DNA of 64,000 bases from Notolepis coatsorum (taxonomy: Eukaryota; Chordata; Actinopteri; Aulopiformes; Paralepididae), in assembly GCA_963971535.1 (NCBI GenBank), contig OZ020590.1, positions 149,123,680 through 149,187,679 on the forward strand, written 5' to 3'. Both the position numbers and the translations under genes were made by a program. Positions 1 to 64,000 of this stretch are shown piece after piece (the stretch's first letter is position 1; every line of letters begins with the position of its first letter). The notes under the pieces are model-generated. The model had not been told where the DNA came from and did not search any database. It saw nothing but the letters and a program-made list of their open reading frames with translations.

Positions 1-878
1 AGGAGGAGCAGGAGGAGGAGCAGCCTGACTCTTGGGAAATGCTCTCAGACATTTACCTCCCTGTCCCTCAGCGAGGGGCCCCACACCTGCCACCCGGATG
101 CTGTATTATTTTATGAGTTTTTTTATGAGCAGGAGGAGCAGGAGGAGGAGCAGCCTGACTCTTGGGAAATGCTCTCAGACATTTACCTCCCTGTCCCTCA
201 GCGAGGGGCCCCACACCTGCCACCCGGATGCTGTATTATTTTATGAGTTTTTTTATGAGCAGGAGGAGGAGCAGCCTGACTCTTGGGAAATGCTCTCAGA
301 CATTTACCTCCCTGTCCCTCAGCGAGGGGCCCCACACCTGCCACCCGGATGCTGTATTATTTTATGAGTTTTTTTATGAGCAGGAGGAGCAGGAGGAGGA
401 GCAGCCTGACTCTTGGGAAATGCTCTCAGACATTTACCTCCCTGTCCCTCAGCGAGGGGCCCCACACCTGCCACCCGGATGCTGTATTATTTTATGAGTT
501 TTTTTATGAGCAGGAGGAGCAGGAGGAGGAGCAGCCTGACTCTTGGGAAATGCTCTCAGACATTTACCTCCCTGTCCCTCAGCGAGGGGCCCCACACCTG
601 CCACCCGGATGCTGTATTATTTTATGAGTTTTTTTATGAGCAGGAGGAGCAGGAGGAGGAGCAGCCTGACTCTTGGGAAATGCTCTCAGACATTTACCTC
701 CCTGTCCCTCAGCGAGGGGCCCCACACCTGCCACCCGGATGCTGTATTATTTTATGAGTTTTTTTATGAGCAGGAGGAGCAGCAGCCTGACTCTTGGGAA
801 ATGCTCTCAGACATTTACCTCCCTGTCCCTCAGCGAGGGGCCCCACACCTGCCACCCGGATGCTGTATTATTTTATGA

Positions 879-1080
879 GTTTTTTTTGTGTTTTTAATAA
901 TAAATATTTTTTTTAATAAAAGATTTTTTTGTAACTATCTTGATTTAATTGAAAAAGTGGTTTAGGGATTTTTTATTTTTTTTGAGGTGGGCATAGATTA
1001 ATTTTTTTTAATCTAGATTAATCTATCTGCAATCCTGGATTTAATCTAGATAAAAATGGCTAAAAAAAGGATAAAATTAT
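879..1080. repeat. AT-rich spacer of the array (17 copies)
   Basis: This is the first of 17 spacers of about 200 bp. Others start near 1,708, 2,668, 5,735, 6,815, 7,150, 7,608, 7,953, 8,178, 8,778, 9,108, 9,567, 10,665, 11,747, 12,213, 12,931 and 13,390. Each contains AAAAAGTGGTTTAGGG, GAGGTGGGCATAGAT and the near-palindromic core AATCTAGATTAATC, then ATAAAAATGGCTAAA. Each is bounded by the same TTATTTTATGAGTTTTTT that joins ordinary units. Those near 7,953 and 8,178 share an internal deletion of roughly 110 bp; the one near 10,665 is slightly short. The spacer could be a former small insertion amplified with the array; no target duplication distinguishes this. Confidence 0.9.
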
Positions 1081-4000
1081 TTTATGAGTTTTTTTATGAG
1101 CAGGAGGAGCAGCCTGACTCTTGGGAAATGCTCTCAGACATTTACCTCCCTGTCCCTCAGCGAGGGGCCCCACACCTGCCACCCGGATGCTGTATTATTT
1201 TATGAGTTTTTTTATGAGCAGGAGGAGCAGGAGGAAGAGCAGCCTGACTCTTGGGAAATGCTCTCAGACATTTACCTCCCTGTCCCTCAGCGAGGGGCCC
1301 CACACCTGCCACCCGGATGCTGTATTATTTTATGAGTTTTTTTATGAGCAGGAGGAGCAGCCTGACTCTTGGGAAATGCTCTCAGACATTTACCTCCCTG
1401 TCCCTCAGCGAGGGGCCCCACACCTGCCACCCGGATGCTGTATTATTTTATGAGTTTTTTTATGAGCAGGAGGAGGAGCAGCCTGACTCTTGGGAAATGC
1501 TCTCAGACATTTACCTCCCTGTCCCTCAGCGAGGGGCCCCACACCTGCCACCCGGATGCTGTATTATTTTATGAGTTTTTTTATGAGCAGGAGGAGCAGG
1601 AGGAGGAGCAGCCTGACTCTTGGGAAATGCTCTCAGACATTTACCTCCCTGTCCCTCAGCGAGGGGCCCCACACCTGCCACCCGGATGCTGTATTATTTT
1701 ATGAGTTTTTTGTGTTTTTAATAATAAATATTTTTTTTAATAATAAAGATTTTTTTGTAACTATCTTGATTTAATTGAAAAAGTGGTTTAGGGATTTTTT
1801 ATTTTTTTTGAGGTGGGCATAGATAAATTTTTTTAATCTAGATTAATCTATCTGCAATCCTGGATTTAATCTAGATAAAAATGGCTAAAAAAAGGATAAA
1901 ATTATTTTACGAGTTTTTTTATGAGCAGGAGGAGGAGCAGCCTGACTCTTGGGAAATGCTCTCAGACATTTACCTCCCTGTCCCTCAGCGAGGGGCCCCA
2001 CACCTGCCACCCGGATGCTGTATTATTTTATGAGTTTTTTTATGAGCAGGAGGAGCAGCCTGACTCTTGGGAAATGCTCTCAGACGTTTACCTCCCTGTC
2101 CCTCAGCGAGGGGCCCCACACCTGCCACCCGGATGCTGTATTATTTTATGCGTTTTTTTATGAGCAGGAGGAGCAGGAGGAGGAGCAGCCTGACTCTTGG
2201 GAAATGCTCTCAGACATTTACCTCCCTGTCCCTCAGCGAGGGGCCCCACACCTGCCACCCGGATGCTGTATTATTTTATGAGTTTTTTTATGAGCAGGAG
2301 GAGCAGGAGGAGGAGCAGCCTGACTCTTGGGAAATGCTCTCAGACATTTACCTCCCTGTCCCTCAGCGAGGGGCCCCACACCTGCCACCCGGATGCTGTA
2401 TTATTTTATGAGTTTTTTTATGAGCAGGAGGAGGAGCAGCCTGACTCTTGGGAAATGCTCTCAGACATTTACCTCCCTGTCCCTCAGCGAGGGGCCCCAC
2501 ACCTGCCACCCGGATGCTGTATTATTTTATGAGTTTTTTTATGAGCAGGAGGAGCAGGAGGAGCAGCAGCCTGACTCTTGGGAAATGCTCTCAGACATTT
2601 ACCTCCCTGTCCCTCAGCGAGGGGCCCCACACCTGCCACCCGGATGCTGTATTATTTTATGAGTTTTTTTTTGTGTTTTTAATAATAAATATTTTTTTTA
2701 ATAATAAAGATTTTTTTGTAACTATCTTGATTTAATTGAAAAAGTGGTTTAGGGATTTTTTATTTTTTTTGAGGTGGGCATAGATTAATTTTTTTTAATC
2801 TAGATTAATCTATCTGCAATCCTGGATTTAATCTAGATAAAAATGGCTAAAAAAAGGATAAAATTATTTTATGAGTTTTTTTATGAGCAGGAGGAGGAGC
2901 AGCCTGACTCTTGGGAAATGCTCTCAGACATTTACCTCCCTGTCCCTCAGCGAGGGGCCCCACACCTGCCACCCGGATGCTGTATTATTTTATGAGTTTT
3001 TTTATGAGCAGGAGGAGCAGGAGGAGGAGCAGCCTGACTCTTGGGAAATGCTCTCAGACATTTACCTCCCTGTCCCTCAGCGAGGGGCCCCACACCTGCC
3101 ACCCGGATGCTGTATTATTTTATGAGTTTTTTTATGAGCAGGAGGAGCAGCCTGACTCTTGGGAAATGCTCTCAGACATTTACCTCCCTGTCCCTCAGCG
3201 AGGGGCCCCACACCTGCCACCCGGATGCTGTATTATTTTATGAGTTTTTTTATGAGCAGGAGGAGCAGGAGGAGGAGCAGCCTGACTCTTGGGAAATGCT
3301 CTCAGACATTTACCTCCCTGTCCCTCAGCGAGGGGCCCCACACCTGCCACCCGGATGCTGTATTATTTTATGAGTTTTTTATGAGCAGCCTGACTCTTGG
3401 GAAATGCTCAGACGTTTACCTCCCTGTCCCTCAGCGAGGGGCCCCACACCTGCCACCCGGATGCTGTATTATTTTATGCGTTTTTTTATGAGCAGGAGGA
3501 GCAGGAGGAGGAGCAGCCTGACTCTTGGGAAATGCTCTCAGACATTTACCTCCCTGTCCCTCAGCGAGGGGCCCCACACCTGCCACCCGGATGCTGTATT
3601 ATTTTATGATTTTTTTATGAGCAGGAGGAGCAGGAGGAGGAGCAGCCTGACTCTTGGGAAATGCTCTCAGACATTTACCTCCCTGTCCCTCAGCGAGGGG
3701 CCCCACACCTGCCACCCGGATGCTGTATTATTTTATGAGTTTTTTTATGAGCAGGAGGAGGAGCAGCCTGACTCTTGGGAAATGCTCTCAGACATTTACC
3801 TCCCTGTCCCTCAGCGAGGGGCCCCACACCTGCCACCCGGATGCTGTATTATTTTATGAGTTTTTTTATGAGCAGGAGGAGCAGGAGGAGGAGCAGCCTG
3901 ACTCTTGGGAAATGCTCTCAGACATTTACCTCCCTGTCCCTCAGCGAGGGGCCCCACACCTGCCACCCGGATGCTGTATTATTTTATGAGTTTTTTTATG

Positions 4001-4857
4001 AGCAGGAGGAGCAGGAGGAGGAGCAGCCTGACTCTTGGGAAATGCTCTCAGACATTTACCTCCCTGTCCCTCAGCGAGGGGCCCCACACCTGCCACCCGG
4101 ATGCTGTATTATTTTATGAGTTTTTTTATGAGCAGGAGGAGGAGCAGCCTGACTCTTGGGAAATGCTCTGACATTTACCTCCCTGTCCCTCAGCGAGGGG
4201 CCCCACACCTGCCACCCGGATGCTGTATTATTTTATGAGTTTTTTTATGAGCAGGAGGAGCAGCCTGACTCTTGGGAAATGCTCTCAGACATTTACCTCC
4301 CTGTCCCTCAGCGAGGGGCCCCACACCTGCCACCCGGATGCTGTATTATTTTATGAGTTTTTTTATGAGCAGCCTGACTCTTGGGAAATGCTCAGACGTT
4401 TACCTCCCTGTCCCTCAGCGAGGGGCCCCACACCTGCCACCCGGATGCTGTATTATTTTATGCGTTTTTTTATGAGCAGGAGGAGCAGGAGGAGGAGCAG
4501 CCTGACTCTTGGGAAATGCTCTCAGACATTTACCTCCCTGTCCCTCAGCGAGGGGCCCCACACCTGCCACCCGGATGCTGTATTATTTTATGAGTTTTTT
4601 TATGAGCAGGAGGAGCAGGAGGAGGAGCAGCCTGACTCTTGGGAAATGCTCTCAGACATTTACCTCCCTGTCCCTCAGCGAGGGGCCCCACACCTGCCAC
4701 CCGGATGCTGTATTATTTTATGAGTTTTTTTATGAGCAGGAGGAGGAGCAGCCTGACTCTTGGGAAATGCTCTCAGACATTTACCTCCCTGTCCCTCAGC
4801 GAGGGGCCCCACACCTGCCACCCGGATGCTGTATTATTTTATGAGTTTTTTTATGAG

Positions 4858-6227
4858 CAGGAGGAGCAGGAGGAGGAGCAGCCTGACTCTTGGGAAATGC
4901 TCTCAGACATTTACCTCCCTGTCCCTCAGCGAGGGGCCCCACACCTGCCACCCGGATGCTGTATTATTTTATGAGTTTTTTTATGAGCAGGAGGAGCAGG
5001 AGGAGGAGCAGCCTGACTCTTGGGAAATGCTCTCAGACATTTACCTCCCTGTCCCTCAGCGAGGGGCCCCACACCTGCCACCCGGATGCTGTATTATTTT
5101 ATGAGTTTTTTTATGAGCAGGAGGAGGAGCAGCCTGACTCTTGGGAAATGCTCTCAGACATTTACCTCCCTGTCCCTCAGCGAGGGGCCCCACACCTGCC
5201 ACCCGGATGCTGTATTATTTTATGAGTTTTTTTATGAGCAGGAGGAGCAGGAGGAGGAGCAGCCTGACTCTTGGGAAATGCTCTCAGACATTTACCTCCC
5301 TGTCCCTCAGCGAGGGGCCCCACACCTGCCACCCGGATGCTGTATTATTTTATGAGTTTTTTTATGAGCAGGAGGAGCAGGAGGAGGAGCAGCCTGACTC
5401 TTGGGAAATGCTCTCAGACATTTACCTCCCTGTCCCTCAGCGAGGGGCCCCACACCTGCCACCCGGATGCTGTATTATTTTATGAGTTTTTTTATGAGCA
5501 GGAGGAGCAGGAGGAGGAGCAGCCTGACTCTTGGGAAATGCTCTCAGACATTTACCTCCCTGTCCCTCAGCGAGGGGCCCCACACCTGCCACCCGGATGC
5601 TGTATTATTTTATGAGTTTTTTTATGAGCAGGAGGAGCAGCAGCCTGACTCTTGGGAAATGCTCTCAGACATTTACCTCCCTGTCCCTCAGCGAGGGGCC
5701 CCACACCTGCCACCCGGATGCTGTATTATTTTATGAGTTTTTTTTGTGTTTTTAATAATAAATATTTTTTTTAATAAAAGATTTTTTTGTAACTATCTTG
5801 ATTTAATTGAAAAAGTGGTTTAGGGATTTTTTATTTTTTTTGAGGTGGGCATAGATTAATTTTTTTTAATCTAGATTAATCTATCTGCAATCCTGGATTT
5901 AATCTAGATAAAAATGGCTAAAAAAAGGATAAAATTATTTTATGAGTTTTTTTATGAGCAGGAGGAGCAGCCTGACTCTTGGGAAATGCTCTCAGACATT
6001 TACCTCCCTGTCCCTCAGCGAGGGGCCCCACACCTGCCACCCGGATGCTGTATTATTTTATGAGTTTTTTTATGAGCAGGAGGAGCAGGAGGAAGAGCAG
6101 CCTGACTCTTGGGAAATGCTCTCAGACATTTACCTCCCTGTCCCTCAGCGAGGGGCCCCACACCTGCCACCCGGATGCTGTATTATTTTATGAGTTTTTT
6201 TATGAGCAGGAGGAGCAGCCTGACTCT
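4858..6227. repeat. Higher-order duplicate of 1-1,369 inside the array
   Basis: Positions 1-1,369 recur with a constant 4,858-bp shift. They share the order of unit lengths and private variants: the spacer variant TTTAATAAAAGATT (others carry an extra AAT) and the single GAGGAAGAGCAG unit near 1,230 and 6,088. From about 6,227 the best partner changes to 1,949-2,530 (shift 4,278). Segment 3,363-4,150 recurs at 4,347-5,135 with a shift of about 984, marked by a shortened unit with GAAATGCTCAGACGTTT. The pattern fits unequal exchange or gene conversion. Confidence 0.85.
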
Positions 6228-9200
6228 TGGGAAATGCTCTCAGACATTTACCTCCCTGTCCCTCAGCGAGGGGCCCCACACCTGCCACCCGGATGCTGTA
6301 TTATTTTATGAGTTTTTTTATGAGCAGGAGGAGCAGCCTGACTCTTGGGAAATGCTCTCAGACGTTTACCTCCCTGTCCCTCAGCGAGGGGCCCCACACC
6401 TGCCACCCGGATGCTGTATTATTTTATGCGTTTTTTTATGAGCAGGAGGAGCAGGAGGAGGAGCAGCCTGACTCTTGGGAAATGCTCTCAGACATTTACC
6501 TCCCTGTCCCTCAGCGAGGGGCCCCACACCTGCCACCCGGATGCTGTATTATTTTATGAGTTTTTTTATGAGCAGGAGGAGCAGGAGGAGGAGCAGCCTG
6601 ACTCTTGGGAAATGCTCTCAGACATTTACCTCCCTGTCCCTCAGCGAGGGGCCCCACACCTGCCACCCGGATGCTGTATTATTTTATGAGTTTTTTTATG
6701 AGCAGGAGGAGGAGCAGCCTGACTCTTGGGAAATGCTCTCAGACATTTACCTCCCTGTCCCTCAGCGAGGGGCCCCACACCTGCCACCCGGATGCTGTAT
6801 TATTTTATGAGTTTTTTTTGTGTTTTTAATAATAAATTTTTTTTTTTAATAATAAAGATTTTTTTGTAACTATCTTGATTTAATTGAAAAAGTGGTTTAT
6901 GGATTTTTTTTTTTTTTTGAGGTGGGCATAGATTAATTTTTTTAATCTAGATTAATCTATCTGCAATCCTGGATTTAATCTAGATAAAAATGGCTAAAAA
7001 AAGGATAAAATTATTTTATGAGTTTTTTTATGAGCAGGAGGAGCAGGAGCAGCCTGACTCTTGGGAAATGCTCTCAGACATTTACCTCCCTGTCCTTCAG
7101 CGAGGGGCCCCACACCTGCCACCCGGATGCTGTATTATTTTATGAGTTTTTTTTGTGTTTTTAATAATAAATATTTTTTTTAATAATAAAGATTTTTTTG
7201 TAACTATCTTGATTTAATTGAAAAAGTGGTTTAGGGATTTTTTATTTTTTTTGAGGTGGGCATAGATTAATTTTTTTAATCTAGATTAATCTATCTGCAA
7301 TCCTGGATTTAATCTAGATAAAAATGGCTAAAAAAAGGATAAAATTATTTTATGAGTTTTTTTATGAGCAGGAGGAGCAGGAGGAGGAGCAGCCTGACTC
7401 TTGGGAAATGCTCTGACATTTACCTCCCTGTCCCTCAGCGAGGGGCCCCACACCTGCCACCCGGATGCTGTATTATTTTATGAGTTTTTTTATGAGCAGG
7501 AGGAGGAGCAGCCTGACTCTTGGGAAATGCTCTCAGTCATTTACCTCCCTGTCCCTCAGCGAGGGGCCCCACACCTGCCACCCGGATGCTGTATTATTTT
7601 ATGAGTTTTTTTTGTGTTTTTAATAATAAATATTTTTTTTAATAATAAAGATTTTTTTGTAACTATCTTGATTTAATTGAAAAAGTGGTTTAGGGATTTT
7701 TTATTTTTTTTTAGGTGGGCATAGATACATTTTTTTAATCTAGATTAATCTATCTGCAATCCTGGATTTAATCTAGATAAAAATGGCTAAAAAAAGGATA
7801 AAATTATTTTATGAGTTTTTTTATGAGCAGGAGGAGCAGGAGGAGGAGCAGCCTGACTCTTGGGAAATGCTCTCAGACATTTACCTCCCTGTCCCTCAGC
7901 GAGGGGCCCCACACCTGCCACCCGGATGCTGTATTATTTTATGAGTTTTTTTTGTGTTTTTAATAATAAATATTTTTTTTAATAATAATATTTTTTTTAA
8001 TCTAGATAAAAATGGCTAAAAAAAGGATAAAATTATTTTATGAGTTTTTTTATGAGCAGGAGGAGCAGGAGGAGGAGCAGCCTGACTCTTGGGAAATGCT
8101 CTCAGACATTTACCTCCCTGTCCCTCAGCGAGGGGCCCCACACCTGCCACCCGGATGCTGTATTATTTTATGAGTTTTTTTTGTGTTTTTAATAATAAAT
8201 ATTTTTTTTAATAATAATATTTTTTTTAATCTAGATAAAAATGGCTAAAAAAAGGATAAAATTATTTTATGAGTTTTTTTATGAGCAGGAGGAGGAGCAG
8301 CCTGACTCTTGGGAAATGCTCTGACATTTACCTCCCTGTCCCTCAGCGAGGGGCCCCACACCTGCCACCCGGATGCTGTATTATTTTATGAGTTTTTTTA
8401 TGAGCAGGAGGAGCAGGAGGAGGAGCAGCCTGACTCTTGGGAAATGCTCTCAGACATTTACCTCCCTGTCCCTCAGCGAGGGGCCCCACACCTGCCACCC
8501 GGATGCTGTATTATTTTATGCGTTTTTTTATGAGCAGGAGGAGCAGGAGGAGGAGCAGCCTGACTCTTGGGAAATGCTCTCAGACATTTACCTCCCTGTC
8601 CCTCAGCGAGGGGCCCCACACCTGCCACCCGGATGCTGTATTATTTTATGCGTTTTTTTATGAGCAGGAGGAGCAGCCTGACTCTTGGGAAATGCTCTCA
8701 GACATTTACCTCCCTGTCCCTCAGCGAGGGGCCCCACACCTGCCACCCGGATGCTGTATTATTTTATGAGTTTTTTTTGTGTTTTTAATAATAAATATTT
8801 TTTTTAATAAAGATTTTTTTGTAACTATCTTGATTTAATTGAAAAAGTGGTTTAGGGATTTTTTTTTTTTTTGAGGTGGGCATAGATAATTTTTTTTAAT
8901 CTAGATTAATCTATCTGCAATCCTGGATTTAATCTAGATAAAAATGGCTAAAAAAAGGATAAAATTATTTTATGAGTTTTTTTATGAGCAGGAAGAGCAG
9001 GAGCAGCCTGACTCTTGGGAAATGCTCTCAGACATTTACCTCCCTGTCCCTCAGCGAGGGGCCCCACACCTGCCACCCGGATGCTGTATTATTTTATGAG
9101 TTTTTTTTGTGTTTTTAATAATAAATATTTTTTTTAATAAAGATTTTTTTGTAACTATCTTGATTTAATTGAAAAAGTGGTTTAGGGATTTTTTTTTTTT

Positions 9201-12200
9201 TTTGAGGTGGGCATAGATAAATTTTTTTAATCTAGATTAATCTATCTGCAATCCTGGATTTAATCTAGATAAAAATGGCTAAAAAAAGGATAAAATTATT
9301 TTATGAGTTTTTTTATGAGCAGGAGGAGCAGGAGCAGCCTGACTCTTGGGAAATGCTCTGACATTTACCTCCCTGTCCCTCAGCGAGGGGCCCCACACCT
9401 GCCACCCGGATGCTGTATTATTTTATGAGTTTTTTTATGAGCAGGAGGAGCAGGAGGAGGAGCAGCCTGACTCTTGGGAAATGCTCTCAGACATTTACCT
9501 CCCTGTCCCTCAGCGAGGGGCCCCACACCTGCCACCCGGATGCTGTATTATTTTATGAGTTTTTTTTGTGTTTTTAATAATAAATATTTTTTTTAATAAT
9601 AAAGATTTTTTTGTAACTATCTTGATTTAATTGAAAAAGTGGTTTAGGGATTTTTTATTTTTTTTGAGGTGGGCATAGATACATTTTTTTAATCTAGATT
9701 AATCTATCTGCAATCCTGGATTTAATCTAGATAAAAATGGCTAAAAAAAGGATAAAATTATTTTATGAGTTTTTTTATGAGCAGGAGGAGCAGGAGGAGG
9801 AGCAGCCTGACTCTTGGGAAATGCTCTCAGACATTTACCTCCCTGTCCCTCAGCGAGGGGCCCCACACCTGCCACCCGGATGCTGTATTATTTTATGAGT
9901 TTTTTTATGAGCAGGAGGAGCAGGAGGAGGAGCAGCCTGACTCTTGGGAAATGCTCTCAGACATTTACCTCCCTGTCCCTCAGCGAGGGGCCCCACACCT
10001 GCCACCCGGATGCTGTATTATTTTATGAGTTTTTTTATGAGCAGGAGGAGCAGGAGGAGGAGCAGCCTGACTCTTGGGAAATGCTCTCAGACATTTACCT
10101 CCCTGTCCCTCAGCGAGGGGCCCCACACCTGCCACCCGGATCCTGTATTATTTTATGAGTTTTTTTATGAGCAGGAGGAGCAGGAGGAGGAGCAGCCTGA
10201 CTCTTGGGAAATGCTCTCAGACATTTACCTCCCTGTCCCTCAGCGAGGGGCCCCACACCTGCCACCCGGATGCTGTATTATTTTATGAGTTTTTTTATGA
10301 GCAGGAGGAGCAGCCTGACTCTTGGGAAATGCTCTCAGACATTTACCTCCCTGTCCCTCAGCGAGGGGCCCCACACCTGCCACCCGGATGCTGTATTATT
10401 TTATGAGTTTTTTTATGAGCAGGAGGAGGAGCAGCCTGACTCTTGGGAAATGCTCTCAGACATTTATCTCCCTGTCCCTCAGCGAGGGGCCCCACACCTG
10501 CCACCCGGATGCTGTATTATTTTATGAGTTTTTTTATGAGCAGGAGGAGCAGGAGGAGGAGCAGCCTGACTCTTGGGAAATGCTCTCAGACATTTACCTC
10601 CCTGTCCCTCAGCGAGGGGCCCCACACCTGCCACCCGGATGCTGTATTATTTTATGAGTTTTTTTTGTGTTTTTAATAATAAATATTTTTTTGTAACTAT
10701 CTTGATTTAATTGAAAAAGTGGTTTAGGGATTTTTGATTTTTTTTGAGGTGGGCATAGATAATTTTTTTTAATCTAGATTAATCTATCTGCAATCCTGGA
10801 TTTAATCTAGATAAAAATGGCTAAAAAAAGGATACAATTATTTTATGAGTTTTTTTATGAGCAGGAGGAGCAGGAGGAGGAGCAGCCTGACTCTTGGGAA
10901 ATGCTCTCAGACATTTACCTCCCTGTCCCTCAGCGAGGGGCCCCACACCTGCCACCCGGATGCTGTATTATTTTATGAGTTTTTTTATGAGCAGGAGGAG
11001 GAGCAGCCTGACTCTTGGGAAATGCTCAGACATTTACCTCCCTGTCCCTCAGCGAGGGGCCCCACACCTGCCACCCGGATGCTGTATTATTTTATGAGTT
11101 TTTTTATGAGCAGGAGGAGCAGGAGGAGGAGCAGCCTGACTCTTGGGAAATGCTCTCAGACATTTACCTCCCTGTCCCTCAGCGAGGGGCCCCACACCTG
11201 CCACCCGGATGCTGTATTATTTTATGAGTTTTTTTATGAGCAGGAGGAGCAGGAGGAGGAGCAGCCTGACTCTTGGGAAATGCTCTCAGACATTTACCTC
11301 CCTGTCCCTCAGCGAGGGGCCCCACACCTGCCACCCGGATGCTGTATTATTTTATGAGTTTTTTTATGAGCAGGAGGAGGAGCAGCCTGACTCTTGGGAA
11401 ATGCTCTCAGACATTTACCTCCCTGTCCCTCAGCGAGGGGCCCCACACCTGCCACCCGGATGCTGTATTATTTTATGAGTTTTTTTATGAGCAGGAGGAG
11501 CAGGAGGAGGAGCAGCCTGACTCTTGGGAAATGCTCTCAGACACTTACCTCCCTGTCCCTCAGCGAGGGGCCCCACACCTGCCACCCGGATGCTGTATTA
11601 TTTTATGAGTTTTTTTATGAGCAGGAGGAGCAGGAGGAGGAGCAGCCTGACTCTTGGGAAATGCTCTCAGACATTTACCTCCCTGTCCCTCAGCGAGGGG
11701 CCCCACACCTGCCACCCGGATGCTGTATTATTTTATGAGTTTTTTTTGTGTTTTTAATAATAAATATTTTTTTTAATAATAAAGATTTTGTTGTAACTAT
11801 CTTGATTTAATTGAAAAAGTGGTTTAGGGATTTTTTATTTTTTTTGAGGTGGGCATAGATTAATTTTTTTAATCTAGATTAATCTATCTGCAATCCTGGA
11901 TTTAATCTAGATAAAAATGGCTAAAAAAAGGATAAAATTATTTTATGAGTTTTTTTATGAGCAGGAGGAGCAGGAGGAGGAGCAGCCTGACTCTTGGGAA
12001 ATGCTCTGACATTTACCTCCCTGTCCCTCAGCGAGGGGCCCCACACCTGCCACCCGGATGCTGTATTATTTTATGAGTTTTTTTATGAGCAGGAGGAGCA
12101 GGAGGAGGAGCAGCCTGACTCTTGGGAAATGCTCTCAGACATTTACCTCCCTGTCCCTCAGCGAGGGGCCCCACACCTGCCACCCGGATGCTGTATTATT

Positions 12201-13594
12201 TTATGAGTTTTTTTTGTGTTTTTAATAATAAATATTTTTTTTAATAATAAAGATTTTTTTGTAACTATCTTGATTTAATTGAAAAAGTGGTTTAGGGATT
12301 TTTTATTTTTTTTGAGGTGGGCATAGATACATTTTTTTAATCTAGATTAATCTGCAATCCTGGATTTAATCTAGATAAAAATGGCTAAAAAAAGGATAAA
12401 ATTATTTTATGAGTTTTTTTATGAGCAGGAGGAGCAGGAGGAGGAGCAGCCTGACTCTTGGGAAATGCTCTCAGACATTTACCTCCCTGTCCCTCAGCGA
12501 GGGGCCCCACACCTGCCACCCGGATGCTGTATTATTTTATGAGTTTTTTTATGAGCAGGAGGAGGAGCAGCCTGACTCTTGGGAAATGCTCTCAGACATT
12601 TACCTCCCTGTCCCTCAGCGAGGGGCCCCACACCTGCCACCCGGATGCTGTATTATTTTATGAGTTTTTTTATGAGCAGGAGGAGCAGGAGGAGGAGCAG
12701 CCTGACTCTTGGGAAATGCTCTCAGACATTTACCTCCCTGTCCCTCAGCGAGGGGCCCCACACCTGCCACCCGGATGCTGTATTATTTTATGAGTTTTTT
12801 TATGAGCAGGAGGAGCAGGAGGAGCAGCAGCCTGACTCTTGGGAAATGCTCTCAGACATTTACCTCCCTGTCCCTCAGCGAGGGGCCCCACACCTGCCAC
12901 CCGGATGCTGTATTATTTTATGAGTTTTTTTTGTGTTTTTAATAATAAATTTTTTTTTTAATAATAAAGATTTTTTTTGTAACTATCTTGATTTAATTGA
13001 AAAAGTGGTTTAGGGATTTTTTATTTTTTTTGAGGTGGGCATAGATTAATTTTCTTTAATCTAGATTAATCTATCTGCAATCCTGGATTTAATCTAGATA
13101 AAAATGGCTAAAAAAAGGATAAAATTATTTTATGAGTTTTTTTATGAGCAGGAGGAGCAGGAGGAGGAGCAGCCTGACTCTTGGGAAATGCTCTCAGACA
13201 TTTACCTCCCTGTCCCTCAGCGAGGGGCCCCACACCTGCCACCCGGATGCTGTATTATTTTATGAGTTTTTTTATGAGCAGGAGGAGCAGCCTGACTCTT
13301 GGGAAATGCTCTCAGACATTTACCTCCCTGTCCCTCAGCGAGGGGCCCCACACCTGCCACCCGGATGCTGTATTATTTTATGAGTTTTTTTTGTGTTTTT
13401 AATAATAAATATTTTTTTTAATAATAAAGATTTTTTTGTAACTATCTTGATTTAATTGAAAAAGTGGTTTAGGGATTTTTTATTTTTTTTTAGGTGGGCA
13501 TAGATAATTTTTTTTAATCTAGATTAATCTATCTGCAATCCTGGATTTAATCTAGATAAAAATGGCAAAAAAAAAAAAAAAAAAAAACCTGCCG

Positions 13595-14575
13595 AAGGCA
13601 TTCAAAATATGTGTGTTCTACCCAAATAATGACCAGAACCCAACTTGCAATGGGCCTGGTCTACAAGATACACTACACGACCAAGGCACGACAACGCCTC
13701 TACTTCCTCAGGCGCCTAAGGAAGTTCCAAGTCAGTCAGAAGATCCTTAAGAACTTCTACTCATGTACAATAGAGAGCATCTTGACCGGCAACATCACCT
13801 CCTGGTTTGGGAATAGCACTGCACAAGACCAAAGCAGACTACAAAGAGTGACACGTTCAGCCGAACGCACAATTGGAGGGGGGCTCCCCACCCTCCAGAA
13901 CATTTACAACAAGCGTTGCAAGGGCAAGGCTAAGAGAATCATTAAAGACTCCAGTCACCCGAACAACTGCCTCTTTGAACTGCTGCGGTCAGGCAAGCGA
14001 TACCGGAGTCTCAAGGCGAGCACAGAAAGACTCAGAAGAAGCTTCTATCCCCAGGCCATCAGGCTGCTAAACGAACAATGAACACTACACAACAACAACC
14101 ACCAAACGCACATAGCACACACATCCACACGCACACACTCACTTTAAACAAACACTGTAGCACCCACTCCACACACTTTATAGCACACACCCACTTTAAA
14201 CAAACACACTGTAGCACCCACTCCCCACACTTTATATTTATTGATGAAGGATTGCACTACAACTCGTACACCTTACTGTAAATTGTACCTAAATTGTACC
14301 TCATCCCATTTCTGCTTTGCACTATATAGTACTGTACATTAGTACACTGCATAGTATTGTATATTATTATATGGTAACTCAGAACATTGTACATATGTCT
14401 ATACCGAACACTGTGACCTCATTTTCTTCTTCTAAATTACATGCACTATGTTATTTGATACTATCTTGTCTAGCACAGTCTCTGGAGCGTAACAGTAAGA
14501 AGCATTTTGTATGAAAGTATTCTGTACTTCTGTATGACAACTATTAAAGAAACTTGAAACTTGAAACAAGGTACC
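13595..14575 (+). pseudogene. L2-like LINE 3' end (reverse transcriptase C-terminus)
   Basis: The ORF at 13,611-14,081 matches the C-terminal part of the teleost L2/jockey-type ORF2 polyprotein: a segment like RQRLYFLRRLRKF, then ILTGNITSWFGNST, then LRRSFYPQAIRLLNEQ and a natural stop. The RT catalytic region and endonuclease are absent, so the copy is heavily 5'-truncated, as is usual for LINEs. The 3' UTR runs to about 14,573 and ends in short tandem repeats of CTTGAAA, the kind of tail L2-clade LINEs carry. It begins in an A-rich junction with the minisatellite array, which suggests insertion at the array edge. Family assignment is from recognised motifs, not from an alignment. Confidence 0.85.
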
Positions 14576-15366
14576 CATGTACATGTCAAAATACTTCCCA
14601 AAGGTCAGTGAATACCACGATCACAACACCAGAGGGAGCGCCACAAATCATGTTAAACCCAGATTCGGCTCAAATAAGGGACTAAACACGTTTCGCAATT
14701 ATGCCACATCAATGTGGAACGCCCTACCCAAAGCTGTAAAGGAATGTGGATCACTACCCACTTTCAAAACCACTCTCAAGGGACACCTACGGGAGACTGC
14801 AATTCAAAACTGGCCCCTGTAAATGTCCTAACCCAACCCCCTCCAATGTACAGTCATTTACCTAGTATGGTCTTGTCAATAGTCCAATGTACAATTTTGC
14901 TTGTTTGTACAGTGTCTCCCCCCCCCCTCAATGTACAGTTTTGCTTGTTTATACAGTGTTTCTCCCCCCCCCCCCCCCCAACCACCTCCAATGTAAATTA
15001 CCCAGTATGGTTGACAATATCCCAATGTACCCAACCCCCCCCACACAACCCCACCCAACCTCCTCCAATGTACAGTTTCTACGTCAAATGTATATACTCC
15101 CTTTTCTTGACTCCTTCTGTATCACAAACAGTACTGTATTTGCAAATCTGGTATGTCATAAATGTATAGATGTAGCAGTACTGAATATCTGTATGTCATG
15201 TATGTCATATATGTCCTGATGAATTGAAAATGGGGGACCCTGATGTAAACAAGACGAAAGCCTTTCTCTGGTCTGCATCCCCTTAACAATTGTGTGTATT
15301 GAGCTGTACTGTACCCATTCTGCAATCTGTTAATAAAGTTTTCAATCAATCAATCAATCAATCAAT
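14576..15366 (+). pseudogene. Second LINE family, 3' end with (AATC)n tail
   Basis: The ORF at 14,577-14,822 encodes the last ~80 residues of a jockey-type LINE ORF2 (HDHNTRGSA, then MWNALPKAVKE, then LPTFKTTLKGHL). The 3' UTR contains C-rich tracts with repeated CCAATGTACAGT, then the module GATGAATTGAAAATGGGGG, CTTTCTCTGGTCTGCATC and CTGTTAATAAAGTTTTC, and finally (AATC)n. The same 3' module recurs at least ten times in the window, so this is the dominant LINE family here. The tail abuts the truncated zinc-finger gene at 15,367, so this insertion probably removed its 3' part. Confidence 0.85.
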
Positions 15367-16075
15367 GTCTGCAAGTTCTGGGTTTTGAAAAATGCTCTTC
15401 AGTGTTTCCAAAATGGGAACATATGCAAACTTATCAGTTACAATGACCTGGTCATATGTCCCAGTAGTTTTGTTTCTTCTGCTGTCAAATCTTGTGCCAA
15501 GCACCTTTTCAACAGGTTCAACTTTTCCCCATTTCTCTTTGAAGCGTTTGTTTATTTTTGCCTCTGAATTTAAGTGTGTGAATGGGTTTTCCAACTTTTG
15601 GAATGACTGTTCTATGCTGTTCTTATTTTCTGTGTCCTGTGGAGATAAGCGTGACTATGAATCTCAGAAACCACTTCTTCCATGGTTGAGACAATACTTT
15701 TTACAGTAGACTGACTGTTTCCAGCAGCCTTGAGTTGTGCGACAGCAGTGGCACACATAGAGTATGCTCCTATTGGAGTTTCTGAACACATGTGGCTGTC
15801 GCATCGACATCAGATGTTGTGGCGGTCTCATCTACATTAGCGATCACCGCCTCTCCTACACTGTTTACATTAACATCAGTGTTAACCTCTTGGTCAATAT
15901 ACTCTGTGTCTAAATGTTTCCTAAAACCAGAAAACGTACCAAACCTATAGCCACATCCAGTCTGAGCACATTTAAGGCGAAGCTTTTTTCCTTGAACGTA
16001 ACCGTGAACTATTCGCAAATGCCTAACAAGCCTATTTGTACAACCTAACTCCTTCCGACAATCAAAACACTTCAT
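15367..16075 (-). pseudogene. C2H2 zinc-finger transposon-like gene, truncated
   Basis: On the minus strand an ATG at 16,075 opens a 101-residue frame. It starts MKCFDCRKELGCTNRLVRHL and contains one C-x2-C...H-x4-H finger and a second finger-like segment (CAQTGCGYRFGTFSGFRKHL) whose final histidine is lost. It continues, with frame changes, through a piece ending near 15,600 and a 78-residue piece (15,594-15,358) with KWGKVEPVEKVLGTRFD and TGTYDQVIVTDKFAYVP. This order matches a family of large teleost proteins (fingers, spacer, transposase-like body) that I know as uncharacterised multi-copy genes. The body is missing beyond 15,367, where a LINE tail begins. It lies 22 bp after the SAMD3-like stop codon. 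Broken and probably silent. Confidence 0.7.
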
Positions 16076-17792
16076 GGTGGAGGAGAAACCTCATGCACTA
16101 ATGAAGCAACCTCACCCTAACTTCAGCAACACGAGGACTCTCCTTGACTTTCCCAAAATCAATACTGTACACAGTGGTCTGGAGGAACGTGTACATGTTG
16201 CGCAGCATGGTGTTGTATGCTGTGCCAAACACATAATGTGCCTTAAAGAGTTCATCTCTAAAGCACCAAGAGAAGAGATCGACTTGCAAGGTATGGCCTT
16301 CTTGTCAAGAATGATGTAGAACTGGTGGATCGCATTCTTCTTCACTCCAACAGCCAGGAGATGGGGTTGATTGCTGGTAGTGATGGCATCAAGATGCTCT
16401 TGGATGCTTGTTCCAGTCTGAGAAGACAAACACACATGGAGAAACAATTAGAATTACATGATTGTAGCATTATAATCATAAATTCGTACATACATTAGGA
16501 GAAAATACCAACCTTCTTGAAGATCACAAGATGCTGCTCCGCGTTGGACGCAGACACCTTCCCTGGTCTCTTCCGACCCTGAGCAGAGGGTGGAATCAGG
16601 TGCAACAGCAGTAGAATCGATGAGGTCAGTGTCCCAACCTGTAACGATACAAGTTGGATGTTAAGACACTTGAATTATGTAGACCATAAACAAAATTCAG
16701 TCCATCTGCAATGTCAGCAGTATTTTTACAAAATAAGAGAAAAGACAGCAGTTCATCACAAGAAGCTCTGCCACTCAAAATATGAATATACAGTACCAGT
16801 AAAAAGCTTGGATGCACTCATTCAAGTGAATGGGAAGATAGGTTGATAATACAAAATGTCCTCGTACATTTTTCACAGAAGTTCATGAGTGAAAAACAAC
16901 AAGAATGGTTTGCTCAAAAGCAGCTTACCAACGTCAGCATTCACTTCAGTGTCATCCTCAGGAGGATCAGCTGTCAGCAGGAGCTCTTGAAGCTCACTGG
17001 TGGATGGAAGCCGTCTGCATTGTTGGATGATCTTTTTCTTGTATGTGGTCGGCCACCTTTCCAGAAGCTTGCCTGATACACCCTCTCCAAACATCAGAAC
17101 GAAATCCTGTTCAACCTGGAGAGGGGGGATTGGGGGACAATTTCAGGATTTCACAGCCAACCAAAGTTAGTGGGTGCTAGTTAAGATACAATACATCTAC
17201 CGTCTATCATTCAAGGGTCACAAAATAGTCAAAATAATGGCAGATAATTACCAAGCCCTTGACGTCTTGGAAACGTGAAAAGTCAGACAGTATGCTGCTT
17301 GACTGCTGGGGGTCGAGGACCTTGTTGTGCCTATAGTCAAATGTCAGTTTCATCTTGTTCTTCACTGAGTCCTCATCAGCTGAATGTTTCATTAGTGAGA
17401 TCGCTTCCTTGCACTCCTCTTCGCTCAGGGCAGTCTCTGCAACAACATGGGAATCTCGTCTAGCAGTTGGTCCTCCACGAGATGGTTCTTCACAGGATTC
17501 TACAGAATATGAGAATATGGGGGGGGGGGGGGGGGGACACAAAAAATCTACCAAGGCCTGATTGATGGAGTTCTGCAGGTACAGGTTTATACAGTAATCA
17601 ATAATGTTGCTTGTTTTGTTGTACTCAAGATATGAATTATTAGTGTTACCTCCAAATGATGATTTTCTTTAGCAGCGGTTCTCTGAATAGTTTGAATCCT
17701 CCAGGCCAAGTACCCACTGCATAACATCTCTCGCCATCATAATAATGCTCCTTGGAGGGTGAAAGGATAACAAACAGACACTTCACATTTAA

Positions 17793-18745
17793 CACTTTGG
17801 GTGCCGGGAAACGCCTAAACACGTCATTCCCGGCCATGCTCAAGTTGCCGAAGACGCCTTACAGCGTCTTTAATATCAATATTTAAAAAATCTGGGATCG
17901 GATTCATATGTCCCCTCCGCTGGCCTGAGATCCACCAGGAGGACCCACTGAGCTCTCTGGCGGTTCAGGAGCGCCATCTGGTGGCCGATCGGCGCAATCG
18001 CTTAACAGGAAGTGCCGTAGAAGTTGTGCTGGACGGCCGTATTACTTCCGGGCACTCGCTAATAGGTCCCGGGACTCGATCTCGACACACTACATAGCGA
18101 TCGATTGCCAATAACTCGATAAACAACATGATTTGGACGTATATACCATTATACAAGCTGGAGATGGACCGGGTAAATCTACATCCCATAATGATAAAAT
18201 GTCTACTCTACGATGATCGCCCAACGGCGCGCGGAGACTGGGGTGAGTTTTAGCGTGTAAAGTTACCGTCTTCGATACTAACTGCTATTATCAACATTTG
18301 ACCCACATTAGATGATTGGTATAACGCTGCCCACGGAATTATAAACGCCCCCTAGCCCATCCGGTCAACATCAGATGACGTGTAGTAACTTCTAGAAGTA
18401 CGTCTAGTTGGAATTTGTTATATCGCGCTGATTGCCATAAAACTGTATTGCATCATCAATATAATGTATTTGGGGCTATAGATCACGTTCTGGAGAAAGC
18501 TGCAGAAAGAGATGAAAACATACTTATACATTAGACCATACTTTACTATGAATATGTGAATGAAAAAGTTTAACGTTGCTACACAATGAACAATACATAT
18601 AGGACTTTGAATGGGCCCTAATAATGGCAATGTAGCAATAGAATTTAAAAAGTTATAGCCCTGCAAAGAAGGGGACTTTCTCTATAGACAAATAGAGCCG
18701 GCAACCTACGGTTGATAATGAATTTAACCCATGGCAGCCAAAGTG
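17793..18745. mobile_element. Non-autonomous piggyBac element (953 bp)
   Basis: Bounded by TTAA at 17,789-17,792 and 18,746-18,749. The ends are inverted: CACTTTGGGTGCC on the left and GGCAGCCAAAGTG on the right (reverse complement CACTTTGGCTGCC). TTAA target sites and a terminal CAC/CCCTTT..TGCC motif are characteristic of piggyBac. There is no transposase ORF. It lies in an intron of the SAMD3-like pseudogene. Confidence 0.85.
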
Positions 18746-19373
18746 TTAAAAGTGAAAAACAGCATGCTCTGGTAGGATTAAAAATGTATCAACATTGCCA
18801 CAACCATTACTGTGTGCAACTCACATAGCCATTCTTAGAGTGTGGGTCACTGAGGTAGCGGAATAAGGTCACGATTCCTCTGGCACACTTTTCTTTCAGA
18901 TGTCTGGGTGGTGAAGTACTGGAAGATTAAAGAATGTATTTCTCAGTCATATTCCCTGGATTTCATTTAGATTTCAAATTCATCTGAAAGCTAGATTGAG
19001 AACAAACTAAAAACAAGGAGCTAATTACCCATTCTTCTGTCAAGTCAGCTGCCAATAGGTTCACCATTTTCCTTCTGTTGTCATCGTGCAAGGACTTGGT
19101 TCGATTGTATTCATTTATTATGCGTTCTCCACCAGATTTCGCAGAAAGAATGGATTCCACCAACTTGAAGCACAAAAGCACAAGCACAAAAAACAATTCA
19201 GTGTTAGGAATATACTGTATAGACTGCAATTCAAAGTTAAGGTAAAGGATAAGTATCCTTAATATCAGTTTTAACCCTATCTGAGGTCTGTCTAGCATGC
19301 TTCTGACTAGTGGAAATGATCATTTGAGAGATCCATCCCAATCTCAAGTGAGCTACAATATTCTTACAGGCGC

Positions 19374-20874
19374 TAGGGGTGCACCGATATATCGGTCGGG
19401 TATCGGTATCGGCCGATAAGTGCCTTGTTGACTGCTATCGGCCTATCGGCCGATAAGCTCAAATGTGCCGATAGCAGTCGCCGATAACTAACCATCCATT
19501 TGTGTAGCGTCAAAAGGCAAAAAAAAATAATTCACTCGCGACCTACCTGCACAACGCCCGCCGTCCCCCCCACACACACACAAGCTACTGCATCAAAGTT
19601 ACTATTTATGATTAACAAGGCATTCGTTTTGTGGCATTAACGTTATATAGTTAGTGTTACACGGACAATAACATCAGCATATTATTATTACCCATAGCAG
19701 CAAGGCATTACTCCGAGTCCGTTCATAGCCGGGAGGCAGAAGACTAACGTTACTGGTGAAAATGTGATTTACGTTGGAATACTCCTTTGCCAACTTGCTG
19801 TACTTTGCTTGCAGGTCTGCAGCCATTATTACTGGATTAAGAATAGCCCCAACTTTAGCCAACGTAACGTTATGGCTAAACCTTTAACATTAGTTAACCC
19901 TAGCTTTCGGTTAGCTGTTCAATGTTAATAACACAACCAAGCGAATCCATCAGAGCTCCCCATCAACACCGCTCTGTCGGGAGGATGGCATTTAAGAAAG
20001 TATCTGCTGTTAAAATGTCACAAACATTCGTTTTGTGGCATTAACGTTATTATAGTTAGTTACACGTTCAATTACATCAGCATAGTATTTACCCGAAGAT
20101 AGCAAGCAAGCCGTGCATAGCTCGGTTACATTCCGTTGCTCATTCCGTACCCAACTACACATTCTGCAATCTGTTAATAAAGTTTTCAACCAGACAAATG
20201 TATAGAAAGGCTTTGTTTTATTATAAAATTTGTTGCAGTAAAATCATTGTGTCTCGTTTGGCCATCCTGTGGAGCGCGCTGGTCGGCGGGCACTGCCGGG
20301 CAGCTAACGTATTAGCTTGTTGTGGTTCTAAGTTTGACTCGCATTCTCGCAAGCAGAATCAGATCAATGGCGGCATGCCCCGAAGTAGAAAAATGAATAA
20401 ACGCTTGGTGGTAAGCAGGAGGTGGGTGCTAGCGGTGTGGCGTAATTGGCCGAATCGACTGTCAATCAAAATGGTTCCATTGCATTGGTTGAAAGCTCTG
20501 GTTGAGAGAATAGTATCCCGCTGCAGGCCGCCAGAATGGTTCCATTGCATTGGTTGAAAGCTCTGGTTGAGAAAATAGTATCCCTCTGCAGGCCGCCAGA
20601 CGATACTGGGAGAGGGATCAGTGATACCATAAACATATTTCTTGATGTTTCCTTTTTTAAGTAAGTAAAGAGGCCTACAAATACAAACACACATACAAAT
20701 ATACAGTAGTTTCATTAAAAAAATAAAAAAAAATTAAAAAAAAAAATAAAAAAAAATTTAAAAATACTTATTTTTTGCCACAATTATCGGTATCGGTATC
20801 GGTATCGGCCGATTGTGTTAGTTGAACAATCGGTATCGGTATCGGTGGCCAATTTTCATATCGGTGCACCCCTA
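19374..20874. mobile_element. hAT element, TIR TAGGGGTGCACCGATAT
   Basis: Perfect 17-bp terminal inverted repeats (TAGGGGTGCACCGATAT) and an 8-bp target duplication ACAGGCGC (19,366-19,373 and 20,875-20,882). Subterminal regions are arrays of TATCGG/CCGATA. There is no transposase. Inside are an A/T-rich stretch near 20,718-20,770, a ~65-bp direct duplication (about 20,470-20,535 and 20,536-20,600, with GGTTCCATTGCATTGGTTGA), and a module shared in inverted form with the elements at 24,835 and 31,712. Confidence 0.95.
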
Positions 20875-20882
20875 ACAGGCGC

Positions 20883-21506
20883 GCAACCAGTACAATGGAA
20901 AAGATGGGGGCATAACAGTAGAAATATGTTAAACATGCTGTAAAGTGTCACAGCCAACTAAGTGACACTGGGTAGTATGACATCCTGATCTTATATATGA
21001 TTATGGGGAATGTCTGTAGATTCTTCCTGGACAATGGAATAGAAACACGTTATGTGTGGACACATGTTGAGTGCCACAGAACAACAGTGACCCTTCTTGA
21101 AATTGACATTCCTGTTTGTTCTTTTATAACCAGTATATTCTTTATACACTTTAAAATTAAAACTCTGGTTGGAAGACAGTGATTGTGTGAATCTAACCTA
21201 TTTTTAATATGCTTCAGTATTCAATTATATGCTTCTGCGTAGAGAAGAATGATTTGCTTGGTCTGTACAGATGCATCTGTCTCCCTACCTCCACATGAGC
21301 CTGCAGTAGGGAGTTAACCATAAGAATGCGACCTTGCCAGGCAGGGCCTCTTCCCGGAGCTCTCCGGCCGGCAGACGCATGGTTGACCGGTTAACCCTTT
21401 GTGGGGTCTGAATGAGATGAAAAGTGAAGGGACTTTCCACAGCAGAGACAAAGGGAGTCTGTTCCAGCAAAAACGTTACAATTACTTTTCAAGTTATGGC
21501 CTAGTG
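20883..21506. other. Intronic stretch with no recognised gene
   Basis: This lies within the first long intron of the SAMD3-like pseudogene. I see no domain, RNA or repeat boundary I can name. Together with 22,079-22,500, which has a TATA-like TTTATAAAGG and a later ATTAAAA, it could be a solo LTR split by the hAT at 21,507, but no terminal TG...CA or flanking duplication was found. Confidence 0.3.
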
Positions 21507-22070
21507 CAGGGGTTCCCAAACTTTTCAGGCCGGGGCCCAGAAAATAAGGCGTCAGAGAGCCGCGGCCCAATGCACATCGTCTGGCTTTTTTTTTTGCCAT
21601 GTGACCGATTTTTTAAGCCAAATATCACTTCAATCCTATTAAGTTAGTTCAAGTTAGTTATTCATTTATATGTGCTATTTATGAGAGGGCTAACTTGTTG
21701 CAAAATAATAATGATAATAATAATAGCCTCATTAAAATACTATTGTTACTTCGGTTGTTTTCAGCGTTTTATGTGCATAATCTGTTATTTAGTTTGAAAT
21801 GTTCGTTGAAATAAGTAGATTTTTAGTTTTTGTTTATTTATTAAGTTAATATAAAACCATAGTCACATTTTAGAATACAATAGAAAAGAATTTTAGAATA
21901 CAACTAGAAACACTGTCCTGGCCTGCTTCTAAGTTCAGTGGCCTGACAAAAAAAATTAAAATAAAAAAAATAAAAAATAATTTATTTATTTATTTTTAAT
22001 CATCTCGAGGCCCATCCGTGGCTGCTCGCGGCCCACCTTTGGGTCGTGACCCCGACTTTGGGAACCACTG
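21507..22070. mobile_element. hAT (Charlie-like) MITE, TIR CAGGGGTTCCCAAAC
   Basis: The ends CAGGGGTTCCCAAA and TTTGGGAACCACTG are imperfect inverted repeats, flanked by the 8-bp duplication GCCTAGTG (21,499-21,506 and 22,071-22,078). The interior is AT-rich with A/T runs near 21,950-22,000. Non-autonomous. Confidence 0.93.
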
Positions 22071-23040
22071 GCCTAGTGGAGTAGGATGGGAGGAGAGCCA
22101 GTCCCCACGTATTGTGCATTGACTGGCTGGTGAAATGACATCACAGTGACAGCGCTGTATTTGGACCAATAAGCAAAGAGATCTGGGGCCCTTTATAAAG
22201 GCCAACTGGCCAGATCACAGGCAGATTTTGGACTTTTTGGAGGGATAGGAAGATGGTGCTTGCAGACACCAGGCACAAGCCGTGCCAGATGAGATGTTTT
22301 GTCTTATACTTCTTTTAACTAAATTGGAAATTTTCCAATGAAGTCTCTTTTGTAACTTGCCTTTTCTAATTAAAAATACTTCTTTATAAATATATCTTTT
22401 TGTATCCATTCTTCTGACCAGACGGACGGGTAAGCATCGAAATGTTGTTTGCATTGTAACTTCACCCTTTGCGTTCCGATTTATGATGTAAAGACTTTAG
22501 AAGTGTGGCCCATACGGAGGCCTAAGGAGAAAAATGTATATGTATATGTATACTAAAGGTGGGTTCTGTATAAATGTGATCATCAAGTAAAGCCATACAG
22601 TGGTAATACGTGAAACCGAATAAGTTAAATGGATATCCTATGAATAGGAAAAGTCCTTCTCAGTGCAAAATAGAATAAATATACTCCGCAACTCCAATCA
22701 ATCAACCGCATGACTGGAGGGGACGGGGGGGTGCATGTGTGGGCCTGGGTTGGCTGGGTTTAACCCCTGCAGTTTATAGACGCATTGAGTCCTAGACATC
22801 ACAGACGTCGCAGGACGCTGCTTGAAGTTGAGATGCGGACCAATGAGTTATGGGGTTATCAATCTGACCTAGGCTTATGCCGGCACTTATCACATGCATT
22901 TCTGAGTTGTGAATCACAGGGTGATACATATATATTACATGTGTGTCAACACTTACTTGCTTAGCTTCTGTATCCAGCCTCTGGCGTTTTCTGGAAGGGT
23001 CCTCTGAAATGATGACAGTAATCCTGCGAGCCTGACGAAT

Positions 23041-23145
23041 CCAGGGATGATGGTTGGGACCCTGACGAATCCAGGGATGATGGTTGGGACCATTCAGATG
23101 AGGCTAGCGTGGAGACAGACTGATCAGATGAGGCTAGCGTGGAGA
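23041..23145 (-). repeat. Two small tandem duplications in the SAMD3-like exon
   Basis: A 30-bp unit (GACGAATCCAGGGATGATGG..) and a ~29-bp unit (CAGATGAGGCTAGCGTGGAG..) are each present twice. In the gene's frame they duplicate SQPSSLDSSG and STLASSD-like peptides. Confidence 0.7.
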
Positions 23146-23430
23146 CGGGATAAATAAATAAAAAAAGATTATACACAGTTTCCTCATAAAGATGTCTCTT
23201 ATCTAATCAAATGTAAGCTTCACATGATGACAAATAACTTAGTCATTAAATATAGATTACGAATGTAATCAAACCTGTGTCATATTTGATGGTTAGCACC
23301 CCAGTGGATGCATCTCTTGCTATATCCGCAAAAACATTGTCATGTTAGCCCTTTGAACTACGGTATTTTAAGATACAAAACCAGCTGGAGTATGGTGAAC
23401 AATATTAAAGCTCTATTCTAAAAGGCTGCT

Positions 23431-23912
23431 TCTGTTCAAATACCAAATAACTTAATTGATTTCATACTGTAGGGCAAATTTACCTCAGAACATGGCGAGT
23501 AAATGTTCATCACTAAGCCAATGTTAGCTATAGCTTGGTACCATACCCCAGGGCTTTCCTTAAATGTTTCCAGTTTTTTCCATTAAACTCAATCAACCAT
23601 ATTGTATGCATTCTAATGCACTCACTCTCATAACACACCGTTTCATAGTACAGATTACTTATATCATTCAGGGGTATTTCCCCATTAACATTAGCTAGCA
23701 AGTCACCTTCCAAGCTAAGCTAAAACTCACCAAACCAAGGCCTCAACGTGAAATGGCGCCCGCACGTGCAGTCTTGGCCTTCGCCGAAATCTGTGGACTT
23801 AACAAACGAATAACATTGTTCAAATGCCAAATAACTGTTAATTGATTTCATACTGTGGGACAAATTTACCTCAGAACATGGCGTGCAAATGTTCGTCACT
23901 AAGCCAATGTTA
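23431..23912. repeat. Diverged direct duplication, ~90 bp, 385 bp apart
   Basis: 23,431-23,531 and 23,818-23,912 share long runs such as TTGATTTCATACTGT, ACAAATTTACCTCAGAACAT and CACTAAGCCAATGTTA, with about ten differences. The intervening sequence has no recognised gene. Confidence 0.75.
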
Positions 23913-24834
23913 CCTTGGTAATATCAGGCTTTTTTTTCAAATGATACAATTCACAATCACCCCTCCACATTGTATTAACAAGATTAACATTACCTCTTGA
24001 AAGTTGCTGGAAGCCAATAGCTACAGAATTAATTAATTAATATGTGATTAGGGGGAGAAACTTACCTGAGTTACCGCTGCCTCGACGTGGAGAAAATGGC
24101 ATGTCGTGAAGATTTTTCAAGAGAAGGAGATGGGTGGAGCTTCCCAGAGTAGTTCTTACACCAGCCAATTAACTACGAAATATTGCACCAACATCCAACA
24201 CCGTCTGCATTTTACTCAAACTGTTGTTGTAATAACTCTAAAAGAGTCAATGTACTTTGACACTGCATATTTGACACTGGGAAATTTACTGTGTAGTGTT
24301 TATATATATCTATGCCTGGGACCCCCCCCCCCCCCCCTTGAATTAGTAAATTGTTTGTGCAATTCGGCACAAAGTATCCTCTTGCTGTGTTTGGAATAAT
24401 GGAATACCACCATGACATACTGGAATATAACCTCTACTTTTGGAGTATTTTACATCGCCCTTTTAAGAAGAGTAAGAAGTTGGACATGGAAAGAGACATA
24501 AACCAATGTTAAGACGACCAAACTGTCCGGGACATGGCTCGTCGGTTTTCATTGGAAAGGACGTTGGACTTGGCGGATGTTTTGAACACGTAGACATGCA
24601 ACTTTAGTCATCTCTAGACCTGTAGTAAAGGTCTAAGTTCTGTTCTGTCGTCGTGTTTTGATCAGATGCAAGGATGGACAAGCTGGAGCCTCTAGTCTTC
24701 ACTCTTCAGAGACAATTAACATCTCAGTCTTACAAGCAGTTGAGGCAAGAGGTTCAAGTATTTCTAATGGGTCTGAATCAGAGGTTTAAAAGCTCAGCTC
24801 ACTGTGTCTGGAGTAACGTTGCATAGGTTTTAAG
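23913..24834. other. No gene recognised
   Basis: Short ORFs only, and a C-tract near 24,322-24,338. Nothing here matches a family I know. Confidence 0.4.
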
Positions 24835-25896
24835 TAGGGCTGGGCGATATGGCCTAAATATGATATCACGATATTTTCTGACCTTTCGGCGATACACGAT
24901 ACACATCACGATGTTTTTCTTTTTTACCCCAAACAATTCATTATGAGGCTTACCAAGACAGTATTTGATTTTGCAAGCTAACATTAAAGACAAAATAAAA
25001 TACCCATGCATTTAGCATTTTTATATTATATATTAGATTTAGATTATTAGATTATATATTGCATATATTTAGCAATGAGATATTATATGATTTAGATATG
25101 AAATATGATGAATTGAAAATGGGGGACCCTGATGTAAACAAGACTAAAGTCTTTCTCTGGTCTGCATCCCCTTAACAATTGTATGTATTGAGCTGTACTG
25201 TACCCATTCTGCAATATGTTAATAAAGTTTTAAATCAATCAATCAATCAATCAATCAATAGCATTTTAATGAAACTACTGTATATATGTATGTCTCTAAA
25301 TGTTTTGATGAATTGAAAATGGAGGACCCTTATGTAAAAAAGTCGAAAGTCTTTTTCTGGTCTTCATCCTCCTGTACTGTATTGTACCCATTCTGCAACC
25401 CTTTAACAAAGTCTTCACTCATTCATTCTGACGGAAACATATAATTTTGATTGACAGTCGAGTCTGCCAATTACGTCACAGCGCTTGCACCCGCCCTGCT
25501 GTTCTTAGCACCAATCGGCAAGCTCCTAGTTTTTTACTTCCTGAATGTCCTGTGGCTGAACAACGTCAACAAAGCTACTAACGTTAGCTCCCCGCGGCCG
25601 TCGAGTAGGAGACCAGTGCTCAACAGGATGACTAAATGAGGCATAATGATTTTACTACAACGAATGTTATAATAAAAGCCTTTCCATACATCTGTCTGAT
25701 TGAAAACTTTATTAACAGACCGCGGAATGGGCATATCTCAGCACGGGCTGAGATATGAACGAGTAACGTGTGGACAGATTGACGCGACACAATCCTCTTG
25801 GGCAAAACATCACGATATCCACGATACGTTGAAAAAGTGTATCGTTAATGAACTGTACCCGATATTTATATAATATCGTCATATCGCCCAGCCCTA
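24835..25896. mobile_element. hAT element, TIR TAGGGCTGGGCGATAT
   Basis: The termini TAGGGCTGGGCGATAT and ATATCGCCCAGCCCTA are perfect inverses, with the 8-bp duplication GTTTTAAG (24,827-24,834 and 25,897-25,904). It contains two LINE 3' tails (25,107-25,259 and 25,305-25,430) and the module shared with the hATs at 19,374 and 31,712. No transposase. Confidence 0.95.
25107..25430 (+). repeat. Two LINE 3' tails inside the hAT
   Basis: Both copies carry GATGAATTGAAAATGG, the CTTT(C/T)TCTGGTCT module and CATTCTGCAA. The first ends in (AATC)n after AATAAAGTTT, the second in CATTCATTC. The same pair occurs at 33,060-33,410, so the tails were inside the hAT before it spread. Confidence 0.85.
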
Positions 25897-25904
25897 GTTT
25901 TAAG

Positions 25905-25995
25905 TAAGATATTCCTTTATTGATCCTCTTGGGGAAATTCAGGCGTCATGGGGAGGGGAGGTACAGGTATGGCAGAGTAATAGTAGAAATACATA
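25905..25995 (-). repeat. LINE 3' end, minus strand
   Basis: Contains TTTATTGATCCTCTTGGGG followed by AAATTC. The reverse complement is the GAATTTCCCC..GGATCAATAAA tail of common fish LINEs. About 90 bp, truncated. Confidence 0.6.
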
Positions 25996-26089
25996 GATAT
26001 AAGCAATACAATTTACTAGTGCTGTCAGGCGTTTAAAAAATGCATCTAATTAATTACAGGATTTGTAATTAATGAATCTACTTATGCAT

Positions 26090-26790
26090 TTTAATCGCAT
26101 AACCATTTTATGCCTGATATTCTATAATCATATTTCAAATTGCATGTGTCCGGATGGCAGAATTCAGTACTGTATCTACAAAACCTTCCGTTTAATCATC
26201 TTCCATCTATTAATTTGCTTAGATTTTTCAGGTCTGGTCAATTTGAGCATGGTGTTATTCACAGTCAAAGATAAAACAAATTTTTTATTGATATTCTCAT
26301 TTGGTTCATTACAATTTACTCAAGCCTAGTAACACAGTATTTCTGACACTGGGAATACATTCCCTGAGATTAGGGATGCTCGATATTGGCTTTTTTACCG
26401 ATACAGATATACCGATATTGTCCAACTCTTAATTTCCGATACCGATATCAACCGATACATGCAGGGTTTCCCCCCCCCAAAAAACGGAATAATTTCAGGT
26501 AATTAACATTACATATCTCTTGTCGTGTAATTAACACAACATTATGCATACTTTGACAATAAATATAATAATTTGTTCTTACTTGCTTGGGTAAATAAAG
26601 GTTAAATAAATGTTAAAAGAATATATAAATTTTTTTTTAAAACAGAGATATTTTCCGATATCACATTTTTATGCCAATATCGGTAGGCCGATAATATCGG
26701 TAGGCCGATAATATCGGTCAGCCCTACCTGAGATCCATAGATGTCCCTAGAATCAGATACCAAGAACATGCAAATGGACCATATAATAAT
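26090..26790. repeat. Unclassified interspersed repeat, copy 1
   Basis: Shares a colinear ~330 bp with 57,310-57,690: GCCT(G/C)ATATTCTATAAT, GTACTGTATCTACA, CAAGCCTAGTAA, TCCATAGATGTCCCTAGA and AGAA(C/T)ATGCAAATGG. It is interrupted by a hAT MITE at 26,371-26,726 that the second copy lacks. Confidence 0.75.
26371..26726. mobile_element. hAT MITE (356 bp), TSD CCTGAGAT
   Basis: It starts TAGGGATGCTCGATATTGGC and ends AATATCGGTCAGCCCTA. The duplication CCTGAGAT lies at 26,363-26,370 and 26,727-26,734. Its interior (TTTGACAATAAAT, CTTACTTGCTTGGGTAAATA) matches, inverted, 30,985-31,075 of the ZBED-type hAT, so it is probably a deletion derivative of that family. Confidence 0.92.
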
Positions 26791-26839
26791 AATAAAAAAA
26801 AAAAAGTCTGTAAATGTGTATTCTACGATCTTATGGAAT

Positions 26840-27704
26840 GAATGAGATAAAAAAAATATATTCGCTGAAAGCCTATGGAGATGTTTACCTTCTTTGCAGG
26901 GCTATAACTTTTTAAATTGTATTGCTATATTGACATTACTATGGCCCATTCAACATCGATTATCGTTCAGGATGTGGGAACGTTATACTTTTTCATTCAT
27001 ACATTGTTGTGTTAATAATACCTTCTAGAATATAAGTATGTTTTTAATATTTTCTGCTGTAATTCCAAAAACGCTAGTTATAGGCCCAAACGCATATATA
27101 GATTATCGATTGCCGTTTCTTTCCCATACACGCTATATTAAAAAATTCAAATGTATATGATCGGTATACATTATGGTTCATCATGCGTGAAGGAAAGGGG
27201 GGGGGGGTCGTTTATAATTCCTTGATCAGTAACTGCTTTATGTAGGTTGGGTGGATATATTGATCAGACTGATTACAAACAAGGAAACGCACAATCGGGT
27301 TGAAAATAACGTTATATTCCCCTTACCGTGGGCCAATGAGATTCGCGGTGAAAGATCCCAATTATACGACGCCGATCGCCTAGGTCCATTTCCGGTTTGT
27401 ATGGCGCAATAAACGCCGAAATCATATCGATTATTAAGTTTAGAAAGCGATCCATATGTACTATAGTGTGTGTCGGGAGTCCCGTAACGAGATGTGACTG
27501 CCGGAGGATTTTCCTCGATGCACTGATGGCACTTCCTGTTTTGCGAGTGTAACTCGCCCGACCATCCACCAGACGGCGGTATTGAGCCATCGCCCGTCGT
27601 TGGCGAAAAAATGAAATATTGATCTAAAAAATACTGTACAGCGATCTCGGCAGACAACGCATGGCAGGCAATAACGCTGAACAGCGATTTTGGCGACCAA
27701 TGTG
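26840..27704. mobile_element. Diverged, inverted second copy of the piggyBac element
   Basis: 26,885-27,060 is similar, reversed, to 18,490-18,670 of the 17.8-kb element (both carry TGCAGGGCTATAACTTTTTAAA or its reverse complement, in part). The right end reads CGACCAATGTG followed by TTAA (27,705-27,708). No matching left end was found. Local ORFs are short and not convincing. Confidence 0.55.
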
Positions 27705-27708
27705 TTAA

Positions 27709-28269
27709 GGGTCAGACAGTAATTGGCATGTCTTATGATGAACATGTGGGGACTGTAATGAAATTACATGTTTTCAGTTTTAGGACATTGGTCGTGGAGT
27801 TACCTCGCCTACGCTAAGTGCAGTTAGCTTTGATTGTCCAACAGTTGGAGCCAGAGCTCCTTGTGTATCTGCAACGTGAGAGAACATAATAGAAAAACAG
27901 GGAGAGAATGGATCGTAAAGTCAACTTGATGTCACCCGCTGAGCGTTTGGTTAACGTTATTAGTTTCCTTTGTATATATGATTCAGATTAGTAGAAAAAT
28001 ATGAAACTCTTCCTCTTTTAGGTGTTTTTGAGGTTAGATATTTAGCTCGTATCCGATGGTGGCTGCCACATGACAAGGACGTGTTGGGAAGTTTAGCGCT
28101 ACGTTGTTCTTAAATAGTTCCTCCACGGTTACATTTGTATACATGTAGACATATCCATATATCGGACGCTACACGCATGTTGCCTGGGAGTATTTATCTT
28201 ATACGTTAAACCCACGACCGAGAGTGAGCTTTCTGAAAATGACACCGCTCCGCCTGACAGTTTATCGGT
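27709..28269. other. No gene recognised
   Basis: No ORF or repeat I can assign. It is the region directly upstream of the U2-like sequence. I looked for an snRNA-type proximal element and could not identify one with confidence. Confidence 0.4.
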
Positions 28270-28296
28270 ATCGCTTCTCTGCCTTTTGGCAAAGAT
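28270..28296 (+). pseudogene. U2 snRNA 5' fragment (bases 1-27)
   Basis: The 27 bp begin ATCGCTTCTC and continue GCCTTTTGGC, AAAGAT. They match vertebrate U2 snRNA bases 1-27 at 25 positions (differences at bases 11 and 22). This is the 5' stem-loop of U2. Similarity fades after base 27, before the branch-point recognition sequence. Confidence 0.75.
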
Positions 28297-28389
28297 AGTG
28301 GGTATGCAGTCTGGGTACACGACAGCTCTAACTTCCACCAAGTGCACGTGGATTTGCGAAAACGGTATTTATAATTTTTTGAGGTGTGG

Positions 28390-30190
28390 CTTGGTCGGGA
28401 TGACAAGCCCACCCGCCTCGGATCAGTCGACGCCCATGGTCGGACTGCGGCACACGGCCCGCTTCAAGAGCGAGGGGCCAGGGGAGAGGGGGCTGCTGGT
28501 GAGGGGCGTCCTGATGGGGCAGCTCAACCTGAAGGTGGAGGAGGTAGACTGCCTGTGTAACAAGTGCCTTGTTGCCTTGTATGGATAATTACACCCCATC
28601 ACAAAATACACTTTAATACATTCCACTAATAATCCTTAACGTTTTATTTTATTGCTTTAAGATTTTATTTCATTGCTTTCGTTTTGTTTATTGTACTTTT
28701 GGGAGCCAAGGCTTTTATTTTGAAATCGACACCGTCCCTTCCGGAGCACACATATTGTCTGCTTCCTGTTTAACGTGCCAGTGTCTCCGTGAATTGAGAC
28801 AGGCGAGGTCCTTGCTCCATGTTCAATAATAGATTTCGATCTAAAAGTTGTTAAATATTGTATGTTACATTCCTAAACTGTGAAACGAGTTTGTAATGTA
28901 ACTCCTGTTGATAATATGTACCTGTGCAGTTTTGTGGGAGGTTTGACTGGGTAAAATGCACTTTAATAAGCATGTAGGAAGTTTGCACACAGTACGTGCA
29001 CTGGTAACAGGCTAATGGAGTCACGTCTTTTCTCAATTGTAGCTCGTGCTGTAGATGTCGTGACTGTTCCTAATGCTGATGCATTTTGTTGCCTTTGTAA
29101 AAACAGGTATGTGTACAGTAGCTCCCATGTTTTTGGTCCGTTTTGTATTCAATTGTTTATTTTTCCAATGTAATTATAATGTGTAATTCTTATGAGTCAG
29201 TCTCTCCGTGGCTAGAGACAGCTTGTGCTGTAGATGTCGTGACTGTTCCTAATGCTGATGCATTTGGCGTCCAGACGTACAACCCGTTTGTGACCGACCT
29301 GAGTTTGGCCGCCTTTCTGGGCAGGTACGGGGAAGTAAGGCCCACGGCGAAGTACGTGTACGACCCGTGGGGTATATGGACCGGCCGCAGGCAATACCAG
29401 GAACTGCTCCATCAGGACAAGGAGGGGCACGAGGGCCTCAGTCACCCCCCGGCCCTCTACAACCTGGGCAGTGACCGGGGTTTTCTGTATTACTCCCGGC
29501 AGCCGCCTTTCTGCCGTCAGTGCAGGACGTCGGGCCACACCGAGGCAGCTAGTAGTGGGGCTTCCTGCAGGTTCTGCGGAGGGGGGCACGAGGCCAGGTG
29601 CTGCCCGTGCCAAATAAGTGCCACGGCTGTGGGGCAAAGGGTCACCTCCTGAAGGACCGTCCTGCCCGTAGGAGGACGTTCGCCGAGGCTGCGGGGGGAG
29701 GAAGTGCAGCCCCCGAGGGCTGCTCCGACGGCACCTCCAAGGACGCATCCAAGGGCACCTCCTGGCGCAGCATCAGGGGCGGGTCCGGCTCCGGGGGCGA
29801 CTCAGGGTGTGGCACCGAGGGGACCAGGTACAGTGCCTTTTGTGGGACCGTTGCCATCACGGCATTCAACCGCCATGGAAGAGGGCGAGCCAGCGGCGCA
29901 GCCAAAGCCCGGAGCAGCCTTCATGGCCCGCTGTAAAAGGGCATGGGCGCTGGAGCTTCCGGCTGAGGGAGGCGGGAAGAGGACAAAGGAGACTGTGGGC
30001 GACGAGTGGGAGAGGGCCCTCGCCAAGATGAACGCGGGCTCGGAGGAGTCATCGGGGGACGAGATGGGCATCGATTACGGTGCCTTCCTGTCCCCCCAGG
30101 AAGTCTTTATAGGGACTTTGCCGATTAGAAGTTTTTATTGTTTGGATTTTGATGCATGTATTTTGTGTTTGACGTTTCTTTGTAAATAAA
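28390..30190 (+). pseudogene. CCHC ORF1 of a Tx1/L1-like non-LTR element (ZCCHC3-like)
   Basis: Pieces in order: 28,485-28,560 (RGVLMGQLNLKVEEVDCL); 29,212-29,620 (QTYNPFVTDLSLAAFLGRYG, GIWTGRRQYQELL, LSHPPALYNLGSDRG, RQPPFCRQC); a frame change near 29,620; then NKCHGCGAKGHLLKDR and RRRTFAEAAGG; another change; then an acidic tail around 29,995-30,085. This is the nucleic-acid-binding ORF1 of fish Tx1-type LINEs, often annotated as zinc finger CCHC domain-containing protein 3-like. The knuckles have lost final cysteines. A ~480-bp interruption (28,565-29,040) holds nothing recognised. It ends with AATAAAAGG just before the U2 3' fragment. No ORF2 (endonuclease/RT) is present. Broken. Confidence 0.75.
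29038..29268 (+). repeat. Local ~50-bp direct duplication in ORF1
   Basis: 29,041-29,088 and 29,220-29,267 both read (C/T)GTGCTGTAGATGTCGTGA then CTGTTCCTAATGCTGATGCA, about 180 bp apart. Only the second continues into the conserved ORF1 frame. Confidence 0.85.
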
Positions 30191-30203
30191 AGGGCAGCAA
30201 AAA

Positions 30204-30224
30204 ATCTGTTCTTATCAGTTTAAT
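30204..30224 (+). pseudogene. U2 snRNA fragment (bases 38-58)
   Basis: Twenty-one consecutive bases are identical to U2 snRNA 38-58 (core CTGTTCTTATCAGTTTAAT). A weaker match follows (CTGCGATCGCTCC against CTGATACGTCC). Bases 28-37, which include most of the branch-point recognition sequence, are absent between the two U2 pieces. The ORF1 element lies between them. Confidence 0.8.
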
Positions 30225-30462
30225 CTGCGATCGCTCCCTGTTTGCGGGTTGGTTCTTGCTGTGAGGGCGAACCTTTGCTGCCAAGGGGGACATTGTTCGT
30301 TTTTTTCCGCGCTTTTGCACATTTGTTGAAGGTAAGTAGATTTTAGAGTTAATATATTTTCTGGTTTTAGTATTAGCGGTTTTAGCGTTTGTATTTTAGT
30401 CATTTTACTTGTTTTATTGGTATTTTATTCTTTTATTGCTGTTGCTGGTGGTGTCTCCAGCC

Positions 30463-30702
30463 ATGTCGGCTACACGTGCCGGCATGAGGAGACACCACAG
30501 TGTCCGATTCAAATTTAGAGAGAAAGATGGAAAGGTCCTGGAGATGTCCCGATTGGACTTCTCCAGGAAGCTAATACAGAAAGCCATTGGTTTCTTACCA
30601 GCAGACCTGAATTGTGTAATGACTCTACCCTTTAACAAGGGCTTTGATGTGAGATGCAGACACAGATCCACGGAGATTGGAGCCGCAGCTGAACAGAGCT
30701 AG
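30463..30702 (+). pseudogene. Second CCHC-type ORF1, N-terminal fragment
   Basis: An 80-codon frame starts [18 protein letters not shown] and continues [20 protein letters not shown] and KGFDVRCR, then diverges and stops. This matches the N-terminus of the same ORF1 family (basic start, 'FDV' segment). It is not the missing start of the 28.4-kb copy, because it lies downstream of it. It may be another truncated element. Sequence to 30,926 has nothing else recognised. Confidence 0.55.
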
Positions 30703-30926
30703 ATAACGAGATGAGATAATATGATAGAAACAGTTATCAAACAGTTATAAAAGATTCCCCCAGTTGCAAAACCGAAGAAGCAGCGTTGCAGTTAAAGTAG
30801 CCTGCGGTTTTGAACTGTGCCCGTGGCGAACAGCTGTTACAAGTAGGTGACACAAGCGCTACACTACTCCCAAAGGCAACGAGTTCTATTACAAGATACA
30901 ACAACCAATCTTCAGAATGGCAGAAC

Positions 30927-31582
30927 TAGGGATGTCCGATATTATCGGCCGATATCGGCAGTAAAATGTGATATCGGATTTTATTTTTTTTTACATTTAT
31001 TTAACCTTTATTTACCCAGGCAAGCAAGTAAGAACCAATTCTTATTTTATTTATTGTCAAAAGTATGCATGTTGGTTTAATTCAACAAGAGATATGTAAT
31101 GTTAATTTTTACTTTTTTAATGACAACTTTGACAAAACATGCACATTATGCATCAAACTCTTCAGCTACTTCTCTCATTCACAATATCAATATGAGAGTC
31201 GGTCTATAAAAAACTAAAATACAACAAGGACCACCCCAGGACGAAAGCCATCAATCAGAAAATCATCGAGTGTATTGCACTGGATAACCAGCCGTTTTCG
31301 ATCGTGCAAGACGCCGGATTCACCAAACTTGAGGAGTATCTCGAGCCACGCTTTGCCATGCCCAGTCGCAAGTATTTCACAGATATCTGCTTGCCCGAGT
31401 TGTACAATATTGTGTACAGTCACGTCGAGAAGCGAATTTCAAATGCTGTGTCCATTAGCTTCACAACAGATATCTGGTCTTCAAGCGTTAGCCCGATTAG
31501 CATGTTGAGCTTGACTGCACAATGGCTAGATGCGGACTTTGTGCTGAAAAAGGCTGTGCTTAATACCCAAGAGTGCTGTGGG
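30927..31582 (+). pseudogene. ZBED-type hAT, 5' end and transposase fragment
   Basis: Starts with a hAT terminus TAGGGATGTCCGATATTATC. The frame at about 31,230-31,585 encodes an internal hAT transposase segment: FTKLEEYLEPRFAMPSRKYF, CLPELYNIVYSHVEK, ISFTTDIWSSSVSPISMLSL and TAQWLDADFVLKKAVLNTQE. These match ZBED/Ac-type hAT transposases; the Asp of TTDIWS would be the first catalytic residue of the RNase-H-like core. The frame ends where another hAT (CAGGGGCG) begins at 31,583. The right terminus and the rest of the gene were not found. Confidence 0.8.
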
Positions 31583-31789
31583 CAGGGGCGTAACTTGCGC
31601 AGGGGTCCCCGGAAAATGTCCCCCGCATGATTTCAGAATGCAGTATTTGTCCCCCCCATGTTTTTACCCCCAAACCGCGGCAACTGCGCGGCCAGCACTG
31701 TGACTCGCTACTAGGGCTGGGCGATATGGCCTAAATATGATATCACGATATTTTCTGACCTTTCGGCAATACACAATACACATCATGAT

Positions 31790-32859
31790 TAGAGTTGTTC
31801 CGATACCGATACTAGTATCGGAAATGCCGCCGATACTGCCTAAAATGCTAGTATCGGTATCGGCGAGTACACGTAAATTCTAGCCTCCGATCCCATGATG
31901 TAATTTATCTCCTGCCGAGTCCTGCGGAGAGTGAGGATTATAAAATGAACATGTTTTAAAGTGTGATGCTGTGTCATTTTAACAGCAGATACACTTTCTT
32001 AAATTCCATTGTCCCCGACAGTGCGGTGTGACGGGGAGCTCGGACGGGAATCGGGATGTGTTTGGCTGGTGTTATGATAGCATTAGCTGGAAAGATAGCT
32101 AGTTGGAACAACATCCGCTTTTAACGTTACATCAAATCAGATGATCGCCTGTCCTTTCTCCAGGACCTAACACTGTGCGTGACCGTCTATCAACAATAAT
32201 GCACCCACGGTGAATTGTATTTAAGTTAAGTAGCTACGGACTAGCGTTAGCTGACTATTACTAACGTTATCTTAATGTCGATGCGGGAAGGCGAGCTAGG
32301 TCAGTTAGCTTAGCTTGATAACGTTACCGTGTCTAAAGTTGGTGCTATTCACATAATCCAGCAATAATGGCTGCAGACCTGCAAGCAAAGTACAGCAAGT
32401 GCCAAAGGATAAGAGTCTGAGGCGGAGTTTCAAAAGAGAATGTTGAATATTTATTTTGCATCAAAAACCACAACATGAACGTTCTATCTGCCACTAGTTT
32501 ACAGACTGAATAGGGTATATCTGCAGAGCCACCGAGTAGCGAGTGCAACACCGTTTAATGTCCGTGTGGATCATTGGAGTAGGGTATATCTGCAGTGCTG
32601 CAGCCCATACTCATTGATTAATGATACTAATACAAATCTATACAATCACCTGTTGTTGAATAAATACCATACGTTCTAGTTATTACTAAAAAACAGTATA
32701 ACAGTATCTGAAAAAAAAAAAAAAAGGTATAATTTATATAATTTTTTTTTAATTTTTTTTAATGCACTGGTATCGGATAAATATCGGTATCGGCCGATAC
32801 CCAAAGCTTAGGTATCGGAATCGGATCGGAAAGGGAAAAATGGTATCGGAACATCTCTA
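31790..32859. mobile_element. Nested hAT, TIR TAGAG(T/A)TGTTCCGATACC
   Basis: The ends TAGAGTTGTTCCGATACC and GGTATCGGAACATCTCTA differ at one position of the inverse. The 8-bp duplication ATCATGAT lies at 31,782-31,789 and 32,860-32,867. TATCGG-rich subterminal regions; no transposase. Confidence 0.95.
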
Positions 32860-33059
32860 ATCATGATGTTTCTTTTTTCCCCCCAAACAATTCATTATGA
32901 GGCTTACCAAGACAGTATTTGAGTTTGCAAGCTAACATTAAAGACAAAATAAAATACCCATGCATTTAGCATTTTTATATTATATATTAGATTTAGATTA
33001 TTGGATTATATATTGCATATATTTAGCAATGAGATATTATATGATTTAGATATGAAATA

Positions 33060-33415
33060 TGATGAATTGAAAATGGGGGACCCTGATGTAAACAAGACGA
33101 AAGTCTTTCTCTGGTCTGCATCCCCTTAACAATTGTATGTATTGAGCTGTACTGTACCCATTCTGCAATATGTTAATAAAGTTTTAAATCAATCAATCAA
33201 TCAATCAATAAATAGCATTTTAGCATTTTTATGAAACTACTGTATATTTGTACGTCTCTAAATGTTTTGATGAATTGAAAATGGAGGACCCTTATGTAAA
33301 AAAGCCGAAAGTCTTTTTCTGGTCTTCATCCTCCAGTCCACTGTTTGTATTGAGCTGTACTGTATTGTACATATTCTGCAATCTGTTAATAAAGTTTATT
33401 AATTCATTCATTCAG
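33060..33415 (+). repeat. Two LINE 3' tails inside the hAT
   Basis: Same order and spacing as the pair at 25,107-25,430: one tail ending (AATC)n and one ending TTCATTCATTC. Confidence 0.85.
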
Positions 33416-34660
33416 ATGGCAAACAGAATAATTTTGATCGACAGTCGAGTCGGCCAATTACGTCACACCGCTTGCACCCGCCCAGCTGTTCTTAGCACCA
33501 ATCGGCAAGTGCGTATTCATGTTTTACTTCCGCTTTTGTCCGCCATTGATTTTGACGAGAGCTCAATAACATAACATCAACAACGTTAGCTCCCCGCCGC
33601 CGACGTTTAGCTTTTAGCTCCGCAGGATGACTAAACGAGGCATAATGATTTTACTGCAACGAATGTTATAATAAAAGCCTTTCCATACATCTGTCTGATT
33701 GAAAACTTTATTAACAGACCGCAGAATGGGCACAACTTACACAGCACGGGCTGAGATATGAACCGAGTAATGCTTGCTATCTATCTAGGTTGCTATGTTT
33801 GGGTAAATACGCTGATGTTATTGAACGTGTAACTATATAACGTTAATGCCACAAAACGAATGCATTTGTTAATCATAAGTAGTAACTTTGATGCAGTAGT
33901 GTGTGTGTGGGGCGGCGTTGTTCAAAAGTTTGAACCTGTGGACCAGATTGACGCGACACAATCCTCTTGGGCAAAACATCACGATATCCACGATACGTTT
34001 AAAAAGTGTATCGTTAATGAACTGTACCCGATATTTATATAATATCGTCATATCGCCCAGCCCTACTCGCTACTACACAGTACTCGTATTTGCATATTGG
34101 CTGCTCTGGTGTCGGGTGACGGTCGTCAGCCGAGCCGAGGTGTGTGTAGTGTGTTCAATACGTCATGATGACGCGTCGTCATCACATATAACACCACGCT
34201 GCCTATACACGCGTCCTCTACCTGGCTGCATGCAACCTGGCTGCATGCAACAACAACGAGGATGGCACCGTCGCCAAAGAGGAGAAAGCTACAGCAAAGC
34301 AAACTAAGTTTTGCTAAACTGTCGCCGGCGCCTAGAGCTAAACCAGCAGCAGTGACGACTCCACCACGAAACAGGAAGGCAATGGCAAGTAACAGCATTT
34401 TAGCAGATTTTCTTAAAACTCTTCCAAATTGACCAACACGGCGCCGTACAGATAGTGCGCTGTATAGGCCTAATGTATTTGTCCAGATTGACTAAGCTAG
34501 CTAGGCTATTTATTTTGCCGGTTTGTTTCTCTTGAAAATAATCGTGGTTCATAAGACATGACAAATGCGTGTTTACAGAGTCCATCATCAAGACATAATC
34601 ATATTATACAAATAACATGTACAAACTCATTGCAATCATCCTGACGACCTGACTAATAAT

Positions 34661-34805
34661 GATGAATTGAAAATGGGGGACCCTGATGTAAACAAGACGA
34701 AAGTCTTTCTCTGGTCTGCATCCCCTTAACAATTGTGTGTATTGAGCCGTACTGTGTTGTACCCATTCTGCAATCTGTTAATACAATTTCCAATCAATCA
34801 ATCAA
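34661..34805 (+). repeat. LINE 3' tail with (AATC)n
   Basis: GATGAATTGAAAATGGGGG, the TCTGGTCTGCATC module, then CAATCAATCAATC. Same family as 14,576-15,366. Confidence 0.85.
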
Positions 34806-35286
34806 AAATGGGAATGGAACACTGGTGCAATTAATGTTTTATTAATGTACGCTGGTCCCCCTTGATCAATAAAGTAAACCTAAACCTAATGTGTTCTAAT
34901 GGTGCCAAATATGTCAGTCAATCACACACATAATATATATTTTTTTTTTTTTTAAAGCTCTGGGGCTCTAGGGGGCCGGGCCAAATGTGGAGGCAGGCCG
35001 TAGTTTGGGGACCACTGTTTTAGAGGCTGTGTTGAGGCATCCATAGAAGAGATTAGTTTCCGTTCAGGGACTCTAATCATAAAATGAATGTAGTTACTCA
35101 AGTCTGTGATTTTCTTTTTTAAGTGCCCATCCCTAAACCCTGTGCAATGTGCATGCTGCCACCCAGCAGACTGTTGTATGTCCCCAGGTGCACAGGGAGC
35201 CCTCTCCACCCATCCCCGCCCTGCAGAGCAGACACGGCGCGCCCCACTACACCCCCCATCGTGGACAGCCGACGCTCCACTGCCCC

Positions 35287-35372
35287 GCTGTCTGTGAGTC
35301 TCACACACTGACCTGCTCTCTGAGTCTCACACACTGACCTGCTCTCCGAGTCTCACACACTGACCTGCTGTC
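35287..35372. repeat. Minisatellite, ~26 bp x3
   Basis: GAGTCTCACACACTGACCTG followed by CTCTC or CTGTC, three copies in tandem. Confidence 0.9.
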
Positions 35373-37035
35373 TGTGTGATGGGTTGCATTCCATTCCTAA
35401 ATGCCTGTTTACAGAGTCCATCAGCAAGACATTTTATTGTTTTAATTCAATGTTATTCACTGACTGATTAATCTTGTACTGACAAAAATGCAGATAATAT
35501 ATTCCTCTGCTATAATAACAAGCCTGTTAGCCTACGCTGTCCCCCTTGATCAAATAAAGTAAACCTAAACCTAATGTGTTCTAATGGTGTCTCTTTTTTT
35601 TGTTTATTCTGCAGGTGGACACAGCAGATAACTGAGCCATATCAGCCCAATCCAAAAGAAATACCAGCTCAAAAACTGGCAAACAAAACGCTACGTTTCC
35701 AAGAAAAATGGTTTAAAGTATTTCCTTGGATTCACTACAGTCATACACACAGTGGAGTCCTGTGCTTTTATTGTGCAAACGCATTTCAACGTGAGAAGTC
35801 TACCCTGGCGAAATACACTGATCCAGCATTCGTTTCTGCTGGATTCAGAAACTGGAAAAAGGCTGTGGAGAGATTCACAGATCATACAAACAGCAAGTCT
35901 CATAAGCTTGCAGTTATTACACATTGTCAGTAACTCAATCCTATTAATTCTCAGCTTTCTAGTGCGTTGGCAGCATCACAGCAAAAAGCCATGTCATGCT
36001 TGAAGAAGATCATGAGCAGTGTGCAATTCCTGGGCAGACAAGGTCTGGCTCTCAGAGGCCATGAATCAGATCAAGGAAATCTCTGTTACTCAGGATGAGA
36101 TCAGATGATGACACCAAGTTGTTAGAGTGGCTTAATTCACGTCCTCAAGATTACACAAGCCCCAAAATCCAAAATGAAATGTTGAACATAATGGCAAAAT
36201 CCATCATTAGAGATATAGCCACTGAAATCAGATCACAACCACAGTTGCAATACTCCATTATTGATGGAACACAGGACATCACTGGGACCGAACAGGAATC
36301 AATCCGTCTTCGCTATGTTGACCACAACCTTATTCCTCATGAAGAATTTGTTGGTTTATATGAAGTTGAGCTCACAACTGGACAAAACCTAGCAAAAGCC
36401 AAAGATGTGCTGCTTCGTCTCGGTTTGTCTCTTGATGGGCTCCGGGGACAGACATATGATGGAGCAGCAAACATGTCCGGAAAATATTCTGGTGCACAAG
36501 CCTATATTTCACAAGCACAGCCACTGGCTCTGTACGTACACTGTGGTCCTCACTGTGTTAATTTGATAACACAGGCAACTTGCACAGCTTCATCTGTAGT
36601 CCGTGATGCTCTGCAATGGGTCCATGAATTGGGGCGTCTGTTTGGACTTTCAGGCAAGTTCAAGAACATCTTCAGCAACATTGCCACATCATCACATGGA
36701 TCCTTCACCACACTGAAGCCAATGTGTCCTACACGGTGGACTGTGCGAGTCGCAGCAGTGCATACAGTCCTCAATCAGTATGCGGCAGTGTTACTCAGCT
36801 TGGAAGAGATGGCTTCAACTAGCTCTGAATCAGCTCCAAAGGCAAATGGTCTGCTTGACAGATTCCAGAAAGGAAACAGTTCTGGGACTCCATCTTGCTT
36901 TGGAGGTTCTTGCGGAAATGGAATGCCTCAACAAATCCTTGCAAAGGCGAACCACCACAATCACAGGGATGCAGGCTACAGTAGAGTGTGTCAAGACAGC
37001 TCTCCACAAGAAACGAACAGAGGAAAGATTCCAAC

Positions 37036-37242
37036 AGGTATATGTCACAAATGTAACAGTACTATATATGTATGTCCCTATCCTATGTCATAAATGTCAT
37101 TAAGAATTGAAAAAGGGGGACCCTGATGTAAACAAGACGAAGGTCTTTCTCTGGTCTGCATCCCCTTAACAATTGTGTGTATTGAGCTGTACTGTATTGT
37201 ACCCATTCTGCAATCTGTTAAATAAAGTTCTCATTCATTCAC
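37036..37242 (+). repeat. LINE 3' tail inserted in the hAT transposase
   Basis: Starts TATATGTCACAAATGTAACA, contains the GGGACCCTGATG module and AATAAAGTTCTC, and ends CATTCATTCAC. Transposase coding sequence lies on both sides (..TEERFQQ and IFDNTAKLVTSL..). Confidence 0.85.
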
Positions 37243-37964
37243 AGATATTTGACAACACAGCAAAGCTGGTCACCTCACTAAACATCGATCCGATGGAAAT
37301 GCCTCGTATCCGCAACCCTCCAAAACGTCTAACTGGTGACGCTGCAGCACATGTCCAAGCAACTTCTGTGGACTTCTTCAGAGGGGAGTTCTTCAAAATA
37401 CTGGACACAGCAGATCTGCAATTCCGAGAGCGGTTTAATCAAAGAAGTTTTGAAGTGCTTCAGAAGTTGGAGGGTGTGCTTATTCGGGGAGAAAGTTATG
37501 ACATTGTGGACAAGTATCCAGAGATGAACAGGAGGATGCTGGATGTTCAGCTAGCCATGTTCAAAGCAAATAACACCTATGCATCAAGCACAGAAGCTGC
37601 AGACATCCTGAGAGGCATGTTGCCTGAAGTCAGAGGTCTTTTTGATCAGGTGGAGGTCCTTGTGGGGCTGTTGCTGGTTGTTCCCTCATCCTCTGCTGAA
37701 GCTGAGAGGAGTTTCAGCGGACTCCGGAGGTTGAAGACCTGGCTTCGCAACTCCATGAAGCAGAAAAGGTTGAACAGTGTGGCAGTTTGTCATATACATC
37801 AAGAAAGGGTTGATGCCTTTGACATGAGAGCACTCTGTGAGGAATTCATCTCTGGCCATGATCGGAGACAACATGTCTTTGGAAGCATTGGATGACTGGT
37901 CGATCGTTGAGACTTTCCCTGTAGATCTTTCCCTGAAAAAAAAATGTAAAAAGAAATTGTATCT

Positions 37965-38680
37965 TTCCCTGAGAGTCCACATTACAGGTCTACTTTTGTT
38001 TTGCTGTGAAAAGTGATGCTGCATAAGATGACTGCACTTAGCACTGACTGAGAAAGTACATATTACAGTTCTACTTTATAAACTGCTAATTGTAAATATG
38101 TTTGGCAATGTTAATAGGAGAAGGTCCACATTATAGTTCTACTTTTGTTTTGCTGTGAAAAGTGATGCTGCATAAGATGACTGCACTTAGCACTGACTGA
38201 GAAAGTACACATTACAGTTCTACTTTATAAAATGCTAATTGTAAATATGTTTGTCAATGTTAATAGGAGAAGGTCCACATTATAGTTCTACTTTTGTTTT
38301 GATGTGAAAAGTGATGCTGCATAAGATTACTGCACTTTAAGCACTGACTGAGAAAGTACACATTACAGTTCTACTTTATAAAATGCTAATTGTAAATATG
38401 TTTGTCAATGTTAATAGGAGAAGGTCCACATTACAGTTCTACTTTTGTTTTGATGTGAAAAGTGATGCTGCATAAGATGACTGCACATAGCACTGACTGA
38501 GAAAGTACACATTACAGTTCTACTTTATAAAATGCTAATTGTAAATATGTTTGTCAATGTTAATAATATGAGAGTCCACATTACAGTTCTACTTTTGTTT
38601 TGCTGTGAAAAGTGATGCTGCATAAGATGACTGCACTTAGCACTGACTGAGAAAGTACATATTACAGGTCTCTTCTTTGA
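37965..38680. repeat. Minisatellite, ~150 bp x~5
   Basis: The unit contains GTCCACATTA(C/T)AG, TCTACTTTTGTTTTG, AAAAGTGATGCTGCATAAGA, CACTGACTGAGAAAGTACA and GCTAATTGTAAATATGTTTG. It starts 70 bp after the hAT transposase stop codon, so it could be the 3' subterminal region of that element. Confidence 0.92.
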
Positions 38681-39329
38681 CGTTTTTAATGTTGGACCAA
38701 ACCCAGTGAGCAAAAGACGTCTTTTCAACCAAGCGTTTCTGCATAGCTCTCGTATAACCGAGCCAAATTGTGTTTTTTTTTTAGACATATTTTAAACTAT
38801 GCACTAAGTATATTATTTCAATGCATTAACATCTCCCAATATGAAAAATATGAACCACAGACGTCCTGTAAACGCACCTACAAATATATGAGCATGATAT
38901 TTTCGAAGATTTTATGTGACGTCTATCCATCTCTCGCATTTAGCCCAGGATAATCTTGTCTAAGCTTAGACATATTTTAAACTATGCACTAAGTATATTA
39001 TTTCAATGCATTAACATCTCCAAATATGAAAAATATGCACATGCAGATGTGACCCAGATGTCCTGAGGGGCGTGAGTTTAGGGAGGCGAGTGTAATGGGG
39101 AAGCTGAAGATTTTACGTTGAATAGACGTTTAAAAGACCATGGTGAGTCTGCTGTGCAGATGGTTTGCCATTTGATCAGCAGGTGGCGCTGATAGTGCTG
39201 GGAAACCTGACTGATCACAATCCTGCATGATTAAATAACATGTCTGAACGTTCTTCTGACTGTGTGTGTGTGTGTGTGTGTGACGCGTGTGTCTATCCAT
39301 AGCTCTCATTTAGCCCAGGAGAATCTTGT

Positions 39330-39808
39330 CTAAGCTTAGACGTCTACCAAACTTTCACTTTTCACCCCACTTTAGACTGATTTTAGACGTCTATGTCATG
39401 ACGTTGAAACAACGTCTAAGCTTAGACGTTCAAAACACGTCTAAGCTTAGACGTTCAAAACACGTCTGGAATAGACGTCTACCAAACTTTCACTTTTCAC
39501 CCCATTCTAGACTGATTTTAGACGTCTATGTCATGACGTTGCAACAACGTCTAAGCTTAGACGTTTAAAACACATCTGGAATAGACGTCTACCAAACTTT
39601 CACTTTTCACCCCATTCTAGACTGATTTTAGACGTCTATGTCATGACGTTGCAACAACGTCTAAGCTTAGACGTTAAAAACACGTCTGGAATAGACGTCT
39701 ACCAAACTTTCACTTTTCACCCCATTCTAGACTGATTTTAGACGTCTAAGCTTAGACGTTCAAAACACGTCTAAGCTTAGACGTTCAAAACACGTCTAAG
39801 CTTAGACG
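39330..39808. repeat. 110-bp AGACGTCT minisatellite
   Basis: The unit contains AGACGTCTACCAAACTTTCA, CTTTTCACCCCATTCTAGAC, TGACGTTGCAACAACGTC and the palindrome ACGTCTAAGCTTAGACGT. Starts are spaced 110 bp apart (ACCAAACTTT near 39,481, 39,591 and 39,701). The array resumes at 40,791 after a hAT insertion. Confidence 0.92.
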
Positions 39809-40790
39809 CAGGGTTTCCGTTAGAAAAAATTGTTGCCGGTCTCCGTGACCTGCAAGATTTCAATCTACCGGACAAATGAGATTAATTCCGGTCATAGTTT
39901 ATTGAGCTTTAAAACAATTGAATAAAGAATGTCATCCTCAAGGCATGTAGATTTATAATATTATTACTTAAAACTATAGGCTACTTTTGCGTATACAGTC
40001 ATTAATATATTCCAAATAAAATAAGTCCCTCGATACTCCGTGCTGCTGCTGACTTGAAATAAAGACCGCGTATGTGGGCAGTCGGTCCAACACTAAACAG
40101 CAGTCTGTTATAATCACATTTTTATGAGCTAACGAATTCCGTTATATTGGACATTTGTATTAATAATATCAAGCGAAGAACTGAGACATTTTGCAGAGAG
40201 AGACGGCAACATTATCGTGGGTTTGCGTGATGTATATCTCCACCTCCCAACGACTTGGTGCTGGTCATAATGTCCGGTGAAAACAACTCCCTCCAAGCAC
40301 AACTTGACCACCCGAACCGTACCAAAACAGGCCAAAATTAAATAGCCCATGCAACGAACGATTCATTACATTAGTTTCATCGTTGCTCCACCAAGCAGCC
40401 GGTCCAACAATGAAAGCTGTTATCAGCGCGAGCCGGCCGCAGTTAGTTTGCAAGAAGCATCCAGCTGCAGACCCGCAGAGCAGCTTTCCAGGTCTGGGGA
40501 CCGCACTGTGCCAGAAAAGCTGGTGGGTTCTGTGGGTCTGCAGCTGCATGCCTTCCGCAAATCCAGCAGCAAGCTCTCGCTGAGCGAAGCAACGACAACA
40601 AACGCAATGATTGTTTCGTTCATCGCATAGGCCACCCAACTCCAGCCCATCCAAATACAATTCAAATAATCAAACTGTGCCCAGAGGGAACTATTTTCAC
40701 CGGACACTATGACCGGAGAGATTAAATATGTCGGACTTCAACAGATTTTGCCGGTCAAATACCGGTAATTACCGGCTAACGGAAACGCTG
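39809..40790. mobile_element. hAT element, TIR CAG(G/C)GTTTCCGTTAG
   Basis: The ends CAGGGTTTCCGTTAG and CTAACGGAAACGCTG are inverses with one mismatch. The 8-bp duplication CTTAGACG (39,801-39,808 and 40,791-40,798) is itself part of the minisatellite unit. Overlapping ORFs on both strands inside do not resemble a transposase. Confidence 0.95.
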
Positions 40791-40934
40791 CTTAGACGTC
40801 TACCAAACTTTCACTTTTCACCCCACTTTAGACTGATCTTAGACGTCTACGCAATTGTACATATCTAATTTAAATGATTAGAAGCATTATGGTAAACTTT
40901 ATATTACCAGCTATACGTTAATATAATTAACCAA

Positions 40935-41473
40935 GTTCACATTGTGAGATGGAGAGTTCAGTGTTCTGATGGCCTGGGGGAAGAAGCTGAGCCGGAGTGT
41001 CTCTGTTCTCGTAGTGTGTGTGTGTACGGCGTTTGCCTGACCGCAGCAGCTTGAACAGGCTGTTGTTGGGGTGGTGGAGGGTGTTTAATTATTCTGCAGG
41101 CTCTGGATTTGCACCTCCTGTTATATAAGACCTGCAGGGGTGGTAGTGCAATACCCGTAGTACGCTCTGCTGAGCGCACCATTCTCTGGAGTGCCTTCCT
41201 GTCCTGTGCCGTGCTGTTTCCAAACCAGGCAGTGATGTTTCCAGTCAGAATGCTCTCTACAGCCCCGGAATAGAAGGAGTGGAGTATCTTCCCCGATACT
41301 CTGAACTTCCTTAACTGTCTCAGGTGATCGAGGCGCTGTTTAGCCTTTTTCACCACAGAATATATGTGTGTTGACCATGTCAGGTCCTCTGTGATGTGGA
41401 CTCCCAGGTACTTGAAACTGCTCACCCTGCTCACCCTCTTCTTGGACCTAGTAAGGTTTCGTCGATATTCCAA
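40935..41473 (-). pseudogene. L2-like LINE reverse transcriptase C-terminus
   Basis: The minus-strand frame contains VSSFKYLGVHITEDLTWSTH, KKAKQRLDHLRQLRKF, FYSGAVESILTGNITAWFGN and ALQRMVRSAERTTG: the RT C-terminal region of the same L2-type family as 13,595-14,575, from further upstream. A frame change near 41,080 scrambles the tail (HPPPPQQQPV). 5'-truncated at 41,473, where a LINE of the other family begins on the plus strand. Confidence 0.85.
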
Positions 41474-41828
41474 TGTACAGTTACCCCCCCCCCCCCCCGC
41501 CTATCCCACCCCCCGCCCCACCCAACCACCTCCAATGTACAGTCCGCCTCCCCCACCCCACCTACTATACAATGTACAGTCTCTTCGTCAAATGTATATA
41601 CTCTCTTCTTTTTTTAAACTCTTTTTGTATCACAAACAGTGTATTTGTAAATCTGGTATGTCATAAATCCCCAATCCCATTCAATCTAGTTAGCTGCAGC
41701 TCAAATGTATCCCCTTGCCCCACTTTGCCTTTTATGTCTCTGTCTGTGTGTTGTGTATTTAAGTATTATTGAGCTGTACTGTACCCATTCTGCAATCTGT
41801 TAAATAAAGTTTTCAATCAATCAATCAA
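41462..41828 (+). repeat. LINE 3' UTR with (AATC)n tail
   Basis: Contains CCAATGTACAGT repeats with C-tracts, TCGTCAAATGTATATACTC and TTAAATAAAGTTTTCAATC, ending in (AATC)n. Same family as 14,576-15,366. Confidence 0.8.
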
Positions 41829-42284
41829 ATTTATAACACTTTATTTTTGATTGGTCAATTTCACACCAATGATGTGATTGGACAATGGGAATTTCCGGGC
41901 GTGGTTAGAAATCAGGTAGACCAGCTGGCGTGACGCTGCTCTCTTCAGTCAGCTTACCTAGTCATTTCTTAAACAACAACAACACAAACATCGAACCCAT
42001 ATATTGCCACAAAGACGCCACACACACCAGGAAATCTCTCGCTACGGAGGTTAGTAGTGTACAAATGATATAACTGGGTATATAAAGTGTAATTTAAATT
42101 CTAGTGTTATTTCTATGGGCCATTTAGACGTCTTTTAAACGTATTCAACAAATTGCTCAGAGGGTTAACCTCATGTATAGCTATGCTAGGTCTAATGGCG
42201 CAAAAGTATAATAATGCGGCAGGAGTTTTTTTCTTAAATGAACACAGTATATAGTAAACATCCTAACCCAACAGCAGTCATAGT

Positions 42285-43060
42285 TAGGCCTGCCACGATA
42301 ACACATTTTGCTGGGCGATTAATTGCCCCCGAAAATATCGCGATAAGCGATATTATTGCGACCGGTTTAGAGAATTTTTTTGAGAAATGTATTTCCCAAA
42401 ACTTTTATTTTGAAGCCCACCGCTCCGTCTTTTCCGGTTTAAGACTTTTATTTTGAAGCCCACCGACCGGACCGGAAGTATTGTTGTGATTATCCTAGCC
42501 GACAACTTGTCTCGTCCGGTTGTGTTTTTTAGTTTTAACGTTAGCTACTAACGTTAGATGCAGCTACTACAGGCAATCAACGATGAGGAGGAAGCGTCAA
42601 AGCAGTATATAATAGAATAGCTGTGGTGCGTAGGCACTGCAGCACGACTCGAAAACGACCCGTTATAATAAATTAATTCATGTTTAACTTGTCCCCGTCT
42701 CCAGTGCTTTGACTAGCCCCACCCGTTCATTGTAAACAATGATGCATGTAATTGTATTAACGTTATTCTGTGTTATTCTAACGTTACACTACAAATAACG
42801 CTACTTGGTTAAAAGGAGCAACACTATTGAGAAATGTAGTTAAGCTATATGTGGCGTTGCTACTGCCCCACGGAGCTCCCGTGCTGTGCTCTGTAGTAAC
42901 GCCAGCGGCCAACCCACACGGAGAGAGACTGCAAGGGGCACTGGTTCCGCCTCATTAAAACAAACGCGCAAATAGCAATTAATCACGCCCGTCAAAATCA
43001 TTGCATTCATTTTAATTATCGCGGCAATTAATCGATGTATTGCTTATCGCGGCAGGCCTA
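42285..43060. mobile_element. hAT element, TIR TAGGCCTGCC(A/G)CGATAA
   Basis: The ends TAGGCCTGCCACGATAA and TTATCGCGGCAGGCCTA are near-perfect inverses. The 8-bp duplication GTCATAGT lies at 42,277-42,284 and 43,061-43,068. The subterminal region is rich in CGATTAAT/ATTAATCG. No transposase. Confidence 0.95.
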
Positions 43061-43068
43061 GTCATAGT

Positions 43069-43893
43069 GTATAATTTCAGCAGTACGTTTGTTTACCAAT
43101 AGGTTAAATTGTTATCTGCAGGCCTGGGCCTGTATTATGTAAGGCCCTTTCTATTACGGTCACACGGTGCACTGGGCCTTTGTATCGTTTATTAGCCGCA
43201 TTAGCAAATGTGAGCTCCGTTTGTAAACTCGGCGAGCAACGCATCCAATAAATGAGTCTTTAACATGCTTTATATCCTCGCCATTACTATATGCCCGTTG
43301 CGGTTAAATAATAAATAACGTTAGCTGCTAAGCTAGCTAACAAGCTAGCTCCGCGTGGCAAATCTACACGCTTCTGGTCTCTCGTAACCTACGTCATCCC
43401 CCGCTAAGAGTCACGGGAGATGTAGTAAATACAACAATCCTTCCTTAATAGTAAACGAGGCTGGCTATGGCTAATTAGCTTGCACGGCGCTATTTTCACA
43501 GGTTACCTGCCGAGTTGGTGTGTGTTTTGAATTCTGAGGGTAACTGTTAAAGTACTGTGGGGTATACGGTGGACGTCGTTGCAATGAATTGGGCGGAACA
43601 GAGTATTTTAGGGTCATTTTTAGTACATGCTGTATCAATCAATGATGTCACTCTTCCTTTGTAAATATTGTGTATATATAATAATACACATTCCTTTACA
43701 GATTTGGGTAGGGCGTTCCAGTGATGTACTTGTCTAGTCATGGTGTTGTGTAATGTGATATTTGATATCTGTTTAACTCCCGTTTTCTTTCCAGCTTTCT
43801 TTCCAGCTTTCCAGACGATCAAGGCTTTTCGGTATGTGAGCAAACCCTCCCTTCTATCCTTATTTGAATTGATAAGCAAACCAACATAATAAT
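43069..43893. other. No complete gene; short LINE-like remnant
   Basis: The only recognisable piece is on the minus strand near 43,700-43,760, where the frame reads HHWNALPKSVKE, like the LINE C-terminus at 14.7 kb. The rest is unassigned. Confidence 0.35.
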
Positions 43894-44193
43894 CAGGGTT
43901 TGCACAAGGTCCTTGAAGTGGAAGTGCTTAAAGTGCTTTGATTTTTTACACAAACAAATCCAGGTCTGGAATTCCTTAAATAGTAAATTTTTTAACATTG
44001 TGCTTAAAAGGTCCTTGAAATTCGAATCTACCATTCGCATTGAAAGTTGTTCATCCATGATAAAAAATGTCTGAATCAAGAAATGTAATTATTTTTATTT
44101 AAAGTGTAACCATTTGTCTGAAATTCAAAAAATAGAGCTTAGAAAAGTACTTAAGTCCTTGAATTTCATTTAGCAATTTCTGTGGGAACCCTG
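43894..44193. mobile_element. hAT-like MITE (300 bp)
   Basis: The ends CAGGGTTTGCACAAG and CTGTGGGAACCCTG are imperfect inverses. The flanks (ATAATAAT / AATACATT) do not give a clean 8-bp duplication. GGTCCTTGAA and its inverse recur inside. Confidence 0.65.
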
Positions 44194-45010
44194 AATACAT
44201 TTTTTATTTATGAAGCACCTTTCAGTGTGACACATGGCTTCCAACTACTTAAACTGGAGAGTAAAACGGTCTAGAGTAGGTGCCACCGTACAGTCGAGCA
44301 GTGATGAGGAGCCATCGGAAGATAATGTGCCACAGCGTGAGGAGGGGGGCACACGTGAGAGGGACATACAAGCGGACGTGTCTAGCTTACCACAAGAGGA
44401 GTGGGACACACGTGAGGAGTAGGGATGGGAATCGAAAACCGGTTCCCGTTGGGAACCGGTTCCTAATTGGCCGATGCCTGGAACCGTGTGGCTCCTGTGA
44501 CTTTCGATTCCCTTATCGCTGCCTACAGTTACGTTACGTTAGCATGTAGCCATGGCAGACTCCATTTGATTCCTTAAGGGCTCGAAATTGCCTGGGTTTT
44601 GGTATTATGCTCCCGAAATACTCCCGCTGTTTGGCTACTTCTATGTGCAGTGAAAACTACTTGAATGCTTTAGAACAGTCATTGATTTAGTTTAGGGTGA
44701 GCTAAAATTAGCCGCGGAGCTATCGCTAGCTAACGTGAGCTAACGCTATTTAATCAAGCTCACAAAGAGAGATAAACAGCTGACAGCGGATAGTACAGGT
44801 ACAAATACAATAAAACAGCGGGTGGGGACTGTTGTGTAAACCTTGTACTCTTTAGTTCACATATAATAAGAGCCAGATTGTTTGTTTACTAAGTCTCTAC
44901 TAGTCTACTCTGAGTCCGTCAGACAGGAAGTACCATGGTGCAACATACAAATGTGTCCGTGTAGCAACACAAGCCAATACTTTAAAGGACAGGGGCCCGG
45001 GGAGGGAGCT

Positions 45011-45129
<119 letters not shown>

Positions 45130-45349
45130 TGTGTGAGTGAGAGACAGAAGTCAGAGGAATAACAACCTGTTATTCAATAGATTAAATTTGTTTAAGAATA
45201 AAAAAAAAAATACATTTTAAGAGAATCTCAAATACATTATTTTATTTAAGTGTAGGCTATAGTTAATGTTTTATTTTTTACAGTGTTTGTATTTTTCTGA
45301 CATGGGGGCTCAACAATAAATGACAATCAGAAATGTCAAGTTGCATGTT

Positions 45350-45766
45350 GTTATTCTAACCAGCTTAGACCCCGACGCTCTGCATCTTCTGGCCGCCTCA
45401 GACCTACTCCTATCCGAGCTCCGGGAGGGTCATCAAAGAGAAGTCGCCTATTCTCAGTCCTTGCCCCACAATGGTGGAATGAACTACCCACCCCAGTTAG
45501 GACAGCCGAATCACGTCCAATCTTTCGCCGTCGACTAAAGACGCACTTCTTCAACCATTATCTGAATAAAAAAAAAATATCTAACCCTAACTAACCGTAC
45601 TGTCATGCACTTGTCCTAATAAACTAACCTACACTGTAGCACTCAACACTTTGATGAACATTGTTGCTCAGCTGATAGAGTTGTGCCCTTCCTGATGGCT
45701 TGTCGTACAGAACTTGTAAGTCGCTTTGGATAAAAGCGTCAGCTAAATGACTAAATGTAGTTCTGT
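45350..45766 (+). repeat. L2-type LINE 3' end
   Basis: Coding remnant with RTAESRPIF-like sequence and FRRRLKTHFFNHYL, followed by the widespread fish tail GTAAGTCGCTTTGGATAAAA, GCGTCAGCTAAATGACTAAA. Nested in the hAT. Confidence 0.75.
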
Positions 45767-47800
45767 TGCATTTCCAATTTATTTATTTAAATTATAAATT
45801 GATCAGGTATCGATAAGGGAATCGATAAAGAATCGAATCGATAAGCAGAATCGATAATGGAATCGTATCGATAAAATCCTATCAATTCCCATCCCTAGTG
45901 AGGAGAGGGACACACGTGAGGAGAGGGACATGCAAGCGGACGTGTCTAGCTTACCACAAGAGGAGTGGGACACACGTGAGGAGAGGGACACACGTGAGAG
46001 GGACATGCACGCGGACGTGTCTAGCTTAGCTCAGCAAAGCTCTAACCAAGGGAGTGAGGAAGAATCTGAGGAGCATGAGGACTTCAGGGACAATCCAGAC
46101 TCCAGTGACTCAGACGGAGAGCTTGTAGAATTAGACTCCGCTTCAGAGGATGATGTCACTGTCACAAATTTAAGACAAGACCTTGCAGCTTGGGCCACAA
46201 GCACAAACCAAACACAGGTGTTTAAATGACCTGCTGCACATCCTCAACAAACATGGGCAGAATCTGCCTATAGATTCGCGTACACTACTTGAGACCCCAC
46301 ATTCTATTGTGAGCCATGATAAGTGTGGGGGGAAATATATATATTTTGGCCTTGAAAATGGCATCATCAAGCATCTAAAGCAGTGCACTAGCCCTACTGG
46401 ACAGGTTGCTGTTGATATAAACGTAGATGGGGTTCCATTGTTCAAGTCCTCAAAAACCCAGTTTTGGCCGATTCTGGGTAAACTTAAGGACACAGAGCCA
46501 TTTATTGTGGCCATCTATTGTGGGACTTCAAAACCTGACCCAGTGGAGGACTATTTGTATGACCTGGTACAGGAAATGAAAACCATTCAGGAATGAGGCA
46601 TTACTCATCTGGGGACGGTATTTAAAATAAAATGTAATGCCTTTATATGTGACGCTCCAGCAAGAGCCTTTCTGAAGTGCATTAAAGGCCATAATGCTTA
46701 CCAGGGCTGCGAACGATGTGAGGCTCAGGCCAACAGAGTAGAGGGCAGGATGGCCTACACAACACAAGGTGATTTTGAAGGAAGAACGGATGACAAATTC
46801 TGCCAGGTTCACTACACACTCCACCAGAAGCAGCCATCGCCCCTCATTGCTGCTGGCGTTGGTTGTGTCAGCCAGTTTGTGCTAGATTATATGCACTTAG
46901 TTTGCCTTGGGCGTGTAAAGAGAATAATTGCATATTTGATCAAGGGTCCAACTAAATGCAAACTGCCACCAAGACAGAGACAGGAGATCTCAGACCGGCT
47001 AAAAGCCTTAAGGGGAGCAATGCCATCAGAATTTGCCAGGCAACCCAGGGGTCTGGACGAATTGGATCGCTGGAAGGCTACAGAATTTCGTCAGTTCCTT
47101 CTATACACTGGGCCAGTTGTGCTTCAAGGCATACTACCTGATGACCACTACGACCACTTGATGTGTCTTACAGTTGGCATGTCATTCCTCCTGGAGTCGG
47201 ACACTAAACGGAGAGAAACACATTGTGTCTATGCCAGGGCTCTGCTGAAGCACTTTGTTGATAATGCTGTGGAATTTTACGGTGAGACCTTTCCTGTATA
47301 CAACATCCACAGTCTTCGGCACCTGACTGATGATGTTGTGAATTTCAAGTGCTCCTTGAATGAAATATCATGCTTTCCATTTGAAAACAGTCTGCAGTCC
47401 ATCAAGAAAATGGTGCGAAGTAGCCATAACCCAGCAGTGCAAGTCGCAAAGAGAGTTGCGGAGCAGGAGTTTGCGAAAGCAAAAAAAAAATCTCCCAAAG
47501 ACATGCTTTGTGTCCACCAACACACGAGACGGGTGTTTCATCATTGCCAATGGGATCGCATTTGTCCGGGAGAAGAGGAGTGATGGCAGAATGGTGGCTG
47601 ATGTTATAAACTTCAATGATGCCAGTAATGTCTTTGAATGGCCATGCGAATCAAAGCTGCTTAACATTGTTTATGTGGAGCAGCCCATGAGGAAAGCAAA
47701 TCGAAGATTGCTCGCAAAGAGAGACTTGCTCCGCAAAGCGGCTTGTCTCCCACACTTGGCGGGTTTCGCCATATTCCCACTGTTGCATTCAATTGAATGA

Positions 47801-47925
47801 CTTGACATCCTCAGTCACTCCCACTGCCCGCATGTCCTCCTTCACTGTGTCCATAAACCTCCTCTTCGGCCTTCCCCCCTCCTCTTTCCTGGCAGCTCCA
47901 TCTCCAGCATCCTCCTCCAAATGGA
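47801..47925 (-). pseudogene. LINE ORF2 C-terminal scrap
   Basis: The minus-strand frame reads RRFMDTVKEDMRAVGVTED, typical of the end of RTE/L1-like fish LINE ORF2 proteins. Only about 40 residues remain, directly after the transposase stop codon. Confidence 0.6.
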
Positions 47926-48120
47926 ACGCCCTACCCACCTTCAAAACCGCTCTCAAAGAGCACCTACGGGAAACTGCAAAACTGGCCCCTGTCCTAACCC
48001 AACCCCCTCCAATGTACAGTAAATGTCCTACCCCAATAATACATGAGACCCTCTTCTTGGAATCAAGTAAGGTTTAGTCGATAGTCCAATGTACAGTTAC
48101 CCCTGCCCCCTCCCCCACCC
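47926..48120 (+). pseudogene. LINE C-terminus and 3' UTR start
   Basis: WNALPTFKTALKEHLRETAK, then the CCAATGTACAGT-rich UTR. Same family as 14,576-15,366, here without the (AATC)n tail. Confidence 0.75.
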
Positions 48121-48233
48121 CGTTTCCCAAACTGCTCAACATTGGCTGTTCTTCTGATGTAGACATTTTCGATTCCGAGGTCCTGGTAAATATACAATTT
48201 CCTGATCTTAAAACGCCTAACCAAACCCTAACC

Positions 48234-48408
48234 CAGTGGTTCCCTAACCTCTGGGCACCCCAGCCGTTCCATGTATTTGTTCAATTCCACCACCAGCACA
48301 CCTGATTAAACTAATAAAGGGCTTGTTAAGTTGAATCCGGTGTGCCGGTGGTGGAATTTAACAAAGAAATGGAACGGCTGGGGTGCTGGAGAGGATTTGG
48401 AAGTACTG
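48234..48408. mobile_element. hAT MITE, 175 bp, foldback
   Basis: Starts CAGTGGTTCCCTAACCTC and ends GAGGATTTGGAAGTACTG; flanked by CCCTAACC (48,226-48,233 and 48,409-48,416). The interior is largely self-complementary (CACCCCAGCCGTTCC against GGAACGGCTGGGGTG). Confidence 0.92.
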
Positions 48409-48514
48409 CCCTAACCCAATGCTCTAATTTTCAACTTATGTGTATACAATGTAAATGTGTGGTGATACTAAACAGTCATTCTACTATACAGGCTACTTAC
48501 CAAGGCTACCTACC

Positions 48515-50357
48515 ATGTCTCAACGGATGTCCTCACGGGAAAGAAAACAAAAAAACTACACAGACTATGGTACGTTTTTCTTATTGTACGTTTTTCTTAT
48601 TCTATTTTATCGCTTGTCTATTGTTATAACTGTTGAACATAAGACCATCTTTCTTGTCCATTTACTCTTAGATATGTCATTAGGGACTTCGTCTTCTCCG
48701 TCTCCGTCATCTCCACTGAAGAAACGTATGAGTAATCCATTGATTTATTAAGTTCTGCAAGTCTTTCAAATGTTCAGGAACATTAGCGTCATTGTCATGT
48801 CGTTGTCATTACAGGTGTTGTCTTCCCTGCCCCACCCAAAGCAGTGGAGCCTTTCTCCATGGACCTTTTTGCCGCGGCACCTGAACAATGTAAGAATTAA
48901 TGAGTTAATATTGTGAAAATCTCATGTGGCTTTTTTTGATCTCATACTACTTGTTCCTGATGAAAGCTGAACATTTATGTAATTTTCCTTTTTTCTATTT
49001 TTTGGCCCAGACGACACTTCCAGTTCGGTGCAGTCGGACATGTCAACCGCTACGCGTAAGAATTTTTTTATTTGCAGCCTCATGAGTGTGCAATGAAGTG
49101 TGCTGTCTGCTTGATCACTTATCACTGTAAAATAACACCTTTCCTTTTCCCTTTGATAAGCACTAGACGACTTGACATTAATAGACGCTCCCCAATACAC
49201 CTCAACACCAGGTACTACAAGTGTTATTAAAAAAAATAAAAAATGGTTGACAAATGTGTGATTTTACAAAAGTATGCTTTTAGTTGAAGGTCATTTATTT
49301 ATTATTATTATTTATTTGTTTACTTGTTTCAGCCCCACCACCCGGTAAAAGGCCCACTCCTCCTCCCCGTAGGCAGGCCTGTACATTGCGACATATATGT
49401 TGCACGTGCGACACTGACGTCAGTCTGTGCGATGAATGAATTGACTTCAGTAGCACTGGTGCGATGGCCCGTGGAGCAAGCAAAAAAAAATAAAGTGTGA
49501 CGGTAAATTGAATGGACTACAGCGCCACGCTATCCACTTGGTACTTGTAGTCTCGTGCGATTAAAAACAATGTCCCGTCTCGCGTAGAGTCCATAATCAA
49601 ACACCAAATCCCATAATCCCTAGCGAACAATATCCCCGCGACTAAGTTGCGAGCTCAATGTACACTGACTGGGTGACTTCGACAAGATGAAGCGCTTTTT
49701 TAAGGTATTAAATCCAACAAAAGAAGTACAAGATCAAAACCCCAAACGAGCCCGAGGGGGACCACCGTTAATAGAAACGAGACAAAAGGAGAAGATTAAC
49801 AAGATGTACAGATATAACGCAGAGTGGGAAAATGATTTTCCGTGGATATTTTTTAATGAGGAAGCACAGCTATTATTATTCTGTCACTGGTGCCGGGAGA
49901 CTCCGGAAAAGATCCGATCAGAGAATCCCTTAACATTAATAAACACAATACGTCCCATCGACACATTCTTGCCCGGGATGCCTTCAACGCTAAACAAACT
50001 CCTGAGCGCGGGCCGGCACCCTCTTGCACTCGCTGAGTAAACAGACGACCAGAGCGGATGATGCTGATCTCCGTGAGGTAAAGTTTAAGATGAATGTGGC
50101 ATATTGCATCGCCAAGGAAGAAATGCTGTTCACTAAATTTAAGCCGCTAATTTTACTCTGTAAAAAGAACTCCATCGTATGGCTACTTAAATTCCCCTCC
50201 GGGATCAATAAAGTATTAATTATCTATCAATCAATCTATCTATCTATCTAATAACGAGACAATATGCAAATAAGGTAATAATAATAATAATTCATTTTAT
50301 TTATAAAGCCCTTTTCATTCATGCAGAGTTCCTTGTACTTAGTTCTGATTAATGCAA

Positions 50358-50425
<68 letters not shown>

Positions 50426-50518
50426 ATCTGAAAAAGTGGCCAGCAGACATGATGCTGGAACTGTGACACGTGTGCAGTGCACACACACACACACACGCAC
50501 GCACACACACACACACAC

Positions 50519-50614
<96 letters not shown>

Positions 50615-53600
50615 ATTTATTTATTTGGTTCCACAAATATGTACAGGTGTTTGTATGCATTATATCTATTTGTTATGTTGGTTTCTAGGTGTTTCTAGGT
50701 TGGTTTCTAGCTTTCCCTGTAATCTGAGTCCACACCAGCGCTGCCTGGTCTCGGACTGCTTCATATCGGTTATATGGTTATGTCCTTGTTCTTTTTGTTT
50801 TACATTATGGGCAAATAAAGAAAGAATTTGTCTAAAAGCATTTCTTGTTAAAGTTTGGATTTTGTGTGCCCTGTATGCAAGATTCATGTCCCTTGCCAGT
50901 CACATACCTATTTAAGTAATGAACTGCACTACTTGTGGTTGTTTTTAGAGATTTTAGAGACGTTTTATACTCGTGCTACAAGATTTTGGCCTGTGCTACA
51001 AAACTATCAACCTCTGTAGCACCAGTGCTATGTGCAAAAAAAGTTAACGTACAGCCCTGCCGTAGGACACAGAGCCATGAAGGTAATACAAAAATATTTT
51101 GTGTGAAAACGGTCTGTCATATTGAGAAGTACTACAACTAGGGGTGGACGGTATAAACGGTATACGGTATAAACGGTATGAATTTGCTCTACGGTATGGA
51201 TTTTGCCTATACCGTGTAACCGGTAGTGCAGCTCTAAAATAGCAATGACGTCATGTAACCACAGCGCGACTATTTCACTCGCATTTGCCCCTAAAAATAG
51301 ATAGAATTAGTCATAGATAATAGATATGTGCGAACTGGAAAAAGTTATTTAGGAGGCTTCGCGCAGTGGGCGTGCCAGCCCCTCCCGCACGCATGTAAAC
51401 ACGGGTCTACTAGCAGTCTAGTGGGACGGGACGTCTCCCTGAGCTAACGTTAGCTTAGCTACCGTTACAAAATGACCCAGTCAACTATTCACTTTTAGTT
51501 TAATACATGATGAGGCATTGTCTAACCGAACGGTATCTAGTCGGCCAGCTACCGATAGCTCCTGACATCAACAAACGCTCCATCAAGTCTAGTAGAGAGT
51601 AGACGTGTATGATAGCTCCGTTAGCCGTTAGCTCACGTTAACACAAGTTAGTTCACCGTTCAAAACGAAATGTCCCATTGAACTAAATAATTCACTGAGG
51701 CGTTGTATTAACGTTATATATCCGGCTAGCAGTAGCTACAGATAGCTCCTGATATCAATGTCTTATAACACTGATTCGATGCGTATTCGAGCTGAGGGCT
51801 TGTGAATGTGATTTAACGTTATACCAATACTAGGGCCCAGCTGCAGCGCCGGTGAATCCTGGCCGTAGCTCGAGGCTACTCGAGTATAGGTCCAGCTGCA
51901 GCTCCGGAGAATCCTGGCCGTAGCTAGAGGCTACTAATGTACACACAGACAGTGGAGCTTGTTGCGTGGTGGCGATGTCTCGCAGATAATACAAGTACAA
52001 GTCTAATTATATAATATATATATATTATATAAAAAAAAAAAAAAATTATATAAAATTTAAAAAAAAAATGTAATCAAAAACGATGATACCGTGATATATA
52101 CCGTTACCGTCTATGCTTCAAATTATACCGTGATATAAATTTTAGACCATACCGTCCACCCCTAACTACAACCCTTTAACATCCTTCATTCTCGTTCAAA
52201 CAGTGCGTCAGTTGCCCTCTGCTTCTGCTACACTTACAAGGACCAGCACCCGTCGAGGTATGTTAACCAAAATTACATTACAGATTTCCCTGAGGCATAA
52301 AAGATAATATTGTTTGAAGGTAATTTATTCTGCAACATCCTTCATTCTCGTTCAAACAGTGCTCGTCCATAACGCTAACACTGCTACACCTACAAGGACC
52401 AGCACCCATCGAGGTATGTTATCAAATTACATTACAGATTTCCCTGAGGCATAAAAGATAATATTGTTTGAAGGTAATTTATTCTTCAACATCCTTCATT
52501 CTCGTTCAAACAGTGCTCGTCCATAACGCTAACACTGCTACACCTACAAGGTCCAGCACCCGTCGAGGTATGTTATCAAATTACATTACAGATTTCCCTG
52601 AGGCATAAAAGATAATATTGTTTGAAGGTAATTTATTCTGCACAGGTAGCGTGTCGCAGATAATGTTTACAATGAAGCCAAAAGTGACCCTTCAGGGTTT
52701 TTTATATAATGTTTACTTGTTTCAGCCCCACCACCCGGTAAAAGGCCCACTCCTCCTCCCCGTAGGACACAGAGCCAGGAAGGTAATACAAAAATATTTT
52801 GTGTGAAAACGGTCTGTCATATTGAGAAGTACTACAACCCTTTAACATCCTTCATTCTCGTTCAAACAGTGCGTCAGTTGCCCTCTGCTTCTGCTACACT
52901 TACAAGGACCAGCACCCGTCGAGGTATGTTAACCAAAATTACATTACAGATTTCCCTGAGGCATAAAAGATAATATTGTTTGAAGGTAATTTATTCTGCA
53001 ACATCCTTCATTCTCGTTCAAACAGTGCTCGTCCATAACGCTAACACTGCTACACCTACAAGGTCCAGCACCCGTCGAGGTATGTTATCAAATTACATTA
53101 CAGATTTCCCTGACATGTATCGTGGGAAGGTTGTGATTCATGCATAAACGCACCCGTGTATTGAAGCTTCTGTAGCATGTCACAGAAATATTCTGTACTT
53201 GTTTCAGATGTACCCCAGACGAGGCCCACTCCCAGGAGAGACAAATTTCCTCTGCCTGAAAAGAGTAAGATTATAAATAGAATTTACCATATTATAAGTT
53301 ATTGCTGGTGTAAACATTCTTACAGTTGTGTAAAAATGCAGAGACACTGGTGACCGTTGTTTCAACAACTAACAGTGATAAAATCTTAGCATGTAATTTG
53401 AGTTTATTCCTCTGTGAAGTATGGGAGAATACATTAAAACGCCCTCAGTCACAAACGGTTTGAGTTGTTTTGCACAATATTTGCCGTTATTTGAAGTACG
53501 GAATGTTTTCACTACATTCAACTAATAATTGTCATTTATATCAGGGTTCCAGAGGAAGGTGATGGAGACCCTCCTGGAAATAAAGGATGAAATTAAGAAA

Positions 53601-54649
53601 CTCCACAAGGAGATTCATCCTGATGGGAGGGTGGACATACACCCCTGCCAGACAGAGGAGGCATTCAACTTGCTTGAGGAGGACCTTGGTAGGGCGGACA
53701 TCAGGACAAAAATGGTGACTTTAAATTTCTTTCCTAGGATAGGGATTACTGACTCATATGTTCAAAGGATTTAAATTGTATTGTACATGATGTTACATTA
53801 ATATACATGTCATTTGGTTTTTTCTTATTCAGATATCCACATTGGCGGGGATCGGGGGAAAGAGTGTCCGTGACTGCACGAACAAAATGATGGACAGGTA
53901 TTTATATGCATGTACAAAGATGCAGGTTGAGGCAGGCAGGCATGCGTTCTCACTTTCTGTGTTTATGTTTGTAAAGACCAGATGAAGTCAGACACGTATA
54001 TTATATTGATAGTAAATGTACTGAGGATGGACAGATGTTGACATTTAAACAAAAAATACAATGCATAATAAATGTGTTCATGATCATCATGCAACAAAAA
54101 ACAATGGGAGGAATGGGTTTTATGAAACTGGTGATACACTAGTCCTAGTACAGCTTTTCCCTTCAATTTTTTTTATTTGTTTTGACTAGTCACTTGTTGA
54201 ATTGCTTGAATTATTAATGTCATGACTTTCTCTTACAGACTCATGACCAATGCAGTCATGTCCAGTTTTAATTTAAAGGGGGGTGGTCTTCGAAACAAGA
54301 GGGCCTTTAAAGAGACTGCCCTCTACCGTGTCATATTGGGTATGTTGGAACAGATAACGGAATTTAAAAAATGTCAACAGTAGGCAAGCCACAATTTGTG
54401 TAATGGGTTGTTAACACTGGGTTGACTTTGGATCTGAAACAAGGAATTGTCAATGCTAGAAATCCATTGGTGTGCTTTGGGATATGAGATCATTCAGTCA
54501 AAAAGTAAGCCTGTTTGTCTTACATTACAGAGGCTGTGATGACTCTGCACAGCACCAATGAGGTAGAGGTCAAGGCTGCAATTTCGGAACATCTGAAGCA
54601 GGCCCCAGGCAGAGCTGGTGGCACCGGTTATAAAACTGGGCACCCCTGA
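48515..54649 (+). CDS. DUF4806-domain protein, 17 exons, duplicated mini-exons
   Basis: Exons: 48,515-48,569; 48,672-48,725; 48,815-48,889; 49,011-49,055; 49,161-49,211; 49,333-49,373 plus 51,067-51,082 (split by a hAT); 52,204-52,257; 52,360-52,413; 52,514-52,567; 52,726-52,782; 52,870-52,923; 53,026-53,079; 53,208-53,264; 53,545-53,714; 53,833-53,897; 54,239-54,339; 54,531-54,649. All borders read AG/GT and the sum is 1,176 nt: 391 codons plus stop, with no internal stop. The N-terminus is Ser/Thr/Pro-rich (APPPGKRPTPPPRR). The C-terminus matches DUF4806: FNLLEEDLGRADIRTKM, ISTLAGIGGKSVRDC, MTNAVMSSFNLKGGG, NKRAFKETALYRVILEAV. Function of the domain is unknown to me. The start is the first ATG of a frame that splices cleanly; an upstream non-coding exon is possible. 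Confidence 0.82.
49687..50170 (+). pseudogene. hAT transposase N-terminal fragment (ZNF862-like)
   Basis: MKRFFKVLNPTKEVQDQNPK, then KMYRYNAEWENDFPWIFFNE and LLLFCHWCRETPEK: a TTF-like zinc-finger region of a ZNF862/KIAA1586-type hAT. After a stop at 50,040 another frame gives MNVAYCIAKEEMLFTKFKPL, the next conserved piece, so a deletion and frame change separate them. The fragment ends at a LINE tail near 50,172. Confidence 0.75.
50172..50252 (+). repeat. LINE tail with (ATCT)n
   Basis: AAATTCCCCTCCGGGATCAA then TAAAGTATTAATTATCTATC and (ATCT)n. Confidence 0.7.
50360..50613. repeat. Compound microsatellite (GT)n, (CA)n, (AAT)n
   Basis: (GT)n at 50,360-50,424, (CA)n at about 50,478-50,518 and (AAT)n at 50,521-50,613. 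The GT and CA tracts are complementary and 54 bp apart. Confidence 0.97.
51139..52164. mobile_element. hAT element, TIR TAGGGGTGGACGGTAT
   Basis: The ends TAGGGGTGGACGGTAT and ATACCGTCCACCCCTA are perfect inverses. The duplication ACTACAAC lies at 51,131-51,138 and 52,165-52,172. It lies in an intron of the DUF4806 gene; the empty version of that intron is preserved at 52,783-52,869. Confidence 0.96.
52173..53079 (+). repeat. Tandemly duplicated mini-exons of the DUF4806 gene
   Basis: A ~155-bp unit (intron end CTTCATTCTCGTTCAAACAG, 54-bp exon, donor GTATGTTA) occurs at 52,204, 52,360, 52,514, 52,870 and 53,026. A larger block holding the 57-bp Pro-rich exon (49,333 and 52,726) is also duplicated. 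The 54-bp exons encode V(R/L)..(A/N)TxTRTST(R/H)R-type peptides. Confidence 0.93.
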
Positions 54650-54686
54650 TTTTTTTTGATATTTTTTTTCTGGCATGTTTTTTAAA

Positions 54687-55136
54687 CCAACATTTTGGGC
54701 AATTAGCTTATTTAACATCTTCCCTGGAGTTAGACAAGAAGATGGATACCTTTTGTCTCTGCATGCATTAGGCTTAGGGAACGCCTGGACCGTTAGCCTA
54801 GCTTAGCTTCATCACTGGAAGTAAGTCCTACATTAAGCCTAGTTCCCAACAGTCACAAAATACATCCAAATACAATACCGCTCCTATCTCTCCTCTGCTC
54901 TTTCTAGAGGCAGAGAGCAGAGGAGAGATAGGAGAGGTATTGTATTTGGAGTGTATTTCGTGACTGTTGGGAACTAGGCTTAATGTAGCACCTACTTCCA
55001 CGGATGAAGCTAAGCTAGGCTAACGGTCCAGGTGTTCCCTAAGCCTAATGCAATGCATGCTGAGAGACAAAAGGTATCCATCTTCTTGTCTAACTCCAGG
55101 GAAGATGTTTAATAAGCTAATTTCCCAAAATGTTGG
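54687..55136. repeat. 450-bp near-perfect palindrome
   Basis: The arms of about 220 bp meet near 54,911. Examples: CCAACATTTTGGGCAATTAG and its inverse at 55,115-55,136; GAAGATGGATACCTTTTGTC and its inverse at 55,070-55,089; GAGCAGAGGAGAGATAGGAG at the centre. There are only about a dozen arm mismatches. It begins 38 bp after the DUF4806 stop codon. It may be a foldback MITE; no target duplication was identified. Confidence 0.93.
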
Positions 55137-55354
55137 GAGTGTTCCTTTAAGTTGCCTTAATGTTCAAAGGCTTAACCATGTTACAGTATATTTATGTAAA
55201 TATATATATAAATGTGCGAATTGGCTATACAGGGTATCTGCAGGTTTAGCCCAGTCAGATTTAAGGCTTTTTAAGACTTTTTAATGCCACTCAGAATTAA
55301 ATTTAATACCAATTTCACGATAACAAAATGGCAAAAATCATGGGTACTCTCAGT

Positions 55355-56124
55355 ACACTCATTCAAGGGTACTACGACTATGCCTGGCTACACCTCATGG
55401 TACCAAAGCACCTCAAAGGTACTAAAAACAAGATTACAAACATCACAAAACAAACTGGTCAGACTACTGCTTAACCTCACTCCTAAAACCCACTTTACCC
55501 CTGCCCACATTCAAAACCGCTCTTTAAGAGCACCTACGGGAGGCTGCAATTCGAAACTGGCCACCGTAAATGTCCAACCCCCCCCCCCCCCCCCCTAATG
55601 TACAGTCTCATCCCCATCATATATATATAATATTTTCTGTTAGGATCTCTGGGTAACAGTACTGTATATTATTTGCATATCGTATATGTCACAAATGTAA
55701 CAGTACTACAGTATATACCTGTATGTCATGCATGTCCCTATGCCATAAATGTCATGATGTCATGTATGTTTTTACTGTATTTATTTCTGTATATTTTATT
55801 TCATTTTTATTCTATTTTACTCTACTCTTATCCCAGGCAACTTGATTGATTTGTGTTATTATTCTAATTAGTGACCTGTCCTGTCTAAATGTTTAAATGT
55901 TGAGCGATTTGCAGTGTCAAATTTCCCACGGGATAATAAAAGTATTTCTATTCTATCTATTCTATGTTGTGTATGTTTTTGATTGATTGATTGAAAACTT
56001 TATTAACAGATTGCAGAATGGGTACAATACAGTACAGCTCAATACACACAATTGTTAAGGGGATGCAGACCAGAGAAAGACTTTCGTCTTGTTTACATCA
56101 GGGTCCCCCATTTTCAATTCATCA
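55355..56124. repeat. LINE fragment (+) then LINE tail (-)
   Basis: 55,380-55,616 is coding remnant on the plus strand (LQTSQNKLVRLLLNLTPKTH, then FKTAL-like sequence and a C-tract), with UTR to about 55,970. At 55,978-56,124 a (TTGA)n head starts a minus-strand tail of the same family. Confidence 0.75.
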
Positions 56125-56135
56125 GGAATGTCTAT

Positions 56136-56430
56136 ATGAATTGAAAATGGGGGACCCTGATGTAAACAAGACAAACGTCTTTCTCTGGTCTGCATCCCCT
56201 TATTATTGTGTGTATGTACTGTATTGTACACATTCTGCAATCTGTTAAATAAAGTTTTCATTCATCCAGTTGTTTTGTTTTTGTGGTTTGGTTGAATGAA
56301 TACTTTATTTAACAGATTTCAGAATGGGTACAATACAGTACAGCTCAATACACACAATAATAAGGGGATGCAGACCAGAGAAAGACTTTCGTCTTGTTTA
56401 CATCAGGGTCCCCCATTTTCAATTCATCAT
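56136..56430. repeat. Two LINE tails in opposite orientation
   Basis: A plus-strand tail at 56,136-56,267 is followed by a minus-strand tail at 56,290-56,430. Both carry the GGGACCCTGATG and TCTGGTCTGCATCC module, giving about 100 bp of inverted similarity. Confidence 0.85.
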
Positions 56431-56833
56431 AACATTTATGACATACACATATACAGTACGTTACTGCGTTCCAACCTACAACTGCTCCACACCAGTTCCA
56501 CGCCAGTCTCCGTAAATGTTCCGTTATAAAAATAAAATACCATTTCAATACACAACAAGTTTTCGTGTTTTGAAATACATGAAAGGAAATTAGCTAACGT
56601 TGATTCGCCTAACGTTAAGGCTTTGCTACATGCTGCGTATTTCAAAACACTGCGGTGAAAACAGAGTCCGGTAAACACAAGTTTGTAATTCCAATAGTGT
56701 ATTCTGCCTGTTACTTGACTATTTCGATTATTGAAGTGGTATTTTTAAAACTAACATTTACGGAGACCGGTGTGGAGCACTTGTAGTGTCGAGCCAGGCT
56801 GAGACACGTTAATAATATGATCCATTAGCTCAC

Positions 56834-57063
56834 CTTGCATGTGGCTCGAAAGTGCACTCTTCCCCCATCGTAAAAATCTTCAAGTCCTTTCTGCATATTT
56901 TGCAGACGGCTACTCGAGGATGTTCTCCTCTTTTCAACCATGACTTATATTTGATATTTTCGAGCCAGAGCTCATTAAAACCGGCATTTTGACCACACAC
57001 ACGCGCGCTGTTCTCAGATAGCACAGCTAAAAACACTACGGGTAGAGCCGAGCCACATTTCAT
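56834..57063 (-). pseudogene. hAT transposase first exon with BED-like finger
   Basis: The minus-strand frame contains FNELWLENIKYKSWLKRGEH and VAVCKICRKDLKIFTMGEEC, with a C-x2-C pair as in BED-type fingers of hAT transposases. It ends at a clear splice donor (CATGCAAG then GTGAGC at 56,833). It starts close to the right TIR of the enclosing element, as expected for a first exon. The true ATG may lie inside the frame; the downstream exons are absent. Confidence 0.65.
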
Positions 57064-57308
57064 TTTGCGTGAAAGGCGATTTCAAAATAGGCTCAATCGA
57101 ATCGCTCCGACTTATTTTATTTCTTTGTCTAAACAAACCAAACTATTCAGTCAGATAGCGATTTATTATTAAATCTATGTTTTTGTCTATGGCATTTTTA
57201 AGACCTCTGAAAATGGATTTAAGACATTTTAAGACAAACTAAGGCCTTAATTATTGATAAACAAATTTAAGACTTTTTAAGACTTTTTAAGGATCCGCGG
57301 ACACCCTG

Positions 57309-57700
57309 CTATAATAAGGCAATTTATACGCCTCATATTCTATAATAATATTTCGAATGGTATTGGTCCGGATGGGAGAATTCGGTACTGTATCTACAGA
57401 ACCTTCGGTTTAATCATCTTCCCTTTATTAATTTCCTTCGATTTTTTTTGTACACATGATCTCAAGAAGGTACTGAACGAGATCAGTGGCAGTTTTTAAT
57501 GTTTGGTCATTATTAGCATGGTGTTATTCACTGTCAAAGATGCAAAGAAAAATCTTCATTCATATTCTCCTTGTTTCTTCACAATTTAAGCAAGCCTAGT
57601 AATAGACACAATATTTCTGACACTGACTACGTTCCCTGAGGTCCATAGATGTCCCTAGATGCCAAGAATATGCAAATGGCCTTGTAGAAGTGGAGCAATA
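57309..57700. repeat. Unclassified interspersed repeat, copy 2
   Basis: Colinear with 26,090-26,790 but lacking the hAT MITE; the site reads TTCCCTGAGGTCCATAGATG. Confidence 0.75.
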
Positions 57701-58298
57701 TTTTATTTACCTAGGTATATATTTTAGGCGGATTTTCACCACGGGTTAGGGTTATTTGTCATTTGACTTTGTCCCAATTATTATTTATTTTTTATTTATT
57801 TATAAATGCGTACGCTGCAAATGGGGCATACTAATGGAGACATGTCTCAAGGGGGGTGGGAGGGAGGGGGAAATTCTTTTTTATTCATTGTAAACTGCTA
57901 ATTATAATATATTTAAAAAAATAAAAGGTTCAAATGCTTCCTGTCTTGTATCTCATCCTGTATCCATACGCCTGCAGTAGTTCTATCTATTACTCAATTG
58001 CAAAATTCTTATATACTATGATTCTACTTTCACCATGTATGCATATGCTCACTACATGTATTTATTGCTCCATCTCCACCCACTACAAACATGGGAACTC
58101 TCTAACGCCCAACGCCCCCCATCTCTCTGAGTGCTCGTCTCTTAGTGCGGACCAAGGTGGTGGATGTCTCGGGGTCTTGGCCAAGATTGCAGTGACTGTT
58201 CTACGTGCACCACGAGGCAATGGATCGGCTCCTTACCGTCTTCTGTCCGTGGTTTCATTGCTGGGTTAAGTACTTCTATTCTATTCACATATGCTTAC
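57701..58298. other. No gene recognised
   Basis: AT-rich, with a 111-residue ORF (57,934-58,269) that resembles nothing I know and shows no splice or domain support. Confidence 0.35.
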
Positions 58299-59233
58299 TA
58301 GAGGTGTAACGGTACACAAAATCCACGGTTCGGTACGTACGATTTTCGGTGGGGGGGGGATACAAAAAAAATTGCTTCATTTATCTATTTATTTATTTAA
58401 CTATTAAACAATATAAAACGAATTGGCCATAATTTACTGTGCAAACTAAGGCTTACTGCTGTACAGTGATGGGTATCGTTAGGATTTTATCGATACTACT
58501 ACTCTTATTGATTACTGCTTAACGGTTTGGTACTTTATCGATACTCTTATCGGTTCTTTTTGCTTATTTTTTTGCAAGAAAAATCGACATTGCTTTATTA
58601 TTTATACAACTTTAATACTTTATAAATAAGTATTATAAATATAATTTCTTCAGCAACAGCAGCAGCAATGTTCTTTTATAGAACTTTATAAATAAATATA
58701 ATAAATGAATATAATTTCTTCAGCAACAGCAGCAACAATGTTTTAAATGTGTCTGACTCTGAATTATAGACTTTTTATAATAAACAACAAATGCAAAAGG
58801 CTAACAGAAGTTCAAACACAAGATTAAAGAACCTAGAAAATTATCCCAACAGTTCTTATGCAGAAAAAACAACATATCTGCCTTCTTTAGAACGCTTCGC
58901 TCTATCCGCCATCACGACTCAGTGCATGCAGACTCAGAGGCAGAGCTGTCTGTGTGCAGCGCGCTTCAGCACGGGGACAGCACTTTCATTAAGAAGTACC
59001 CGTATGTGTAGCGACTCGCGAGGAGTGTGTAATAATGACTCGCTGCGGCTCGCTTCTCGTGCAGAGACAGAGAGAGATCGTTCACAACTTTTAAATAATA
59101 ATAATTTCTCTAGAGTATCGATAGCAGTACCGATGACGTCAGAGCTTATAAATACTCCGGTATTTTCTAATATAGTACCGGTTCCCATTTAGAACCGGGG
59201 TCCGGGGGTCATCCCTACTGCTGTAACCTACTA
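58299..59233. mobile_element. hAT element, TIR TAGAGGTGTAACGG
   Basis: Starts TAGAGGTGTAACGGTACAC; the right end is the diverged CTGTAACCTACTA. The duplication ATGCTTAC lies at 58,291-58,298 and 59,234-59,241. Mostly filled by a nested hAT. Confidence 0.82.
58464..59217. mobile_element. Nested hAT, TSD CTGCTGTA
   Basis: Starts CAGTGATGGGTATCG and ends GGGGGTCATCCCTA, with the duplication CTGCTGTA at 58,456-58,463 and 59,218-59,225. It contains ATCGATAC motifs and two copies of CTTCAGCAACAGCAGCA. Related in its ends to the element at 44,420. Confidence 0.88.
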
Positions 59234-59351
59234 ATGCTTACCACTTTTATCTATTGCTATGTCCGCCCATCACAATCACGTGAGCTGTATTAACGCCTGT
59301 CCCGTCTCCCTGTCTCCCTGTGAGTGGCTGTCCAGGAGTGTTGGACGTCCC

Positions 59352-59500
59352 GTGCTGAAGACCGGGAGGATGCGACCCCCTCTGCGCCTCTCCGGCTGTC
59401 TCGATGTGCCGAAGACCGGGAGGATGCAACCCTCTCCGGCTGTCTCGAAGTGCTGAAGCTGAAGACTGGGAGGATGCGACCCTCTCTGCGCCGCCCCTTA
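59352..59500. repeat. Minisatellite, ~50 bp x3
   Basis: GAAGACCGGGAGGATGC(G/A)ACC and TCTCCGGCTGTCTCGA-type sequence, three degenerate copies. Confidence 0.8.
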
Positions 59501-59699
59501 GCTCAAATAGATCCGCTATCAGCTCTATCTTTAATCTTCAAAATGTTCAGTTGCTATGTATGTGTGTGTTGGGCCAGCCTTTAGTATTTTAAAATAAAAA
59601 GAAATTATAAAAACGGCTAACTTTTGACTATTCCATGTTATTGATGTGTTAATGTTTAAACAATGCATTTTCAACGCTCATGCTTTAATGTAAAGTTTG

Positions 59700-60284
59700 G
59701 TAGACGTCTATGTCATGACGTTGAAACAACGTCTAAGCTTAGACGTTAAAAACACGTCTGGAATAGACGTCTACCAAACTTTCACTTTTCACCCCATTCT
59801 AGACTGATTTTAGACGTCTATGTCATGACGTTGAAACAACGTCTAAACATAGACGTTCAAAACACGTCTAAGCTCAGACGTTAAAAACACGTCTGGAATA
59901 GACGTCTACCAAACTTTCACTTTTCACCCAATTCTAGACTGATTTTAGACGTCTATGTCATGACGTTGAAACAACATCTAAACATAGACGTTGAAAACAC
60001 GTCTAAGCTTAGACGTTGAAAACACATCTGGAATAGACGTCTACCAAACTTTCACTTTTCACCCCATTCTAGACTGATTTTAGACGTCTATGTCATGACG
60101 TTGAAACAACGTCTAAACATAGACGTTCAAAACACGTCTAAGCTTAGACGTTGAAAACACGTCTGGAATAGACGTCTACCAAACTTTCACTTTTCACCCC
60201 ATTCTAGACCGAATTTAGCCTAGACGTCTATGGGCCATTTAGACTTCTTTTAAACGTCTATTCAACGTAAAATTGCTCAGAGGG
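59700..60284. repeat. Second AGACGTCT minisatellite, ~135-bp unit
   Basis: Same sequence family as 39,330-39,808 but with an extra ~25 bp containing ACGTCTAAACATAGACGT. ACCAAACTTT starts near 59,773, 59,908, 60,042 and 60,178. It ends with TTTAAACGTCTATTCAACGT and GCTCAGAGGGA, the terminal motif also seen at 42,165. Confidence 0.92.
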
Positions 60285-61531
60285 AAGCATTGCAATTAGA
60301 ATACAGAGCAAATAAAAGTCATTTTGTTTAATACAATCTTGGCTGTCTTTTTCTCTCAACGCTTCAATAGGTAGATCTTGCCTTCACCAAAAAAATAAAA
60401 GTGATCTTGGGCTTAAAAAGGTTGGTGACCACTGGTTTAGATACATTAAGTATAATAATGACAGAGTTAAAATTGTATCTACATAGGAACCAGTGCCCTC
60501 TCAGGTATTTTAGTATTATTGCACAATCGATGCAGGCATGACCATAAGGGTTAGAGTTTTATTAAACGGGTTTGTTATATAACTTATGTACCAGTGCATA
60601 AGAGTGATTTATATTAACGTTTTGTACCTGTAATTAAATTTGATTAAAAGTGATGTGGTGATAGATAAAGGTGATAGATACATTAAGAGCTAAAATTGTA
60701 TAGTAGTGTTTCTCAGGAACTTGGCATGTCTTTTTTTTTATCATGCATATTGTTGTGAAGGATCAGATTAAACCGAATATATATATTTATTTATATATAT
60801 ATATTTAAATGGTGTTTGTATATCGTTTGATATCCCCTGTATATTCCTTGTACAATATGCACTGAATATCCCTTTAGTCTACTAAACAGCCCATAATAGT
60901 TTCATTCTACCATTGGACGAGAACCTGGCGCCAGGTTGCCATACCCCTAGGTTCAAGTTCAATCGTGCCGCCCAACATGTCGTGGCAAGCCCCGGTTCCG
61001 CGTAGGAATACGTCTGGCGAAATACGAATGGTACTATTTGTTCATAGCGCATATATATATGGCGCAAGTAAAGTAGAACTTTCTTTTAGTCCAGTTCTTT
61101 ACCCTCCAACAGAGTGACAGACGCGAAGCCTCACCCACGACGCACGTGTGGTGTAGTAAGGCCTACTTGGCCTCAGAATAGGCATTGAGATATCGTGTGG
61201 ATTAATAGTTGAATAGTCATAGTTTGGCACTATACCGTCGAGTTGGACGTATTCTATTAAGCTAATAATAGTCTATTTATGTATGGTGCATCGTTCGGTT
61301 AGAGTTCTAAAGTTATCAGTACCCCCATCGTTCCTGACGTTATCTGGACGCTTAACCAGGCTGGGCAGACCCCTAGTGGTGCTTGCATCCGAGGAGCTCC
61401 GGGCCAGGGCGACTGGACCTGTATATTGGATTACTCTACCCGGACGACGGCGAGCCTTCCACGGCTTGGATTATGCTTTGGGTGCTTTGATTATTCCATG
61501 GATAACGGCCAACACTGCGGAGTGTTGGAAC
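60285..61531. other. No gene recognised
   Basis: Possible LTR or low-copy sequence. The ORF at 61,283-61,534 is interrupted by the hAT at 61,532, and reading on after 62,818 gives no family I know. Confidence 0.3.
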
Positions 61532-62285
61532 TAGTGTTGTCAAAAATATCGAAGTATCGATACATATCGATACTGAATATTTAAAAAGGCTTCGATACTC
61601 ATTTCCCGAAGTACCGATACTTTCTGCAGTATCGGTACCACTGCTGGCGAGTGTTCTACCGCAAGTTGTTGACGCGCTGTTCAGAGCGCTCAGCGTGCTT
61701 GCCCCCCGGCTCCTCCGAGTCCAGCCCTCGCCCTCACAGAGTCACAGAGAGCAGTCTTCTTCAGTTAGTAAACAAACATTTTAGCTGAAGATGGTAAATG
61801 CAGAGCCTCCGCAACTTGTGCTTGTGGATAAAGAAAGCAGAAGAGGTGTTTTGAAGGTACTTCGGGTTTCAAGTAAACAACGAAGGACAAGCTACAAATG
61901 CCCCAATGCTATTTGCAAGCGGTGTTAATCTCCATAAAGAAATGAAAGAGGTTCGTGACAGCTGCTCTTTCAACGTCACTGTGACTGAAGCATTAAACCA
62001 TTAACTCTAGTTTAATACATGATACGTTGTCTACTGATGGCGCATAATATCAACAGCTGCTTCGTTGTAACGTTACAGCTACCAGCTAAAGTTAGCCCCC
62101 TTAGCTTAGCTTGCCACCGTTATAAATACTGCATGCAAACGGAGTAACGTTAACGTGTAAACGTTATGTCGAGGTCATACAATACTACAGTCGACATAAG
62201 GTTAACGTTACCCCGTTTCCACCAAGTGTTTAAATAGCAGCAATCTTGTTGAAAATGTAACATTACTAAAATTCTCCGAGCATAG

Positions 62286-62327
<42 letters not shown>

Positions 62328-62810
62328 TCTCTCTCCCTCTCTCTCCCTCTCCCTCTCCCTCTCCCTCTCCCCCTCTCCCCCTCTCCCTCTCCCTCTCTCT
62401 ATCTACCGATACCTCTCTCTCTCGCTTGCTCTCGTTATCTTTAAATAAAAACTGTTACTAACTGTTCAGTTTGTGAGGTACATGCAACACAGATTACAGT
62501 TTAAATCTGTCTGCTTGAGAAAATACCATGTTCTGCATTTGCAATAAAAATGATTGAAGTGAGATGAACAGTTATTTTTAAATGTGTGATCTAAAGATAA
62601 ACAAAGGGTTTTAAAATTGTTATATTTATCTTCTCTTAGTACCAGACTCGAAGCTGAGGAGAATCAACCAGCAACAAAAGCTAAATGTTAAAAAAAAATA
62701 TATATATATATAATCTTTTTTTTTTTTTTGGGTATCGAAATGGTATCGAAGTATCGATACTTTTCAAGGTATCGTATCGAAGTCGAAATTCCAGTATCGT
62801 GACAACACTA
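61532..62810. mobile_element. hAT element, TIR TAGTGTTGTCA
   Basis: The ends TAGTGTTGTCAAAAATATCG and CGTGACAACACTA are inverses over the outer bases. The duplication GTTGGAAC lies at 61,524-61,531 and 62,811-62,818. TATCGA-rich subterminal regions. No transposase. Contains a (CT)n tract. Confidence 0.93.
62287..62400. repeat. (CT)n / (CCCT)n microsatellite
   Basis: Polypyrimidine tract inside the hAT. Confidence 0.95.
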
Positions 62811-62818
62811 GTTGGAAC

Positions 62819-64000
62819 TACCCCCCGGAGAGGACTCCAGGTGAGACGGCGCTCTACACCAGTGAGGTCGCCTCACGTCTCTCCGTTGTGGACCGGCAGC
62901 TACCGTCCACCAGAGGGTCCAGCTGTATTCGTCTGCGGACCGAGGTTCTGTGGGCACCGTGTTCAAGACTTTGAATTCTCCCAAGAAATCGTCGGCCAGA
63001 TGGGATACTGCCAGCGGCTTCTCTAACCCCCCCCCTCCTACTGTCTTACAACCAGCGGGACCCCCCCCCCCCCCTTAGTGTATCCAGCTATAATCATTTA
63101 AGTACCATCGCTATAGTTTCCTAAAGAAACAGGTTGTATACTTACTCCCTGCGTAACCAGAGATTGGACATTCAATGTTGATTTACCTACGAATACTCAT
63201 TTGCCATACAAGTGCATATTTCAAATCATAAGTGTAAACAAGTGAACGTTGTATATACCTTTTGCTATATTAAATATTCGATTTGTACATTTGTGTGGAC
63301 TTCGTTTCATCAGGTGGGAAAGTGTTCATCATACTTATATCATGTACTGGATGGCCAGAAGTTAAAGTACAAGAGGTAGTGGTATTAAATACCATATCTA
63401 ACAATACAGTCAGGGAATTGTACCCCTCAGTTACACATATCTTGTGTCTTACCTATTTAAAAAAAATGTCTATGCCTATTTTATTATTGTATTTTGCACA
63501 ATCAATGACCACTCTAGGTATTACTGTATTACTGTGTTCATAATTGCTAATTGAAGCACCATATAATAAATGTTCTTTATTATTTGTCACAACAAAATAC
63601 AGAATACTTGATGAAATGCTCGTTTCTGTGAGCCCAGTGTGTTGTTTACATGGAGAAATGGCGCCACCGCCAGGAAAAATGCGGTATTGCATTTGCACAC
63701 CTGGTATTATTTAAAAAATATACGTCACTGACCACACCCCCAAATCTGTCCCCCGGCGAGACAATGAGAGTGGAGTCAGTCGGGCGAGAACAGGTACCGT
63801 TGACTTGACTACCATATGTATCTGTCGTCATTGGCGGCAAAAGGCCTGGTGTTCCTGTGGATTTATGCCCTCAAAGAGAAACGCAACGTTGAAACGTGGA
63901 ATGCAATCTGGGAGTGTGCCAGACAGTGACCAGTGCGCTTCGGTGGGCATTGAAATGCAGCGACCGCAGGTGAGGAGAAAAGCACAGCCGCCTCACCACC
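62819..64000. other. No gene recognised
   Basis: C-tracts near 63,027-63,035 and 63,061-63,074. Short ORFs only. The last 350 bp are more GC-rich and could be the edge of a gene outside the window; nothing identifiable is seen. Confidence 0.3.

What the first reader, a model, noticed from the sequence alone, without database searches (positions are those of the whole stretch)
28270..30224. Non-LTR element inside a U2 snRNA sequence
U2 bases 1-27 (25 of 27 identical) lie upstream, and U2 bases 38-58 (21 of 21) lie downstream, of a Tx1-type CCHC ORF1. The Tx1-clade family Keno is known to insert into U2 snRNA genes. This copy looks like such an insertion, with ORF2 lost, near the branch-point recognition sequence.
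Basis: partly seen in the sequence, partly recalled or inferred. Interest (0 to 1): 0.78.

Follow-up and report, generated by a model that had tools for sequence, protein, structure and literature searches.

The report
ORF1-only retrotransposon inside U2 gene
A decayed copy of a small jumping element that carries only an RNA-binding gene sits in a U2 splicing-RNA gene, at the very site where hundreds of other U2 copies in this genome are interrupted.

Summary
U2 nt 1-27 (25/27) lies at 28270-28296 and U2 nt 38-58 (21/21) at 30204-30224, both beyond chance. The upstream sequence (27738-28296) is a genuine U2 gene 5' flank, 84% identical to a real U2 locus of this genome. Between the pieces lies a decayed ORF1-only retroelement ("A"). 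Its young relatives are a 1.5-1.6 kb family (15 exact 5' ends; 11 complete units from 13 loci, 98.5-100% identical). ORF1 is open in 4 of the 5 read, with no room for ORF2. So "ORF2 lost" is better read as a family without ORF2. Genome-wide, the 20-mer U2 39-58 occurs 1892 times: 1496 intact across the site, 384 preceded by AAAAA. One such site, read in full, holds a Keno-like element with ORF1, EN and RT. In four families the join removes U2 34-38, part of the branch-site-pairing motif. A second Keno-type element ("B") starts right after U2 nt 58. Some copies without a U2 promoter still begin at U2 nt 1-4, so the U2 head probably travels with the element RNA.

The parts
27738..28269 (+). 5' flank (promoter region) of a U2 snRNA gene
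   Evidence: 27738-28296 aligns to real U2 locus L007 at 84% over 606 columns; CCCACGACCGAGAGTGAG at about -59 is shared with L007
28270..28300 (+). U2 nt 1-33 with nt 28-29 missing: 5' part of the target U2 gene and/or element-borne U2 head
   Evidence: 25/27 over nt 1-27; same AGTG|element border in A1, B and L069 copies
28301..28399 (+). 5' untranslated region of element A
   Evidence: 13 other loci match at 76-78% from query position 30 or 31 (31 is U2 nt 1) to 316
28400..28558 (+). N-terminal part of A ORF1 (start of first RNA-binding domain)
   Evidence: 74.5% aa identity to ORF1 of family A1, residues 1-55; RBD_ZCCHC3_1st 16.7 bits, below its cut-off
28559..29265 (+). AT-rich interruption of ORF1 with a 46-nt direct repeat (29041-29086, 29220-29265); not in the A1 ORF1
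   Evidence: A1 ORF1 is continuous here
29269..30128 (+). rest of A ORF1: second RNA-binding domain, CCHC-like knuckles, C-terminus; frame broken
   Evidence: RBD_ZCCHC3_2nd 76.6 bits; stops in all three frames; alignment to A1 residues 101-408
30129..30204 (+). 3' end of element A with short poly-A; no room for ORF2
   Evidence: A1 loci match the query across this end at 69-71%; A1 3' end ...GGGCAGC(A)n
30205..30224 (+). U2 nt 39-58, target sequence 3' of the insertion
   Evidence: 20/20; 384 of 1892 genomic copies of the 20-mer also follow an A-run
30225..30655 (+). 5' part of a second Keno-type element (B): rest of a U2 head (CTGCG for CAGTG), 5' UTR, N-terminal ORF1 (ATG at 30463)
   Evidence: 30227-30653 is 87% to L059 and 84% to L034; RBD_ZCCHC3_1st 48.8 bits

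Best explanation
The region is a U2 snRNA gene copy that received two target-specific non-LTR retroelements of the Keno kind. Element A belongs to an ORF1-only, non-autonomous family. It most likely moves by target-primed reverse transcription with the ORF2 protein (endonuclease and reverse transcriptase) of full-length Keno-like elements, which nicks the bottom strand of U2 between nt 38 and 39 and primes on its poly-A tail. The 5' join lies at U2 nt 33, so nt 34-38 are lost and the gene can no longer make U2. Shown here: the junctions, the real U2 flank, the ORF1-only family, and a full-length element at the same site. Inferred: help in trans by Keno ORF2; transcription of the elements from the U2 promoter, giving RNAs that begin with U2 nt 1 to about 33; and, in this window, insertion of B before A with U2 39-58 left between them.
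For: U2 pieces beyond chance. The upstream flank matches a real U2 gene for about 560 bp. Of 1892 exact 20-mers, 1496 are intact across nt 31-58 and 384 are preceded by AAAAA, leaving 12. A1 copies L013, L014 (C37) and L016 (C13) read U2 promoter, U2 head, A, poly-A, U2 39 and on into U2. 11 of 13 loci tried gave complete A1 units of 1505-1621 bp, 98.5-100% identical; ORF1 is open to its stop in 4 of 5 read. The A1 ORF1 has both RNA-binding domains above cut-off. L069 at the same site has ORF1, RVT_1 and zf-RVT above cut-off and a weak endonuclease match; 305 exact copies of its 5' junction exist. Head without U2 promoter: 1 of 15 A1 heads (C35) and 7 of the 15 B heads whose flank I hold, out of 18, in three junction types at nt 2-4. 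dN/dS of ORF1, A1 against seven relatives: 0.31-0.62, all bootstrap upper limits below 0.9.
Against: No element with both an A-like ORF1 and an ORF2 was found, so the helper is not identified; A and L069 have different 3' ends, and their ORF1 share 45.9% over 109 aa. Not every U2 head in the fetched loci breaks at nt 33: L032 runs to about nt 42 and L033 to about nt 31 before unrelated sequence, and L043, L046 and L056 are ambiguous. Six of the seven C13 B copies were checked for a 3' end at the expected distance and none had one, so they may be rearranged rather than clean insertions. The C35 A1 copy shows no clear target-site duplication and its ORF1 is broken. The U2-58|B junction is unique in the genome, so it may be a rearrangement. 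Many array copies are probably duplicated with their U2 unit. Only the window copy and L041 (dN/dS 0.57 and 0.44) are shown to share the ORF1-only 3' end; the other five relatives may not be ORF1-only, and some of the aligned stretches are weak (35-45% identity).
Confidence: 0.84

Rival explanations
1. The copy is an ordinary full-length Keno that lost ORF2 by a private deletion after insertion.
For: The copy is decayed, with frame breaks and a 707-bp interruption.
Against: Other copies, nearly identical to each other and mostly with open ORF1, lack ORF2 in the same way, and their 3' ends match this copy up to the U2 junction.
Confidence: 0.07
2. The U2 pieces are wholly element-borne and the locus was never a U2 gene.
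For: U2 head present in copies without a U2 promoter.
Against: About 560 bp of U2 gene 5' flank upstream; the downstream U2 piece is target sequence that continues past nt 59 in other A1 copies.
Confidence: 0.04
3. Chimeric pseudogene made by template switching between a LINE RNA and U2 snRNA.
For: The 5' piece starts at U2 nt 1.
Against: The downstream U2 piece and the U2 promoter flank are not expected; the same kind of junctions recur in hundreds of copies.
Confidence: 0.02
4. The array copies, and the U2 head, spread mainly by recombination and amplification of U2 repeat units, not by transposition; the head is only residual target.
For: Spacing of copies on C8; A1 copies under one U2 promoter type in 14 of 15.
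Against: Element copies occur under more than one U2 promoter type and without a U2 promoter; poly-A length differs between copies.
Confidence: 0.1

Closest known systems
Keno (Tx1-type non-LTR retrotransposon of U2 genes; Kojima and Fujiwara 2004, recalled and cited by PMC4640811 and PMC6136364; not held)
   Same: Same 3' target, TCTGTTCTTATCAGTTTAAT (PMC6136364, named section); insertion at U2 nt 38|39; ORF1, an AP-type endonuclease match and RT in the full-length copy L069.
   Different: Element A has no ORF2. No Keno sequence was available to align.
Utopia (PMC4640811, passages and one named section read)
   Same: Same U2 site; the paper says its 3' flanks are identical to Keno's; tandem insertion reported for one family.
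   Different: Utopia generally has one ORF with a restriction-like endonuclease; here ORF1 is separate and an AP-type endonuclease match lies before the RT.
HAL1 (ORF1-only derivatives of L1; recalled)
   Same: Non-autonomous LINE derivative that keeps ORF1 and lacks ORF2.
   Different: A is targeted to U2 and its ORF1 has ZCCHC3-type RNA-binding domains and CCHC-like knuckles.
SINEU (SINEs with snRNA-derived heads; recalled, paper not held)
   Same: An snRNA-derived 5' head on a retroelement.
   Different: A codes for a protein and targets U2.

Membership tests
Keno | Insertion into U2 between nt 38 and 39 | tested here: met
   poly-A|TCTGTTC... junction in the window and AAAAA before 384 of 1892 20-mers
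Keno | AP-like endonuclease and RT in ORF2 | tested here: not met
   For element A: no EN or RT domain in 26-36 kb on either strand, and ORF2 pieces of L069 match nothing in the window; so A is filed as a non-autonomous derivative, not as Keno itself. In L069: RVT_1 104.2 bits; Exo_endo_phos 22.1 bits, below its cut-off of 24.5
Keno | Membership of the Tx1 clade by RT phylogeny | not tested
   A has no RT; no tree was made for L069
Keno | Sequence similarity to a Keno consensus | not testable with these tools
   no Repbase or GenBank Keno entry held
Utopia | One ORF with a C-terminal restriction-like endonuclease | tested here: not met
   L069 has a separate ORF1 and an AP-type EN match before the RT
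ORF1-only LINE derivative (HAL1-like) | ORF1 kept, ORF2 absent, across several copies | tested here: met
   11 complete A1 units of 1505-1621 bp from 13 loci tried; ORF1 open in 4 of 5 read
ORF1-only LINE derivative (HAL1-like) | Mobilised by the ORF2 of an autonomous relative | not testable with these tools
   needs a retrotransposition assay

The most novel reading that the evidence does not exclude
A long-lived ORF1-only parasite of Keno elements: it has kept a working ORF1 under selection while lacking ORF2, is transcribed from the U2 promoter as a U2-headed RNA, and uses Keno ORF2 in trans to re-enter the same few bases of U2, thereby removing the branch-site-pairing motif.
Probability: 0.45. 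Interest if true: 0.72.

Novelty: new variant of a known kind. Interest (0 to 1): 0.56.

Why it matters
Site-specific non-LTR elements in snRNA genes are few. An ORF1-only family at the U2 site would show that target specificity can be used in trans, and that ORF1 may be needed in cis even when ORF2 is borrowed. A U2-headed element RNA would explain how such elements are transcribed. About a fifth (384 of 1892) of the U2 39-58 20-mers in this genome follow an A-run, which makes it a good system for asking how U2 arrays tolerate parasites.

Tried and rejected
Promoter motifs: two recalled PSE consensus forms both chose a site at -60, but 730 and 325 of 1455 control slots score as well; no octamer or 3' box was found. 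The comparison with real U2 loci settled it instead. Target-site duplication upstream of U2 nt 1: only CAGTTTA, a score reached by 163 of 1695 control slots; rejected. Further U2 homology beyond nt 27 or nt 58 in the window: not above shuffles (367 and 160 of 500 as good). An snRNA-like Sm site and hairpin at 28359-28415: rejected, it overlaps the start of ORF1. Relatives of the window's ORF1 pieces or the 20-mer in viral contigs, and of one ORF1 piece in prokaryote genomes: none. PDB: only chance-level matches. Similarity of the A and B N-termini (50 of 1000 shuffles as good) and 5' UTRs (376 of 500): weak or none. C49 locus L077 as an autonomous parent of A: no ORF2 match, no U2 piece. B 3' ends on C13: six of seven copies checked at the expected place, none found.

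Full report
Observation. U2 nt 1-27 lies at 28270-28296 (25/27) and U2 nt 38-58 at 30204-30224 (21/21). Each scores 21 with match +1 and mismatch -2; the best of 100 dinucleotide-preserving shuffles of the window scored 16. Rfam's U2 model sees the first piece, weakly and below its cut-off (24.5 against 46 bits), and does not report the second. The two mismatches, nt 11 and 22, pair with each other in U2 stem I, and the hairpin folds with the same energy. The U2 genes of this genome printed carry the usual G11 and T22.

Between the pieces is an ORF1 with a strong RBD_ZCCHC3_2nd domain (76.6 bits against a cut-off of 27) and CCHC-like motifs. It is broken by frame changes and by a 707-bp AT-rich interruption that contains a 46-nt direct repeat. 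No EN or RT domain was found in 26-36 kb on either strand, and ORF2 pieces of a full-length relative match nothing in the window.

Its ORF1 (ATG at 30463) has RBD_ZCCHC3_1st at 48.8 bits.

The genome. The window's own genome (G000, 3.42 Gb, not named) became searchable. The window's 27738-28296 aligns at 84% with about 600 bp ending in a real U2 gene (L007), so the upstream piece is the start of a real U2 gene with its promoter region. The 20-mer U2 39-58 occurs 1748 + 144 = 1892 times, with 0 in the reversed control. Of these, 1478 + 18 = 1496 are intact from nt 31 and 265 + 119 = 384 are preceded by AAAAA, which leaves 12. So interruption of U2 at exactly nt 38|39 is common here.

One array unit read in full (L069, C8:443000-449300) shows U2 promoter, U2 nt 1-33, an element with ORF1 (both RNA-binding domains and CCHC), an endonuclease match, RVT_1 and zf-RVT, poly-A, then U2 39 onwards. 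Exo_endo_phos scored 22.1 bits, below its cut-off of 24.5, and EN and RT lie in different frames in this copy. The 5' junction of this family occurs 215 + 90 = 305 times exactly. This is what Keno is described to be: a U2-targeting family with an AP-like endonuclease (PMC4640811, passages and one section) and the 3' target TCTGTTCTTATCAGTTTAAT (PMC6136364, passages and two sections). The original Keno paper is not held. PMC9323068 (passages and one section) reports that CENSOR marks a manatee U2 sequence as 86.21% similar to Keno-1_SSa; I infer that this Repbase entry contains a U2-like stretch.

Element A. The window copy matches 13 other loci at 76-78% from query position 30 or 31 (31 is U2 nt 1) to 316, and a fourteenth to 239. 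The young family, A1, has 15 exact heads in the genome. I could cut complete units from 11 of 13 loci tried: 1505-1621 bp, 98.5-100% identical. ORF1 runs to its stop in 4 of 5 units read, and the C35 copy is broken. The A1 ORF1 (425 aa in L018) has both domains above cut-off. After the ORF1 stop only about 90 bases precede the poly-A, and A1 loci match the window across this end. L041 on C44 is another old copy with ORF1, a short 3' end, A-run and U2 39 onwards. So A is an ORF1-only family, not a Keno that lost ORF2 on the spot.

Selection on ORF1. dN/dS between A1 and seven relatives was 0.31 (L029), 0.32 (L056), 0.57 (window), 0.44 (L041), 0.62 (L040), 0.43 (L045) and 0.44 (L024, 53 codons only); all bootstrap upper limits were below 0.9. 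Among the relatives themselves values ranged from 0.17 to 0.80. Only the window copy and L041 are shown to share the ORF1-only 3' end, and some aligned stretches are weak. So past selection on ORF1 is likely, but part of it may have acted before ORF2 was lost.

The 5' junction and the U2 head. In the four families read (window A, A1, B, L069), U2 homology can be followed to nt 33 (AGTG), with small family-specific gaps: A1 AAG-TCAAGTG, B AAGACAGTG, window A AAGAT--AGTG, L069 without a gap. With the 3' junction at 39, nt 34-38 are missing; these lie in the branch-site-pairing motif (nt 33-38, recalled). Other heads in the fetched loci break elsewhere (L032 about nt 42, L033 about nt 31) or are ambiguous (L043, L046, L056). 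Of 15 A1 heads, 14 sit under a U2 promoter and one (C35) does not: it begins at U2 nt 1, its upstream flank matches U2 loci only in an 84-bp inverted stretch far away, and its 3' flank not at all. Of 18 exact B heads, I hold flanks of 15: 8 have a U2 promoter, and 7, all on C13, begin at U2 nt 2-4 after unrelated DNA, in three junction types. The simplest reading is that the element RNA begins at the U2 start site, so the head is both target and cargo. Against this, the 3' ends of six of these seven B copies were sought and not found, so they may be rearranged.

Element B. For 7 of the 18 exact heads, a poly-A|U2-39 junction lies 5.71-5.75 kb downstream in the places listed (the list is capped), as for a full-length element. 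In the window only about 430 bases remain (84-87% to L034 and L059). Its join to U2 nt 58 occurs nowhere else at up to 2 mismatches. One history fits: B entered U2 with its 5' join at nt 58, and A then entered the U2 1-58 left upstream. A rearrangement is equally possible.

Verdict. The new points are the ORF1-only family, the second element, the scale of U2 interruption, and the likely U2-headed RNA. Searches for print on Keno or on ORF1-only U2 elements (listings seen, few papers opened) listed nothing that describes such a family, but only open-licence papers are held.

Noticed in passing
window 28559-29265: AT-rich interruption of A ORF1 with a 46-nt direct repeat 98% identical while its surroundings differ; origin unknown, not in the A1 ORF1.
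   Followed up: partly
window 1-13000: Long array of repeats about 120-130 bp apart, seen as repeated open frames of about 108-115 aa.
   Followed up: no
window 45702-45756: UnaL2-type LINE 3' element, 54.1 bits against a cut-off of 55.
   Followed up: no
window 36065-37892: hAT transposase remnants: DUF4371 and Dimer_Tnp_hAT.
   Followed up: no
L070 (C9:162449500-162449830): The 3' end of a B element holds a tandem duplication with TCTGTTC, the start of the U2 3' flank, after an inner A-run: a possible trace of read-through RNA used for a second insertion.
   Followed up: no
G000 C13:180.06-180.14 Mb: U2 genes at about 653-bp spacing in a long array, with gaps of about 6.6 kb every 10 to 24 units, at which the 5' junction of the L069 family is found.
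   Followed up: partly
L046, L059, L060, L062-L064: U2 heads of several element families share the change G11 to T, which the five U2 genes printed do not have.
   Followed up: no
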